Positions 1 through 46,861 of a DNA stretch of 46,861 nucleotides are shown here, piece by piece. Location: NCBI GenBank assembly GCA_028820505.1, contig JAPPIT010000119.1:1-46861 (forward strand), read 5' to 3'. How positions within the stretch are numbered: position 1 is the first letter of the stretch; the number at the start of each line of letters is the position of its first letter. This DNA is from Defluviicoccus sp. GTDB lineage: Bacteria; Pseudomonadota; Alphaproteobacteria; MPNO01. The notes beneath the pieces are model-generated. The model did no database searches. It was not told the origin of the DNA and worked only from the letters and a program-made list of their open reading frames with translations. Position numbers and translations under genes: made by a program.

Positions 1-1
1 C

Positions 2-113
2 CGTCATGCCCGGACTTGTTCCGGGCATCCACGTGGGTCGGCCGCCTCGCTTGTCCCCGTTTACAGCACGACGCCGCAAGACGTGGATGCCCGGAACAAG
101 TCCGGGCATGACG
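2..113. repeat. REP family A, copy 1 (33-bp inverted pair)
   Basis: Perfect 33-nt arms at 2-34 and 81-113 flank a 46-nt loop. Each arm begins CGTCATG and ends CATCCACGT, and contains its own hairpin (GCCCGGA, CTTGT loop, TCCGGGC), so the unit can form either one long stem or two separate hairpins. Other copies lie at 6157-6269 and 31634-31746. The architecture is that of REP/BIME elements, which are normally mobilised by RAYT transposases; no such gene lies in this window. Confidence 0.85.
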
Positions 114-184
114 CGGTGGGGCGGGGCGAGCTCCGCCTCGGCACCACCCTCTCCGGCTGGCGGGCGGCGTTTTGAGGCAGCCCC

Positions 185-231
185 CGTGGACGGTCGGCCT
201 TCGCCGACCATGACGGCAGAAAACGGACGAA
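185..231. repeat. REP family B, truncated right half
   Basis: A single arm at 185-215 (GGTCGGC, CTTC loop, GCCGACC, ending CATGACG) is followed by a flank (GCAGAAAACGGACGAAGCG) that nearly matches the right flank of the full copy at 8861-8911. The left arm and the loop are missing, so this is a half element. Confidence 0.7.
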
Positions 232-244
232 GCGTTAACCGCCC

Positions 245-273
245 TTATTCGTGTCATCGCGTGACACGAATAA
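245..273. other. Perfect 12-bp inverted repeat, unknown role
   Basis: TTATTCGTGTCA (245-256) and TGACACGAATAA (262-273) are perfect reverse complements around a 5-nt spacer, TCGCG. No T-tract follows, so it does not look like an intrinsic terminator. The length and symmetry fit a binding site for a dimeric DNA-binding protein, but I do not recognise the motif. It stands in otherwise non-coding sequence between REP remnants and the parS site. Confidence 0.6.
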
Positions 274-399
274 TTGGCCGCGCCCGGCGCCGGACGGCGG
301 TTCCCGTCCCCCGGGGACGCGGATCCGGGCGCGCCGCGAAACGAAGTTGCGCGAAACGCCCGATTTTGCGACTTACGGCAAGTTCTTAAGAGATTGGAT

Positions 400-418
400 A
401 GGTCAACACGGTTGACCT
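400..418. other. 8-bp dyad abutting parS
   Basis: AGGTCAAC (400-407) and GTTGACCT (411-418) are perfect complements around ACG. The dyad ends one base before the 16-bp parS sequence. It could be an operator or an accessory part of the partition site; nothing in the sequence decides between these. Confidence 0.55.
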
Positions 419-419
419 T

Positions 420-435
420 TGTTTCACGTGAAACA
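420..435. other. parS: parS centromere-like site, 16/16 match
   Basis: The sequence TGTTTCACGTGAAACA is identical to the consensus 16-bp parS palindrome bound by chromosomal ParB (Spo0J), as established in Bacillus and conserved widely including in Alphaproteobacteria. It lies in non-coding DNA nine bases from the stop codon of the enoyl-CoA hydratase gene. Two related sites occur at 1472-1487 and 5729-5744. Such sites usually cluster near the replication origin and nucleate ParB spreading for chromosome segregation. No parA or parB gene is visible in this window. Confidence 0.85.
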
Positions 436-443
436 TTAGCGTT

Positions 444-1262
444 TCACGGCAGCCGCACCTGCACCTTGGACGACTTGCCGCCGTCCTCGACGAAGCGCCT
501 GAGCGCGTCGTGGAAATAGGGGTGCTCGACCGAGGCCATGACGTTCCTGATCTCGTACTCGGTCGCCTCCTCGATCGAGCGCCGCCAGCCCTGGTGGAAG
601 CTCTCCTTGGCCATCGCCTGGAGGTGGGTCGGCGCGGCGGCGAGGTCGCGGGCGATGGCGTCCGCGGTGGCGGCGAACGCATCCTCGGGGTAGACCCGGT
701 TGGCGATGCCCCACTCCAGCGCCTCGCGCGCGTCGAGGGTGCGGTTGGTGATCATCATCTCCTGCGCGCGCCGAAACCCCACGATTTTGGCGAGCGAGTA
801 CGAGGTGGTCGCGTCGTTGGCGAGCCCGATCGTGTGCCAGGCGCAGAGGAAGCGGGCGTTCTCGGAGCACACCACCAGGTCGGCGCAGAGCGCCATGCCG
901 AGCCCGGAGCCCGCCGCCGCCCCGTTCACCGCCGCCATCACCGGCTTCGGGATATGGACGATCTTGTGCAGCACCAGGTGCCACCACATCGCAAGCTCGC
1001 GGAAATGGGCCGAGACCGAAGCGATCCCGTCCTCCAGCGGCGGGATCTCCCGGAGGTTGAACCCGGCGCAGAACGCCCGCCCCGCCCCGGTCAGCACCAC
1101 CGCGCCGACGCCTTCGTCGGCCTCGCAGGCGTTCAGCGCATCGAGCAGTTCCCTGACGCCCTGCCCGGTGAGCGCGTTGGCGGCCTCGGGCATGTCGAAG
1201 ACGATCCGCCCGACCCCGTCGGCGATCTCGAGGCGGAGGCATTCGTAGGTGTTAGCGGTCAC
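444..1262 (-). CDS. Enoyl-CoA hydratase/isomerase family protein
   Basis: A crotonase-fold protein of 272 residues that probably hydrates or isomerises an acyl-CoA in the cytoplasm. The N-terminal beta strands (LEIADGVGRIVFDMPEAANAL) and the segment AVVLTGAGRAFCAGFNL are typical; the latter supplies the first oxyanion-hole backbone. The stretch VNGAAAGSGLGMALCADLVV gives the second. The frame is open further upstream, but that extension only translates a REP repeat. I chose GTG at 1262 because AAAGGA stands six bases before it. It is the last gene of the reductase operon, separated from the hydrolase gene by a REP element at 1278-1370. The exact substrate cannot be read from the sequence; a ring-cleaved or beta-oxidation CoA intermediate fits the neighbours. 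Confidence 0.9.
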   Translation of the reverse strand: MTANTYECLRLEIADGVGRIVFDMPEAANALTGQGVRELLDALNACEADEGVGAVVLTGAGRAFCAGFNLREIPPLEDGIASVSAHFRELAMWWHLVLHKIVHIPKPVMAAVNGAAAGSGLGMALCADLVVCSENARFLCAWHTIGLANDATTSYSLAKIVGFRRAQEMMITNRTLDAREALEWGIANRVYPEDAFAATADAIARDLAAAPTHLQAMAKESFHQGWRRSIEEATEYEIRNVMASVEHPYFHDALRRFVEDGGKSSKVQVRLP

Positions 1263-1277
1263 CGTGCATCCTTTCCC

Positions 1278-1370
1278 CGTCATGGTCGGCGGAGGCCGAC
1301 CATCCACGAGTTTTTGAGGCGCTGGAAACAAAAACAAAACGTGGATGGTCGGCCTCCGCCGACCATGACG
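1278..1370. repeat. REP family B, copy 1
   Basis: Inverted 31-nt arms at 1278-1308 and 1340-1370 enclose an A-rich loop. Each arm carries the hairpin GGTCGGC/GCCGACC. Both arms use the variant core GGAGGCC/GGCCTCC, whereas other copies use GAAGGCC/GGCCTTC on both sides. The element sits between the hydrolase and enoyl-CoA hydratase genes on the same strand, so it would be transcribed as a strong stem-loop. Confidence 0.85.
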
Positions 1371-1380
1371 GAAAGAAACA

Positions 1381-2217
1381 TCACAGTCGGCGTTCGAGGA
1401 AGCCGAGGAAGGCGGCGGCGAGCTCGTCCTCGCGCGCGTCCCACTCTTCCAGCGGGTACATCTCGACCTCGTGTTGCACGTGAAACATCTCGAACAGCTC
1501 GGCGTCCGGCATCAGGCGCTGGGCGCGGCGGCCGGTCTCCATCGGGTGGATCCAGTCGCAGCCCGGGATCACGACGACCGGCACGCCGATCGAGGCGAGG
1601 TCGGCGTCGGTCGCGCCGATCACCGGCAGGTCCGCGCCTTCGAGGAAGTAGCGCCGCCAGCGCCCCATCGCCGCGACGAACGCGTCGACCTCCATCGCCA
1701 TCAGCCGGCCGCGGTTGGCCGGGTTGGCCTCGACGATCTCCGCGAAATGCTCGGTCTCCGCCACCGCTTCCATGCCGCCCTCATGCGCGGCCTCGATGAA
1801 CTGGGTGTAGTAGTTGAAGGCGAGCCGTTCCGAGGCGTAACCGCCGCCGGTCACCCGCCAGAGCAGCATCGCGCGCACGCTCCCGGGGTGGCGGAGGCAG
1901 AACAGGATCGAGGTCCGGCAGCCCGACGACGACCCGCCGAGCACGACCGGCAGCGCGCCGAGCTCGCCCAAGAGCGCATGGAGGTCGTCGGCCCACTGCT
2001 CGTATTCCGAGTTGGCGCCGTCGATGGCGAGCGCGGAGGCGCCGCAGTTGCGCCGGTCGTGGATGACGACGCGGTAGCCCGCCTCCGCCATGCGCCCGGC
2101 GAGCGAGCGCACCGCCGCCATCGACCGCCGTCCGCCCGGCATCAGCGCGACCCACGGGCCCGCCCCGCCCACGATCTCGTAGTTGAGGTCGACCCCCCGG
2201 ACCGTCATGCGCGGCAT
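1381..2217 (-). CDS. Alpha/beta hydrolase
   Basis: A 278-residue alpha/beta-hydrolase-fold protein. The nucleophile elbow is seen as LGGSSSGC near residue 100, with a G-x-S-x-S-type turn rather than the commonest G-x-S-x-G. A strand-plus-oxyanion segment ALMPGG is near residue 27 and the late acid/His region includes VVVIPGCDWIHP and FHVQHEVEMYP. The start ATG at 2217 overlaps the stop of the FAD-subunit gene (TGATG), which indicates translational coupling. It may hydrolyse an ester, lactone or ring-cleavage product of the upstream reductase pathway; this is inference from position. The codons for FHVQH contain a parS-like sequence (1472-1487). Confidence 0.85.
   Translation of the reverse strand: MPRMTVRGVDLNYEIVGGAGPWVALMPGGRRSMAAVRSLAGRMAEAGYRVVIHDRRNCGASALAIDGANSEYEQWADDLHALLGELGALPVVLGGSSSGCRTSILFCLRHPGSVRAMLLWRVTGGGYASERLAFNYYTQFIEAAHEGGMEAVAETEHFAEIVEANPANRGRLMAMEVDAFVAAMGRWRRYFLEGADLPVIGATDADLASIGVPVVVIPGCDWIHPMETGRRAQRLMPDAELFEMFHVQHEVEMYPLEEWDAREDELAAAFLGFLERRL
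1472..1487. other. parS: parS-like site, 15/16 match
   Basis: TGTTGCACGTGAAACA differs from the parS consensus at one position (T to G at base 5). It is inside the hydrolase coding region. On its own it would be weak evidence, but it lies 1.05 kb from a perfect site and 4.2 kb from a third. Confidence 0.6.
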
Positions 2218-3185
2218 CAGGCGAGCTCCGCCAGCAGCCTGCGCGCCATCGCGCCCACCACCCGGCGGCGGTACCAGGGCTGGACCGTGGTGGTCCGCAT
2301 CGGCTTCGCCTGGGTCCTGACGGTATCGCGCAGCGCGTCGAGCTGTTCCTCGCCGAGCGGGCCGCCGACGAACGAGTCGATCTTCGCCACCCGGTGCGGG
2401 TACGGGTTGACCGCGGTCAGCGCGATGTCGAGCGCGGCGACCCTGCCGTCCGCCATCTTCAGCGCCGCCGCGACGCCCGCGAGCGGGAAGTCGATCGAGC
2501 CCCGGATGCGCGACTTGCGGTAGCCCGACGGGATCCCCGCGCTCTCCTTCGGCAAGTGCAGCGCCACCAGCAACTCGCCGTCCTCGAGCGCGAGATGGTC
2601 CATCCCGTCGTTGCGGTAGAGCGCGTCGAGCTTCACCCGCCGCCTGCCCCCGGCGCCCGCCAGCGTGACCTCCGCCCCGTGCACCAGCGCCGCCGGCGCG
2701 AGGTCGCCCGAGAAGGCGGCGAAGCAGCGCTTGCCGCCGGGCGCGACGTGGCACACCTCGCCCCGGTGCTTGAGGCAGTAGTCGTTCGATTTCCGCCACC
2801 ATTCGCTCTGGTTGTAGAACAGGCAGCGCGTATCCAGGCAGAGATTGCCGCCGACGGTGCCGTAATTGCGGTGGGTCGGCCCGGCGACCTCGGCGGCGGC
2901 CTCGGCGACCGCGCGGTAGCCGCGTTTCACCGCCCCGTTCGCCGCCACCCCGGAGAGCGGCACCGCGGCGCCGATATCGATCCCGTCCGGGCCGGCGGCG
3001 ATGGCGCCCAGCTCTTCGATGCCGGTGAGGTCGACCAGCGCGGCGGGTCGCTCGATCCCGCGGCGGATATTGACCACCATGTCGGTGCCGCCGGCGAGGT
3101 ATTTCGCGCCGTCGGCCGCGCGCAGCCGGACCGCGTCCTCGACCGTCTCCGGCCGCTCCAGGGTCATCGCGGGCATCAGCTCCAT
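2217..3185 (-). CDS. hcrB: 4-hydroxybenzoyl-CoA reductase beta-like FAD subunit
   Basis: A 322-residue FAD-binding subunit of the xanthine oxidase family (CoxM/HcrB type). FAD-binding motifs are [10 protein letters not shown] (31-40) and [10 protein letters not shown] (110-119). Between the FAD motifs and the rest lies an insert with Cys121, Cys137, Cys145 and Cys154. The spacing (16, 8, 9) equals that of the extra 4Fe-4S cluster ligands I recall for the Thauera enzyme (Cys122, 138, 146, 155). That insert separates ring-reducing aryl-CoA dehydroxylases from ordinary hydroxylases, where the FAD subunit has no cluster. GGAG seven bases before ATG 3185 supports this start; ATG 3176, coupled to the upstream stop, is an alternative. 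It lies in the operon order S-L-M. Substrate specificity is inferred; an uncharacterised relative is possible. Confidence 0.85.
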
Positions 3186-5533
3186 CGGGCGTCTCCCCCG
3201 CCCGCGCGCGCCGCGACCCGGCGGTCGGTCTCCCGCTTCTCCAGGAGCGCCATCAGCCGGTCGGGCGTCAGCGGCAGCTCGGTCGCGCGGACCCCGACGG
3301 CATCCGCCACCGCGCTCGCCAGCGCCGGCAGGAAGTTGGCGAGCGAGGTCTCGCCCGCCTCCTTGGCGCCGAACGGGCCGTGCGGGTCGGCGCTCTCGAC
3401 GATATGGGTCTCGATGGGGGGCGATTCGACGATGGTCGGCACGCGGTAGTCCAGCATGTTGCCGGTGATGCCGAGCCCGTCATGGTAGCGGGTCTCCTCC
3501 GAGAGCGCCTGGCCCATCCCCATCCAGACCGAGCCCTCGATCTGGCCCTCGACCGAGAGCGGGTTGAGCGCCTTGCCGCAATCGTGCGCGACCCAGACCT
3601 TGTCCACCCGGATCTCGCAGGTCTCGGGGTCGACCTCCACCTCGCAGACCAGCGCCGAATAGGCGAACGCCATGGTGCCGCCGATGGCCGCGCCCCGGTA
3701 CTTCCGCCCGCCCCAGGATTCCGGGATGGTGTCGAAAATGCCCTTGACGGCGAGCGTGCCTTCGCCTTCGAGGGCGGCCATCACGACCTCCTTCCAGCTC
3801 AGCCCCTCGTCCTGGGTGCCGGCGCGGTAGGTATCGCCCAGGCACTCGACGTCCTCGGGCTTCACGTCGAGCTTCTTCGCCGCCGCCTCGATCAGCAGCG
3901 CCTTGAGGTTGTTCGCCGCGTCGATCGCCGCGTTGCCCACCATGTAGGTGACGCGCGACGAGTACGACCCGTTGTCCTTCGGCGTGAGCGCGCTGTCCGA
4001 CGCGACGACGTTGATGCGGCTCACGTCGATTCCCAGCACCTCGGCGACGCATTGCGCGAGCACCGTCGACGAGCCCTGGCCGATCTCGGCGGCGCCGGTC
4101 AGGAGCGTCACCGAGGCGTCCCAGTCGACCCGGAGGTGGATCGTCGCGTGCGGCTCGCCGGTCCAGTGCTTGGGCTTGGACGCGCCCGAGATGTAGTGCG
4201 AGCACGCCATGCCGAGCCCGCGGTTCGGGCCGAGCCTGCCCTTGCGCTCCTTCCAGGCGCTCGCCTCCTCGACGATGTCGAGGCATTCGGGCAGCCCGTA
4301 GGAGTTCACCATCAGGTCGTTGGCGGTGAAGCCCGGCGCGGTCATCAGGTTGGCGCGGCGGACGGCGAACGGATCGAGCCCGAGCTCGTCCGCCATCCGG
4401 TCCATCAGGCTCTCGAAGGCGAAGCGGATATTGACCGTGCCGTGGCCCCGGAACGCGCCCGGCGGCGGCATGTTGGTCAGCACCCGGAAGCCCTTGTACT
4501 TGACGTTCTCCAGATCGTAGATCGCGAACAGCATCGAGCCGTTGTAGAGGATGGTGACGATGCCGTAGCCGGAGTAGCCCCCGGCGCGGTGGACGGATTC
4601 GCACTCGACGGCGGTGATCCTGCCGTCCCGGGTCATGCCGATCTTCAGCCTGACCGCGGTCTCCTGGCGTCCGCGGTGGGTGATGAAGGTCTCCTCCCGG
4701 CTCAGCACCAGCCGCACCGTGCCGCGCGCCTTGCGGGCCAAGAGCGCCGCCACCAGCTCGACATGCAGCGCCTCGGTGCGGCAGCCGAACCCGCCGCCGA
4801 CATGGGGCTTGATCACGCGGATGTCGGACTGCTCCATGCCGAGAGTCCGCGCGAGCATCAGATGGACGTAGTAGGGCACCTGGGTCGAGGCGCGGACGGT
4901 CATCCTGCCGCGGCCGGCATCGTACTCGGCCTGGGCCGCGTGCGGCTCGCTCTGGACCTGGCAGACCTCGCCCAGCCGGTAGGTCTCCTCGCGCACCAGG
5001 TCGGCGGCGGCGAAGCCGGCCCCGGTGTCGCCGATCTCGAAATCGACCTCGCGCTCTATATTGCCGGGGCGCTCCTCGTGCAGCTGGACCGCGTCGTCGG
5101 CCCGCGCCTCCTCGGCGGTGAAGTAGGCCGGCAGTTCCTCGTACGCGACCTCGATCGCATCGAGCGCGCGCTGGGCCGTCGCGGTGTCCACGGCGGCGAC
5201 CGCCGCCACCGCCTCGCCGCGATAGCGCACCCGGTCGCGGGCGAGCGCGTACTCGTTCATCGCGATGGGGAGGACGCCGAACGTATCGGCGCAGTCCTGT
5301 CCGGTAACCACGGCATGGACGCCCGGCAGCGCCTCCGCCTTCGAGGTGTCGATGCCGACGATCCGCGCATGCGCCACCGGGCTCCGCAGGATGCGCCCGG
5401 TCAGCTCCTCTTGGGCGATGAAGTCGGCGGTATAGAGCGCCTTGCCCGACACCTTCTCCGGCCCGTCGACCAGCGGCATCCTCACGCCGATCGACCGCAC
5501 CGGCGCGGGCGCGGTTCCCGTCGCGTCGCTCAT
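3176..5533 (-). CDS. hcrA: Molybdopterin-binding subunit, HcrA-like
   Basis: A 785-residue large subunit of the xanthine oxidase family. The N-terminal a/b hammerhead domain ([20 protein letters not shown]) is followed by molybdopterin-binding domains. Landmarks are [10 protein letters not shown], the substrate-channel stretch [22 protein letters not shown], and the catalytic-glutamate loop [12 protein letters not shown] near the C-terminus. The last resembles the GAKEA loop of 4-hydroxybenzoyl-CoA reductases. The ATG at 5533 overlaps the stop of the small subunit (ATGA), and the gene ends ten bases inside the FAD subunit gene, so the three are translated as one operon. The apparent open frame upstream of 5533 is a shadow of the small subunit. 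It should bind the pyranopterin-cytosine cofactor and act in the cytoplasm. Confidence 0.88.
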
Positions 5534-6015
5534 GCCGCTTCCTCCCTGCCCGCGATCTCGTCGGCGGCGGCGCGGACCGCCTCGATGATCTTGACGTAGC
5601 CCGTGCAGCGGCAGATGTTCGCCGCCATCCCGCCCCTGATCGCGTCCACGTCCGGGTCGGGATCGGCGCGCAGCAGCCCCTCCGCCGCCATGATCATGCC
5701 CGGCGTGCAGAACCCGCACTGGGCGCCGAGTTTCACGTGAAACCCTCGCTGGATCGCCGACAGCCGCCCCGAAATCTCCAGCGACTCGATCGTCTCGACC
5801 CGCGCGTCCCCGCAGGTATTCGCGAGCGTCAGGCAGGAATGGCGCGGCCGGTCGTCGACCAGCACCGTGCAGGCGCCGCATTCGCCGCCGTCGCAGCCGA
5901 TCTTGGTGCCGGTCAGCCCCGCGACCTCGCGCAGATAGTCCACCAGCAGCATGTTGTCGGCGACCACGTCGTCGCGCCGCCGCCCGTTGAGCGTAAGCGA
6001 CAATACGGTCTTCAT
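5530..6015 (-). CDS. hcrC: 2Fe-2S subunit, HcrC/CoxS-like
   Basis: A 161-residue small subunit carrying two 2Fe-2S clusters. The plant-ferredoxin-type cluster uses Cys41, Cys46, Cys49 and Cys61 ([12 protein letters not shown]). The C-terminal cluster uses Cys100, Cys103, Cys135 and Cys137 (QCGFCTPGM and CRCTGY). The start at 6015 is fixed by a strong GGGGGAGG ribosome site; the longer frame upstream translates promoter DNA and a REP. It is the first gene of the operon and lies behind a divergent promoter region shared with marR. The codons for GFHVKL contain a 14-bp perfect parS core (5730-5743). Confidence 0.92.
5729..5744. other. parS: parS-like site, perfect 14-bp core
   Basis: AGTTTCACGTGAAACC has the complete core palindrome GTTTCACGTGAAAC; only the two outer bases differ from the 16-bp consensus. 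It is embedded in the hcrC-like coding region. parS sites inside genes are known in other bacteria. Confidence 0.65.
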
Positions 6016-6054
6016 GCCTCCCCCCTTGCCGGTCGTGGCGATAATATGACCGCA

Positions 6055-6091
6055 GCAATAATTGACTTGAACAACAATGTCAATGTAGAAT
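6055..6091. promoter_or_regulatory. Divergent promoters with candidate MarR operator
   Basis: ATTGAC (6061-6066) and GTCAAT (6079-6084) form a perfect 6-bp inverted repeat with a 12-bp centre. On the plus strand TTGACT (6062-6067) and TAGAAT (6086-6091), 18 bases apart, make a good sigma-70-type promoter toward marR. On the minus strand the same dyad supplies a perfect TTGACA (6083-6078), with a weaker TATTGC (6060-6055) 17 bases on, pointing at the reductase operon. A repressor bound to the dyad would cover both promoters. Binding by the adjacent MarR protein is inferred from position. Confidence 0.6.
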
Positions 6092-6156
6092 GTGCAGTGG
6101 GAAAGGAATTTCGAGCCCCGCCATGCCCGACGAACCCGGTATCCCGTTCTCCCACC

Positions 6157-6269
6157 CGTCATGCCCGGACTTGTTCCGGACATCCACGTCGCTCCGCCGC
6201 CTCGCCCTCTCCCGGCTCGTACCGCGATGCCGCAAGACGTGGATGCCCGGAACAAGTCCGGGCATGACG
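6157..6269. repeat. REP family A, copy 2, in the marR leader
   Basis: Arms at 6157-6189 and 6237-6269 are reverse complements with one mismatch (GACA for GGCA in the left arm). The element lies between the predicted marR promoter (6062-6091) and the marR ATG (6314), so it would be part of the 5' untranslated RNA. Confidence 0.85.
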
Positions 6270-6313
6270 ACCGAGGGGGAACGGCGGGGGCGCGGGGAAC
6301 GGCGCGCGAGCCC

Positions 6314-6772
6314 ATGACGCAGGACACCGGCCTCGGCATCCTGCCCGGTCTGCTGGGCTATCAGCTCCGCCATGCCAACCTGAAGGTGGTGGGCGGGTTC
6401 GCGGAACGGATCGCGCCGCACAACGTCACCGCGGCCCAGTTCGGCCTGCTGGTCCTGGTCGCCGCCAATCCCGGCGCGACCCAGGCGGCGCTCGCCCGCG
6501 CCTTCGGGACCGACCGTTCGGTGATGGTGCGGCTGATCGACCGGCTGGAGGCGGCGGGGCTGGTCGACCGGCGCGCGCGGGAGGGCGACCGGCGGTCCAA
6601 CGCGATCCTGCTCACCGAACGCGGCGCGGCGCTGCTGGAGACGCTGAAGCGCGAGGTCCGCGCGTTCGAGGAGGGGGTGACCGCCTGCCTCACCGCGGAG
6701 GAGACCGAGACCCTGCTCGCCCTCCTGCGCCGCGTCAATGCCTCGGGCGACGGACGGGAGAAGCGGAAATGA
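6314..6772 (+). CDS. MarR family transcriptional regulator
   Basis: A 152-residue winged-helix regulator. The core helix-turn-helix (TQAALARAFGTDRSVMVRLI) and wing (EGDRRSNAILLTERG, with the D-x-R signature) lie at about residues 55-105. Helical ends would form the dimer interface. MarR proteins are usually repressors released by an aromatic ligand or its CoA ester. ATG 6314 was chosen because everything upstream in frame translates a REP; its ribosome site is weak. The gene overlaps the thioesterase gene by ATGA and faces the aryl-CoA reductase operon, so that operon is the likely target. A relic of the 3' end of a second copy lies at 46227. Confidence 0.88.
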   Translation: MTQDTGLGILPGLLGYQLRHANLKVVGGFAERIAPHNVTAAQFGLLVLVAANPGATQAALARAFGTDRSVMVRLIDRLEAAGLVDRRAREGDRRSNAILLTERGAALLETLKREVRAFEEGVTACLTAEETETLLALLRRVNASGDGREKRK

Positions 6773-7188
6773 AGACCTGGCGCGCCCGGTTCTTCGCCGC
6801 GTGGTCGCAATGCGACGCGGCCGGAATCGTCTTCTATCCCCACGTCTATGTCTGGTTCGACGAGGCGACCGAGAACCTGTTTCGCGCCAACAAGCTCGGC
6901 TATCCGGAACTCGAGAGCGAGCTTGGCCTGAGCGGCATGCCCCTGGTCGAGACCGGGGCGACCTACCGCAACCCGTGCAGGCTGGGCGACGCGCTGGAGA
7001 TCGAGACCTGGGTCGACGACTGGGGAAAACGGTCCTTCCTGGTCCGCCACGTCGTGCGGCACAAGGACGGGGCGGTCGCGCTCGAAGGCTTCGAACGCCG
7101 CGTCCTGGTGGCCCCCGACCCCGGCCATCCGAAGGGCATCCGCGCGATCGAGATCCCCGCCGCCGTGATCGCGCGGTTCGTCGATTGA
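6769..7188 (+). CDS. 4-hydroxybenzoyl-CoA thioesterase family protein
   Basis: A 139-residue single hotdog-fold thioesterase. The stretch CDAAGIVFYPHVYVWFDEA (15-33) carries the catalytic Asp16, matching Asp17 of the Pseudomonas 4-hydroxybenzoyl-CoA thioesterase as I recall it. Similarity extends over the length, including DALEIETWVDDWGKRSFLVRH and the C-terminal RAIEIPA. It would release an aryl acid from its CoA ester in the cytoplasm. Coupling to marR and divergence from a 4-hydroxybenzoyl-CoA-reductase-like operon support an aryl-CoA substrate. YbgC-like acyl-CoA thioesterases are more distant relatives and remain possible. Confidence 0.85.
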   Translation: MKTWRARFFAAWSQCDAAGIVFYPHVYVWFDEATENLFRANKLGYPELESELGLSGMPLVETGATYRNPCRLGDALEIETWVDDWGKRSFLVRHVVRHKDGAVALEGFERRVLVAPDPGHPKGIRAIEIPAAVIARFVD

Positions 7189-8090
7189 CCGGGCTGCGCT
7201 CGGTCGTGTCCGCCGTCTCGGCGCGGGCGGAGGCGCGGCCGGGCCTGGCGGCGGTGGTCCTGATGCTGGTGGCGAGCCTGGCCCTTGCCTCGATGCACGG
7301 ATCGGTCCGGTTCGTCTCCGGCACTCTCCACCCCTTCGAAATCGCCTTCTTCCGCAACGTCTTCGGGTTCTGCGTGCTGATCCCGTGGCTGATGCGGATC
7401 GGCCTCGCCGCCTTCGCGACCCGGAAGCTCCCGCTCCACGTCGTCCGGGGGTTTCTCAACGCGGGCTCGATGCTGATGTGGTTTCTCGGCCTCAGCCTGA
7501 TCCCGCTGGCGGAGGCGACCGCGCTGTCGCTCGCCAGCCCGCTGATCGCGACGGTGGGCGCGATCCTGCTGCTGGGCGAGCCGATGCGGGGCCATCGCTG
7601 GCTCGGGCTGGCGCTCGGCATCGCGGGCATGCTGGCGATCCTGCGTCCCGGCTTCGAGGAGATCAGCCTCGGCGCGGCGGCGGTCCTCCTGTCGGCCGTG
7701 CTGGTCACCGCGTCGAAGCTGATCGCCAAGACGCTGACCCGTACCGACAGCCCGACCACCATCGTCGCCTGGCTGACGCTCCTGATGATCCCGGTGACCG
7801 CGGTCCCCGCCGCCTTCGTCTGGCAGACGCCGACGCTGCCGGAGCTGCTGATGCTGGCCGGCATCGGCGCGCTCGGAAGCTGCGGGCATCTGTGCCTGGT
7901 CCACGCCTACCGGCTGGCGGACGTGGGGCTGGTCGAGCCGCTGGTCTTCTTCCGCCTCGTCTGGGCGGCCCTGCTCGGCTTCCTGGTCTTCGCGGAAATC
8001 CCCGATGCCTGGGTCTGGATCGGCGGCCTGCTGATCGTCGCCGCGACCACCCACCTCGCGCGGCGGGAGGGCGGCGCGCGAAGCGGTTAG
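7185..8090 (+). CDS. EamA/DMT family transporter
   Basis: About 301 residues with ten predicted membrane segments in two EamA repeats. Characteristic segments are FEIAFFRNVFGFCVLIPWLM, the end of the first half LASPLIATVGAILLLGEPM, and in the second half LVEPLVFFRLVWAALLGFLVFAE. Members export amino acids, metabolites or unknown compounds across the inner membrane. No ATG fits. TTG at 7185 overlaps the thioesterase stop (TTGA) and gives normal family length; GTG at 7206 is an alternative. It seems to be the third gene of the marR operon and may move a pathway acid, which is inference. It overlaps the convergent lipoprotein gene by four bases. Confidence 0.85.
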   Translation: MTGLRSVVSAVSARAEARPGLAAVVLMLVASLALASMHGSVRFVSGTLHPFEIAFFRNVFGFCVLIPWLMRIGLAAFATRKLPLHVVRGFLNAGSMLMWFLGLSLIPLAEATALSLASPLIATVGAILLLGEPMRGHRWLGLALGIAGMLAILRPGFEEISLGAAAVLLSAVLVTASKLIAKTLTRTDSPTTIVAWLTLLMIPVTAVPAAFVWQTPTLPELLMLAGIGALGSCGHLCLVHAYRLADVGLVEPLVFFRLVWAALLGFLVFAEIPDAWVWIGGLLIVAATTHLARREGGARSG

Positions 8091-8704
8091 TTCCGGGTAC
8101 CGTAGAACACCGACCGGAGGCCGTCCCCGGACATGTAACCGACCACCCCGCGCTGCTCCGCGCCCCCGAACTGACCTTGTCCGGAATAGGTTAGCGACTG
8201 ACCGTCGACGGTCAACGTGACGCTCGGGGCAAAACGCCCGTCTGTGACCGAAGCGGGGGCGGTGGTGGCGCTCGTGAGACCGGGGACGCCGTCGATACCG
8301 CTGTAGGTCAAGGTGGCGCTGACGGCGCTGCCCTGAATCGTGACATCCACCCGGGCCGTACCATCGTCCCTGTTTCCATCCACATAGCCGTCCCACATAC
8401 CCCTCCAGGTCCCCGTGACGGTGGGCTGATGCATTGGCGAGGAGGCCGTAAGCGTGGGATTCATGCCCAAAATGTCGTATTGCGCGCTCAGACCGAGAGT
8501 TGCGTTCTCGTACCCCACCTCCGTCCCCGAAACGGTTATGACGTTCCATTGTCCGAGATCGGGCATGGACATCCCGCCGCCGGTCGTGGGGGCTCCGCCG
8601 TTGGCCGAAGAGTCTCCTCCCCCTCCGCCGCCACAGGCAGACAAAGCGATCAGCGCTGCCAGGGAAAGGGCCGCTGAAGATATACGGTGCGATTTCCTTC
8701 TCAC
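8087..8704 (-). CDS. Lipoprotein with TbpB-like barrel domain
   Basis: A 205-residue predicted lipoprotein. The signal peptide ends in the lipobox LSAC with Cys24, followed by a glycine-rich linker. The C-terminal half (VDVTIQGSAVSATLTYSG ... GQGQFGGAEQRGVVGYMSGDG ... VFYGTRN) has the glycine-rich strand pattern of the small barrel found in transferrin-binding protein B and related surface lipoproteins. GTG 8704 is preceded by AAAGGA at good spacing. No TonB receptor or Slam-type exporter is adjacent. The TbpB relationship is by pattern only and moderate. Confidence 0.7.
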   Translation of the reverse strand: MRRKSHRISSAALSLAALIALSACGGGGGGDSSANGGAPTTGGGMSMPDLGQWNVITVSGTEVGYENATLGLSAQYDILGMNPTLTASSPMHQPTVTGTWRGMWDGYVDGNRDDGTARVDVTIQGSAVSATLTYSGIDGVPGLTSATTAPASVTDGRFAPSVTLTVDGQSLTYSGQGQFGGAEQRGVVGYMSGDGLRSVFYGTRN

Positions 8705-8754
8705 TCTCGGTTCCTTTCAAGAAATGCGGTAGGGATCGCGCGTGCGTTCCCTGG

Positions 8755-8938
8755 AGCCTGTCCGTTTCAGACAGAAGCGCCTTTACCCCGACCCCCCACC
8801 GTCATGGTCGGCGAAGGCCGACCATCCACGAGTTTTTAAGGCGCCGAAAACAAAACAAAACGTGGATGGTCGGCCTTCGCCGACCATGACGACAGAAAAC
8901 GGATGAAGCGGTTCCAACCGAAACGGAGCCGCTCTGGG
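8755..8938. repeat. REP family B, copy 2, extended unit
   Basis: Arms at 8800-8830 and 8861-8891 form the palindrome, with an A-rich loop. Conservation with the copy at 38697-38878 extends well beyond it: the left flank (AGCCTGTCCG ... AGAAGCGCCTTTACCCC) and right flank (GCGGTTCCAACC ... CCGCT) are shared, giving a unit of about 184 bases. The rest of the 406-base gap to the next gene (9111) contains a small dyad, TCCCCA-GTAT-TGGGGA at 8992-9007, and no gene. Confidence 0.8.
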
Positions 8939-9110
8939 AGACTGGTTGGAATCTTCACACCGGAACCTACGACGCGACGGAGGGATGTGCGTCCCCAGTA
9001 TTGGGGAGAATTGGGCAAAAATTGTGTGCGTTGCGGCCGGGCGGTGCGGCCGGTAAGGTCCGCCGACCCCGCCGGCCGCGGCGGATACCATCCATGATCG
9101 GGGGCGGTTC

Positions 9111-10190
9111 ATGCAGTTTCGCGTCGGGCGTTTCGCCGCGCCCGGGCTGGCCGGAATTCTGCTTGCGCTTGGCGCCGCCGGCACCGGGGCGAAGGAGTGG
9201 AAGCTGACGGCCGGGTCGAGCCACCCGCCGATCGTCCCGTGGGTGCAGGTCATCCGGGACCATGTGGTTCCCGAGTCCAACCGGATGCTGAAGGAGCTGG
9301 GCGGGCCGGACACCATCAAGTGGACCCAGGCCTACTCGGGTACGCTCTACAACTTCAAGAACACGCTGGAAGGCGTGGGCGACGGGCTCGCCGATATCGG
9401 CTGGGTCGGCACGCTCTGGGAGCCGGCGAAGATGCCGCTCGAGAACGTGACCTTCTACGCCCCTTTCGCGACCGGCAACGTCCACCACCTGATCGACATC
9501 CAGGAAGAGCTGCACCGGACGATCCCGGCGATGAACGCAGCCTGGAGGAAGAACAACGCGGTCTATCTCGGAGGCCAGGTCGCCGACAGCTACCACATCG
9601 TCTCGAAGACCCCGATCGACACCCTCGAGCAGCTGCGGGGCAAGAAGGTGCTGGCCCCGGGACCCGCCGCCAGCTGGCTGAAGGGAACCGGCGCCACGCC
9701 GGTCGATGCCGGCCTGCCGATCTACTACAACAGCCTCAAGACCGGCCTCGCTGACGCCGGCATCATCATCGCGACCGGCATTCTCCCCTTCAAGCTGCAC
9801 GAGGTGGCCCCCCACGTCGTCAAGGTCGATCTGGGCGCGCCGATCTCGGGCGCGCTCGCTATGAACCTCGACACCTGGAAGAGCCTCCCGCTGCACATGA
9901 AGACGATGTTTCGCTTCCTCGGGCGCGAATACGCCCGCAAGCAGACCGACATCGTCGCGGCGAAGGTGCGCGACTCGATGGCGACCCTCGCCGGGCTGGG
10001 CGCCAAAATCTCGGAATTTCCGGCCGAAGAGCGCACCAAATGGGCGAACCTGCTGCCCGATCTCGCGGGCGACTGGGTCGCACGCAACGAGGCCAAGCGC
10101 CTGCCCGCGAAGAGGGTCCTCGCCGCGTTCATGGAGGGCGTGCGCAAGCGCGGCGGCAAGCCGGCGCGGAACTGGGACAGGAAGAGATAG
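9111..10190 (+). CDS. TRAP transporter substrate-binding protein, DctP type
   Basis: A 359-residue periplasmic binding protein. The signal peptide (hydrophobic core APGLAGILLALGAAGTGA) probably ends near residue 27. The mature part has DctP-family features: LTAGSSHPP, the segment DGLADIGWVG near residue 90, TLEQLRGKKVLAPGP and SGALAMNLDTWKSLP. The ribosome site is GGGGGCGG. No DctQ or DctM membrane subunit is within the window, so it is an orphan here. The ligand cannot be told; DctP relatives bind carboxylates, including aromatic acids. It stands alone between two REP-bearing gaps. Confidence 0.88.
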   Translation: MQFRVGRFAAPGLAGILLALGAAGTGAKEWKLTAGSSHPPIVPWVQVIRDHVVPESNRMLKELGGPDTIKWTQAYSGTLYNFKNTLEGVGDGLADIGWVGTLWEPAKMPLENVTFYAPFATGNVHHLIDIQEELHRTIPAMNAAWRKNNAVYLGGQVADSYHIVSKTPIDTLEQLRGKKVLAPGPAASWLKGTGATPVDAGLPIYYNSLKTGLADAGIIIATGILPFKLHEVAPHVVKVDLGAPISGALAMNLDTWKSLPLHMKTMFRFLGREYARKQTDIVAAKVRDSMATLAGLGAKISEFPAEERTKWANLLPDLAGDWVARNEAKRLPAKRVLAAFMEGVRKRGGKPARNWDRKR

Positions 10191-10316
10191 GCCCGGCCCT
10201 TCGATACGGGCTTATATCGATTCCTTGACAGCGGACCGTCGGGCGCGGGTCGGCGCCGGGAACGCCGTCCCGTTGCGGCGGGCGTGGGAACCGCCCAGCC
10301 CCCCCCCGTCATGGTC

Positions 10317-10400
10317 GGCGCAGGCCGACCATCCACGATTTGTTTTTCGTTTCCAGCGCCGCAAAAACTCGCGGATGGTCGGCCTTCGCCGACCATGACG
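10317..10400. repeat. REP family B, copy 3, inverted
   Basis: Arms at 10317-10347 and 10370-10400 have small mismatches. The loop is the reverse complement of the loop in the other copies, so this element lies in opposite orientation. It occupies the 315-base gap between the TRAP protein and the amidohydrolase. Nothing else with coding character is seen there. Confidence 0.82.
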
Positions 10401-10505
10401 GGGGAGGAACGATCCGCCGCGAACCGGACACGCCTCGCCGACAGGGATTGACGCCGCGACCGTGCTTTGCCGAGACTCCGCCCGTCCCGAATCGAGGATT
10501 CCGCG

Positions 10506-11654
10506 ATGCCCTATATCGATGCCGACTCGCATGTCTACGAAGTCGAGGAGACCTGGAACTACCTGCCGGAGAAGTACCGGCACCGGCGCCCCATCCCGAT
10601 CACCGTGCCGCGCGAGGACGCGCCCTATATGGGCGTCGACAACTCGTTCTGGCTGGTCGACGGCAAGGCGATGCAGTGGACCTGGGGTCCGGGCACGATC
10701 CAGATCGGCTGCCCGCTGACCTCGATCCACGCCGGGATGAAGGAGTTCTCCATCGGCAACCAGTCGCTGATGGACGTGCCGGCGAGGCTCGCCGATCTCG
10801 ACCGCGCCGGGGTCGACCTCCAGGTGATCTACTCGACGCTCCTGTTCGCGCCGCTCACCGACGACGACGCGTTCGAGACCGCGCTCACCGTGAGCTACAA
10901 CAGGTGGATCGAGGAACGCTGCGCCGAGGCGCCGGACCGGCTGAAATGGTCGGCGGTGCTGCCGCTGCGCGAGCCCGGGGAGGCGGTGAAGGAAATCTAC
11001 CGCGTGAAGGACGCGGGCGCGGTCTCGCTGATGTGCTTCGGCACGGTCGGCGAGCGGATGCTGCACTTCCCCGAGTTCGACCCGGTCTGGGCGGCGGCCC
11101 AGGAGGTCGACCTGCCGATCGCCGTCCATGTCGGCTGGCCGACGGGCTCGCTGCGCCAGATGTGCAACGAGCATTCGAGCTCGCTCAACGTCTCCTTCAC
11201 GCTGCCGCTCCTGATCGGGTTCTACAGCTTCGCCGGCGGCGGCATCCTCGACCGCTTCCCGAAGCTCCGGGCGATCTTCCTCGAAGGCGGCTGCAGCTGG
11301 CTGCCCTGGTATCTGGAACGCATGGACCACTACTACCCGGTGGTGGAGTTTTTCCGTTCGTCCTTCGGGCTCGATCCGATCACCAGCGTCTCGCCGGAGA
11401 ACTTCAAGGACCGGATATTCCTCACCTCGGAAGCGGACGAGTCCCTGCTCCCCTTCGTCCTCGACTTCCTCGGCGAGGACAACATCATGATGTCCGAGGA
11501 CATGCCCCATCTCGAGGCCCGCGAGGGCTCGGGCGAGGGTCTCGGCGCGCGCACCGACCTGACCGACGCGCAGAAGGAGAAGATCCTCTGGAAGAACGCG
11601 CAGGCGTTCTACGGGCTCGACATCGGCCACGGCGCGCGGGCGGCGGCCGAATAG
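10506..11654 (+). CDS. Amidohydrolase family 2 protein
   Basis: A 382-residue TIM-barrel metal-dependent hydrolase or decarboxylase (Amidohydro_2). The N-terminal metal motif is DADSHVYE (5-12). Further candidate ligands are His in LPIAVHVGWPTG and the acidic pair in IMMSEDMPH near residue 335. ATG 10506 is preceded by GAGGA at about eight bases. It overlaps the next gene's possible GTG start (TAGTG), so hydrolase and SDR form a pair. Relatives act on ring-cleavage acids or decarboxylate aromatic acids such as aminocarboxymuconate semialdehyde and resorcylate; the exact reaction is not evident. Confidence 0.85.
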   Translation: MPYIDADSHVYEVEETWNYLPEKYRHRRPIPITVPREDAPYMGVDNSFWLVDGKAMQWTWGPGTIQIGCPLTSIHAGMKEFSIGNQSLMDVPARLADLDRAGVDLQVIYSTLLFAPLTDDDAFETALTVSYNRWIEERCAEAPDRLKWSAVLPLREPGEAVKEIYRVKDAGAVSLMCFGTVGERMLHFPEFDPVWAAAQEVDLPIAVHVGWPTGSLRQMCNEHSSSLNVSFTLPLLIGFYSFAGGGILDRFPKLRAIFLEGGCSWLPWYLERMDHYYPVVEFFRSSFGLDPITSVSPENFKDRIFLTSEADESLLPFVLDFLGEDNIMMSEDMPHLEAREGSGEGLGARTDLTDAQKEKILWKNAQAFYGLDIGHGARAAAE

Positions 11655-11665
11655 TGGACGGATCG

Positions 11666-12418
11666 ATGGAGGGAAGCGTCGCCTTCGTCACCGGCGGCGG
11701 CAGCGGCATGGGGCGGGAGACCGCGCGCCTCCTCGGCGAGGCCGGCGCCCGGGTGGCGATCTGCGACCGGAACGGCGACGCGGCGCGCGAGACCGCGCGC
11801 ATCGTCGAGGATGCCGGCGGAACCGCCCGGGTCGAGGAAGCGGACGTCTCCGACTCCGGCGCGGTGAACCGGGCGGTCGCGGCGGCGGCCGACGCGCTCG
11901 GGCCGATCGGGATGCTGGTCAATATCGCCGGCATCTACCAGGTCGCGGCGGTGGAGGACATCGCCGACGAGGACTGGGCGCGCATGTTCGCCGTCCATGT
12001 CGACGGCACCTTCCACACCTGCCGCGCGGTGCTCCCCGGCATGATCGCCGCGCGGGCGGGGGCCATCGTCAACATGTCCTCGCTCCACGCCATCCGCGGC
12101 CAGGCCAACGCCGCCCACTACGCCGCCGCCAAGGGCGCGATCATCGGGCTCACCAAGTCGATCGCGCGGGAGAAGGGGCCGCTCGGCATCCGCGCCAACG
12201 CGGTCGCGCCGGGGCCGATCGACACCCCGCTCTGGCGCGGCGCGGTGCCGCCCGGCGAGATCGACGCGGTCATGGCGAAGCGGTCCGAGGTCATCCCGAT
12301 CGGCCGGCTGGGCGAGCCGGTCGAGGTGGCGCAGACCGTCGTCCACCTGCTGAGCCCGGCGGCGAGCTACATCACCGGGCAGGTGGTGACCATCGACGGC
12401 GGCGAATCGATGGCCTGA
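11666..12418 (+). CDS. Short-chain dehydrogenase/reductase
   Basis: A 250-residue classical SDR of the FabG type. The cofactor motif is TGGGSGMG (9-16); NIAG is near residue 86. The catalytic residues are Ser138 or Ser139, Tyr152 and Lys156 (YAAAK). ICDRNG after the second strand suggests an aspartate that favours NAD over NADP. I chose ATG 11666, which gives the usual short N-terminus; GTG 11654, overlapping the amidohydrolase stop, is possible. It probably oxidises or reduces the product of the coupled amidohydrolase. Confidence 0.9.
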   Translation: MEGSVAFVTGGGSGMGRETARLLGEAGARVAICDRNGDAARETARIVEDAGGTARVEEADVSDSGAVNRAVAAAADALGPIGMLVNIAGIYQVAAVEDIADEDWARMFAVHVDGTFHTCRAVLPGMIAARAGAIVNMSSLHAIRGQANAAHYAAAKGAIIGLTKSIAREKGPLGIRANAVAPGPIDTPLWRGAVPPGEIDAVMAKRSEVIPIGRLGEPVEVAQTVVHLLSPAASYITGQVVTIDGGESMA

Positions 12419-12464
12419 GGGCGCGCCTGTTTGGATGCGGACCTCTCCCACCCGTGTCGCCCTT

Positions 12465-12494
12465 CGTCATGGTCGGCCTCCGCCGACCATGACG
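12465..12494. repeat. Single REP family B unit between convergent genes
   Basis: CGTCATGGTCGGC (12465-12477) and GCCGACCATGACG (12482-12494) are perfect complements around CTCC. This is one solitary unit rather than an inverted pair. It lies in the gap between the convergent SDR and pcm genes, where a bidirectional stem-loop could end transcription, though no T-tract follows. Confidence 0.75.
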
Positions 12495-12549
12495 AATGGG
12501 GACAGCGGGAATAATTCGAAAATATCTGGACAGCCTCCGGCCCCCGCGC

Positions 12550-13233
12550 CTACAGCGCCGCCGGGTCCTCGTCGACGTGGAGCGTCGAGAACCGGACGGC
12601 GATCACCGGCTCCATCGTCACTCTGCCCTCTTCGCTCTTGTTCACGACCAAGAACTGCTGGGCGTCCTCGATGCCGGCCGGCACCACCATCCGGCCGCCG
12701 GGCTTGAGTTGCGCGAGCAGCAGCGGCGGCACGAGGTCCGGCGCCGCCGAGACCAGGATCCGGTCGAACGGCCCGTGCTCGGCCCAGCCGCGCGAGCCGT
12801 CGCCGTGGCGGAGCTCGATATTGTCGTAGCCGAGCGTCCCCAGCCGGCTGCGCGCGCCCGAGGCGAGCTCCTCGACGATCTCGACGGAATAGACCTTCGC
12901 CGCCAGCTGGGCCAGCAGCGCCGCCTGGTAGCCGAGCCCGGTCCCGACCTCCAGCACCCTGTGGTCGGGCCGCACGTCCAGCAGGTCGGTCATCAGCGCG
13001 TTGATGTAGGGTTGCGAGATCGTCTTCCCGCAGCCGATCGGCAAGGGGGAATTCACGTAGGCGAAGCCGCGCAGCTCGACCGGCACGAACTCGTGGCGGG
13101 GCACGCGGCCGACCGCGTCCATCACCCTCTCGTCCAGCGCCTCCCGCCCGATCTCGGCCGCGGTCTCGCGGACATGGTGGGCGATTTCCGCCACCATTTC
13201 CGACCGCGCCCCGACGAAATGCCGATCGTCCAT
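12550..13233 (-). CDS. pcm: Protein-L-isoaspartate O-methyltransferase
   Basis: A 227-residue SAM-dependent methyltransferase that methylates isoaspartyl residues of aged proteins. Diagnostic segments are the substrate loop SPLPIGCGKTISQPYINALMT, the SAM-binding motif VLEVGTGLGYQAALLA (about 96-111), the second motif VYSVEIVEELA, and FDRILVSAAPDLVPPLLLAQLKPGGRMVVP. Length is normal. It is divergent from a small membrane protein and msrP, which repairs methionine sulfoxide, so the locus seems dedicated to protein repair. Confidence 0.93.
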   Translation of the reverse strand: MDDRHFVGARSEMVAEIAHHVRETAAEIGREALDERVMDAVGRVPRHEFVPVELRGFAYVNSPLPIGCGKTISQPYINALMTDLLDVRPDHRVLEVGTGLGYQAALLAQLAAKVYSVEIVEELASGARSRLGTLGYDNIELRHGDGSRGWAEHGPFDRILVSAAPDLVPPLLLAQLKPGGRMVVPAGIEDAQQFLVVNKSEEGRVTMEPVIAVRFSTLHVDEDPAAL

Positions 13234-13400
13234 GGAATGCCGTCCGACCTTCCCGCTACGCCGATTGCCGGGTCCAGAATATCCGTTTGCAGCCTCTTGT
13301 CGGAAATATTCGCGCCGTTGCGGTAACGTATTCGCGAGCGCGGTGGTAAAGGAACGCGCAAACGCCCATCTGTTGGGCGCAACGAGAAGCGAGGCCCGTC

Positions 13401-13724
13401 ATGGCGGCACGGACCAGATCCCCTTCATCCCGGTGTCTGACGTGGCTCGGCGCGGCGCTCACCGCCGCGGCCGTCCTCGCCCTCCTCTACGAGTTGAGCG
13501 CAGCCCTTCAGGCCGGCGAATGGCGTATCGTCCCCGCCGGCGAAATCTGGTTCACGCTTCACACCGCGAGCCTCAACCTCGTCCAGGCGATCGTGCAGCG
13601 TTACCTCCACCCGTTCCTGTGGGACCCCGTCATCGCGGGCTTCCTGCAGTGGCCGCTCTGGGCCAGCTTCGGCGGACCCGGTATCGCCCTGTTGACGATC
13701 TTCGGCTCCAGGAGAGCAAGATAA
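13401..13724 (+). CDS. Small two-helix membrane protein upstream of msrP
   Basis: A 107-residue protein I do not recognise. It has a hydrophobic segment at about 13-33 (CLTWLGAALTAAAVLALLYEL) and a second near the C-terminus (VIAGFLQWPLWASFGGPGIALLTIFG), with a short basic tail RRAR. The stop TAA shares its last base with the ATG of msrP (TAATG), so the two are co-translated. It lacks the multiple helices and haem histidines of MsrQ and is half its size. A role in anchoring or delivering electrons to MsrP is only a guess from position. The 167-base gap before it contains a weak dyad (13363-13379). Confidence 0.75.
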   Translation: MAARTRSPSSRCLTWLGAALTAAAVLALLYELSAALQAGEWRIVPAGEIWFTLHTASLNLVQAIVQRYLHPFLWDPVIAGFLQWPLWASFGGPGIALLTIFGSRRAR

Positions 13725-14713
13725 TGCTGTTCAAGCGCAAGCGCGGCTGGGAGCTGCCGGAATCGGCCGCGACCGACGAGAAGACCTATATCGACCGGCG
13801 GCGGATCCTCGCCGGGCTCGGGATCGGCGGCGCCATCCTGGCGGCGCCGGCGGTGCTCCGGATGGGAGACGACGCCGAGCCCGAAATCGCGGCGCCGGCG
13901 GAGATCGACCCCTCGGCCGGGCTCTACCCGGTCCGGCGCAACCCGGCCTACACGGTCGAGCGCGCGCTGACGCCGGAGGCGGAGGCCGCCACCTACAACA
14001 ATTTCTACGAGTTCGGCTCGCACAAGAACATCCACCGGGCGGCGCAGAAGCTGCCGATCCGGCCCTGGGAGGTGCGCATCGAGGGGATGGTGGAAAAGCC
14101 CTTCACCATCGCCTTCGACGACCTCCTGAAGAAGATGCCGCTGGAGGAGCGGGTCTACCGCCATCGCTGCGTCGAGGCATGGGCGATGACGGTGCCGTGG
14201 AGCGGCTTCCCGCTCAAGGCGCTGGTCGACCTCGCGCGGCCGCTGGGATCGGCGAAGTTCCTCGCGATGGAGACCTTCGAGAACCCCGAGGTCGCGCCGG
14301 GCCAGAACCAGCGCTGGTACCCGTGGCCCTATCTCGAGGGTCTGGCGATCGACGAGGCGGTCAACGAGCTCGCCTTCATCGCGACCGGGCTCTACGGCAA
14401 GCCGATGCCGAAGCAGAACGGCGCGCCGCTCCGCCTCGCGGTGCCGTGGAAGTACGGCTTCAAGTCGGTCAAGTCGCTGGTCCGGTTCCACTTCACGGAA
14501 GAGCGCCCGGTGAGCTTCTGGGAAGAGCTCCAGGGCCGGGAATACGGGTTCTGGGCCAACGTCAACCCGAAGGTGCCCCACCCCCGCTGGAGCCAGGCCA
14601 CCGAGCGGCTGCTCGGCACCGGCAAGCGGGTGCCCACGCGGCTCTACAACGGCTACGGCGCGTTCGTGGCCGACCTCTACGCCGACCGCAAGAACGAACG
14701 CCTGTTCATGTAG
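13724..14713 (+). CDS. msrP: Periplasmic methionine sulfoxide reductase, catalytic
   Basis: A 329-residue molybdopterin protein of the YedY/MsrP family, which reduces methionine sulfoxide in periplasmic proteins. A twin-arginine signal (DRRRILAGLGIGGAILAAPAV, Arg25-27) shows Tat export after cofactor loading. The Mo-ligating cysteine is Cys149 in YRHRCVEAWAM. Other conserved parts are YNNFYEFG, PWKYGFKSVKSLVR and FWANVNPKVPHPRW. Length is normal. The usual partner msrQ does not follow; instead the next gene is convergent and overlaps by eight bases. The only partner candidate is the small membrane protein upstream. Confidence 0.93.
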   Translation: MLFKRKRGWELPESAATDEKTYIDRRRILAGLGIGGAILAAPAVLRMGDDAEPEIAAPAEIDPSAGLYPVRRNPAYTVERALTPEAEAATYNNFYEFGSHKNIHRAAQKLPIRPWEVRIEGMVEKPFTIAFDDLLKKMPLEERVYRHRCVEAWAMTVPWSGFPLKALVDLARPLGSAKFLAMETFENPEVAPGQNQRWYPWPYLEGLAIDEAVNELAFIATGLYGKPMPKQNGAPLRLAVPWKYGFKSVKSLVRFHFTEERPVSFWEELQGREYGFWANVNPKVPHPRWSQATERLLGTGKRVPTRLYNGYGAFVADLYADRKNERLFM

Positions 14714-17057
14714 CGCGCGCCGCGTCCCGGATCGCCTGCCATACGCGCTCGGGCGACGCGGGGAGCTCGATGTGGCGGACGCCGAGCGGCTTGAGCGCAT
14801 CGACGATGGCGTTGGCGACGGCGCCGGGCGATACCGCGGTCCCACCCTCGCTGCCGGGCTTGACGCCGAGCGGATTGGTGGGCGCCGGCACTTCCTGCAG
14901 CGCGGTGGTGAAGTCGGGCACCATGTCGGCGCGCGGCATCGCGTAGTCCATGAAGCTCGCGCTCAACGCCTGTCCGGTCGCCTCGTCGTAGACGCAGCGC
15001 TCGCTGAGCGCCTGGCCGATCCCCTGGACGACGGCGCCGTGGGTCTGTCCGTCGATCAGCAGCGGGTTGATCGCACGCCCCACGTCGTCGACCGCGGTAT
15101 AGCGGACGATCTCGACGACGCCGGTCTCCGGGTCGACCTCGACCTCGCAGACGTGGCAGCCGCTGCCGAAGGCCGGCTTGCGGCTCTCCACCTCGGCGTC
15201 GGCCGCGAGCGGGCCCCTGAGCCGTTCGGGAAGGTCGCCGCGCTCGCGCGCCGCGCGCGCGGCGTCGAACAGATCGATCGAGCGGTCCGTGCCAACGACG
15301 GTGTAGCGGCCCTCCGCGTACTCGATGTCGTCCACCGCCGCTTCCAGAACGTGAGAGGCGATCTCGCGGCCGCGCGCGACGATCTCCTCCGAGGCCTGGC
15401 TCAGGATCGTCGCGCCGAGCCGCATCGAGCGTCCCGAGTTGGACCCGCCGCCGACCTTGACGGCATCGGTGTCGCCGAGGGTGAAGCGGACGGTGTCGAA
15501 CGCCACGGACAGCATTTCGGACACCATCTGGCCGAACGCGGTCTCGTGCCCCTGCCCCGAATCCTGGGTGCCGATGACCACCTCGACGCGCCCCTCGGGA
15601 TGGACCTCGATCTCGGTGCGCTCGTGCGGCGCGCCGGTCGCGAGGTCGATGTAGTTGGCGATCCCGATGCCGCGCAGCCTGCCGCCCACGGCGGCGGCGC
15701 CCACCCTCTCCCGCCAGCCGGAGAGCGAGACGGCCCGTTCCATCGCGGCGGGAAAGTCGCCGCTGTCGAAGGTGAGGCCGAGCCCGTTGAAATAGGGGAT
15801 CGACTCCGGCGGCACCATGTTGCGCCGGCGGATCTCGAGCCGGTCCATCCCGAGCCGGTCGGCGGCGATGTCGATCAGCCGCTCCATCGCGTAGGTGACC
15901 TCGGGCCGACCCGCGCTGCGATAGGGGTAGGTCGGCGGGGTGTTGGTGGCGACCGCGCGGGCCCGCGCGTGGCAGGCGCCGATGCGGTAGGTGAGCGGGA
16001 AGATCTCCACCCCCTTGATCATCGGGATGAAGGAGACCGCGTGCGCGCCGATATTGCTGATGTTGGAAATGCGCAAGCCCAGGAAACGCCCGTCCTCGTC
16101 GAGCGCGAGCGCGGCATCGACCGCGAGGTCGCGCGCCTGGAAATCGGTGAGGAACATCTCCGTCCGGTCGCCGGTCCACTTCACCGGCCGGCCGACCCGG
16201 CGCGCCGCCCACAGCACGATGGCGAATTCGGGGTAGAGCGCGTTGCGCGTGCCGTAGCTGCCGCCGACGTCGTTGGCGGTGACCCGGACCGAATCGGTCT
16301 CCACGCCGAGCACCGCGGCAAGGTCGATCTTGTAGCGCACCACCCCGCCGCCGCCGGCGTGCAGGGTATAGCGGCCGGTAGCCGCATCGTAGGCGCCGAC
16401 CGCGGTGCGGGGCTCCATCGGAACGCCGGTGCAGCGCGACAGCGCGGTCCTCAGCGTGACCGCCGCGTGGGCGCGGGCGAAGGCGCGGTCGGTCGCTTCC
16501 GCGTCGCCGACCTCGCCGTCGACGCAGATATTGGAGCCGTGCTCCTCCCACGCCGCGGGCCCGCCCTCGGCGGCGCGCCGGGTCGCGGCGATCGGCGGCA
16601 GCTCGGCATAGCTGACGGCGACCCGCTCGGCGCCGTCGCGCGCCGCATCGACGGTCTCGCCGATGACCGCCGCGACCGCCTCGCCCACATGCCGCACACG
16701 CTCCAGCGGGATCACCTCGTGCGGCGGCGCGAAGGTGTCGGTCCCGTCGCTGTTGCCGATCCTGATGTCGGGCGGGCTCGACGGCACGGTGACGTGCGGA
16801 ATGAGGCCGATCCCGTCGGCCGCCGCGTCCCGTCCGGTCAGCACCGCGACGACCCCCGGAACCGCGAGCGCGCCGGCCGTATCGATCTCCTCGATCCGCG
16901 CGTTCGCGTGCGGCGCGCGGACCATGATCGCGTAGGTCTGCCCCGGCCGGTCGACATCGTCGCTGAAGCGCCCGTGCCCGGTCACCAGCCGCAGATCCTC
17001 GACCCGCGGAATCGGCCGGCCGATCATTCCCGTCGGGGACCCCGTCACGGTTGCCAC
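14706..17057 (-). CDS. Orphan CoxL-type molybdopterin subunit
   Basis: A 783-residue large subunit of the xanthine oxidase family. It starts with GRPIPRVEDLRLVTGHGRFSDD, and has GGSYGTRNALYPEFA, the active-site loop YPYRSAGRPE, GTQDSGQGHETAFGQ and the catalytic-glutamate region GVKPGSEGGTA. The loop is not the AYRCSFR of true form I CO dehydrogenase. No FAD or 2Fe-2S subunit gene is adjacent, so it must borrow partners or they lie elsewhere. GTG 17057 sits two bases after the stop of the upstream monooxygenase gene; GTG 17048 and ATG 17027 are alternatives. It is the last gene of a five-gene operon and probably hydroxylates a heteroaromatic or aldehyde substrate. Confidence 0.85.
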   Translation of the reverse strand: MATVTGSPTGMIGRPIPRVEDLRLVTGHGRFSDDVDRPGQTYAIMVRAPHANARIEEIDTAGALAVPGVVAVLTGRDAAADGIGLIPHVTVPSSPPDIRIGNSDGTDTFAPPHEVIPLERVRHVGEAVAAVIGETVDAARDGAERVAVSYAELPPIAATRRAAEGGPAAWEEHGSNICVDGEVGDAEATDRAFARAHAAVTLRTALSRCTGVPMEPRTAVGAYDAATGRYTLHAGGGGVVRYKIDLAAVLGVETDSVRVTANDVGGSYGTRNALYPEFAIVLWAARRVGRPVKWTGDRTEMFLTDFQARDLAVDAALALDEDGRFLGLRISNISNIGAHAVSFIPMIKGVEIFPLTYRIGACHARARAVATNTPPTYPYRSAGRPEVTYAMERLIDIAADRLGMDRLEIRRRNMVPPESIPYFNGLGLTFDSGDFPAAMERAVSLSGWRERVGAAAVGGRLRGIGIANYIDLATGAPHERTEIEVHPEGRVEVVIGTQDSGQGHETAFGQMVSEMLSVAFDTVRFTLGDTDAVKVGGGSNSGRSMRLGATILSQASEEIVARGREIASHVLEAAVDDIEYAEGRYTVVGTDRSIDLFDAARAARERGDLPERLRGPLAADAEVESRKPAFGSGCHVCEVEVDPETGVVEIVRYTAVDDVGRAINPLLIDGQTHGAVVQGIGQALSERCVYDEATGQALSASFMDYAMPRADMVPDFTTALQEVPAPTNPLGVKPGSEGGTAVSPGAVANAIVDALKPLGVRHIELPASPERVWQAIRDAARAT

Positions 17058-17058
17058 G

Positions 17059-18261
17059 CTAGATCAGGAAGTTGCCGTGCGGCAGGCCGAGCAGCGCGCG
17101 GCCGTGCTCGGCGCCGTTGGCGTCCCACGACACGCCGATATGACCGATCCCGGCATGCACGTCGCGGAAGAAGCGCTGCAACGGGTTCGCGCGGTAGTTC
17201 CCGGCCCCGCCCGAGGCTCGGTAGAGGAGGTCGACCACGTCGGCGCATTTGCGGCAGGCATAGGCGGCGTCGGCGCGCCAGCGGGTCTTTTCCACATCGG
17301 TCGGGATCCGGCCTTCCTCGGCGATCGCATGGGCCTCGCGCGGGCCTTCCCTCAACTGCAGCCGGATGGCGCGGATGACGCTGGCGGCCTCGGCGATCTT
17401 GATCTGCACCGCCGCGTGGTCGGCGATGCGCTGCCGGTTGAAAGTCGCGACCCGGGACCGCATCGATTCGGTGTAGCAGTCGAACGCGCCGCGCGCGGCC
17501 CCCAGCATCGCGCCGGCGATGATGTGGGAGAACAGCCCGAGCAGCGGCAGGCGGTAGAGCGAGGCCGGGTTGACCGTCGAGCCGGGCGTGGGTCCGCCGC
17601 GCATGTCGTGCGGGCTGAGCGCCATGTAGTCGGGGACGAAGACGTTCTCGCAGGTAACGTCGTGCGAGCCGCTGCCGACCAGGCCGGCGACGTCCCACGT
17701 GTCGATCACCTCGATGTCGTCGCAATCGACGACGAAGATGTGGGGTTTCGGGTCTCCCTCCCCGCCTTCCGGCGGCACCATGCCGCCCAGCATGATCCAG
17801 TGCGAAACGTCGATGCCGCTGGAGAACGGCCACCGTCCGCTCAACAGGTAACCGCCGTCCACCGGCACCGCCTTGCCCGGCGGGTAGACGGTCGCGGAGC
17901 CGATCCGCGCGTCCGGGTTGGGCCCCCACACCTCGTCCTGCGCACGCTCGGGCCACATCCCGAGCATCCAGTTGTGCGAGACCAGATTGACCCACACCCA
18001 GGCGGTGGAGGCGCAGGCGCGGCCGAGATGCTCGCCGATATCGACGAACAGGCCGAAATCGCCTTCCGAGCCGCCGTAGCGGAACGGCCTGTAGACGCCC
18101 CAAAGCCCGGACTCCTGCAAGTCCGCGACCGTGTCGGGATGAAGCTTCCGCAGACGCTCGGTCTCGTCCGCCCGCGCCGCGATGGAATCGACCAGCCCGC
18201 TGGCGCGGCCGATCAACTCTTCGCGGCCCGGAACCGTCGCCTGCAAGGATCCCTCCGCCAT
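17059..18261 (-). CDS. Acyl-CoA-dehydrogenase-fold monooxygenase B
   Basis: A 400-residue protein of the acyl-CoA dehydrogenase fold that more closely resembles flavin-dependent monooxygenases of group D (HsaA or p-hydroxyphenylacetate hydroxylase C2 type). Features are the N-terminal helices (LRKLHPDTVADLQESGLWGVYRP), the flavin-side segment LLSGRWPFSSGIDVSHW, DTWDVAGLVGSGSHDV and the C-terminal HIGVSWDANGAEHG. ATG 18261 is preceded by GGGAGGAG. It is a paralogue of the gene just upstream. These enzymes use reduced flavin from a separate reductase; none is present nearby. Confidence 0.85.
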   Translation of the reverse strand: MAEGSLQATVPGREELIGRASGLVDSIAARADETERLRKLHPDTVADLQESGLWGVYRPFRYGGSEGDFGLFVDIGEHLGRACASTAWVWVNLVSHNWMLGMWPERAQDEVWGPNPDARIGSATVYPPGKAVPVDGGYLLSGRWPFSSGIDVSHWIMLGGMVPPEGGEGDPKPHIFVVDCDDIEVIDTWDVAGLVGSGSHDVTCENVFVPDYMALSPHDMRGGPTPGSTVNPASLYRLPLLGLFSHIIAGAMLGAARGAFDCYTESMRSRVATFNRQRIADHAAVQIKIAEAASVIRAIRLQLREGPREAHAIAEEGRIPTDVEKTRWRADAAYACRKCADVVDLLYRASGGAGNYRANPLQRFFRDVHAGIGHIGVSWDANGAEHGRALLGLPHGNFLI

Positions 18262-18337
18262 GACTCCTCCCGGTCGGACGCGGACCGATGATGGCCAATC
18301 GGGCCGGCGCACGGCAAGTGCGGGATGGCGCCGCCGC

Positions 18338-19543
18338 TCAGCTTCTCGCACGCGGGTCCGCCAGCGGCAGGCCGAACAGCGCCTTGCCGTAATTGGTCGC
18401 CTGCGGGTCCCACGCCGTGCCGACCTGGGACGAGGCCGCTCGGATGTCGCGCCAGATCCTCGCGACCGGGCTGTCGGGCTCCATCGCCCGCATTCCGGCG
18501 AGCGCGTAGAGCCGGTCGGCGGCGCGCAGGCAGAGCTGGATCGCAAACGAGTTGTTGCGCCGCCAGCGGGTCCTGGTTTCCAGGTCGGCGATCCTGCCGG
18601 CCTCGGTGACGGCCGCCGCGTCCGCGCAGTCCTTCAACAGCATCGACCAGGCGGCGTCGATCTCGGCGCCGGATTCGGCGACGCGCGCCTGCACGGTCGG
18701 CTGCTCCGCGAGCTTCACGCTGCCGCGCGCGCCGGTCCTGTCCCGGATGTCGTCGACGACGTGATCCATCATGCCGCGTGCCAGCCCGACCGCCGGCGCG
18801 GAGAACGCGCGCGCGCCGATGCCCCAGAACGGCAACCGGTAGATCGTCCCGGGGTTGATCCTGCTGCCCGGCGTCTCCAGCGCCCTGTCGTCCTGCACCC
18901 GATGAATGCGGTATTCGGGGATGAACACGTCGTCCACCCGGAGCGACCGGCTGCCGGTCCCGCGTAATCCCGTCATATCCCAGTCATCTATTACCTCGTA
19001 GTCGCTCTCCGGCACCGCCGCGAAGGCGACGAAGGGCGGCCCGTTCTCCGGCTTGAAGAACAGCTGGAGGTTGTTCCAGGAGGCGAAGTCGATGCCGCTC
19101 GAATAGCGCCACGCGCCGCTGACCGCGAAGCCCCCGTCGACCTCGCGCACCTCGGCGGCGCGGTCGGGAAAGGACGAAGCGGTCTGCGCGTTCGGGTCGT
19201 CCGCCCAGAGCTCCTCCTGCGCGCGCCGGTCCTTGCGCCCGTTGATCCAGGTCTGCATCAGGAGGTTGGTGAACACCCAGGTGCTGGAGCCGCAGCCGCG
19301 CCCGAGCTCGGCGGCGACGTCGATCATCGTTTCGAGATCGGCCTCGTAGCCGCCGTACCGGGCGGGCTGGAGTATCCGGTAGAACCCGGCCTCGACGAAC
19401 GCCTCATGGGTCTCCCGCGGGACGGTCCGCGTCCGGTCGGGTATCGCCGCGCGTTCGCGCAGCACCGGGACCAGGTCCCGCGCGCGACCCACCAGCTCCT
19501 CGCGCAAGCCGTCCCGGTTGGACGATGCCCCCGCCACCGTCAC
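18338..19543 (-). CDS. Acyl-CoA-dehydrogenase-fold monooxygenase A
   Basis: A 401-residue paralogue of the following gene, with the same landmarks: VPRETHEAFVEAGFYRILQPARYGG, VSGAWRYSSGIDFASWNN, DDWDMTGLRGTGSRSLRVDDVFIPEY, and GTAWDPQATNYGKALFGLPL. Divergence between the pair is large, so they probably have separate substrates or form a hetero-oligomer. GTG 19543 starts seven bases after the Sel1 gene stop. As with its partner, hydroxylation of an aromatic or steroid-like ring with reduced flavin is the family role; true acyl-CoA dehydrogenase activity is less likely. Confidence 0.83.
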   Translation of the reverse strand: MTVAGASSNRDGLREELVGRARDLVPVLRERAAIPDRTRTVPRETHEAFVEAGFYRILQPARYGGYEADLETMIDVAAELGRGCGSSTWVFTNLLMQTWINGRKDRRAQEELWADDPNAQTASSFPDRAAEVREVDGGFAVSGAWRYSSGIDFASWNNLQLFFKPENGPPFVAFAAVPESDYEVIDDWDMTGLRGTGSRSLRVDDVFIPEYRIHRVQDDRALETPGSRINPGTIYRLPFWGIGARAFSAPAVGLARGMMDHVVDDIRDRTGARGSVKLAEQPTVQARVAESGAEIDAAWSMLLKDCADAAAVTEAGRIADLETRTRWRRNNSFAIQLCLRAADRLYALAGMRAMEPDSPVARIWRDIRAASSQVGTAWDPQATNYGKALFGLPLADPRARS

Positions 19544-19550
19544 GCGGCGC

Positions 19551-20333
19551 CTAGCGCCTGCCCCCGGAACCGCAGCGGCGGTCGGCCGCCGCGCGCGCGG
19601 CGGCGCGCTGATCCGGCGTCAGCTTCCCGTCCAGCCGCTGCGCATAGGCCGCCGCGTTGGGCTGGCCCGCGGTCTGCGCGCAGGCGAACCTGATACGCGC
19701 CTCGACAGGGTCGCGTTCCACGCCGCGCCCTTCCGCGTAGAGGACTCCGAGGTTGAACTGAGCCTGGCCGAGCCCCGCATCCGCCGCCTTCCGATACCAG
19801 TCGGCGGCACCCGTCTCGTCGGCCGTGCCCGCGAGGCCCTTTTCCAGGATAAAGGCGAGATTGAACGCGGCCTCGGGGATGCCGTTCTCCGCCGCACGCC
19901 CGTACCACACGGCGGCCTCGCCGATATCCCGCCCGACGCCGCTTCCTTCGTGAAGGGCGATCGCCAGCCGGTATTGGGCGAGCGCATGTCCGCCCTCGGC
20001 GGCGCGGCGAAACCATTCGACGGCCTTGCCCGGGTCGGCATCGGTGCCCACCCCGTTCTCGTACTTCGTGCCGAGAAGGAACTGCGCCTGCGGGGAACCC
20101 GCCCTGGCCGCCTTCCCGTACCAGCGCATCGCGTCGCCATAGGTGGTCGGTGTCTTCACCCGCTTCTGAGCGGACGCCGCGGAGGCGATGGCCAGGGCGA
20201 TACAGAGCGCACCGATCGGTCCGAGAATACCCGGCAAGGCCGCTCTGCCGGCCAAGCTGTACCCGAAGTGGGACAAGGCGAAATCCGATCTCCGTTGCGC
20301 CGGGGTGTAGAACGCGGCCCGGTCCGGACTCAC
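19551..20333 (-). CDS. Exported Sel1-repeat protein
   Basis: About 260 residues with an N-terminal signal or anchor (ILGPIGALCIALAIASAASAQ, ending near residue 50) and then four to five Sel1-like helical repeats (for example AVEWFRRAAEGGHALAQYRLA and AADWYRKAADAGLGQAQFNLG). Such repeats mediate protein contacts, often in the periplasm. GTG 20333 overlaps the reductase stop (GTGA), so it is embedded in a catabolic operon; a shorter start nearer the signal is possible. The C-terminus is Arg/Gly-rich. Why an exported scaffold is co-expressed with cytoplasmic enzymes is unclear. Confidence 0.83.
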   Translation of the reverse strand: MSPDRAAFYTPAQRRSDFALSHFGYSLAGRAALPGILGPIGALCIALAIASAASAQKRVKTPTTYGDAMRWYGKAARAGSPQAQFLLGTKYENGVGTDADPGKAVEWFRRAAEGGHALAQYRLAIALHEGSGVGRDIGEAAVWYGRAAENGIPEAAFNLAFILEKGLAGTADETGAADWYRKAADAGLGQAQFNLGVLYAEGRGVERDPVEARIRFACAQTAGQPNAAAYAQRLDGKLTPDQRAAARAAADRRCGSGGRR

Positions 20334-21325
20334 GCGGCGACGTCGACCACGACCCGTCCGCGGGTCTGGCCCTTGAGGATCCGGTCGGCGAGAGCCGGAA
20401 GCGCATCCAGCGCCACGGTCTGGCTCACGGCGTCGATCCGGTCCATCGGCAGCTCGGCCGCAAGCCGCCGCCAGGCTTTCACGCGGCGGTCGCGCGGATA
20501 CATCACCGAATCGATGCCGAGCAGGTTCACGCCCCGCAGGAGGAAGGGGATGACGGTGGTGTTGAGCGCGTTGCCGCCCGCCAGCCCGCACGCCGCCACG
20601 GAGCCGCCGTATTTCAGCCCGGTGAGGATGGAGGCGAGGGTCGTTCCGCCGACCGCGTCGATGGCGCCCGCCCAGCGCTCGCTCGCCAGCGGGCGCTGGG
20701 GCTCCGTGGCGAGCTCGGCCCGGTCGATCACCGTCGCGGCGCCGAGCGCCTTCAGTTCGTCCGCCGTCTCCATCCGCCCGGTGGACGCCGCGACCTCGTA
20801 TCCCAGCGCGGCGAGCAGGATGACGGCGACGCTGCCGACCCCGCCGTTGGCGCCGGTTACCAGCACCTCTCCCATACCCGGCGACAGCCCCGCATCCTCC
20901 AGCGCCATCGCCGCGATCATCGCGGTGAACCCCGCCGTGCCCAGCGCCATGGCGCGATAGGCATCGAGGCCGTCGGGGATCTTCACCACCCAATCGGCGG
21001 GCACGCGGGCGCGCTCGGCGAAGCCGCCCCAGCGCACCTCGCCCAGACGGTAGCCGGTAACGAGAACCTCGTCGCCGACGGCGATGTCCGGCGCCGACGA
21101 CGCCGTCACCGTGCCGGCCAGATCGATCCCGGGGACATGGGGGTAGTTGCGGACCAGCCGGCCGATCCCCTTCAGGATCATCCCGTCCTTGTAGTTGAGG
21201 TCGGAGTACCTGACCGCGACGGTGACGTCGCCGTCGGGAAGGTCGCCCTCGTCCAACTCTCCGATGGCGGCCGCGACCCCGTCATCCTTCTCTTCGAGGA
21301 CGAGAGCCCTGAACCGGTCTGCCAT
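20330..21325 (-). CDS. acuI: YhdH/AcuI-type NADPH reductase
   Basis: A 331-residue medium-chain reductase without zinc ligands, of the YhdH/YhfP family that includes acrylyl-CoA reductase AcuI. It has VRYSDLNYKDGMILKG (about 37-52), HVPGIDLAGTV, the nucleotide-binding motif VLVTGANGGVGSVAVILLAALGYEV, and SVMYPRDRRVKAWRRLA. AcuI reduces toxic acryloyl-CoA to propionyl-CoA during dimethylsulfoniopropionate or 3-hydroxypropionate metabolism. The neighbours give no DMSP lyase, so the substrate here may be another enoyl-CoA or quinone. It heads the five-gene minus-strand operon; AGGGG precedes the ATG. Confidence 0.82.
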   Translation of the reverse strand: MADRFRALVLEEKDDGVAAAIGELDEGDLPDGDVTVAVRYSDLNYKDGMILKGIGRLVRNYPHVPGIDLAGTVTASSAPDIAVGDEVLVTGYRLGEVRWGGFAERARVPADWVVKIPDGLDAYRAMALGTAGFTAMIAAMALEDAGLSPGMGEVLVTGANGGVGSVAVILLAALGYEVAASTGRMETADELKALGAATVIDRAELATEPQRPLASERWAGAIDAVGGTTLASILTGLKYGGSVAACGLAGGNALNTTVIPFLLRGVNLLGIDSVMYPRDRRVKAWRRLAAELPMDRIDAVSQTVALDALPALADRILKGQTRGRVVVDVAA

Positions 21326-21512
21326 GAATCGACCCCTGAACGCTTTCGTGCGATGCGCGCGACCAATAGGCGCTTCCGCGGCACACCGTCAAGCGATTGT
21401 AACGATCGGCGACAAGGAGCCGCAGGGAATGGCGGCGACCGGCCCTCCGGCGCTTGCTTCCCCTTCCCGCATGTGCCACTTCACCGGCTCGGGACCACTT
21501 GGGTAGGCGACG

Positions 21513-22358
21513 ATGGCGCGCTATGTCCGGCTCGACGATCGGGCCGTTCTGTCCGTTTCGGGAAGCGATGCGCACGGGTTCCTCCAGGGCCTGATCACCA
21601 ACGACGTCGACAAGCTGCGCGACGGCGCGGCCATCCATGCCGCCCTGTTGACGCCCCAGGGCAAGTACCTGTTCGACTTTTTCGTGTTCCGGCGGGGAGA
21701 GGCGTTCTGCCTCGACTGCGAAGCCGACGCCCGACCGGCGCTGGCGAAGCGGCTTGCGATGTACAAGCTGCGCGCCGACGTGGCGGTCGACGCGGCCGTC
21801 GCCGACGCGGTCCACGCGGTGTTCGGCGACGATGCGCGGGAAGCCGCGCGCCGGATCGAGGGCGCGGACGTGTTCGTCGACTCGCGCCATCCTGTCCTCG
21901 GCATGCGCGTCGTGGGCCGATGCGGCGACAGCGCGCTGCAACGGGCCGGGATCGAGGCCGCCGAGCGCGCGGATTACGAGGCGCTCCGCATCGCGCAGGG
22001 GATACCGGACGGGCGGCGCGATCTGGTGCCCGAGAGATCGTTCCTGCTGGAGAACGGATTCGACGAGCTGAACGGGGTCGACTTCGAAAAGGGCTGCTAT
22101 GTCGGCCAGGAGGTCACGGCGCGGATGAAGCACCGCAACCTGGTCCGCAAGCGGCTGGTGCCGGTTCGCATCGACGGCGCCGCGCCCGAAGCCGGGACCC
22201 CGGTCTTCAGCGGGAAAAGCGAAGTCGGAGAAATCAGGACCAGCACCGGCGGCCTCGCCCTCGCCCTCCTGCGGATCGAGGCGATCGAGGGCGGCGAGAC
22301 GTTGCGGACCGAGACCGCCGCGATTCACCCGGAAAAGCCCGGCTGGGCGGATTTCTGA
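21513..22358 (+). CDS. ygfZ: Folate-binding YgfZ-like protein
   Basis: A 281-residue GcvT-fold protein. The diagnostic motif KGCYVGQE with Cys195 is present (193-200), together with SGSDAHGFLQGLITNDV at the N-terminus. YgfZ proteins bind tetrahydrofolate and support maturation or repair of certain iron-sulfur enzymes such as MiaB. That is a housekeeping role useful in a genome rich in Fe-S hydroxylases. It is transcribed alone, divergent from the acuI operon across 187 bases with no recognised signal, and convergent with ppdK. Confidence 0.9.
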   Translation: MARYVRLDDRAVLSVSGSDAHGFLQGLITNDVDKLRDGAAIHAALLTPQGKYLFDFFVFRRGEAFCLDCEADARPALAKRLAMYKLRADVAVDAAVADAVHAVFGDDAREAARRIEGADVFVDSRHPVLGMRVVGRCGDSALQRAGIEAAERADYEALRIAQGIPDGRRDLVPERSFLLENGFDELNGVDFEKGCYVGQEVTARMKHRNLVRKRLVPVRIDGAAPEAGTPVFSGKSEVGEIRTSTGGLALALLRIEAIEGGETLRTETAAIHPEKPGWADF

Positions 22359-22389
22359 ACGGCCGTCGCGCCGTATCGAGGGACGCGAC

Positions 22390-25071
22390 TCAGGCGGTCC
22401 CCGGCCCGGCCTCCCCGATCGCCGCCTGGGCGGCGGCGAGGCGGGCGATGGGGACCCGGTAGGGCGAGCACGAGACGTAGTCGAGCCCGATCCGGTGACA
22501 GAACCGGACCGAGTCCGGATCGCCGCCATGCTCGCCGCAGATGCCGAGCTTGATATCCGGCCGCACCGCGCGCCCGCGTTCGGTGGCCAGCCTCACCAGC
22601 TCTCCGACCCCGTCCACGTCGATGCTGACGAACGGGTCGCGGTCGAGAACGCCGAGCTCGTCGTAGGCGCGGATGAAACCGGACGAATCGTCGCGCGACA
22701 GTCCGAACACGGTCTGGGTCAGGTCGTTGGTGCCGTAGGAGAAGAACTCCGCCGTCTCCGCGATCTCGTCCGCGCGGAGCGCCGCGCGCGGCAGCTCGAT
22801 CATGCAGCCGGTCATGTAGTCCAGGCGCACGCCTTCGGTTTCGCCGACTTCCGCGGCGACGCGGTCGACCAGCGCCTTGAGGATGTCGAACTCCGCCTTC
22901 GTCGCGATCAGCGGGATCATGACCTCGGGCAGAACCGCCTTTCCGTCCTCCCCGATAACCCGGGCCGCCGCCTCGAAGATCGCGCGCGCCTGCATCTCGT
23001 AGATCTCGGGGTAGGTGATCCCCAGCCGGCAGCCGCGATGGCCCAGCATCGGGTTGACCTCCTCCAGCTCGTGCGCGCGCCGCCGCACCGCCTGGGCGCC
23101 GATCCCGGCGGACTCGGCGATTTCGGCGATCTCGTCCTCGCCGTGCGGCAGGAACTCGTGCAGCGGAGGATCGAGCAGGCGGATCGTGACGGGACGGCCG
23201 TCCATGATCCGGAACAGGGCGGCGAAATCGTCCCGCTGCATGGGGAGAAGCCTCGCGAGCGCCGACCTGCGGTCCTCTTCCGTGGCGGCGACGATCATCC
23301 GGCGCACCGCGACGATCCGCTCGGCATCGAAGAACATGTGCTCGGTCCGGCTGAGGCCGATCCCTTCCGCGCCGAAATGGATCGACGTCTCGGCGTCCGC
23401 TGGGGTTTCCGCGTTGGCGCGGACCCCGATGGTCCGGAACTCGTCGGCCCAGCCCATCAGCGTGCCGAAATCGCCCGAGAGCTCAGGCTCGATCGTCGGG
23501 ACCGCGCCCAGCATGACCTCGCCCGTGCTCCCGTCGATGGTGATCGTGTCGCCCGCCTCGACGGTCACGCCCCCGGCGGTCATCGACTGCGTCCGGTAGT
23601 CGATCAGCAGCTCGCTCGCGCCGACCACGCAGGGCCGTCCCATGCCGCGGGCGACCACGGCGGCATGGCTGGTGGAGCCGCCCCGGCTGGTCAGGATGCC
23701 GAGCGCGGCGTGCATGCCGTGAATGTCCTCGGGGCTGGTCTCGGTCCGGACCAGGATCACCTTCTCGCCCGCCTTCGACCGCGTCTCGGCCTCGTCGGCG
23801 TTGAACGCCGCACGGCCCGACGCCGCGCCGGGCGACGCGGGCATGCCGCGGGCGAAGGGCTTGCGCGGCGCGTCCGGGTCGAGCGTCGGGTGGAGAAGCT
23901 GGTCGATCGACAACGGGTCGATGCGGGCGACGGCGTCCGCCTTGCCGATCAGCCCTTCTTCGACCATCTCGCAGGCAGCCCTGAGCGCGGCCTTCGCCGT
24001 CCGTTTCGCGGCGCGCGTCTGCAGCATCCAGAGCGTGCCGGACTGGACGGTGAACTCGATGTCCTGCATGTCGCGATAGTGGCTCTCGAGCGTCTCGCGC
24101 ACCCGGCACAGGTCGTCGAAGACCGCCGGCATCGACTCTTCCATCGACGGCGCGTCCGACCCCGCCGCCTCGCGCGCCGCGAGGGTGAGATGGCGCGGCG
24201 TGCGGATCCCGGCGACCACGTCCTCGCCCTGCGCGTTGGGCAGGTACTCGCCGTAGAACGCGTTCTCCCCGGTCGAGGGGTCGCGCGTGAAGGCGACGCC
24301 GGTCGCGCAGTCCTCGCCCATGTTGCCGAACACCATCGCCTGGACGCTGACCGCCGTTCCCCAATGCGCAGGGATGTCGTGCAGCTTGCGGTAGGTGACC
24401 GCGCGCCGGTTCATCCAGCTCGCGAACACCGCGCCGATGGCGCCCCACAGCTGCTCCTTCTCGTCCTGGGGAAACGGCGCGCCGAGCTGCTCCTCGACCA
24501 GCGCCTTGTACCGGCCCGCAAGGCTTTCCCAGCCGTCGGCCGCGATATCGGTGTCGAGGACGGCGCCGCAGCCGAGCTTGTAGTTCTCCAGCAGTTCCTC
24601 GAAGTAATGGTGGTCGATCCCGAGCACCACCGAGCCGTACATCTGGATGAAGCGCCGGTAGCTGTCGAAGGCGAAGCGGCGGTCGGAGGATCGCGCCGCC
24701 AGCCCCTCCACCGTGCGGTCGTTGAGGCCGAGATTGAGCACGGTGTCCATCATCCCCGGCATCGAGGCCGGCGCGCCGGAGCGCACCGAGACCAGCAGCG
24801 GGTCGGCGGCGTCGCCGAACCCGGCGCCGACCGCCGCCTCGATCTCGGCGAGCGCGCTCTCGACCTCGCCGGCAAGCCCGTCGGGATAGCTGCCGCCCGA
24901 CTCGTACCAGGCGTTGCAGACCCCGGTGGTGATGGTGAAGCCGGGCGGCACCGGCAGGCCGAGGCTGCACATCTCGGCAAGGTTGGCGCCCTTGCCGCCG
25001 AGCAGCTCGCGCATCCCCGCGTTCCCGTCGGCGGTTCCGCCGCCGAACCGGTATACGAGCTTTCCGCTCAC
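22390..25071 (-). CDS. ppdK: Pyruvate, phosphate dikinase
   Basis: A full-length 893-residue enzyme converting pyruvate, ATP and phosphate to phosphoenolpyruvate, AMP and diphosphate, reversibly. The ATP-grasp domain starts LVYRFGGGTADGN and LLGGKGANLAEM. The phosphohistidine domain has GGSTSHAAVVARG with His469. The PEP-binding barrel includes GTNDLTQTVFGLSRDD and GICGEHGGDP near the C-terminus. GTG 25071 begins the protein; the upstream glyS gene ends 34 bases earlier, consistent with a glyQ-glyS-ppdK operon. Confidence 0.96.
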   Translation of the reverse strand: MSGKLVYRFGGGTADGNAGMRELLGGKGANLAEMCSLGLPVPPGFTITTGVCNAWYESGGSYPDGLAGEVESALAEIEAAVGAGFGDAADPLLVSVRSGAPASMPGMMDTVLNLGLNDRTVEGLAARSSDRRFAFDSYRRFIQMYGSVVLGIDHHYFEELLENYKLGCGAVLDTDIAADGWESLAGRYKALVEEQLGAPFPQDEKEQLWGAIGAVFASWMNRRAVTYRKLHDIPAHWGTAVSVQAMVFGNMGEDCATGVAFTRDPSTGENAFYGEYLPNAQGEDVVAGIRTPRHLTLAAREAAGSDAPSMEESMPAVFDDLCRVRETLESHYRDMQDIEFTVQSGTLWMLQTRAAKRTAKAALRAACEMVEEGLIGKADAVARIDPLSIDQLLHPTLDPDAPRKPFARGMPASPGAASGRAAFNADEAETRSKAGEKVILVRTETSPEDIHGMHAALGILTSRGGSTSHAAVVARGMGRPCVVGASELLIDYRTQSMTAGGVTVEAGDTITIDGSTGEVMLGAVPTIEPELSGDFGTLMGWADEFRTIGVRANAETPADAETSIHFGAEGIGLSRTEHMFFDAERIVAVRRMIVAATEEDRRSALARLLPMQRDDFAALFRIMDGRPVTIRLLDPPLHEFLPHGEDEIAEIAESAGIGAQAVRRRAHELEEVNPMLGHRGCRLGITYPEIYEMQARAIFEAAARVIGEDGKAVLPEVMIPLIATKAEFDILKALVDRVAAEVGETEGVRLDYMTGCMIELPRAALRADEIAETAEFFSYGTNDLTQTVFGLSRDDSSGFIRAYDELGVLDRDPFVSIDVDGVGELVRLATERGRAVRPDIKLGICGEHGGDPDSVRFCHRIGLDYVSCSPYRVPIARLAAAQAAIGEAGPGTA

Positions 25072-25105
25072 CGGCGGGCTCGCCGCGCTGTACCGGCCAT
25101 CCCGG

Positions 25106-27175
25106 CTACCCCTCGATCTGCGAGAAATCGGCGAGGCTGCCCATCGTCGTCCGGATCCCGGAGAGCAGCCGCAGCCGGTTGGCCCTCAGCCCGCCATCGT
25201 CGGCGTTGACCTTGACCCGGTCGAAGAACGCATCGACGGGGCCGCGCAGCCCGGCGAGCGTGGACATGGCTTCGTCGAACGCCTCGCTGTCGACCAGGGG
25301 GGCCGATCGCGCGCCGACCGCGCCGAGGCTTTCGTTCAGCGCCTTCTCCTCGGGCTCCCGCAGCATCGCGGGTTCGACGGGACCGGAATACGCGATCCCG
25401 TCCTTCTTCTCCTCGATGGCGACGATGTTGGCCGCGCGCTTGTGGGCGGTCAGCAGGTTCGCGCCGTCCTCCGTTGCCAGGAAGCCCCGCAGCGCCTCGA
25501 CCCGGGCGCACAGGCGCACGAGGTCGTCCTCGCCGCCGAGCGCGAACACCGCCGCGATCAGGTCGTGGCGCACCCCTTTTGCGCGGAGATGCACTTTCAG
25601 CCGGTCGGCGAAGAAATCGAGCAGTTCGCGCTCCAGCATCTCGGGCGGGTCGGAGAAATCGGGCACGGTCTCCGCATAGCCCTGCCGGGCCTTGCAAAAG
25701 GCCTCGCCGAGCGGCAGGCGGACGCCGTTCTCCAGCACCAGGCGGATGACGCCGAGCGCGGCCCTTCGCAGCGCATAGGGATCGCCCGACCCGGTGGGGC
25801 GCTCGCCAGCCGCGAAGAATCCCGTCAGAGTGTCGATCCTGTCGGCGAGCGCGACGGCGACGCTGACGGGTTCGGACGGGCACGCCCCCGACGGCCCGGC
25901 CGGCAGGTAGTGCTCGGCCACCGCCCGGGCGACGTCTGCGTCCTCGCCGTCGTGGCGCGCGTAATGGCCGCCCATCGTCCCCTGCAGCTCCGGGAACTCG
26001 AACACCATTTCCGTTGTCAAGTCTGCCTTGGCGAGGCACCCGGCACGGCGCGCGGCGTCCACGTCGGCGCCAGGGACGAAGGTCGCGACCTCCCCGGCCA
26101 GGGTTTCTAGCCGCGCCGCCTTCTGCGACAGGGTGCCGAGCTTCGCATGAAAGACCATCGGTTCGAGCGCAGCGAGCCGGTCTTCGAGCCGCGTCTTCCG
26201 GTCCTGGTCCCAGAAGAACCGCGCATCGGACAGCCTGGCCCGCAATACGCGCTCGTTGCCGGCGACGATCTCGCCACCGCCGTCATCGGCTTCGAGATTG
26301 GCAACGACCACGAAGCGCGGCGGAAGCTTGCCATTCGCATCCGACAGCGAGATGTATTTCTGGTGGCTCCGCATCGCGGTGATCAACACCTCCTCCGGCA
26401 CCGCCATGAATTCATCGTCGATGCGCCCCATGAGCGGCACCGGCCATTCGACCAGCCCGACGACCTCGTCGAGCAGGCCGGGGTCGTCAGGCACGAAGAG
26501 CCCCTCGGCGTCGGCGAGCTCGTCCGCACCGTTGGCGACGATCCGGCGCCGCTCCGCCGGGTCGAGGATTACGCGGGCCTGGCGCAACCCGTCTCGGTAT
26601 TCGGCGAAGGACGACACGGAAAAGGGCTCGGGGGCATGGAATCGGTGGCCGGTCGTCACCCCGCCCGATTCGATCCTGTCCGGCAGGTCGAGCGCGACCG
26701 GCTTCCCGTCGAACACGCAGAGCACGCGCTCCAGCGTCCGCACCCAGCGGGTCTCCCCCTCCCCCCAGCGCATCGACTTCGGCCAGGCGAGATCGCCGAT
26801 CAGGCGGCCCACGATGCCGGGCAGCAGGTCGGCGACCGCGCGGCCCCGGGTCTCGGTCGACAAGTACAGGTAGTCGTCGCGCTCCACGCACATCGCGATG
26901 GTGGCGTTGTTGGCGCGCAGGAACCCCTGAACCGCCTTTTCCGGCGCGCCCACCCGGGGGCCGCGCTTTTCCTCGCGGCGGTCGGGCTGGGCGAGCGGAA
27001 GCCCGTCGACGACGAGAGCGAGGCGCCGCGGCGTGACGTAGCTCGCGGCGGCGTCGAATTCGAGCCCTTCCGCCTTCAGCGCGCCGGCGGCGAGGCGGCG
27101 CAGGTCGTCCGCGGCGCGGGCCTGCATGCGCGCCGGGATCTCTTCGGAGAAGAGTTCGAGGAGGAGCTCGGCCAC
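25106..27175 (-). CDS. glyS: Glycyl-tRNA synthetase beta subunit
   Basis: A 689-residue beta subunit of the alpha2-beta2 bacterial glycyl-tRNA synthetase, responsible mainly for tRNA binding. The N-terminus MAELLLELFSEEIPARMQ (GTG start at 27175) and the C-terminal TMGSLADFSQIEG are typical ends. The motif ALADRIDTLTGFFAAGERPTGSGDPYALRR identifies the HD-like region. It begins three bases after the stop of glyQ. Confidence 0.97.
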   Translation of the reverse strand: MAELLLELFSEEIPARMQARAADDLRRLAAGALKAEGLEFDAAASYVTPRRLALVVDGLPLAQPDRREEKRGPRVGAPEKAVQGFLRANNATIAMCVERDDYLYLSTETRGRAVADLLPGIVGRLIGDLAWPKSMRWGEGETRWVRTLERVLCVFDGKPVALDLPDRIESGGVTTGHRFHAPEPFSVSSFAEYRDGLRQARVILDPAERRRIVANGADELADAEGLFVPDDPGLLDEVVGLVEWPVPLMGRIDDEFMAVPEEVLITAMRSHQKYISLSDANGKLPPRFVVVANLEADDGGGEIVAGNERVLRARLSDARFFWDQDRKTRLEDRLAALEPMVFHAKLGTLSQKAARLETLAGEVATFVPGADVDAARRAGCLAKADLTTEMVFEFPELQGTMGGHYARHDGEDADVARAVAEHYLPAGPSGACPSEPVSVAVALADRIDTLTGFFAAGERPTGSGDPYALRRAALGVIRLVLENGVRLPLGEAFCKARQGYAETVPDFSDPPEMLERELLDFFADRLKVHLRAKGVRHDLIAAVFALGGEDDLVRLCARVEALRGFLATEDGANLLTAHKRAANIVAIEEKKDGIAYSGPVEPAMLREPEEKALNESLGAVGARSAPLVDSEAFDEAMSTLAGLRGPVDAFFDRVKVNADDGGLRANRLRLLSGIRTTMGSLADFSQIEG

Positions 27176-27177
27176 GG

Positions 27178-28044
27178 TCAGGCGCTCCCGCTCAACCAGG
27201 CCTCGCAGCAGCCCCTGGCGAGGGCGCGGACGCGGCCGATATAGGCGGCGCGTTCGGTCACGCTTATCGCGCCGCGCGCATCGAGCAGGTTGAAGACGTG
27301 GCTCGCCTTGATGCACTGGTCGTAGGCGGGAAGCGCCAGCGAGCGGTCGAGCAGCGCGTTGCACTCGGCTTCCGCGAAACCGAACTGGACGGTCAGGCGT
27401 TCGGTGTCGGCATGCTCGAAATTGTAGGCGCTGAACTCACGCTCGGCGCGGTGGAAGACGTCGCCGTAGCTCACGCCCGCGCCGTTGAAGTCGAGCTCGT
27501 AGACGTTCTCGACCCCCTGGACGTACATCGCCAGCCGTTCGAGCCCGTAGGTGAGCTCGACCGAGACGGGATTGCATTCGATCCCGCCGACCTGCTGGAA
27601 ATAGGTGAACTGGGTGACCTCCATCCCGTCGCACCAGACCTCCCAGCCGAGCCCGGCGGCGCCCAGCGTCGGGCTTTCCCAGTCGTCCTCGACGAAGCGG
27701 ATGTCGTGGCGCTTCGCGTCGATCCCCACCTCGGCCAGGCTTTCGAGGTAGAGCGCCTGGCTCTGGGCCGGGGAAGGCTTGAGGATCACCTGGTACTGGT
27801 AATAGTGCTGCAGCCGGTTGGGGTTCTCGCCGTAGCGCCCATCCGCCGGGCGGCGTGAAGGCTGGACATAGGCGGCCTTCCACGGGTCGGGCCCGAGCGC
27901 GCGAAGGGTCGTCGCGGGATGGAACGTGCCGGCGCCGACCTCCATGTCGTAGGGCTGCAGGATCGCGCATCCCTGGCGCGCCCAAAACGCGTGAAGTCTC
28001 AGGATAAGGTCCTGGAACGACATACCCGGCGCGCTCATCGGCAT
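27178..28044 (-). CDS. glyQ: Glycyl-tRNA synthetase alpha subunit
   Basis: The catalytic alpha subunit, 288 residues with the longest start. Typical sequence follows from [32 protein letters not shown] and includes [22 protein letters not shown]. Three in-frame ATGs exist at 28044, 28038 and 28023; the last gives the usual MSFQDL start, and no ribosome site clearly favours one. It charges tRNA-Gly together with GlyS. Confidence 0.96.
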
Positions 28045-28099
28045 GGCTCTGAAGGGGGCGGCAGCGGCGCCGGCAACCTAGCCGCGCGCCCTGGGGGAA

Positions 28100-29140
28100 T
28101 CAAGAATCGCCTGCCGTCGGGCCGGCCTCCTCGTCGAGCAGCCGCTCGATCCAGCGATGGGCCTGGGTGACGCCCTTGTCGACGCTCCAGCGGATCGGCC
28201 GGGCGGGCTCGGGCGCGGTGTCGATCATGCGCTGCTGCGGCTCGATCACCGCCACGTCCTCGTCGAACGTATCCTTGTTGGCCTGGAACGCCCATTGGGT
28301 GATCTCTTCGTCGTCGAGCTCGACATCGCGCACGAGCGACCAGAAATAATGCGTGGTCTTCGCGGTCTCCGGCGTGAGCGCGTTGAGCACCCGCATGCCG
28401 ACCGTCCGGTTGCCCCCGCGCGCCGCGCCCGCCACGCGGAGCTCGATGACGATATTGCCGGGCGGCGTGTAGACGATCTCCTGGCGGTGGTCGACATTGC
28501 CGGTGAAACCGCCGATACGCGAGAAGAAGGGCGAGGGCGCGATGCCGCGCATGTCGCGCACCACGCGCAGCCGCTCGCCGTCGAAATCGGTCTCGATGGG
28601 GAATTCGAGCACCCCGTCGGTGGCGAGGGTCCGGCGGTGGACGTAGTGGGCGTGGGTGAGGTCGAGCAGGTTGTCGCGGATCAGCCCGTAATGCGCTTTG
28701 ACATGGAGCGTCTCGCCCTTGCCGGCCCACGCGGGATCGGCCTTCCAGTGATAGTCCGGGATCGTCGCGGGATCGGCGCGTTCGGGATCGCCGGTCCAGA
28801 CGAACGCCCAGCCCCAGCGCTCGACAACGGGGTAGAAGCGGGTGCGCGCGCCCTCGGGGATGCGGTCCCCGCCCGGCACCGCCACGCAGCGCCCGTGCGC
28901 GTCGAAGCGGAGCCCGTGATAGCCGCACCTTATGTCGTCGCCGATCACCTTGCCGAGCGACAGCGGCGCGTCGCGATGCGGGCATCGGTCGGCGAGCGCG
29001 GCCGGGCTCCCGTCGCTCCGCCGCCAGAAGACGATGGGCTCGCCGCAGATCCAGCGCTGCAGCGGATTCGCGCCGATCTCATGGTCCCAGGCGCAGACAT
29101 ACCACGCGTTTCTGAGCAGCTTGCCGTTGTCGCCGTCCAT
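28100..29140 (-). CDS. Rieske non-haem iron oxygenase, VanA-like
   Basis: A 346-residue oxygenase component. The Rieske centre is Cys53-Pro-His55 and Cys72-x-x-His75. The catalytic iron site is in NLLDLTHAHYVH, with Asp160 bridging and His163 and His168 as ligands. Length and sequence fit the vanillate O-demethylase/phthalate dioxygenase branch, which hydroxylates or demethylates aromatic acids. The start at 29140 has GGGAG and CGGGAA upstream; longer frames lack homology. No ferredoxin reductase gene is adjacent. It is 55 bases upstream of glyQ on the same strand, and divergent from the arylsulfotransferase gene. Confidence 0.9.
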   Translation of the reverse strand: MDGDNGKLLRNAWYVCAWDHEIGANPLQRWICGEPIVFWRRSDGSPAALADRCPHRDAPLSLGKVIGDDIRCGYHGLRFDAHGRCVAVPGGDRIPEGARTRFYPVVERWGWAFVWTGDPERADPATIPDYHWKADPAWAGKGETLHVKAHYGLIRDNLLDLTHAHYVHRRTLATDGVLEFPIETDFDGERLRVVRDMRGIAPSPFFSRIGGFTGNVDHRQEIVYTPPGNIVIELRVAGAARGGNRTVGMRVLNALTPETAKTTHYFWSLVRDVELDDEEITQWAFQANKDTFDEDVAVIEPQQRMIDTAPEPARPIRWSVDKGVTQAHRWIERLLDEEAGPTAGDS

Positions 29141-29292
29141 GTTCCCGCTCCCACAGGTGCGCCGCGCCGCCCTCGAACGCGGCGCGATCATAGGGCAAGC
29201 CGGCGTTCCCGCGAACGTTCGGGGGCCGATTTCGTGCGCCCGCCGGAGTGTCTAACATGGCGCCCGTTGACCGCCCCAGGGAGGCTTTACGC

Positions 29293-30354
29293 ATGCGCAT
29301 CCTGCAGACCGGCGTTACCCATTCCGACCCGGCCCGGGCGACACCCGGTTTCACCCTTTTCTCGCCGCTCTGGGGCAGCGAGACACTGATCCTCGACATG
29401 CGGGGCGAGGTGGTTCACCGGTGGGACCTGCCGGCCGGGCTCGGCGGGTACGGCCGGCTGCTGCCCAACGGCAACCTGTTCGTTTCCGTCAACACCCCGA
29501 CGAAGCCCCGCTTCGCGGGCGGCGCGCAGGGCGGACGGCTGCTGGAGCTCGACTGGGACGGAAACGTCGTCAACGAGCTCGTGGACGATTTCCAGCACCA
29601 CGATGCCTGGCGGCTGCCCAACGGCCACACGCTCTACACCTCCTGGGAGGATATGCCGGAAGAGCGCGCCGCGCTGGTGCGGGGCGGAATCCCGGGATCG
29701 GACGACCCGGAAGGCATGTATTCCGATGTCGTGCGCGAGGTCGACGCCGACGGCAACATAGTCTTCGAGTGGCACGCCCACGACATGGAGATCGAGAGAT
29801 ACGAGATGAACCCGCTCAGCCCGCGCCGGGTCTGGGCGTGGTGCAACACCACCTTCCCGCTCCCGAACGGCGACGTGCTCATCAGCCTGCGGCAGATCAG
29901 CACGTGCGCCATCATCGACCGGGAGACCGGCAAGTTCCGCTGGGAACGGACCGACCCGTCCTGGGGCGGCCAGCACGACCCCCAGATGCTTGCGAACGGC
30001 AACATCATCCTGTTCGCCAACGGCTGGGCCACCGGCGCGGCGCATCCTTTTTCCCGTATCGTCGAGTTCGACCCGGAAACCGGCGAGGACGCGTGGGTCT
30101 ACCAGGAGTCGCCGACCCGCGACTTCTACTCCCACCACATCAGCGGTCAGGAGCGGCTGTGGTCGGGCAACACGCTGATCTGCGAGGGGCTGTGGGGACG
30201 CCTGTTCGAGGTCACGCCCGACGGCGAGCTGGTGTGGGAGTACATCTCCCCATTCGACTACAGGTCCTTCGACGGCAACGTCGTCAACTGGATCTTCCGC
30301 GCTTTCCGCTACGCCGAGGACTCGCCCGAGATCGGCGGCCGGCTGAAGCTTTGA
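29293..30354 (+). CDS. Arylsulfotransferase-like beta-propeller protein
   Basis: A 353-residue protein of the ASST (arylsulfotransferase) family. Repeated beta-propeller blades end in phrases such as RLLPNGNLFVSV, WRLPNGHTLYTSW, MLANGNIILFANG and WSGNTLICEG. Candidate catalytic histidines are in FQHHDAWRLP, GQHDPQM and FYSHHISG. Known ASSTs are periplasmic, but this protein has no signal peptide; it begins MRILQTGVTHSDPARATPGF. The ATG is preceded by AGGGAGG. It is followed after 57 bases by a cupin gene in the same direction. Sulfate transfer between phenols is the family role; a non-sulfur role is possible for this cytoplasmic branch. Confidence 0.8.
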   Translation: MRILQTGVTHSDPARATPGFTLFSPLWGSETLILDMRGEVVHRWDLPAGLGGYGRLLPNGNLFVSVNTPTKPRFAGGAQGGRLLELDWDGNVVNELVDDFQHHDAWRLPNGHTLYTSWEDMPEERAALVRGGIPGSDDPEGMYSDVVREVDADGNIVFEWHAHDMEIERYEMNPLSPRRVWAWCNTTFPLPNGDVLISLRQISTCAIIDRETGKFRWERTDPSWGGQHDPQMLANGNIILFANGWATGAAHPFSRIVEFDPETGEDAWVYQESPTRDFYSHHISGQERLWSGNTLICEGLWGRLFEVTPDGELVWEYISPFDYRSFDGNVVNWIFRAFRYAEDSPEIGGRLKL

Positions 30355-30411
30355 GGACCGGCCCGGAGCGCGATAAGCTCCGCCGGAGACCCCGATAGAC
30401 GAGGTGAAGCG

Positions 30412-30816
30412 ATGAGCGATAGCGAGCAGAAACTCTCCGTGGTCCTGCCGGAGGACGGCGCGTTCGAGGATGCCGGGCTGCGCGCCCAGTTCGCCTACCG
30501 CGATCTCGGGATCGGGGATGCGACGGACGGCCGCTACCACGCCCACATCATCAAGGCGAAGACCGCGGACGGACCCAAGATCGGGCTCCACCGGCACGGC
30601 AAGATCGACTTCCAGCTGGTCTACATCCTCAAGGGCTGGATGCGGTTCTGGTACGAGGGCCGCGGCGAGACGGTGGCGCCCGCCGGCACCTGCATCCTGC
30701 AGCCGCCCGGAATCCAGCACGACGTGCTCGAATGGTCGGACGACCTGGAGTTGCTGGAGGTCACCTCGCCCAAGGACTTCACCACCGAGGCGCTGGAGGA
30801 CGTGGCGGCCGAATAG
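30412..30816 (+). CDS. Cupin domain protein
   Basis: A 134-residue single-domain cupin. The first metal motif is LHRHGKIDFQLVYILKGWMRF and the second is GTCILQPPGIQHDVLEW, giving two His in the first and one His in the second. A GAGGTG ribosome site precedes the ATG. It shares an operon with the ASST-like gene, and its stop is ten bases from that of the convergent GST gene. Small cupins of this type can be isomerases, dioxygenases or binding proteins; the reaction is unknown. Confidence 0.85.
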   Translation: MSDSEQKLSVVLPEDGAFEDAGLRAQFAYRDLGIGDATDGRYHAHIIKAKTADGPKIGLHRHGKIDFQLVYILKGWMRFWYEGRGETVAPAGTCILQPPGIQHDVLEWSDDLELLEVTSPKDFTTEALEDVAAE

Positions 30817-30825
30817 GGCGGCGCG

Positions 30826-31464
30826 CTACGCCGTCGCGCGGATGCTCTCGCGGTCGGCGACCTCGTCCCGCCAACGCGCCAGGTTCGGACGGCCTTCCAC
30901 CGCCTCGATCTCGATGAACTTCGCGAAATCGACGGTGCACCACGCGGTGATGTCGGCGACGGTGAAGCGCTCGCCCGCGAGATAGGGCGCCTCGCCCAGC
31001 CGCGCTTCCAGCTTGTCGAAATAGAGCGCGGCGCGCTGTTTGCCGCGTTCGATCAGCTCCGGGATCTGCGCAAGCTCCCCGGAGATGCCCGGCAGGGCGC
31101 GGCCGGCGAAGCTGCGCTTGGCGTTGCGGAACGATTCGGCGACGGCGAGCAAACCCTCGAACTCCGACATCCGCTCCCACATCTCCACCCGCGCCATCTC
31201 CAGCGGATCGGCGCCCATCAGCGGCGGGTCCGGGTGCTGCGCCTCGAAATAGCGGCAGATCGCCATCGCCTCGGAGATCAGGGTGCCGTCGTCGAGCTCC
31301 AGCACGGGGACCCGGCGGTGCGGCGCCTTCTCGAGAAAGGTCGGGTCGAGAATCGGCTTGCCGGGCACGCCGACCTCCTCCATCGGCCCCTCCAGCCCCT
31401 TCTCGATCAGGTAGATGCAGACCCTGCGCGGGTTGGGCGCGATTTTCCAGACATAGAGCTTCAT
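30826..31464 (-). CDS. Glutathione S-transferase
   Basis: A 212-residue GST. The N-terminal thioredoxin-like domain runs MKLYVWKIAPNPRRVCIYLIEKG, with the conserved cis-Pro segment HRRVPVLELDDGTLISEAMAICRY (about 48-71) binding glutathione. The C-terminal helical domain includes YLAGERFTVADITAWCTVDFAK. Start 31464 is the usual family start; six extra residues from ATG 31482 are possible. It may detoxify or isomerise aromatic intermediates. Confidence 0.9.
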   Translation of the reverse strand: MKLYVWKIAPNPRRVCIYLIEKGLEGPMEEVGVPGKPILDPTFLEKAPHRRVPVLELDDGTLISEAMAICRYFEAQHPDPPLMGADPLEMARVEMWERMSEFEGLLAVAESFRNAKRSFAGRALPGISGELAQIPELIERGKQRAALYFDKLEARLGEAPYLAGERFTVADITAWCTVDFAKFIEIEAVEGRPNLARWRDEVADRESIRATA

Positions 31465-31516
31465 CGAATCCAACCTTACCATTGACGAAGCGAACCGTAT
31501 CCGAGACCTCCAACAT

Positions 31517-31911
31517 CGTCATGCCCGGACTTGTTCCACTGCTGTCCGGTTTAGATTTGCGGCGCGGGCTGTGCGCCGATGGGCGGGGACAAGGTCGGGC
31601 GGTGCGCGCGTTCTCCGACACCTGGCCCCACCCCGTCATGCCCGGACTTGTTCCGGGCATCCACGTCCCTCCGCCGCCTCGCCCGCTCCCGGCTCGCACC
31701 GCGATGCCGCAAGACGTGGATGCCCGGAACGAGTCCGGGCATGACGGCGGGGGAAACCAGGGCGAGACCGGGGACGGCGACGGGAGATGGCGGCGTGCCG
31801 AAATCCGAGCCTCCACCCGCGCGATCCGCCGGAAACCCGCTCGTACTCGAGCCTTTCGCTCCGCTCGCAAAAATTAAACCGGACAGCGATGGAACAAGTC
31901 CGGGCATGACG
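31517..31911. repeat. Nested palindromic element (MITE-like), no ORF
   Basis: Outer arms at 31517-31553 and 31875-31911 are near-perfect inverted repeats that share the REP start CGTCATGCCCGGACTTGTTCC but then continue into GTCCGGTTTA instead of CATCCACGT. Between them lies a complete family A REP pair. The whole occupies the 490-base gap between the GST and GNAT genes. No protein with family resemblance is encoded. It looks like a small non-autonomous element interrupted by, or built from, a REP. Confidence 0.7.
31634..31746. repeat. REP family A, copy 3, inside a larger element
   Basis: Arms at 31634-31666 and 31714-31746 match the copy at 2-113, with one change (GAGTCC for AAGTCC) in the right arm. 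The loop of about 47 bases also resembles that of the other two copies. Confidence 0.85.
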
Positions 31912-31954
31912 TGGTGGGGACGCGGGGGTGCGTTTCCATCGGAACCGGACAAAT

Positions 31955-32827
31955 TTATCCCAATTCCGGACCCGCCAGCGCGTATACCAGATCGGCGTCG
32001 TCCAGCGGGTCGGACCGGTGGCGCAGCATACGGATATAGGGGCGCTGATAGGCGAAGCCGGACGCCCCGATCCATTCGATCAGCGTTCGGTGACGGCGAG
32101 GGCAGTCGATCACCGCCTGGCCGTCGAGCCCGGCGAGCGTCCGCGCGGCGAGCGCGATGGCGGTGTCGGGATCGTCGGCCACGAGCGGGCCGATCTGGGT
32201 CGCCTGGCGGCCGTCGCGGGCCAGCACGTAGCCGGCGAGCGCATCGCCCTTCCGGGCGACGAAGGCGCGTTCCGGCCGGCGTTCCACGAGCGAGGCGAGG
32301 AGCGCCGCCCGGTCGCCGCCGAAGACGCGCGAATCGCGGGCCGCGATCTTCGCGAGGTCGTCCGCGCCGGCCGGGACGATATCCGCCTCCGCCCGGGGTG
32401 CCCCGGCCGGCGCGACGGACGGCGCCCAGTGGCGCTCGATCCGGTAGATGTCCTCGAAACCCAGATGCCGGTAGACCTCGCGCCCGTCGGGCGTCGCGTC
32501 GAGCCCGGCGACGGTGCCGGCGCGCTCCAGATCGGCGAGCACGCGGTTCATCAGATCGGTCGCGATGCCGCGCCGCCGCCGATCCGGGCTCACCAGCACC
32601 ATGCAGACCCAGGCGAAGTCGCCGTAGCCGAGCGCCATCGCGGAGCCCACCAGCTTGCCCGCCGCATCCGTCCGCCCGTAGCCGAACCCGTTGGCCAGCA
32701 TGTAGCGCCAGTCGGCCAGGTTCTGGTTCCAGCCGATTTCCTCGGACAGCGCCGCCCCGCGCGCCGCGTCGGCGGCGCCGAGAGGCGCGAGGTCGAGTCC
32801 CTCAAAACGATCCGTCGCGGCTGTCAT
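31955..32827 (-). CDS. Tandem-domain GNAT acetyltransferase
   Basis: A 290-residue protein with an N-terminal GNAT domain (acetyl-CoA loop [21 protein letters not shown], about residues 77-97) and a second, degenerate GNAT-like C-terminal domain ([19 protein letters not shown] ... [17 protein letters not shown]). The acceptor is unknown. Its start lies 26 bases inside the upstream epimerase gene, so it is the last gene of a three-gene operon. Confidence 0.87.
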
Positions 32828-33839
32828 AGTCCGTCGGCTTGTCGAGGCTTTCCATGCCGCGCCCGACCCAGTCGGCGACCCAGTCGACCATGCGCGCGAG
32901 CGGCACCCGGGGATAGCCGAACAGCGCGTGGCAGGCCGAGGTATCGACCAGCCAGCCCCGGTCGGCCTCCTCGCCGACGATATCCGGCGTCTTCCCCATC
33001 CGCTCCCCGAAGGCGCGGGCCAGGGCGCGCACGCTGACGGTCTCGGGCCCGCTCACGTTGAGCGGCGCGGTCGGCGTCGTGCAATGGCGCAGGCAGCGGA
33101 GCGCGACCGAATTGGCGTCGCCCTGCCAGATCACGTTGACGTGGCCCGCGGTCACGTCGATCGCCTCGCCGCTCAGCACCTTGCGCGCGACGTCCCACAG
33201 CACGCCGTAGCGCATGTCGATCGCGTAGTTGAGGCGGATCAGCCGGCCGGGCGTCCCGTATTTCGCCGAGAAATATTCGAAGGCGCGTTCGCGGCCGACG
33301 CAGGACTGCGCGTATTCCCCCATCGCGCCGGGCGGCGTGGCCTCGGTCGCGCCGCCGCGGGCGATCTCGACCCAGGGATAGACGTTGCCGGTGGAGAAGG
33401 CGACGATCCGCGAGTCGCGGAAGGTCTCCGCCACCGTGGCGGGGACATGCGCGTTCATCGCCCAGGTGAGCGGCAGGTTCCCCGTCGTCCCGAACTTGCG
33501 CCCCGCCATGAAGAGCACGTTGGGAAGCCGCGGCAGCGCCTCCACCGCATCGCGGTCGAGGAGGTCGGCGCGGATCGTCTCGATGTCCCAGCCCTGGAGC
33601 TTCGCCTCGAGGCCGGGTTCGGAGAACCGGGCGACGCCGACAATCCGCTTTCCGGGCGCGGCGCGCCTGGCAAGACGCGCGAGCGTCGGCCCCATCTTGC
33701 CGCCGACGCCGAGGATCAGGATGTCGCCGTCGATCGCCGCGAGGTCGGCGACCAGTGCCGGATCGGGCCGGGTCATGAACTCTTCGAGCGCATCCACGTC
33801 GTCGAAGCGCTCGGGCAGGGGATCGGGCGGCTCCGTCAT
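32802..33839 (-). CDS. NAD-dependent epimerase/dehydratase family protein
   Basis: A 345-residue extended-SDR protein. The cofactor site is [20 protein letters not shown] (about 41-60), a modified GxxGxxG. Ser and the candidate catalytic region follow in [11 protein letters not shown] and [18 protein letters not shown]; the usual YxxxK appears altered here (YAQSC). It starts seven bases after the amidohydrolase stop. Sugar-nucleotide or uronate substrates are typical; the loss of a clear YxxxK makes the reaction uncertain. Confidence 0.82.
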
Positions 33840-33846
33840 GCGCGCC

Positions 33847-34743
33847 TCAGAAATCGAACAGCGCGGCCGGATTCTCGACCAGCATCCGGTGCCGCGTCTC
33901 CGGATCGGGGACCATGACCGGCACCAGGTCGACGAGGTCGCCGTCGTCGCACATCTCGCCCGGCTTCCAGCGCTGGGTGTGGGGCCAGTCGGTGCGGGGC
34001 CAGTCGGTGCCCCAGATCAGCCGCTCCGGCGCGGCCGCGACGGTGGCGTGGACGAACGGCATCACGTCGTCATAGGGGTGGTCGGTCTTCGTCAGCCGTT
34101 CCGCGCAGCACACCTTGGCCCAGACGTGAGGCATGCGGATCAGGTCCAGATAGGCCTTGAACCCGGGCTGATCGAGTCCCTGCGAAACGTCGACCCGGCC
34201 GAAATGGTCGATCACCACGGGGATCGGGATCTTCGCGATCCAGTCCGCCGCCGCGATCAGCTGTTCCGGCATGGCGTGGAGGGTCACCGACCAGCCATGC
34301 GGCGCGATCGCCGCGATCACGCGGTCGAACATGGCGAGATCCATCCCGCCGCCGGCCCCGGTGAAGAGGGTCACGCGCACGCCGCGCGCGCCCTGCTCGT
34401 GGAAGAGCCTGTAATGCGCCGCGGAGAACCGGTCGTCCGCCTTCAGCACCGCGCGGAACCGGCCGTCGGACCGGGCGACGGCATCGAGCGTCACGCCGTT
34501 GTCGAAACCGTGCCCCATCGGCTGGGTCACCACGCCGCGGTCGATCCCGAGCAGTTCGGCGAGGTTCACGTAGTGCTCGAACGGCGCGGTCGCCGGCACG
34601 TAGGCCTTGGTGTCGGCGAAGGGGAACCGGTCGGGCGGGCCCATGACGTGGAAATGCGAGTCGCAGGTTCCTTCCGGCAACCTGAAATCCGGCGTGCGTG
34701 GGTTGGGCACGGGCGGATAGGCGATTCGAAGGCGTTCGGTCAT
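33847..34743 (-). CDS. Amidohydrolase family 2 protein, LigI-like
   Basis: A 298-residue TIM-barrel hydrolase with the metal motif DSHFHV near residue 28, a further His in VIDHFGRVD, and the late acidic motif [12 protein letters not shown]. The N-terminal extension ([23 protein letters not shown]) and these motifs match the 2-pyrone-4,6-dicarboxylate lactonase and galactarolactone isomerase group. These act on lactones from aromatic or sugar-acid catabolism. First gene of the operon with the epimerase and GNAT. It is divergent from a DHDPS-family aldolase across 117 bases. Confidence 0.86.
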
Positions 34744-34860
34744 CGGCGGGTGCCCACGGTTCTGCGCCGAAAAGCCTAGCCCGTGGCAGGGGCGGCGTCC
34801 ATTTGGGTTGCGCGTCGTCCCGCTTGACCCCTCCCCGCGCCTCCGGCTTGATCGGCCGTC

Positions 34861-35922
34861 ATGGGGCTGACGCGAGACGACATACCGGCGGCGGTGCAGG
34901 CCCTTGTCCGGCGCGGCACCGTCATCCCGGCCCATCCTCTGGCGCTCGACCGCGATCGCGGACTCGATGCGCGGCGCCAGCGCGCGCTCACCCGCTACTA
35001 TCTCGATGCCGGCGCGGGCGGGCTCGCCGTGGGCGTTCACGCGACCCAGTTCGCCATCCGCGAGGCCGGGCTCTACGAGACCGTTCTGGAGCTTGCGGCC
35101 AAGACGGCCGACGAGTGGACCGACCGGCCGGTCGCGATGATCGCCGGGCTCGCGGGGCGCACCGGGCAGGCGGCAAGCGAGGCGAAGACTGCGGTCGGGC
35201 TCGGCTACCACGCGGGGCTTTTGAGCCTCGGCGCGTTGAAGGACGATACCGAGGACGAGCTGGTCGCGCATTGTCGCCGGGTCGCGCAGGAAATCCCGCT
35301 GGTCGGCTTCTATCTCCAGCCGGCGGTCGGCGGCCGGCCCCTGTCCGCTTCGTTCTGGCGGCGCTTCGCCCAAATCGACAACGCGATCGCGGTCAAGGCG
35401 GCACCGTTCGACCGCTACCGCACTCTCGACGTGGTGCGCGGCATCGTGGAGGCGGAAGCGGAGGACCGGATCGCGGTCTATACCGGCAACGACGACCACA
35501 TCGTGCTCGACCTCGCGGTGCCGGTCGCGGTCCGGCGGCGCGGCGCGGAGGTCCGCGTCCGCATCCGCGGCGGGCTGCTCGGCCATTGGAGCGTCTGGAC
35601 GAAGCGCGCCGTGGAGCTCCTGGAACGGGTCCGCGCGGCGACCGAGGCGGGCACCGTCGACGAAGACCTCCTCGCGCTCGATTCCCGCGTCACCGACTGC
35701 AACGGCGCGGTCTTCGACGTCGTCAACGGGTTCAGGGGCTGCATCGCCGGGTGTCACGAGATCCTCCGGCGTCAGGGCCTGCTGGAAGGCATCTGGTGCC
35801 TCGATCCCGCCGAGACGCTGAGCCCCGGCCAGGCGGAGGAAATCGACCGCGTCTGCGCCGCCCATCCCGATCTCGCCGACGACGATTTCGTCGCCGCGAA
35901 CCTGGAGCGCTGGCTGGCGTAG
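34861..35922 (+). CDS. DHDPS/NAL-family class I aldolase
   Basis: A 353-residue TIM-barrel aldolase of the dihydrodipicolinate synthase family, longer than DapA itself because of a C-terminal extension. The Schiff-base lysine is in NAIAVKAAPFDRY (about residue 179), and GLAVGVHATQF replaces the usual GTTGE motif. It would cleave or form a pyruvate-linked 2-keto acid. It is divergent from the LigI-like amidohydrolase, suggesting one pathway for lactone opening and keto-acid cleavage; this is inferred. Confidence 0.8.
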   Translation: MGLTRDDIPAAVQALVRRGTVIPAHPLALDRDRGLDARRQRALTRYYLDAGAGGLAVGVHATQFAIREAGLYETVLELAAKTADEWTDRPVAMIAGLAGRTGQAASEAKTAVGLGYHAGLLSLGALKDDTEDELVAHCRRVAQEIPLVGFYLQPAVGGRPLSASFWRRFAQIDNAIAVKAAPFDRYRTLDVVRGIVEAEAEDRIAVYTGNDDHIVLDLAVPVAVRRRGAEVRVRIRGGLLGHWSVWTKRAVELLERVRAATEAGTVDEDLLALDSRVTDCNGAVFDVVNGFRGCIAGCHEILRRQGLLEGIWCLDPAETLSPGQAEEIDRVCAAHPDLADDDFVAANLERWLA

Positions 35923-35933
35923 CGCCGGATCGC

Positions 35934-36926
35934 TCAAACCCGCGCGCTCTCCCGCGTCGACGGGTGGAACAGCTCGGCCGGGTCCAACTCGCGGACCGCG
36001 AGGCCCTGGGCGTGGGAATAGCGCACGACCGCCTCCAGCTCGCGCAAATTGTCCTGGAACCCGTAGGGCCAGATGTCGCGGCCCAGCAGCGCCCGGGTTC
36101 TCTCGACCTCGGCGGCGATCCAGGGCACGGAGACGTGCGGCGCGGTCACGTCGTCGAGCGCCGCGACCGCGATGTTCTTGGCCGCGCGAAACGCCTTGTA
36201 GAGGCTCGCCGGGAGCCAGGGATGGGCCTCGGCGAGACTCTCCCGCATCGCGACCAGGTGCATGATCGGGTAGAGCCCGGTTTTCCGGTAATACGCCTCC
36301 TCGGCCGCGCGGTAGTCGGGAAAGAGCCGCCGCACCGGGCCGCCGCCCGCCCCGAAACAGGACGGCGCCCGCGCGCTGACCAGCGCGGGAAGCTCACCGG
36401 CCGCAAGCATCGCGGACAGGCTGCGCTCCGGCGGCAGGGGTCTGACCTCGATTCCCGGCGGCAGATCCAGCGGATAAGCGCCGTAGCGCCCCGGCTGCTC
36501 CAGCCCGCCGGTGCGCCAGACGATGTCGGACGGCCTCACGCCGTATTCCTCGGCCAGCATGCCGCGCACCCAGAGCGCGGCGGTCATCGCGTAGACCGGA
36601 ACGCCGACCTCCCTTCCCTTCAGGTCCCCGGGGCTCTCGATACCCGAATCCGCGCGGACGTAGACCGCCGAATGGCGGAACATCCGCGAGGTGAAGACGG
36701 GCAGCCCGATATAGGGGATCGCGCCGCGCGAGCGGGCGAGCACGAAGGAGGACAGCGACACCTCGGCCACGTCGAACTCGGCGTTGGTGAACGTCCGGTA
36801 GGACGTCTCCTCGATCGGAATCGGGAAATACGCGACCTCGCATCCCTCGACCGCGACCCGCCCGTCGACGATCGGGCGCACGCGGTCGTAATCGCCCGTC
36901 GCGATCGTTACCGGAAGCTTCGCCAT
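35934..36926 (-). CDS. 4,5-dihydroxyphthalate decarboxylase-like protein
   Basis: A 330-residue protein with the periplasmic-binding-protein fold used by Pht5-type 4,5-dihydroxyphthalate decarboxylases and by NMT1/SsuA-like proteins. Features are IATGDYDRVRPIVDGRV at the N-terminus, FDVAEVSLSSFVLAR, DLKGREVGVPVYAMTAALWVRGML and WPYGFQDNLRELEAVVRYSHAQGL. There is no signal peptide, which favours a cytoplasmic enzyme over a transporter component. It starts seven bases after the BKACE stop, as the last gene of a three-gene operon. Confidence 0.78.
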   Translation of the reverse strand: MAKLPVTIATGDYDRVRPIVDGRVAVEGCEVAYFPIPIEETSYRTFTNAEFDVAEVSLSSFVLARSRGAIPYIGLPVFTSRMFRHSAVYVRADSGIESPGDLKGREVGVPVYAMTAALWVRGMLAEEYGVRPSDIVWRTGGLEQPGRYGAYPLDLPPGIEVRPLPPERSLSAMLAAGELPALVSARAPSCFGAGGGPVRRLFPDYRAAEEAYYRKTGLYPIMHLVAMRESLAEAHPWLPASLYKAFRAAKNIAVAALDDVTAPHVSVPWIAAEVERTRALLGRDIWPYGFQDNLRELEAVVRYSHAQGLAVRELDPAELFHPSTRESARV

Positions 36927-36933
36927 CCTGACG

Positions 36934-37869
36934 TCAGAAGCCGACCCTGTCGCCGCCCTTGAGGTCGAGCCGGGCGCGCGCCTCCTCCGGGGTCGCCACC
37001 TCGAGCGACAGCTCTTCCACGATCCGACGGATCTTGGCGACCTGCTGGGCGTTCGATTCGGCGAGCTTGCCGCGCGCGAGGTAGAGGCTGTCCTCGAGGC
37101 CGACGCGCACGTTGCCGCCCATCATCGCGCCCATCGTGCACAGGCTCATCTGGTGCCGCCCGGCGCCCAGGATCGACCACTCGTAATCCTCGCCGAACAG
37201 CCGATCGGCGGTCTGCTTCATGAAGACCAGGTTCTCCTTGTCGGTGCCGATCCCGCCGAGGATGCCGAAGATGGTCTGCACGAAGAGCGGCGGGCGGACC
37301 AGCCCGCGGTCGAGGAAATAGGCGAGGTTGTAGAGGTGGCCGACATCGTAGCACTCGAACTCGAAACGGGTGCCGTGCGCTTCTCCGAGGTCCTTGAGGA
37401 TACGCTCTATATCCTTGAACGTATTGCGGAATATGAAGTCGTCCGTGCCGCGCAGATAGGGCTCCTCCCAGTCGTATTTCCACTCCTTGATGCGGTCGGC
37501 CGCCTGGAAGATGCCGAAATTGATCGAGCCCATGTTGAGCGAGGCGACCTCCGGCTTGGCCACCAGCGCCGCCGCCATGCGCTCCTCCACCGTCATGCCG
37601 AGCCCGCCGCCCGTGGTGATGTTGATGACCGCATCGCTGTTCTGCTTGATCCGCGGCAGGAACTCCATGAACACCGCCGGGTCCGGGGTGGGCCTGCCGT
37701 CGCTCGGGTCGCGGGCGTGAAGATGCAGGATCGAGGCGCCCGCCTCGGCCGCGCCGATCGCCTGCTCGGCCACCTGGTCCGGGGTGAGCGGCAGGTGATC
37801 CGACATCGAGGGGGTGTGGATCGCGCCGGTAACCGCGCAGGTGATGATGACCTTGCCGTCCTTCGCCAT
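36934..37869 (-). CDS. Beta-keto acid cleavage enzyme (BKACE)
   Basis: A 311-residue zinc TIM-barrel enzyme of the 3-keto-5-aminohexanoate cleavage family. It condenses a beta-keto acid with acetyl-CoA to give acetoacetate and an acyl-CoA. Typical segments are VIITCAVTGAIHTPSMSDHLP, AGASILHLHARDPSDGRPTPD (metal His pair) and the later EFECYDVGHLYNLAYFLDRG. AGGAG lies nine bases before the ATG. It lies between the cyclase and the decarboxylase-like genes. The family is broad, so the acid processed here is unknown. Confidence 0.92.
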   Translation of the reverse strand: MAKDGKVIITCAVTGAIHTPSMSDHLPLTPDQVAEQAIGAAEAGASILHLHARDPSDGRPTPDPAVFMEFLPRIKQNSDAVINITTGGGLGMTVEERMAAALVAKPEVASLNMGSINFGIFQAADRIKEWKYDWEEPYLRGTDDFIFRNTFKDIERILKDLGEAHGTRFEFECYDVGHLYNLAYFLDRGLVRPPLFVQTIFGILGGIGTDKENLVFMKQTADRLFGEDYEWSILGAGRHQMSLCTMGAMMGGNVRVGLEDSLYLARGKLAESNAQQVAKIRRIVEELSLEVATPEEARARLDLKGGDRVGF

Positions 37870-37880
37870 GTCGGTGGCTC

Positions 37881-38657
37881 CTATTCGTCGAAGATGGCGA
37901 CCGCGCGGGTCCAGCCCGCCGATGCGCCCTTGATCTTGACCGGGAAGCAGGAAACGGTGAACCCGGTCGCCGGAAGCCGCTCGAGATTGCCGAGCTTCTC
38001 GATCTGGCAGTAGCCGATCTCGCGCCCGGCCTTGTGGCCTTCCCAGATGATGGCGGGATCGCCGGTCTCGTCCCAGCGCGCCCTGGTGTGCACGAAGGGC
38101 GCGTCCCAGCTCCACCCGTCCGTGCCGCAGACCCGGACGCCGCGCTCGGTCAGGTACATCGTCGCGTCGCGCCCCATGCCGCAGCCGCGCGAGACATAGT
38201 CGTCCTCGCCGTAGCGGCGGCCCGCCGAGGTGTTGACCAGCACGATGTCGAGCGGCTTGAGCCCGTGCCCGATGCGGTCGAGCTCGGCTTCGATGTCGTC
38301 GGGGCGCACCACGTAGCCGTCGTCGAGACCGCGGAAGTCCAGCTTCACGCCGGGCTGGAAGCACCATTCGAGCGGCACCTCGTCGATCGCGATCGCGCGC
38401 TTTCCGCCGTCCATCGTCGAGTGGTAGTGCCAGGGCGCGTCGACATGGGTGCCGTTATGGGTGGTGAGCTTGATCCACTCGATCGCCCAGCCCTCGCGGT
38501 CCGGCAGCTGGTCGGGCTCGAGCCCCGGGAAAAACGCGCAGAGACTGTCCGCGGTCTCCGCATGGGTCTCGTATTCGATCTCGGGCTCGAAGCCGGGCGG
38601 GTCGGACCGGATGCCCGATTCGAGCGGAACCGAGATGTCGACGAAACGGCGCGCCAT
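37881..38657 (-). CDS. Cyclase family metal-dependent hydrolase
   Basis: A 258-residue protein of the Cyclase/kynurenine-formamidase family. The signature THNGTHVDAPWHYH (about 66-79) holds the metal ligands. Members open lactams or amides, such as isatin hydrolase and kynurenine formamidase. ATG 38657 is preceded by GGGGAGGG. It is first in an operon with BKACE and the dihydroxyphthalate-decarboxylase-like gene, 11 bases from the former. Confidence 0.9.
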   Translation of the reverse strand: MARRFVDISVPLESGIRSDPPGFEPEIEYETHAETADSLCAFFPGLEPDQLPDREGWAIEWIKLTTHNGTHVDAPWHYHSTMDGGKRAIAIDEVPLEWCFQPGVKLDFRGLDDGYVVRPDDIEAELDRIGHGLKPLDIVLVNTSAGRRYGEDDYVSRGCGMGRDATMYLTERGVRVCGTDGWSWDAPFVHTRARWDETGDPAIIWEGHKAGREIGYCQIEKLGNLERLPATGFTVSCFPVKIKGASAGWTRAVAIFDE

Positions 38658-38696
38658 GGCTTCCCTCCCCGGGTTGGCCCAACGGCAGGAGATTAG

Positions 38697-38878
38697 AGCC
38701 TGTCCGTATCGGATAGAAGCGCCTTTACCCCGGCTCCTCACCGTCATGGTCGGCGAAGGCCGACCATCCACGAGTTTTTATGGCGCTGGAAACAAAACAA
38801 AACGTGGATGGTCGGCCTTCGCCGACCATGACGGAAGAGAACAGAAGAGGCGGTTCCAACCAAAACGGATCCGCTCCA
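38697..38878. repeat. REP family B, copy 4, extended unit
   Basis: Arms at 38742-38772 and 38803-38833 with an A-rich loop. Both flanks match the copy at 8755-8938, including CTGTCCG-TAT-CGGATAG on the left, which keeps pairing with a G-U wobble where the other copy reads CTGTCCG-TTT-CAGACAG. It fills half of the 363-base gap between the cyclase and RND genes. Confidence 0.8.
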
Positions 38879-38967
38879 GGCCCTTCGCGCCGCCGGCGAC
38901 AGTGGCGCGCGGCAACGCGACCGGAGCGGATCCGATCGGATCGCGGTGCGACGATTTGTGCACCGCG
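38866..38967. promoter_or_regulatory. Two dyads upstream of the RND gene
   Basis: CGGATCCGCTCC (38866-38877) and GGAGCGGATCCG (38923-38934) form a perfect 12-bp inverted repeat with a 45-base loop. CGCGGTGC (38942-38949) and GCACCGCG (38960-38967) form an 8-bp hairpin. Both lie between the REP and the GTG of the RND gene at 39021. They could be operators or leader structures; no promoter boxes are clear. Confidence 0.45.
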
Positions 38968-39020
38968 CGGCGGCGGACACGGCGTAAGATGCCGCTTCAG
39001 TTCTGCTCCGGAGGCTGGCC

Positions 39021-41423
39021 GTGCGCCGCTCGAAGCAAGAGCCGAAGCCCCGCATAGAGTCGCGCCTCGGCGGCTGGGCGATCGATCTGCGGTGGCCGAT
39101 CGTCGCCGTCACCCTGGTTATGGCCGGGATCGCGGCGAGCGGCACTGCGTTTCTGGAGTTCTCGGCCGACGACCGGATCTACTTCTCCAAAGACAATCCT
39201 CAACTCCTCGCAAGCGAGGCGATGGAGAGCACTTACGGCGAGACCAGCAACGTATTCTTCGCGGTCGCGCCCGAGGACCGCGACGCCACTTCCGCCCCCG
39301 CGCTGGAGGCCGCCCTCTGGCTAACCGAACGAGCCTGGCAAATTCCGTACGCCACCCGCGTCGACTCGCTCACCAACTTCCAACACAGCTCGGCCGACGG
39401 TGACGACATTCTGATCCGCGATCTCGTGGACGGCACCGCTCCTGACGATGCCTACCGGCGGTCCCGGATTCGCGCGATCGCACTGGCCGAGCCGCTGCTC
39501 GCGGGGCGCCTGATCGCGCGCGACGGCGGGGTCAGCGGCGTCAACGTCACCGTCGCGCTGCCGGGCGAGGACGAAATGCGCGAAGGGTCGCGGGTCGCCG
39601 AGTTCTCCTACGGGCTCGCCGACCGGGTCCGCGAGCGTTTCCCGGGTATCGACGTGCGCGTGACCGGCCTGGTGATCTTCAACCAGGCGTTCATGCAGGT
39701 TTCGCTGCGCGATCTCCAGATCCTGGTCCCGGCGAGCTTCGCGGCAATGACGTTGATGCTGTTGTTCCTGACGGGAGGACTCGGCGGGACATTCGCGATC
39801 ATGCTCGTTGTCGCGCTGTCGGTGATGGCCGCGGTGGGTCTCGGCGGTTGGGTAGGGCTGCCGATGACGGCGCCTTCAGCCATTGCGCCGGTCGTCGTGC
39901 TCACGGTCGCGATCGCCAGCTGCGTCCACATCTTCTCGAGCCTCGTCCACCACATGCAGAGCGATGCGTCCCGCGCGCCGGCAGACCGGGGTGCGGGTGC
40001 GCCGGTTCCGTCTCCTGGCGACCACGAACTCAAGCGCATCGCGATCGTCGAGGCGATGCGGATTAATCTTCAGCCCGTCTTCCTCGCCTGCCTGACCACG
40101 GCGCTCGGCTTCCTGAGCATGAACTTCTCCGAAGTCCCGCCGCTCCGCCATCTGGGTACCTTCGTCGCGTTCGGGGTCGGCGCGGCGTTCGCGCTGTCCG
40201 TGACCTTCCTGCCGGCGCTGCTTTCGCTGCTGCCGATCCGGGTGCGCGCGGCCGGAGACCGCCGCGATGCCGCGATGGCCGCGCTCGGCGAGTTCGTGAT
40301 CCGCCGGCGCCACGCGCTGGGGTGGGGGTTCGGCGTGATCGTAATCGCCCTCGTCGCCTCGATCCCCCGCAACGAGCTGAACGACGTCTTCCTCCACTAT
40401 TTCGACGAGAGCATCGAGTTTCGCCGCGACGCGGAGTTCACCGTCGAGAACCTCACCGGTCTCTACACCATGGAATACGCGCTCGCCTCGGATGAGTCGG
40501 GAGGCATCGTCGACCCCGGCTACCTCGCCGACGTCGCGGCGTTCGCCGAGTGGTACCGGGCACAGCCCGAAACGATCCACGTCAACGTCATCACCGATAC
40601 CTTCCGGCGGCTCAACATGAGCATGCATGGCGACGACCCGGCCGAATATCGGCTGCCGGCGAGCCACGACCTGGCCGCGCAGTATCTGCTCCTCTACGAG
40701 ATATCGCTCCCCGCCGGTCTCGATCTCAACAACCAGATCGACGTCGACAAGTCGGCCACCCGGATGACGGTGGCGACGCGGACGCTGTCCTCGAACGAGG
40801 TGATCGCGCTCGATCGGCGCGCATTGCAGTGGCTGGCCGACCGCGCGCCGAACATCGTCGGTGCCGAGAGCGCCGGCGGCACCCTGATGTTCGCCTATCT
40901 CGGGCGGCGCAACATCGTCGCGATGCTGCTCGGGACCACGATCGCCCTGGTCGGGATTTCCCTCGTCCTGATACTCGCGCTGCGGTCGTTGCGTCTCGGG
41001 CTCGCGAGCCTGGTCCCGAACCTGGTTCCGGGCGCGCTGGGCTTCGGAATCTGGGGCCTGACGGTGGGCGAGGTGGGGGTCTCGCTCTCGATGGTGTCGG
41101 CCATGACGCTGGGTATCGTGGTCGACGACACGGTGCACTTCCTGAGCAAGTACCGGCGCGCCCGGCGCGAGCTCGGATGCGCGTCGCCCGATGCGGTGCG
41201 GGTCGCGTTCCGCACCGTGGGCCGGGCCCTGCTCACGACCTCCCTGGTTCTGGTGGCGGGCTTCGTGGTGGTCAGCCTCTCCAGCTTCGAACTCAACGCC
41301 GGGATGGGCAAGCTCACCGCGCTGGTCATCGCCCTGGCCCTGTTCGCCGATTTTTTCCTGCTGCCCCCGCTGCTTATGAAGATCGACAAGGGCCCGGGCG
41401 AGAGCGCGTCCGCCGGACCTTGA
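39021..41423 (+). CDS. RND superfamily (MMPL-type) exporter
   Basis: An 800-residue inner-membrane protein with the two-repeat RND topology. One helix at about 20-45 is followed by a large external loop, five more helices (from about 230), then a second helix-loop-five-helix half. The charged TM signature GIVVDDTVHFLSKYRRARRE near residue 705 is typical of predicted RND exporters of the MMPL class and hopanoid or lipid transporters. GTG 39021 has GGAGG six bases upstream. No membrane-fusion or outer-membrane partner is adjacent. Forty-eight bases separate it from the hydroxylase genes, so it may export or import a hydrophobic substrate or product of that enzyme. Confidence 0.88.
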   Translation: MRRSKQEPKPRIESRLGGWAIDLRWPIVAVTLVMAGIAASGTAFLEFSADDRIYFSKDNPQLLASEAMESTYGETSNVFFAVAPEDRDATSAPALEAALWLTERAWQIPYATRVDSLTNFQHSSADGDDILIRDLVDGTAPDDAYRRSRIRAIALAEPLLAGRLIARDGGVSGVNVTVALPGEDEMREGSRVAEFSYGLADRVRERFPGIDVRVTGLVIFNQAFMQVSLRDLQILVPASFAAMTLMLLFLTGGLGGTFAIMLVVALSVMAAVGLGGWVGLPMTAPSAIAPVVVLTVAIASCVHIFSSLVHHMQSDASRAPADRGAGAPVPSPGDHELKRIAIVEAMRINLQPVFLACLTTALGFLSMNFSEVPPLRHLGTFVAFGVGAAFALSVTFLPALLSLLPIRVRAAGDRRDAAMAALGEFVIRRRHALGWGFGVIVIALVASIPRNELNDVFLHYFDESIEFRRDAEFTVENLTGLYTMEYALASDESGGIVDPGYLADVAAFAEWYRAQPETIHVNVITDTFRRLNMSMHGDDPAEYRLPASHDLAAQYLLLYEISLPAGLDLNNQIDVDKSATRMTVATRTLSSNEVIALDRRALQWLADRAPNIVGAESAGGTLMFAYLGRRNIVAMLLGTTIALVGISLVLILALRSLRLGLASLVPNLVPGALGFGIWGLTVGEVGVSLSMVSAMTLGIVVDDTVHFLSKYRRARRELGCASPDAVRVAFRTVGRALLTTSLVLVAGFVVVSLSSFELNAGMGKLTALVIALALFADFFLLPPLLMKIDKGPGESASAGP

Positions 41424-41471
41424 CCCGCCCCGCCGCGATGGGGAAGTTGCGCCGCCGGTAGAGGGGCGGGA

Positions 41472-42350
41472 ATGAAAGCGGCTGAGTTCGACTATATCCG
41501 GGCCGACAGCGTGGCGGCGGCGTGCGCGGCGCTCGCGGCCGCCGGGCCCGGCGAGGAGCGCAAGATCATCGCCGGCGGGCAGACGCTGGTGCCGCTGATG
41601 GCGATGCGTCTCGCGCGCCCTGCCCTGCTGGTCGACATCGACGGGATACCGGGTCTCGACGGCATCGAAGCGCGTGACAGTTATGTCGCCATAGGCGCGA
41701 TGACCCGACAGCGCGCGGCCGAGCTCTCCCCGGCGGTCCGCGACGCCGTCCCCCTGCTCGCCAGGGCGCTGCGTTTCGTGGGCCACGTGCAGACCCGCAA
41801 CAGGGGAACCGTCGGCGGCAGCCTGGTTCACGGCGATCCCTCGGCGGAGATACCGCTCGCCGCCGTCGCGCTGGACGCCGAGCTGGAGGCGGAAGCGACC
41901 GGCGGAAAGCGCACATACGCCGCCGCCTCCTTCTTCGAGGGACCGATGGTCACCGCCATCGCCCCGGACGAATGCCTGGTCGAGGCCCGGTTCCCGGTGT
42001 GGAACGGAGGGCGGATCGGCGCCGGCTTCCAGGAGGTCGCCTCGCGCCGGGGCGATTTCGCCATCGTCGCCGCGGCGGCGCAGGTGGCGCTCGACGGCGG
42101 CGGGACCTGCACCCGAATCGCGGCCGCGCTCGGCGGCGTCGCGCCCGGACCGGTCAGGATCGCGGCGCTGGAAGACGCGCTCGCGGGAACCCGGCTCGAA
42201 GACGGCGCGATCGACGCGGCGCTCGCGTCGGTGGGCGGCGCCATCGAGCCCGACGACGATCTGCACGCGACCGCCGCCTATCGCGGGCGCGTGGCGGAGG
42301 TCCTGCTGGGGCGCGCGATCCGCGAAGCGCGGGACGAGGCCCGGGCATGA
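41472..42350 (+). CDS. FAD-binding subunit of a molybdenum hydroxylase
   Basis: A 292-residue CoxM-type subunit. FAD motifs are AGGQTLVPLMAMRLARP (about 34-50) and NRGTVGGSLVHGDPSAEIPLA (109-129). Unlike the FAD subunit at 2217-3185 it has no cysteine insert, so it should be an ordinary hydroxylase component passing electrons from the iron-sulfur subunit to an acceptor. Its stop overlaps the start of the next gene (ATGA). Confidence 0.92.
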   Translation: MKAAEFDYIRADSVAAACAALAAAGPGEERKIIAGGQTLVPLMAMRLARPALLVDIDGIPGLDGIEARDSYVAIGAMTRQRAAELSPAVRDAVPLLARALRFVGHVQTRNRGTVGGSLVHGDPSAEIPLAAVALDAELEAEATGGKRTYAAASFFEGPMVTAIAPDECLVEARFPVWNGGRIGAGFQEVASRRGDFAIVAAAAQVALDGGGTCTRIAAALGGVAPGPVRIAALEDALAGTRLEDGAIDAALASVGGAIEPDDDLHATAAYRGRVAEVLLGRAIREARDEARA

Positions 42351-42832
42351 CCGCCAGGGACATCTCGCTCACCGTCAACGGAGAGATCCGCCGCGCGAAC
42401 GTCATGCCGCGCATGACGCTGGTCGACCTGCTGCGCGACGTGCTGGGGCTGACCGGCACCCATATCGGCTGCGAGCACGGGGTCTGCGGCGCCTGCTCGA
42501 TCCTGCTCGACGGCGTGCCGGTCCGGTCCTGCCTGATCTTCGCCGTCCAGGCGGACGGCCATGAAGTGACCACGGTGGAAGGGCTCGCCGACGGGGACGG
42601 CGAGATCGGCGACCTCCAGGACGCGTTCTGGGAGTGCCACGCCATGCAGTGCGGCTACTGCACGCCGGGGATGCTGATTGCCGGCCACGCGCTGCTCGCC
42701 GAGAACCCCGCGCCGGATACCGGGGAGATCCGCGAGGCGATCTCGGGCAATCTCTGCCGCTGCACCGGCTACACCCAGATCGTCGAGGCGATCGCGCTCT
42801 GCGCGGCGCGGCGCCGGGAGGGCGAAGGGTGA
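42347..42832 (+). CDS. 2Fe-2S subunit of a molybdenum hydroxylase
   Basis: A 161-residue CoxS-type subunit with two clusters: Cys42, Cys47, Cys50 and Cys62 (GCEHGVCGACSI), and Cys102, Cys105, Cys137 and Cys139 (QCGYCTPGM and CRCTGY). It is translationally coupled on both sides, overlapping the FAD subunit by ATGA and the large subunit by GTGA. Confidence 0.94.
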   Translation: MTARDISLTVNGEIRRANVMPRMTLVDLLRDVLGLTGTHIGCEHGVCGACSILLDGVPVRSCLIFAVQADGHEVTTVEGLADGDGEIGDLQDAFWECHAMQCGYCTPGMLIAGHALLAENPAPDTGEIREAISGNLCRCTGYTQIVEAIALCAARRREGEG

Positions 42833-45237
42833 GCGGGCACGGCGCCAATTACCGCTACGTCTCGCGCAAACGCCGCACCAAGGAGGACAGGCGCTTCATC
42901 GCCGGCAAGGGCCGCTTCGCGGCGGACATCGCGGTGCCCGGCATGAAGCACGTCGCCCTGGTGGCGAGCCCCCACCCGCGCGCCAATATCCTGTCCATCG
43001 ACGCGACCCGCGCGCTGGAGAGCCCGGGCGTGCACGCGGTGCTGACGGGGGACGAGCTCGCGGCGGAGACCGCGCCGCTGTTCAACGGGCTCGACATCCC
43101 CGAGGTGAAGTGGTTCCCGCTGGCGGTCGGGATGAGCCGCTATGCCGGCGAATGGGTGGCCGCCGTGGTCGCCGACTCGCGCTATCTCGCCGAGGACGCG
43201 GCCGAACTGGTCGAGGTCGACTACGAACCGCTGCCGGCGGCGGTCGAGATCGAGTCCCTGCTGGAGCCCGACTCGCCGCTCGTCCATCCCGGGCACGGCA
43301 GCAACGTGCTGGTGCGCAAGACTTTCGAATGGGGGCCGGTCGAGGCGGATTTCGCGAAGTCGGAGCGGACGCTCACCTACCGCGCGCGCTGGGGCCGTTC
43401 GTCGACGGTCCCCATCGAGACCTTCGGCGTGGTGTCGCGATGGGACCCGATCCGCGAGATTCTCGACGTCTGGGCGTCGATCCAGATGCCCAACTACCAG
43501 GAGCAGATCGCCAATTCGCTCGGGATCCCGACCAATTCGATCCGCGTCCACAACGACGTCGACGTGGGCGGCAGCTACGGCGTCAAGCGCGGCATCAAGC
43601 ACACGGTGATAACCGCCTATCTCGCACGCAAGCTGGGCATGCCGGTGCGGCTGATCGAGGACCGGCTCGACAACATGTCGGGCGGCGACGCGCACGGGCC
43701 GGACCGGCTGTTCGACGTGACGCTCGCCTTCGACGGCGACGGCACGATCCGCTCGATGAAGCTCCGCGCGATCGACGACGTCGGCGCCTATCCCGGGCGC
43801 GGCCCGCTCCAGCTCGGCAAGCCGATCACCGCGCTGGTCGGCCCCTACCGGCTCTCCAGCGTCGCCTACGAGGCGATCTCGGTGACCTCGAACAAGACCG
43901 GCCAGGTGCCGGTCAGGGGGTTCGGCCAGTCGCCGACCAACTTCATGATCGAGACCGGCATCGACCTCGTCGCCCGGCGTCTCGGCATCGACCGGATCGA
44001 ACTCCGCCGCCGCAACCTGATCCGGAGCGACGAGTTCCCCTGGCGCATCCCGACCGGCACCGAGTACGACTCGGGCGACTACCACGCGGTGCTGGCGAAG
44101 GCGCTCGCGCTCGCCGACTACGACGCCCTGGTCGCGCGGCGCGACGCGGCGCGCGCGGCGGGCAGGCTGGCCGGGATCGGCATCGCCGCCTGCCTGGAGC
44201 CCGGCGGCGGCAACAACATTTTCGAGCAGTTGCTGAACGAGAAGCTGGAAATCACCACCTTCGTCGAATCCTGCCTGATGCGCGTCGACATGCACGGCCA
44301 CGTGACCGCGGTGATGTCGACCACCACCTCGGGCCAGGGGCACGAGACGCTGATCGCCACCATCGCCGGCGAGGAGCTGGAGCGCGACCCCGACACGATC
44401 CGCGTGACCCATGCCGATTCGCTGGAGGCGCTGCCGACGCGAAGCCCGGTGGCGAGCCGGATGGCGATCGTGCTCGGCGGCGCGACCTCGGAAGCCGCGC
44501 GCAAGATTCGCGCCAAGATGGTCCGGATCGCCGCCCACAATCTCGGCGTCGGCGAGGACCGGGTGGAGTACCAGGCGGGCACGTTCTTCGTCCGGGGCGA
44601 GCCCGCGCGCAAGCTGGAATGGAACGAGATCGCCTCGATCGCGCACCGCCAGTTCCACCGCCTGCCGCCCGGCGCCGAGCCGTGCCTGCAGGAATTCTCG
44701 GTGCTGCAGGTGCCGGGCGCCTCGGGCCAGTTGCCGAACGAGAAGAAGGAGATCCAGCTCTACCCGTGCTTCTCCTTCCAGGCGCACATCCCCTATGTCG
44801 AGATCGATCCGGGCACCGGCAAGGTCGAGGTGCTCGACTACGCCATCGGCCACGACTGCGGCACGGTCATCAACCCCGACATCGTGCGCGGCATGATTGT
44901 CGGCGGGCTTGCGCACGGCGTCGGCGCGGCGCTCTACGAGAAATTCGCCTATGACGGGGACGGGCAGTTCCTCTCCGGCTCCTTCGTCGACTACCTCCTG
45001 CCTTCGTCGCACGAGATCCCCATCGTCAGGGACGTCGAGCACTGCACGCCCTCGCCCAGGACCTCGCTCGGCCAGAAGGGCTCCGGCGAGGGCGGCTATC
45101 TCGGCGCGCCGGCGGCGGTGGCGAGCGCCGTGAACGACGCGCTGGCGCCGCTCGGCATAAGTCTCTCCGAGCTTCCCATGCGGCTCTGCGATATCGAGGC
45201 GGCCATTCACGAGAAACGAACGGAGCGGAACGGATGA
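42829..45237 (+). CDS. Molybdopterin-binding subunit of a molybdenum hydroxylase
   Basis: An 802-residue large subunit. It has the hammerhead start KEDRRFIAGKGRFAADIAVPG, then GGSYGVKRGIKH, the substrate loop VPVRGFGQSPTNF, STTTSGQGHETLIA, and the catalytic-glutamate loop GQKGSGEGGYLGAP. The loop lacks the CO dehydrogenase signature, so an aldehyde, heteroaromatic or other carbon centre is the likely substrate. GTG 42829 overlaps the small-subunit stop. The order M-S-L followed by an amidohydrolase suggests hydroxylation then hydrolysis. Confidence 0.92.
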   Translation: MSGHGANYRYVSRKRRTKEDRRFIAGKGRFAADIAVPGMKHVALVASPHPRANILSIDATRALESPGVHAVLTGDELAAETAPLFNGLDIPEVKWFPLAVGMSRYAGEWVAAVVADSRYLAEDAAELVEVDYEPLPAAVEIESLLEPDSPLVHPGHGSNVLVRKTFEWGPVEADFAKSERTLTYRARWGRSSTVPIETFGVVSRWDPIREILDVWASIQMPNYQEQIANSLGIPTNSIRVHNDVDVGGSYGVKRGIKHTVITAYLARKLGMPVRLIEDRLDNMSGGDAHGPDRLFDVTLAFDGDGTIRSMKLRAIDDVGAYPGRGPLQLGKPITALVGPYRLSSVAYEAISVTSNKTGQVPVRGFGQSPTNFMIETGIDLVARRLGIDRIELRRRNLIRSDEFPWRIPTGTEYDSGDYHAVLAKALALADYDALVARRDAARAAGRLAGIGIAACLEPGGGNNIFEQLLNEKLEITTFVESCLMRVDMHGHVTAVMSTTTSGQGHETLIATIAGEELERDPDTIRVTHADSLEALPTRSPVASRMAIVLGGATSEAARKIRAKMVRIAAHNLGVGEDRVEYQAGTFFVRGEPARKLEWNEIASIAHRQFHRLPPGAEPCLQEFSVLQVPGASGQLPNEKKEIQLYPCFSFQAHIPYVEIDPGTGKVEVLDYAIGHDCGTVINPDIVRGMIVGGLAHGVGAALYEKFAYDGDGQFLSGSFVDYLLPSSHEIPIVRDVEHCTPSPRTSLGQKGSGEGGYLGAPAAVASAVNDALAPLGISLSELPMRLCDIEAAIHEKRTERNG

Positions 45238-46220
45238 TCATCGACACCCACTCGCACCACGTCCCGGAAGCGATGCTGGACGATCTGGTCAGCGGCGCGG
45301 CTTCCTTTCCCTCGGTCGAGCTCCTGGCCGAGGACGGCAGGTACCGCCTCGCCTTCGCGGGCGGGACGCCGACGCGGCCGGTCATGCCCGGCCTCAGGGC
45401 GGTGGAGCCCCGGCTCGCCTGGATGGAAGAGCAGTCGGTCGACCGCCAGGTCTGCGCGGGCTGGCTCGATTCCTTCGGCTACGGCATCCCGTCCGACGAG
45501 GGACTCGCCTGGAGCCGCTTCGTCAACGCGCACCTGAAGCGCGCGGCGGGCGACAATGCGGGCTTCCTGCCGCTCGCGACCGTGCCGCTGCAGGACGGCG
45601 AGACCGCCGCCCGGGCGTTGGAGGAAGCAATGTCGGAGGGGTTCTCGGGCGCCATGATCGGCACCCAGCCCAAGGGCGGCGCTGGCAAGCTCGACGACCC
45701 CGACCTCGATCCGTTCTGGCAGGCCGCCTCCGACCTCGGCGCGACGCTCTACATCCACCCGATGTTCGGCAGCGACGACGACCGGCTGCACGATTTCGGC
45801 ATGATGAACGCGGTCGGCCGGGTCACCGACGAGACCATCGCGGTCGCGCGGCTGCTCTATGCCGGGCACATGTTCCGTTTCCCCGGCATGAACCTCGTGC
45901 TCTCGCTCGGCGGCGCGGCGCTCCCCTATATCCTGGGGCGGATCTGCAAGAACCACGCCGAGGACGATCGGCTCGCCTTCGACCCGCGCGAGGGGCTCAA
46001 GCGGATGTATTTCGACTCGATCGTCTACGACCCGCCGGCGCTCCGCTACCTGATCGATCTGGTCGGCGCGGACCGGGTGGTGCTGGGCTCCGACTACCCG
46101 TTCTCCATCGGCGACCTGGAGCCGTCGCGCGTGGTGCGCGAATCGAATCTCGGCGAGGCGGCGACCGAGGCCATCCTCGGCGGCACCGCCGCGCGGCTGT
46201 TCGGGGTGGGAAGCGCGTAG
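45234..46220 (+). CDS. Amidohydrolase family 2 protein, ACMSD-like
   Basis: A 328-residue TIM-barrel enzyme with the metal motif DTHSHHVPEAM (His6 and His8), a His in LYIHPMFG near residue 177, and the acidic GSDYPFSIGDLEP near residue 285. This is the pattern of aminocarboxymuconate-semialdehyde decarboxylase and related decarboxylases and hydrolases. It overlaps the hydroxylase large subunit by ATGA, so it probably processes that enzyme's product. A relic of a marR-thioesterase junction follows directly after it. Confidence 0.88.
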   Translation: MIIDTHSHHVPEAMLDDLVSGAASFPSVELLAEDGRYRLAFAGGTPTRPVMPGLRAVEPRLAWMEEQSVDRQVCAGWLDSFGYGIPSDEGLAWSRFVNAHLKRAAGDNAGFLPLATVPLQDGETAARALEEAMSEGFSGAMIGTQPKGGAGKLDDPDLDPFWQAASDLGATLYIHPMFGSDDDRLHDFGMMNAVGRVTDETIAVARLLYAGHMFRFPGMNLVLSLGGAALPYILGRICKNHAEDDRLAFDPREGLKRMYFDSIVYDPPALRYLIDLVGADRVVLGSDYPFSIGDLEPSRVVRESNLGEAATEAILGGTAARLFGVGSA

Positions 46221-46226
46221 CCGGTA

Positions 46227-46360
46227 CGGAGGAGACCGAGACCCTGCCGGCCCTCCTGCGCCGGATCAACGCCGGATCCGCGGCATCGGCGGCTCCGGAA
46301 TGAAGACCTGGCGCGGCGGGCATCGTCTACGACCCGCGCCCATGTCCGGTTCGACGGGAA
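46227..46360 (+). pseudogene. Relic of a marR-thioesterase gene junction
   Basis: This stretch aligns with 6715-6865, the end of marR and the start of the thioesterase gene. A 20-base block CGGAGGAGACCGAGACCCTG is identical, and the frame still reads EETETLPALLRRINAG against EETETLLALLRRVNAS. The GAATGAAGACCTGGCGCG block keeps the overlapping stop and start. The thioesterase part then lacks about 35 bases and is frameshifted: AGIVYDPR remains in another frame where the intact gene has AAGIVFYPH. The rest of both genes is gone. It follows an amidohydrolase gene, so an intact pair probably once closed this operon. Confidence 0.85.
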
Positions 46361-46390
46361 GGCGTCGAATGCCGGCCCTTCCTTACCTTC

Positions 46391-46424
46391 CCCCCTCCCG
46401 CTCGCGGGAGAGGCCGGGGGAGGG
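46391..46424. terminator. GC-rich hairpin, possible bidirectional terminator
   Basis: CTCCCG (46395-46400) and CGGGAG (46405-46410) form a stem with a CTCG loop, within a wider run of C-rich then G-rich sequence (CCCCCTCCCG ... GGGGGAGGG). It lies between the pseudogene and the convergent 63-aa gene. Without a T-tract its role as a terminator is uncertain; similar C/G-rich palindromes are frequent between genes of Alphaproteobacteria. Confidence 0.35.
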
Positions 46425-46433
46425 CGTGCGCTG

Positions 46434-46625
46434 CTACCGCGTGAAGACCAGCAGGAGGGCGAGGAAGCCGAGGACGATGGCGGCGGTCGACAGCGCGCCG
46501 CGGAGCCAGCGCGCCGATGTCTCGCGGCGTTCGACCAGGGCGCGGAGCTCGGCCACCTCCTCGCGCGTCGCCATCGTCTCCTCGATCCGGGCGACGCGCT
46601 CCTGGAGGTCGGGCGTGCGCGGCAC
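46434..46625 (-). CDS. Small coiled-coil, tail-anchored membrane protein
   Basis: A 63-residue protein. Residues about 6-40 form a charged amphipathic helix (LQERVARIEETMATREEVAEL) likely to be a coiled coil, followed by a C-terminal membrane helix (GALSTAAIVLGFLALLLVF). GTG 46625 is preceded by AGGAGG that overlaps the stop of the upstream gene, showing coupling. I do not recognise a family with a known role. Confidence 0.7.
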   Translation of the reverse strand: MPRTPDLQERVARIEETMATREEVAELRALVERRETSARWLRGALSTAAIVLGFLALLLVFTR

Positions 46626-46633
46626 GGGCCCTC

Positions 46634-46861
46634 CTAGAACAGCCGCACGAAGCTCAGCTCACCGAAGATACGGTCGTAGCCGTGGAGCTGGGCGTTCGAG
46701 GTCCGCTCCTCGGTCACAACCGAGGCCTGCGGGCTGAACCCCAGCACGGTGACCGCGCGGTTGTGGACGTTGAGCCTCAATATCCGGGTGAGGTCCCGCC
46801 GCTCCCCGCCGCCTGTTGTCTCCCGGTCTAACCGGGTAGGAGACTGGCGATTTTTGTCGGT
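46634..46861 (-). CDS. 3' end of an unidentified gene, cut by the window edge
   Basis: An open minus-strand frame runs from the right edge to a TAG at 46636-46634 and encodes about 75 residues. The readable end includes ILRLNVHNRAVTVLGFSP and finishes YDRIFGELSFVRLF. A terminal phenylalanine after alternating hydrophobic residues is a feature of outer-membrane beta-barrels, so a barrel protein is possible but unproven. Its stop overlaps the ribosome site of the 63-aa gene, supporting that it is a real coding region. Confidence 0.6.
   Translation of the reverse strand, partial: TDKNRQSPTRLDRETTGGGERRDLTRILRLNVHNRAVTVLGFSPQASVVTEERTSNAQLHGYDRIFGELSFVRLF

Follow-up and report, generated by a model that had tools for sequence, protein, structure and literature searches.

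A putative MarR operator overlapping divergent promoters at a 4-hydroxybenzoyl-CoA reductase locus of Defluviicoccus

Introduction

Could a single repressor dimer, bound at a single site, silence both a regulator gene and the catabolic operon that diverges from it? The question is raised by a short segment (6055-6091) of the 46,861-bp stretch of Defluviicoccus sp. DNA analyzed here (the window), which is part of a 5.49-Mb draft genome (G000). The segment is flanked by hcrC, which starts at 6015 on the minus strand, and by marR, which starts at 6314 on the plus strand. An initial annotation had described a dyad there, ATTGAC-N12-GTCAAT, as the source of the -35 elements for both directions and as a site at which one MarR dimer could silence both. 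The enzyme encoded by hcr genes, which carries out the reductive dehydroxylation of 4-hydroxybenzoyl-CoA, is known mostly from anaerobes.

Several regulators offer precedents. According to the available portions of the report on CouR of Rhodococcus jostii RHA1 (PMC4737184), one inverted repeat covers both divergent -35 boxes at couN/couR, the operator reads ATTGA-N5-TCAAT, and p-coumaroyl-CoA abolishes DNA binding. The CouR of Rhodopseudomonas palustris is a repressor released by p-coumaroyl-CoA, as stated in the accessible part of PMC9594313. BadR of Aromatoleum sp. CIB and R. palustris is presented in excerpts of PMC9795900 as a MarR repressor of CoA-linked ring catabolism that is released by a CoA thioester; its operators, CAAT-N2-ATTG, lie over the -35 boxes of divergent promoters, cyclohexane carboxylate genes are regulated, and a half-site spacer of 2 to 4 bp is tolerated but one of 6 is not. 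For Saro_0803, the sections available of PMC10046596 give a 22-bp AT-rich binding site in the neighbouring nov1 promoter, an inverted repeat GCAATA-N6-TATTGC at the -10 box, and resveratrol as the effector.

Results

The locus and its genes

The features of the locus are listed in Table 1. The left operon, hcrCAB, appears from profile matches to encode a 4-hydroxybenzoyl-CoA reductase, the alpha subunit scoring over its cut-off and the beta and gamma subunits just under theirs. The best solved relative of hcrB is 1rm6_B, the beta subunit of a known 4-hydroxybenzoyl-CoA reductase (E 9.7e-84), and the cysteines of the inserted loop are retained in the alignment of the two; such cysteines hold an Fe-S cluster.

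The product of marR belongs to the MarR family, with both Pfam models above their curated cut-offs. Among solved chains its profile is nearest to CouR 6c28 (3.1e-30), which we take to be from Rhodopseudomonas palustris, followed by SlyA (4.8e-16). Its best NCBIfam match is the Saro_0803 model, and at 81.2 bits against the 200 required we ruled it out as an equivalog of that protein.

Table 1. Coordinates of genes, candidate promoter elements and repeats at the hcr-marR locus of the window
Feature	Position	Strand	Remarks
hcrB, beta subunit (FAD)	2217..3185	-	TIGR03195 401.2 bits, just under cut-off 404.55
hcrA, alpha subunit	3176..5533	-	TIGR03194 1140.4 bits, over cut-off 994.55
hcrC, 4-hydroxybenzoyl-CoA reductase gamma subunit (2Fe-2S)	5530..6015	-	TIGR03193 240.7 bits, just under cut-off 257.8
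Candidate -10 of hcr promoter, TATTGC	6055..6060	-	Weak (3/6 letters); 17-bp spacer; TATTGC/GATTGT/TATTGC/TATCAC in window/G004/G003/G005
Candidate MarR operator, ATAATTGAC-TTG-AACAACAAT	6058..6078		Centre 6068; ideal half-site ATTGTTGAC; from half-site model
Dyad of the initial annotation, ATTGAC-N12-GTCAAT	6061..6084		Exact; centre 6072.5; ATTGAC 6061-6066, spacer 6067-6078, GTCAAT 6079-6084
Candidate -35 of marR promoter, TTGACT	6062..6067	+	Within left half of candidate operator; TTGACT or TTGACC in 4/4 species
Candidate -35 of hcr promoter, TTGACA	6078..6083	-	Dyad right arm; invariant in 4/4 species
Candidate -10 of marR promoter, TAGAAT	6086..6091	+	18-bp spacer; TAGAAT/TATATT/TAAAAT/TAGAAA in window/G004/G003/G005
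REP-like palindromic repeat	6157..6269		Within ~220-nt marR leader; 34-nt arms 97% complementary; strong predicted RNA fold
marR, CouR-like MarR regulator	6314..6772	+	PF12802 60.7 bits (cut-off 27), PF01047 51.7 bits (cut-off 24.6)
4HBT-type acyl-CoA thioesterase gene, 3' of marR	6769..7188	+	PF13279 and PF03061 over cut-off

The candidate marR promoter lies about 220 nt ahead of its gene with the REP-like repeat in between, and leaders vary among species: in G004 (L003) about 700 nt of repeats and a GIY-YIG-like ORF, recognized by eye, separate promoter from gene. The palindrome of the window has a predicted RNA fold of -129.1 kcal/mol (z -6.8) and might lower marR expression. CGTCATGCCCGGACT recurs in the window at 2, 31517 and 31634, and its complement is found at 99, 31732 and 31897. 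The window had no Rfam match at gathering scores.

The dyad and the overlapping promoters

The dyad is present letter for letter where it was described, and it occurs at a single place in the 5.49-Mb genome of the window. Allowing up to one mismatch, TTGAC-N12-GTCAA matches the window twice (the exact dyad and a mismatched copy at 35375) against 0.21 expected, and at least two matches were found in 2 of 100 shuffles. Inverted repeats of this general form are common by chance, however: the intergenic region (6016-6313) holds five dyads with 6-bp arms and spacers of 0-20 bp against a shuffle mean of 2.4, with as many in 79 of 500 shuffles, and the one dyad seen in 6040-6110 is equalled by at least one in 92 of 500. 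By shuffling, the 6+6 dyad is by itself not significant.

The claim that the dyad provides both -35 elements is supported by the sequence. The candidate marR promoter is the only sigma-70-like match of a promoter scan of 5950-6330 (10 of 12 letters; shuffles averaged 0.2); the same scan did not call the candidate hcr promoter, whose -10 is weak. The pair of overlapping -35 regions is kept in all four species that have the locus. Two TTGAC hexamers facing each other head-on automatically make an inverted repeat, which is probably why one stands at 6061-6084. The trap is a general one, since any such pair of -35 hexamers can be mistaken for an operator.

Conservation among relatives

We compared five genomes of the genus, the window genome, G002, G003, G004 and G005, and found the locus in all except G002. 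The leaders of the four loci differ wildly, yet TTGAC-YTNNR-CAACAATGTCAA is kept in every one, with TTGAC and CAACAATGTCAA invariant. All 12 of the 12 columns of 6072-6083 are invariant, as are 18 of 22 in 6062-6083 and 15 of 21 in 6058-6078; the flanks reach 11 of 39 (6019-6057) and 6 of 59 (6092-6150). It is this conservation, and not the occurrence of a dyad, that goes beyond chance. The outermost pair of the arms (A6061 and T6084) is retained in two of the four loci. When six genomes were scanned with the conserved block TTGACN5CAACAATGTCAA, matches without mismatch were found only at the hcr-marR loci of G000, G003, G004 and G005; G001 had one match with two mismatches, the other listed matches had three, and the reversed control also matched in G003, G004 and G001.

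G001, which belongs to another genus, is informative about the right arm. Its 10.7-kb contig carries marR and the thioesterase gene, and the divergent gene looks CoA-transferase-like by eye; neither hcrC nor hcrA was found on this contig. Upstream of this marR the GTCAA arm is missing. Since the arm is missing where marR has no neighbouring hcr, it seems to belong to the hcr promoter and not to the operator; GTCAAT is thus probably the hcr -35.

All four genus members with the marR and hcr locus also have boxC with a site of the kind described below. In G002, which is 89% complete, the MarR matches were all more distant (3.7e-30 at best), and searches for an orthologous marR, for boxC and for an operator-like site found none of them.

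A second palindrome within the promoter overlap

An independent view of the site comes from a half-site model (ATTGTTGAY) built from eight sites at other promoters, none of them from an hcr-marR locus. The eight were taken from 33 exact places of ATTGTT-N7-10-AACAAT and comprise the four boxC sites, two places in G019, G021:C5 and G026:C33; the 25 places left out are chiefly hcr sites of the class and places whose inner bases do not resemble TTGA. The model sites were picked after a likeness between the window site and the boxC site had been noted by eye, so the test was not blind.

Over the 46.9-kb window, the best score of this model is 18.3 at 6058-6078, with a runner-up of 3.2; a model from only the four other-genus sites gave 20.7 at the same place and 4.0 for the runner-up. 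The score of 18.3 was reached in none of 1000 shuffles of 6016-6313 and in 5 of 2000 shuffles of an AT-rich 71-bp stretch that kept its composition. Among gaps of 0-15, a gap of 3 was best in the intergenic region. When the window and 15 other loci were covered in 286,928 placements, only known motif places outscored 6058-6078. Once gaps of 1-4 are allowed, scores of 16-22 are also reached at a few unrelated places in other loci, among them L117 (21.9), L169 (18.2 with gap 4) and L123 (17.3), so that some equal the window site.

The intergenic stretches of G003 (18.1), G004 (18.3), G005 (23.7) and G001 (17.1) all have their best match in this register too. In G001 the site that remains is degenerate, its left half perfect and its right half poor (-1.2 of the 17.1). 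In the window each half shares 7 of 9 letters with the ideal half-site, and the total is half the 36.8 of the boxC site, which is itself in the training set. On this evidence the 21-bp pseudo-palindrome at 6058-6078, which overlaps the dyad, is the better-supported candidate and most likely the operator, and the 24-bp dyad probably does not fill that role: the model centres the operator at 6068 and leaves the right arm outside it. Two other descriptions of the site were dropped. A third symmetry axis near 6075.5, ACAACAATGT, seen by eye, was good in G005 only, and a 19-bp pattern allowed up to three mismatches was lost in noise (56-157 places per genome, against 15-40 for controls).

The boxC site and the wider motif

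In the window genome, ATTGTT-N7-10-AACAAT occurs at one place, upstream of boxC, and G003, G004 and G005 each have it at the orthologous position; TTGTTGA-N4-TCAACAA with up to two mismatches also has one place in that genome, at boxC. The boxC product, 2,3-epoxybenzoyl-CoA dihydrolase, scores 916.3 bits against a cut-off of 712.3. In G003 boxC is followed by boxB (852.6 bits), and in the window genome by an ORF with the same start. At L148 (G000:C97) boxC diverges from a CoA-ligase-like gene, with the motif between them. Hence hcr and the oxygen-dependent box pathway co-occur in one genome. In all four species TTGACA of the boxC motif fits a -35, followed after a 17-bp spacer by TAAATC, CAAATC, TAAATA and TAAATA in G000, G003, G004 and G005. 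The sites of the genus, all of them training sites, score 29.6-37.0. Outside the training set, the regions upstream of boxC score 23.9 in G001 and in G026 and 18.0 in G017 and G013, in these two well away from the start of the gene; G021 and G019 showed no good site for the half-site model there (maxima 10.8 and 8.0).

Beyond these genomes, 7 of 28 regions upstream of hcrC in other genomes of the class contain an exact ATTGTT-N8/9-AACAAT (L061, L063, L064, L067, L069, L070 and L071), and L072 contains an imperfect form. We inspected 20-kb stretches around eight hcr operons of the class, chosen mostly for showing the palindrome: seven have exactly one copy, before hcrC, and a related MarR was found beside the operon, within about 10 kb, in none of the eight. 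In G027, G010 and G017 (L142, L143, L145 and L146) the palindrome precedes genes that by eye resemble 2-oxoacid:ferredoxin oxidoreductase and CoA ligase genes, possibly marking a wider aryl-CoA regulon.

The motif and the MarR group

Among 27 genomes of the order, 19 have a related MarR (E at most 1e-25). By hand count, TTGTTGA-N4-TCAACAA with up to one mismatch occurs in 16 of the 19, but also in 4 of the 8 genomes without a related MarR, and the exact motif in 6 of 19 and 0 of 8. The reversed control also matches in G006, G007 and G009, which include two of the four MarR-less genomes with sites. In 5 of the 19 the distance between a site and the MarR gene is about 4-12 kb: G009, G010, G013 and G017, all of one genus, and G026. 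For MarR homologues elsewhere in the class (L055-L058) no similar upstream site was seen by eye. The survey ties the MarR group to the motif on sequence grounds and does not separate the adjacent MarR from a paralogue; the window genome has one, G000:C176, which shows about 45% identity and has a recognition helix resembling that of the adjacent MarR.

Alternative explanations

The adjacent MarR need not be the protein that binds. A paralogous or unlinked MarR, of the group with recognition helix FDRSTLVQIIDRLE (G000:C176), might instead bind at 6058-6078 and at boxC and leave the adjacent MarR to bind elsewhere. Three genomes with strong sites (G019, G021 and G026) have only one MarR at E 1e-25 or better, of the paralogue type, and in G026 a site lies 3.9 kb before that gene. 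Yet G002 has the paralogue and no exact or one-mismatch site, and in G000, G003, G004, G005 and G001 a site stands upstream of an adjacent-type marR; we regard the paralogue as an improbable binder. It is less probable still that the segment holds no repressor site and that the divergent promoters simply exclude each other by competing for RNA polymerase. Their overlap should leave hardly any room for two polymerases, and conservation of the -35s alone would account for the arms, but most of the invariant CAACAAT (6072-6078) is spacer for both promoters, and spacers need no fixed letters; moreover, the half-site model, built elsewhere, matches here.

That same CAACAAT is left unexplained if the 24-bp dyad is the operator of one MarR dimer. 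This reading draws on the invariance of TTGAC and GTCAA in four of four species and on the uniqueness of the dyad in its genome. Nevertheless, the facing hexamers yield the symmetry without any repressor, dyads of this size are frequent by chance, the right arm is absent in G001, and no second copy of the conserved block turned up in six genomes at 0-1 mismatches, so we think it unlikely. Its gap of 12 bp also exceeds those of Rhodococcus CouR (5), BadR (2-4) and Saro_0803 (6) as given in the available parts of those papers, a weak argument, as the spacer depends on the half-site length drawn and the site at 6058-6078 itself has a gap of 9 when drawn with 6-bp arms.

We therefore favour, with a probability of roughly two in three, overlapping divergent sigma-70-type promoters sharing one operator, at 6058-6078, for the adjacent CouR-like MarR repressor, with release by an aryl-CoA.

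Discussion

What the sequence itself supplies is a pair of candidate promoters, their conservation and a motif shared with another promoter; from these we infer MarR binding, repression, an effector and start sites. With no effector present, a MarR dimer bound at 6058-6078 would lie over the marR -35 and take up the spacer of the hcr promoter, and would so silence its own gene (with the thioesterase gene) and the reductase operon hcrCAB. An aryl-CoA thioester, such as 4-hydroxybenzoyl-CoA or a precursor, would release the dimer, after which the two promoters would compete for polymerase. Repression at boxC would work alike, its motif TTGACA fitting the -35. The dyad would then be a side effect of the facing -35s, its left arm lying within the operator and its right arm being the hcr -35. 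Since a single dimer would still cover both promoters, the functional idea of the initial annotation, that regulator and target are silenced together, mostly stands; what falls away is the dyad as the place of binding. The interpretation is partly supported, apparently right in kind and off in the exact site.

As in the available account of Rhodococcus CouR (PMC4737184), a MarR repressor and one operator over two -35s, both putative in the window, go with divergent regulator and catabolic genes; that CouR serves hydroxycinnamate catabolism, whereas the target here is a 4-hydroxybenzoyl-CoA reductase, and the candidate operator differs from ATTGA-N5-TCAAT. With CouR 6c28, the nearest solved chain, the likeness noted here is one of protein sequence. 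BadR, in the excerpts of PMC9795900, shares CoA-linked ring catabolism and a site over divergent -35s but differs in its operator, CAAT-N2-ATTG, and in its cyclohexane carboxylate target. Saro_0803, whose model is the best NCBIfam match though under cut-off, has its repeat at the -10 box in the available text of PMC10046596. The architecture of one operator and two promoters is thus already known; the hcr-marR locus is a new member. Among the matches listed, the titles and abstract openings on hcr or the box pathway describe no MarR operator at an hcr operon.

The hcr/marR and boxC sites probably form one small regulon, as their common motif suggests. More tentatively, a CouR-like aryl-CoA sensor may run a two-site regulon that joins hcr to the box pathway (boxC-boxB). 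Its operator would be weak at hcr/marR and strong at boxC, and the two steps would then switch on at different effector levels; we hold this possible but doubtful. What the analysis offers for a 4-hydroxybenzoyl-CoA reductase is a defined candidate operator together with a likely regulon of two promoters.
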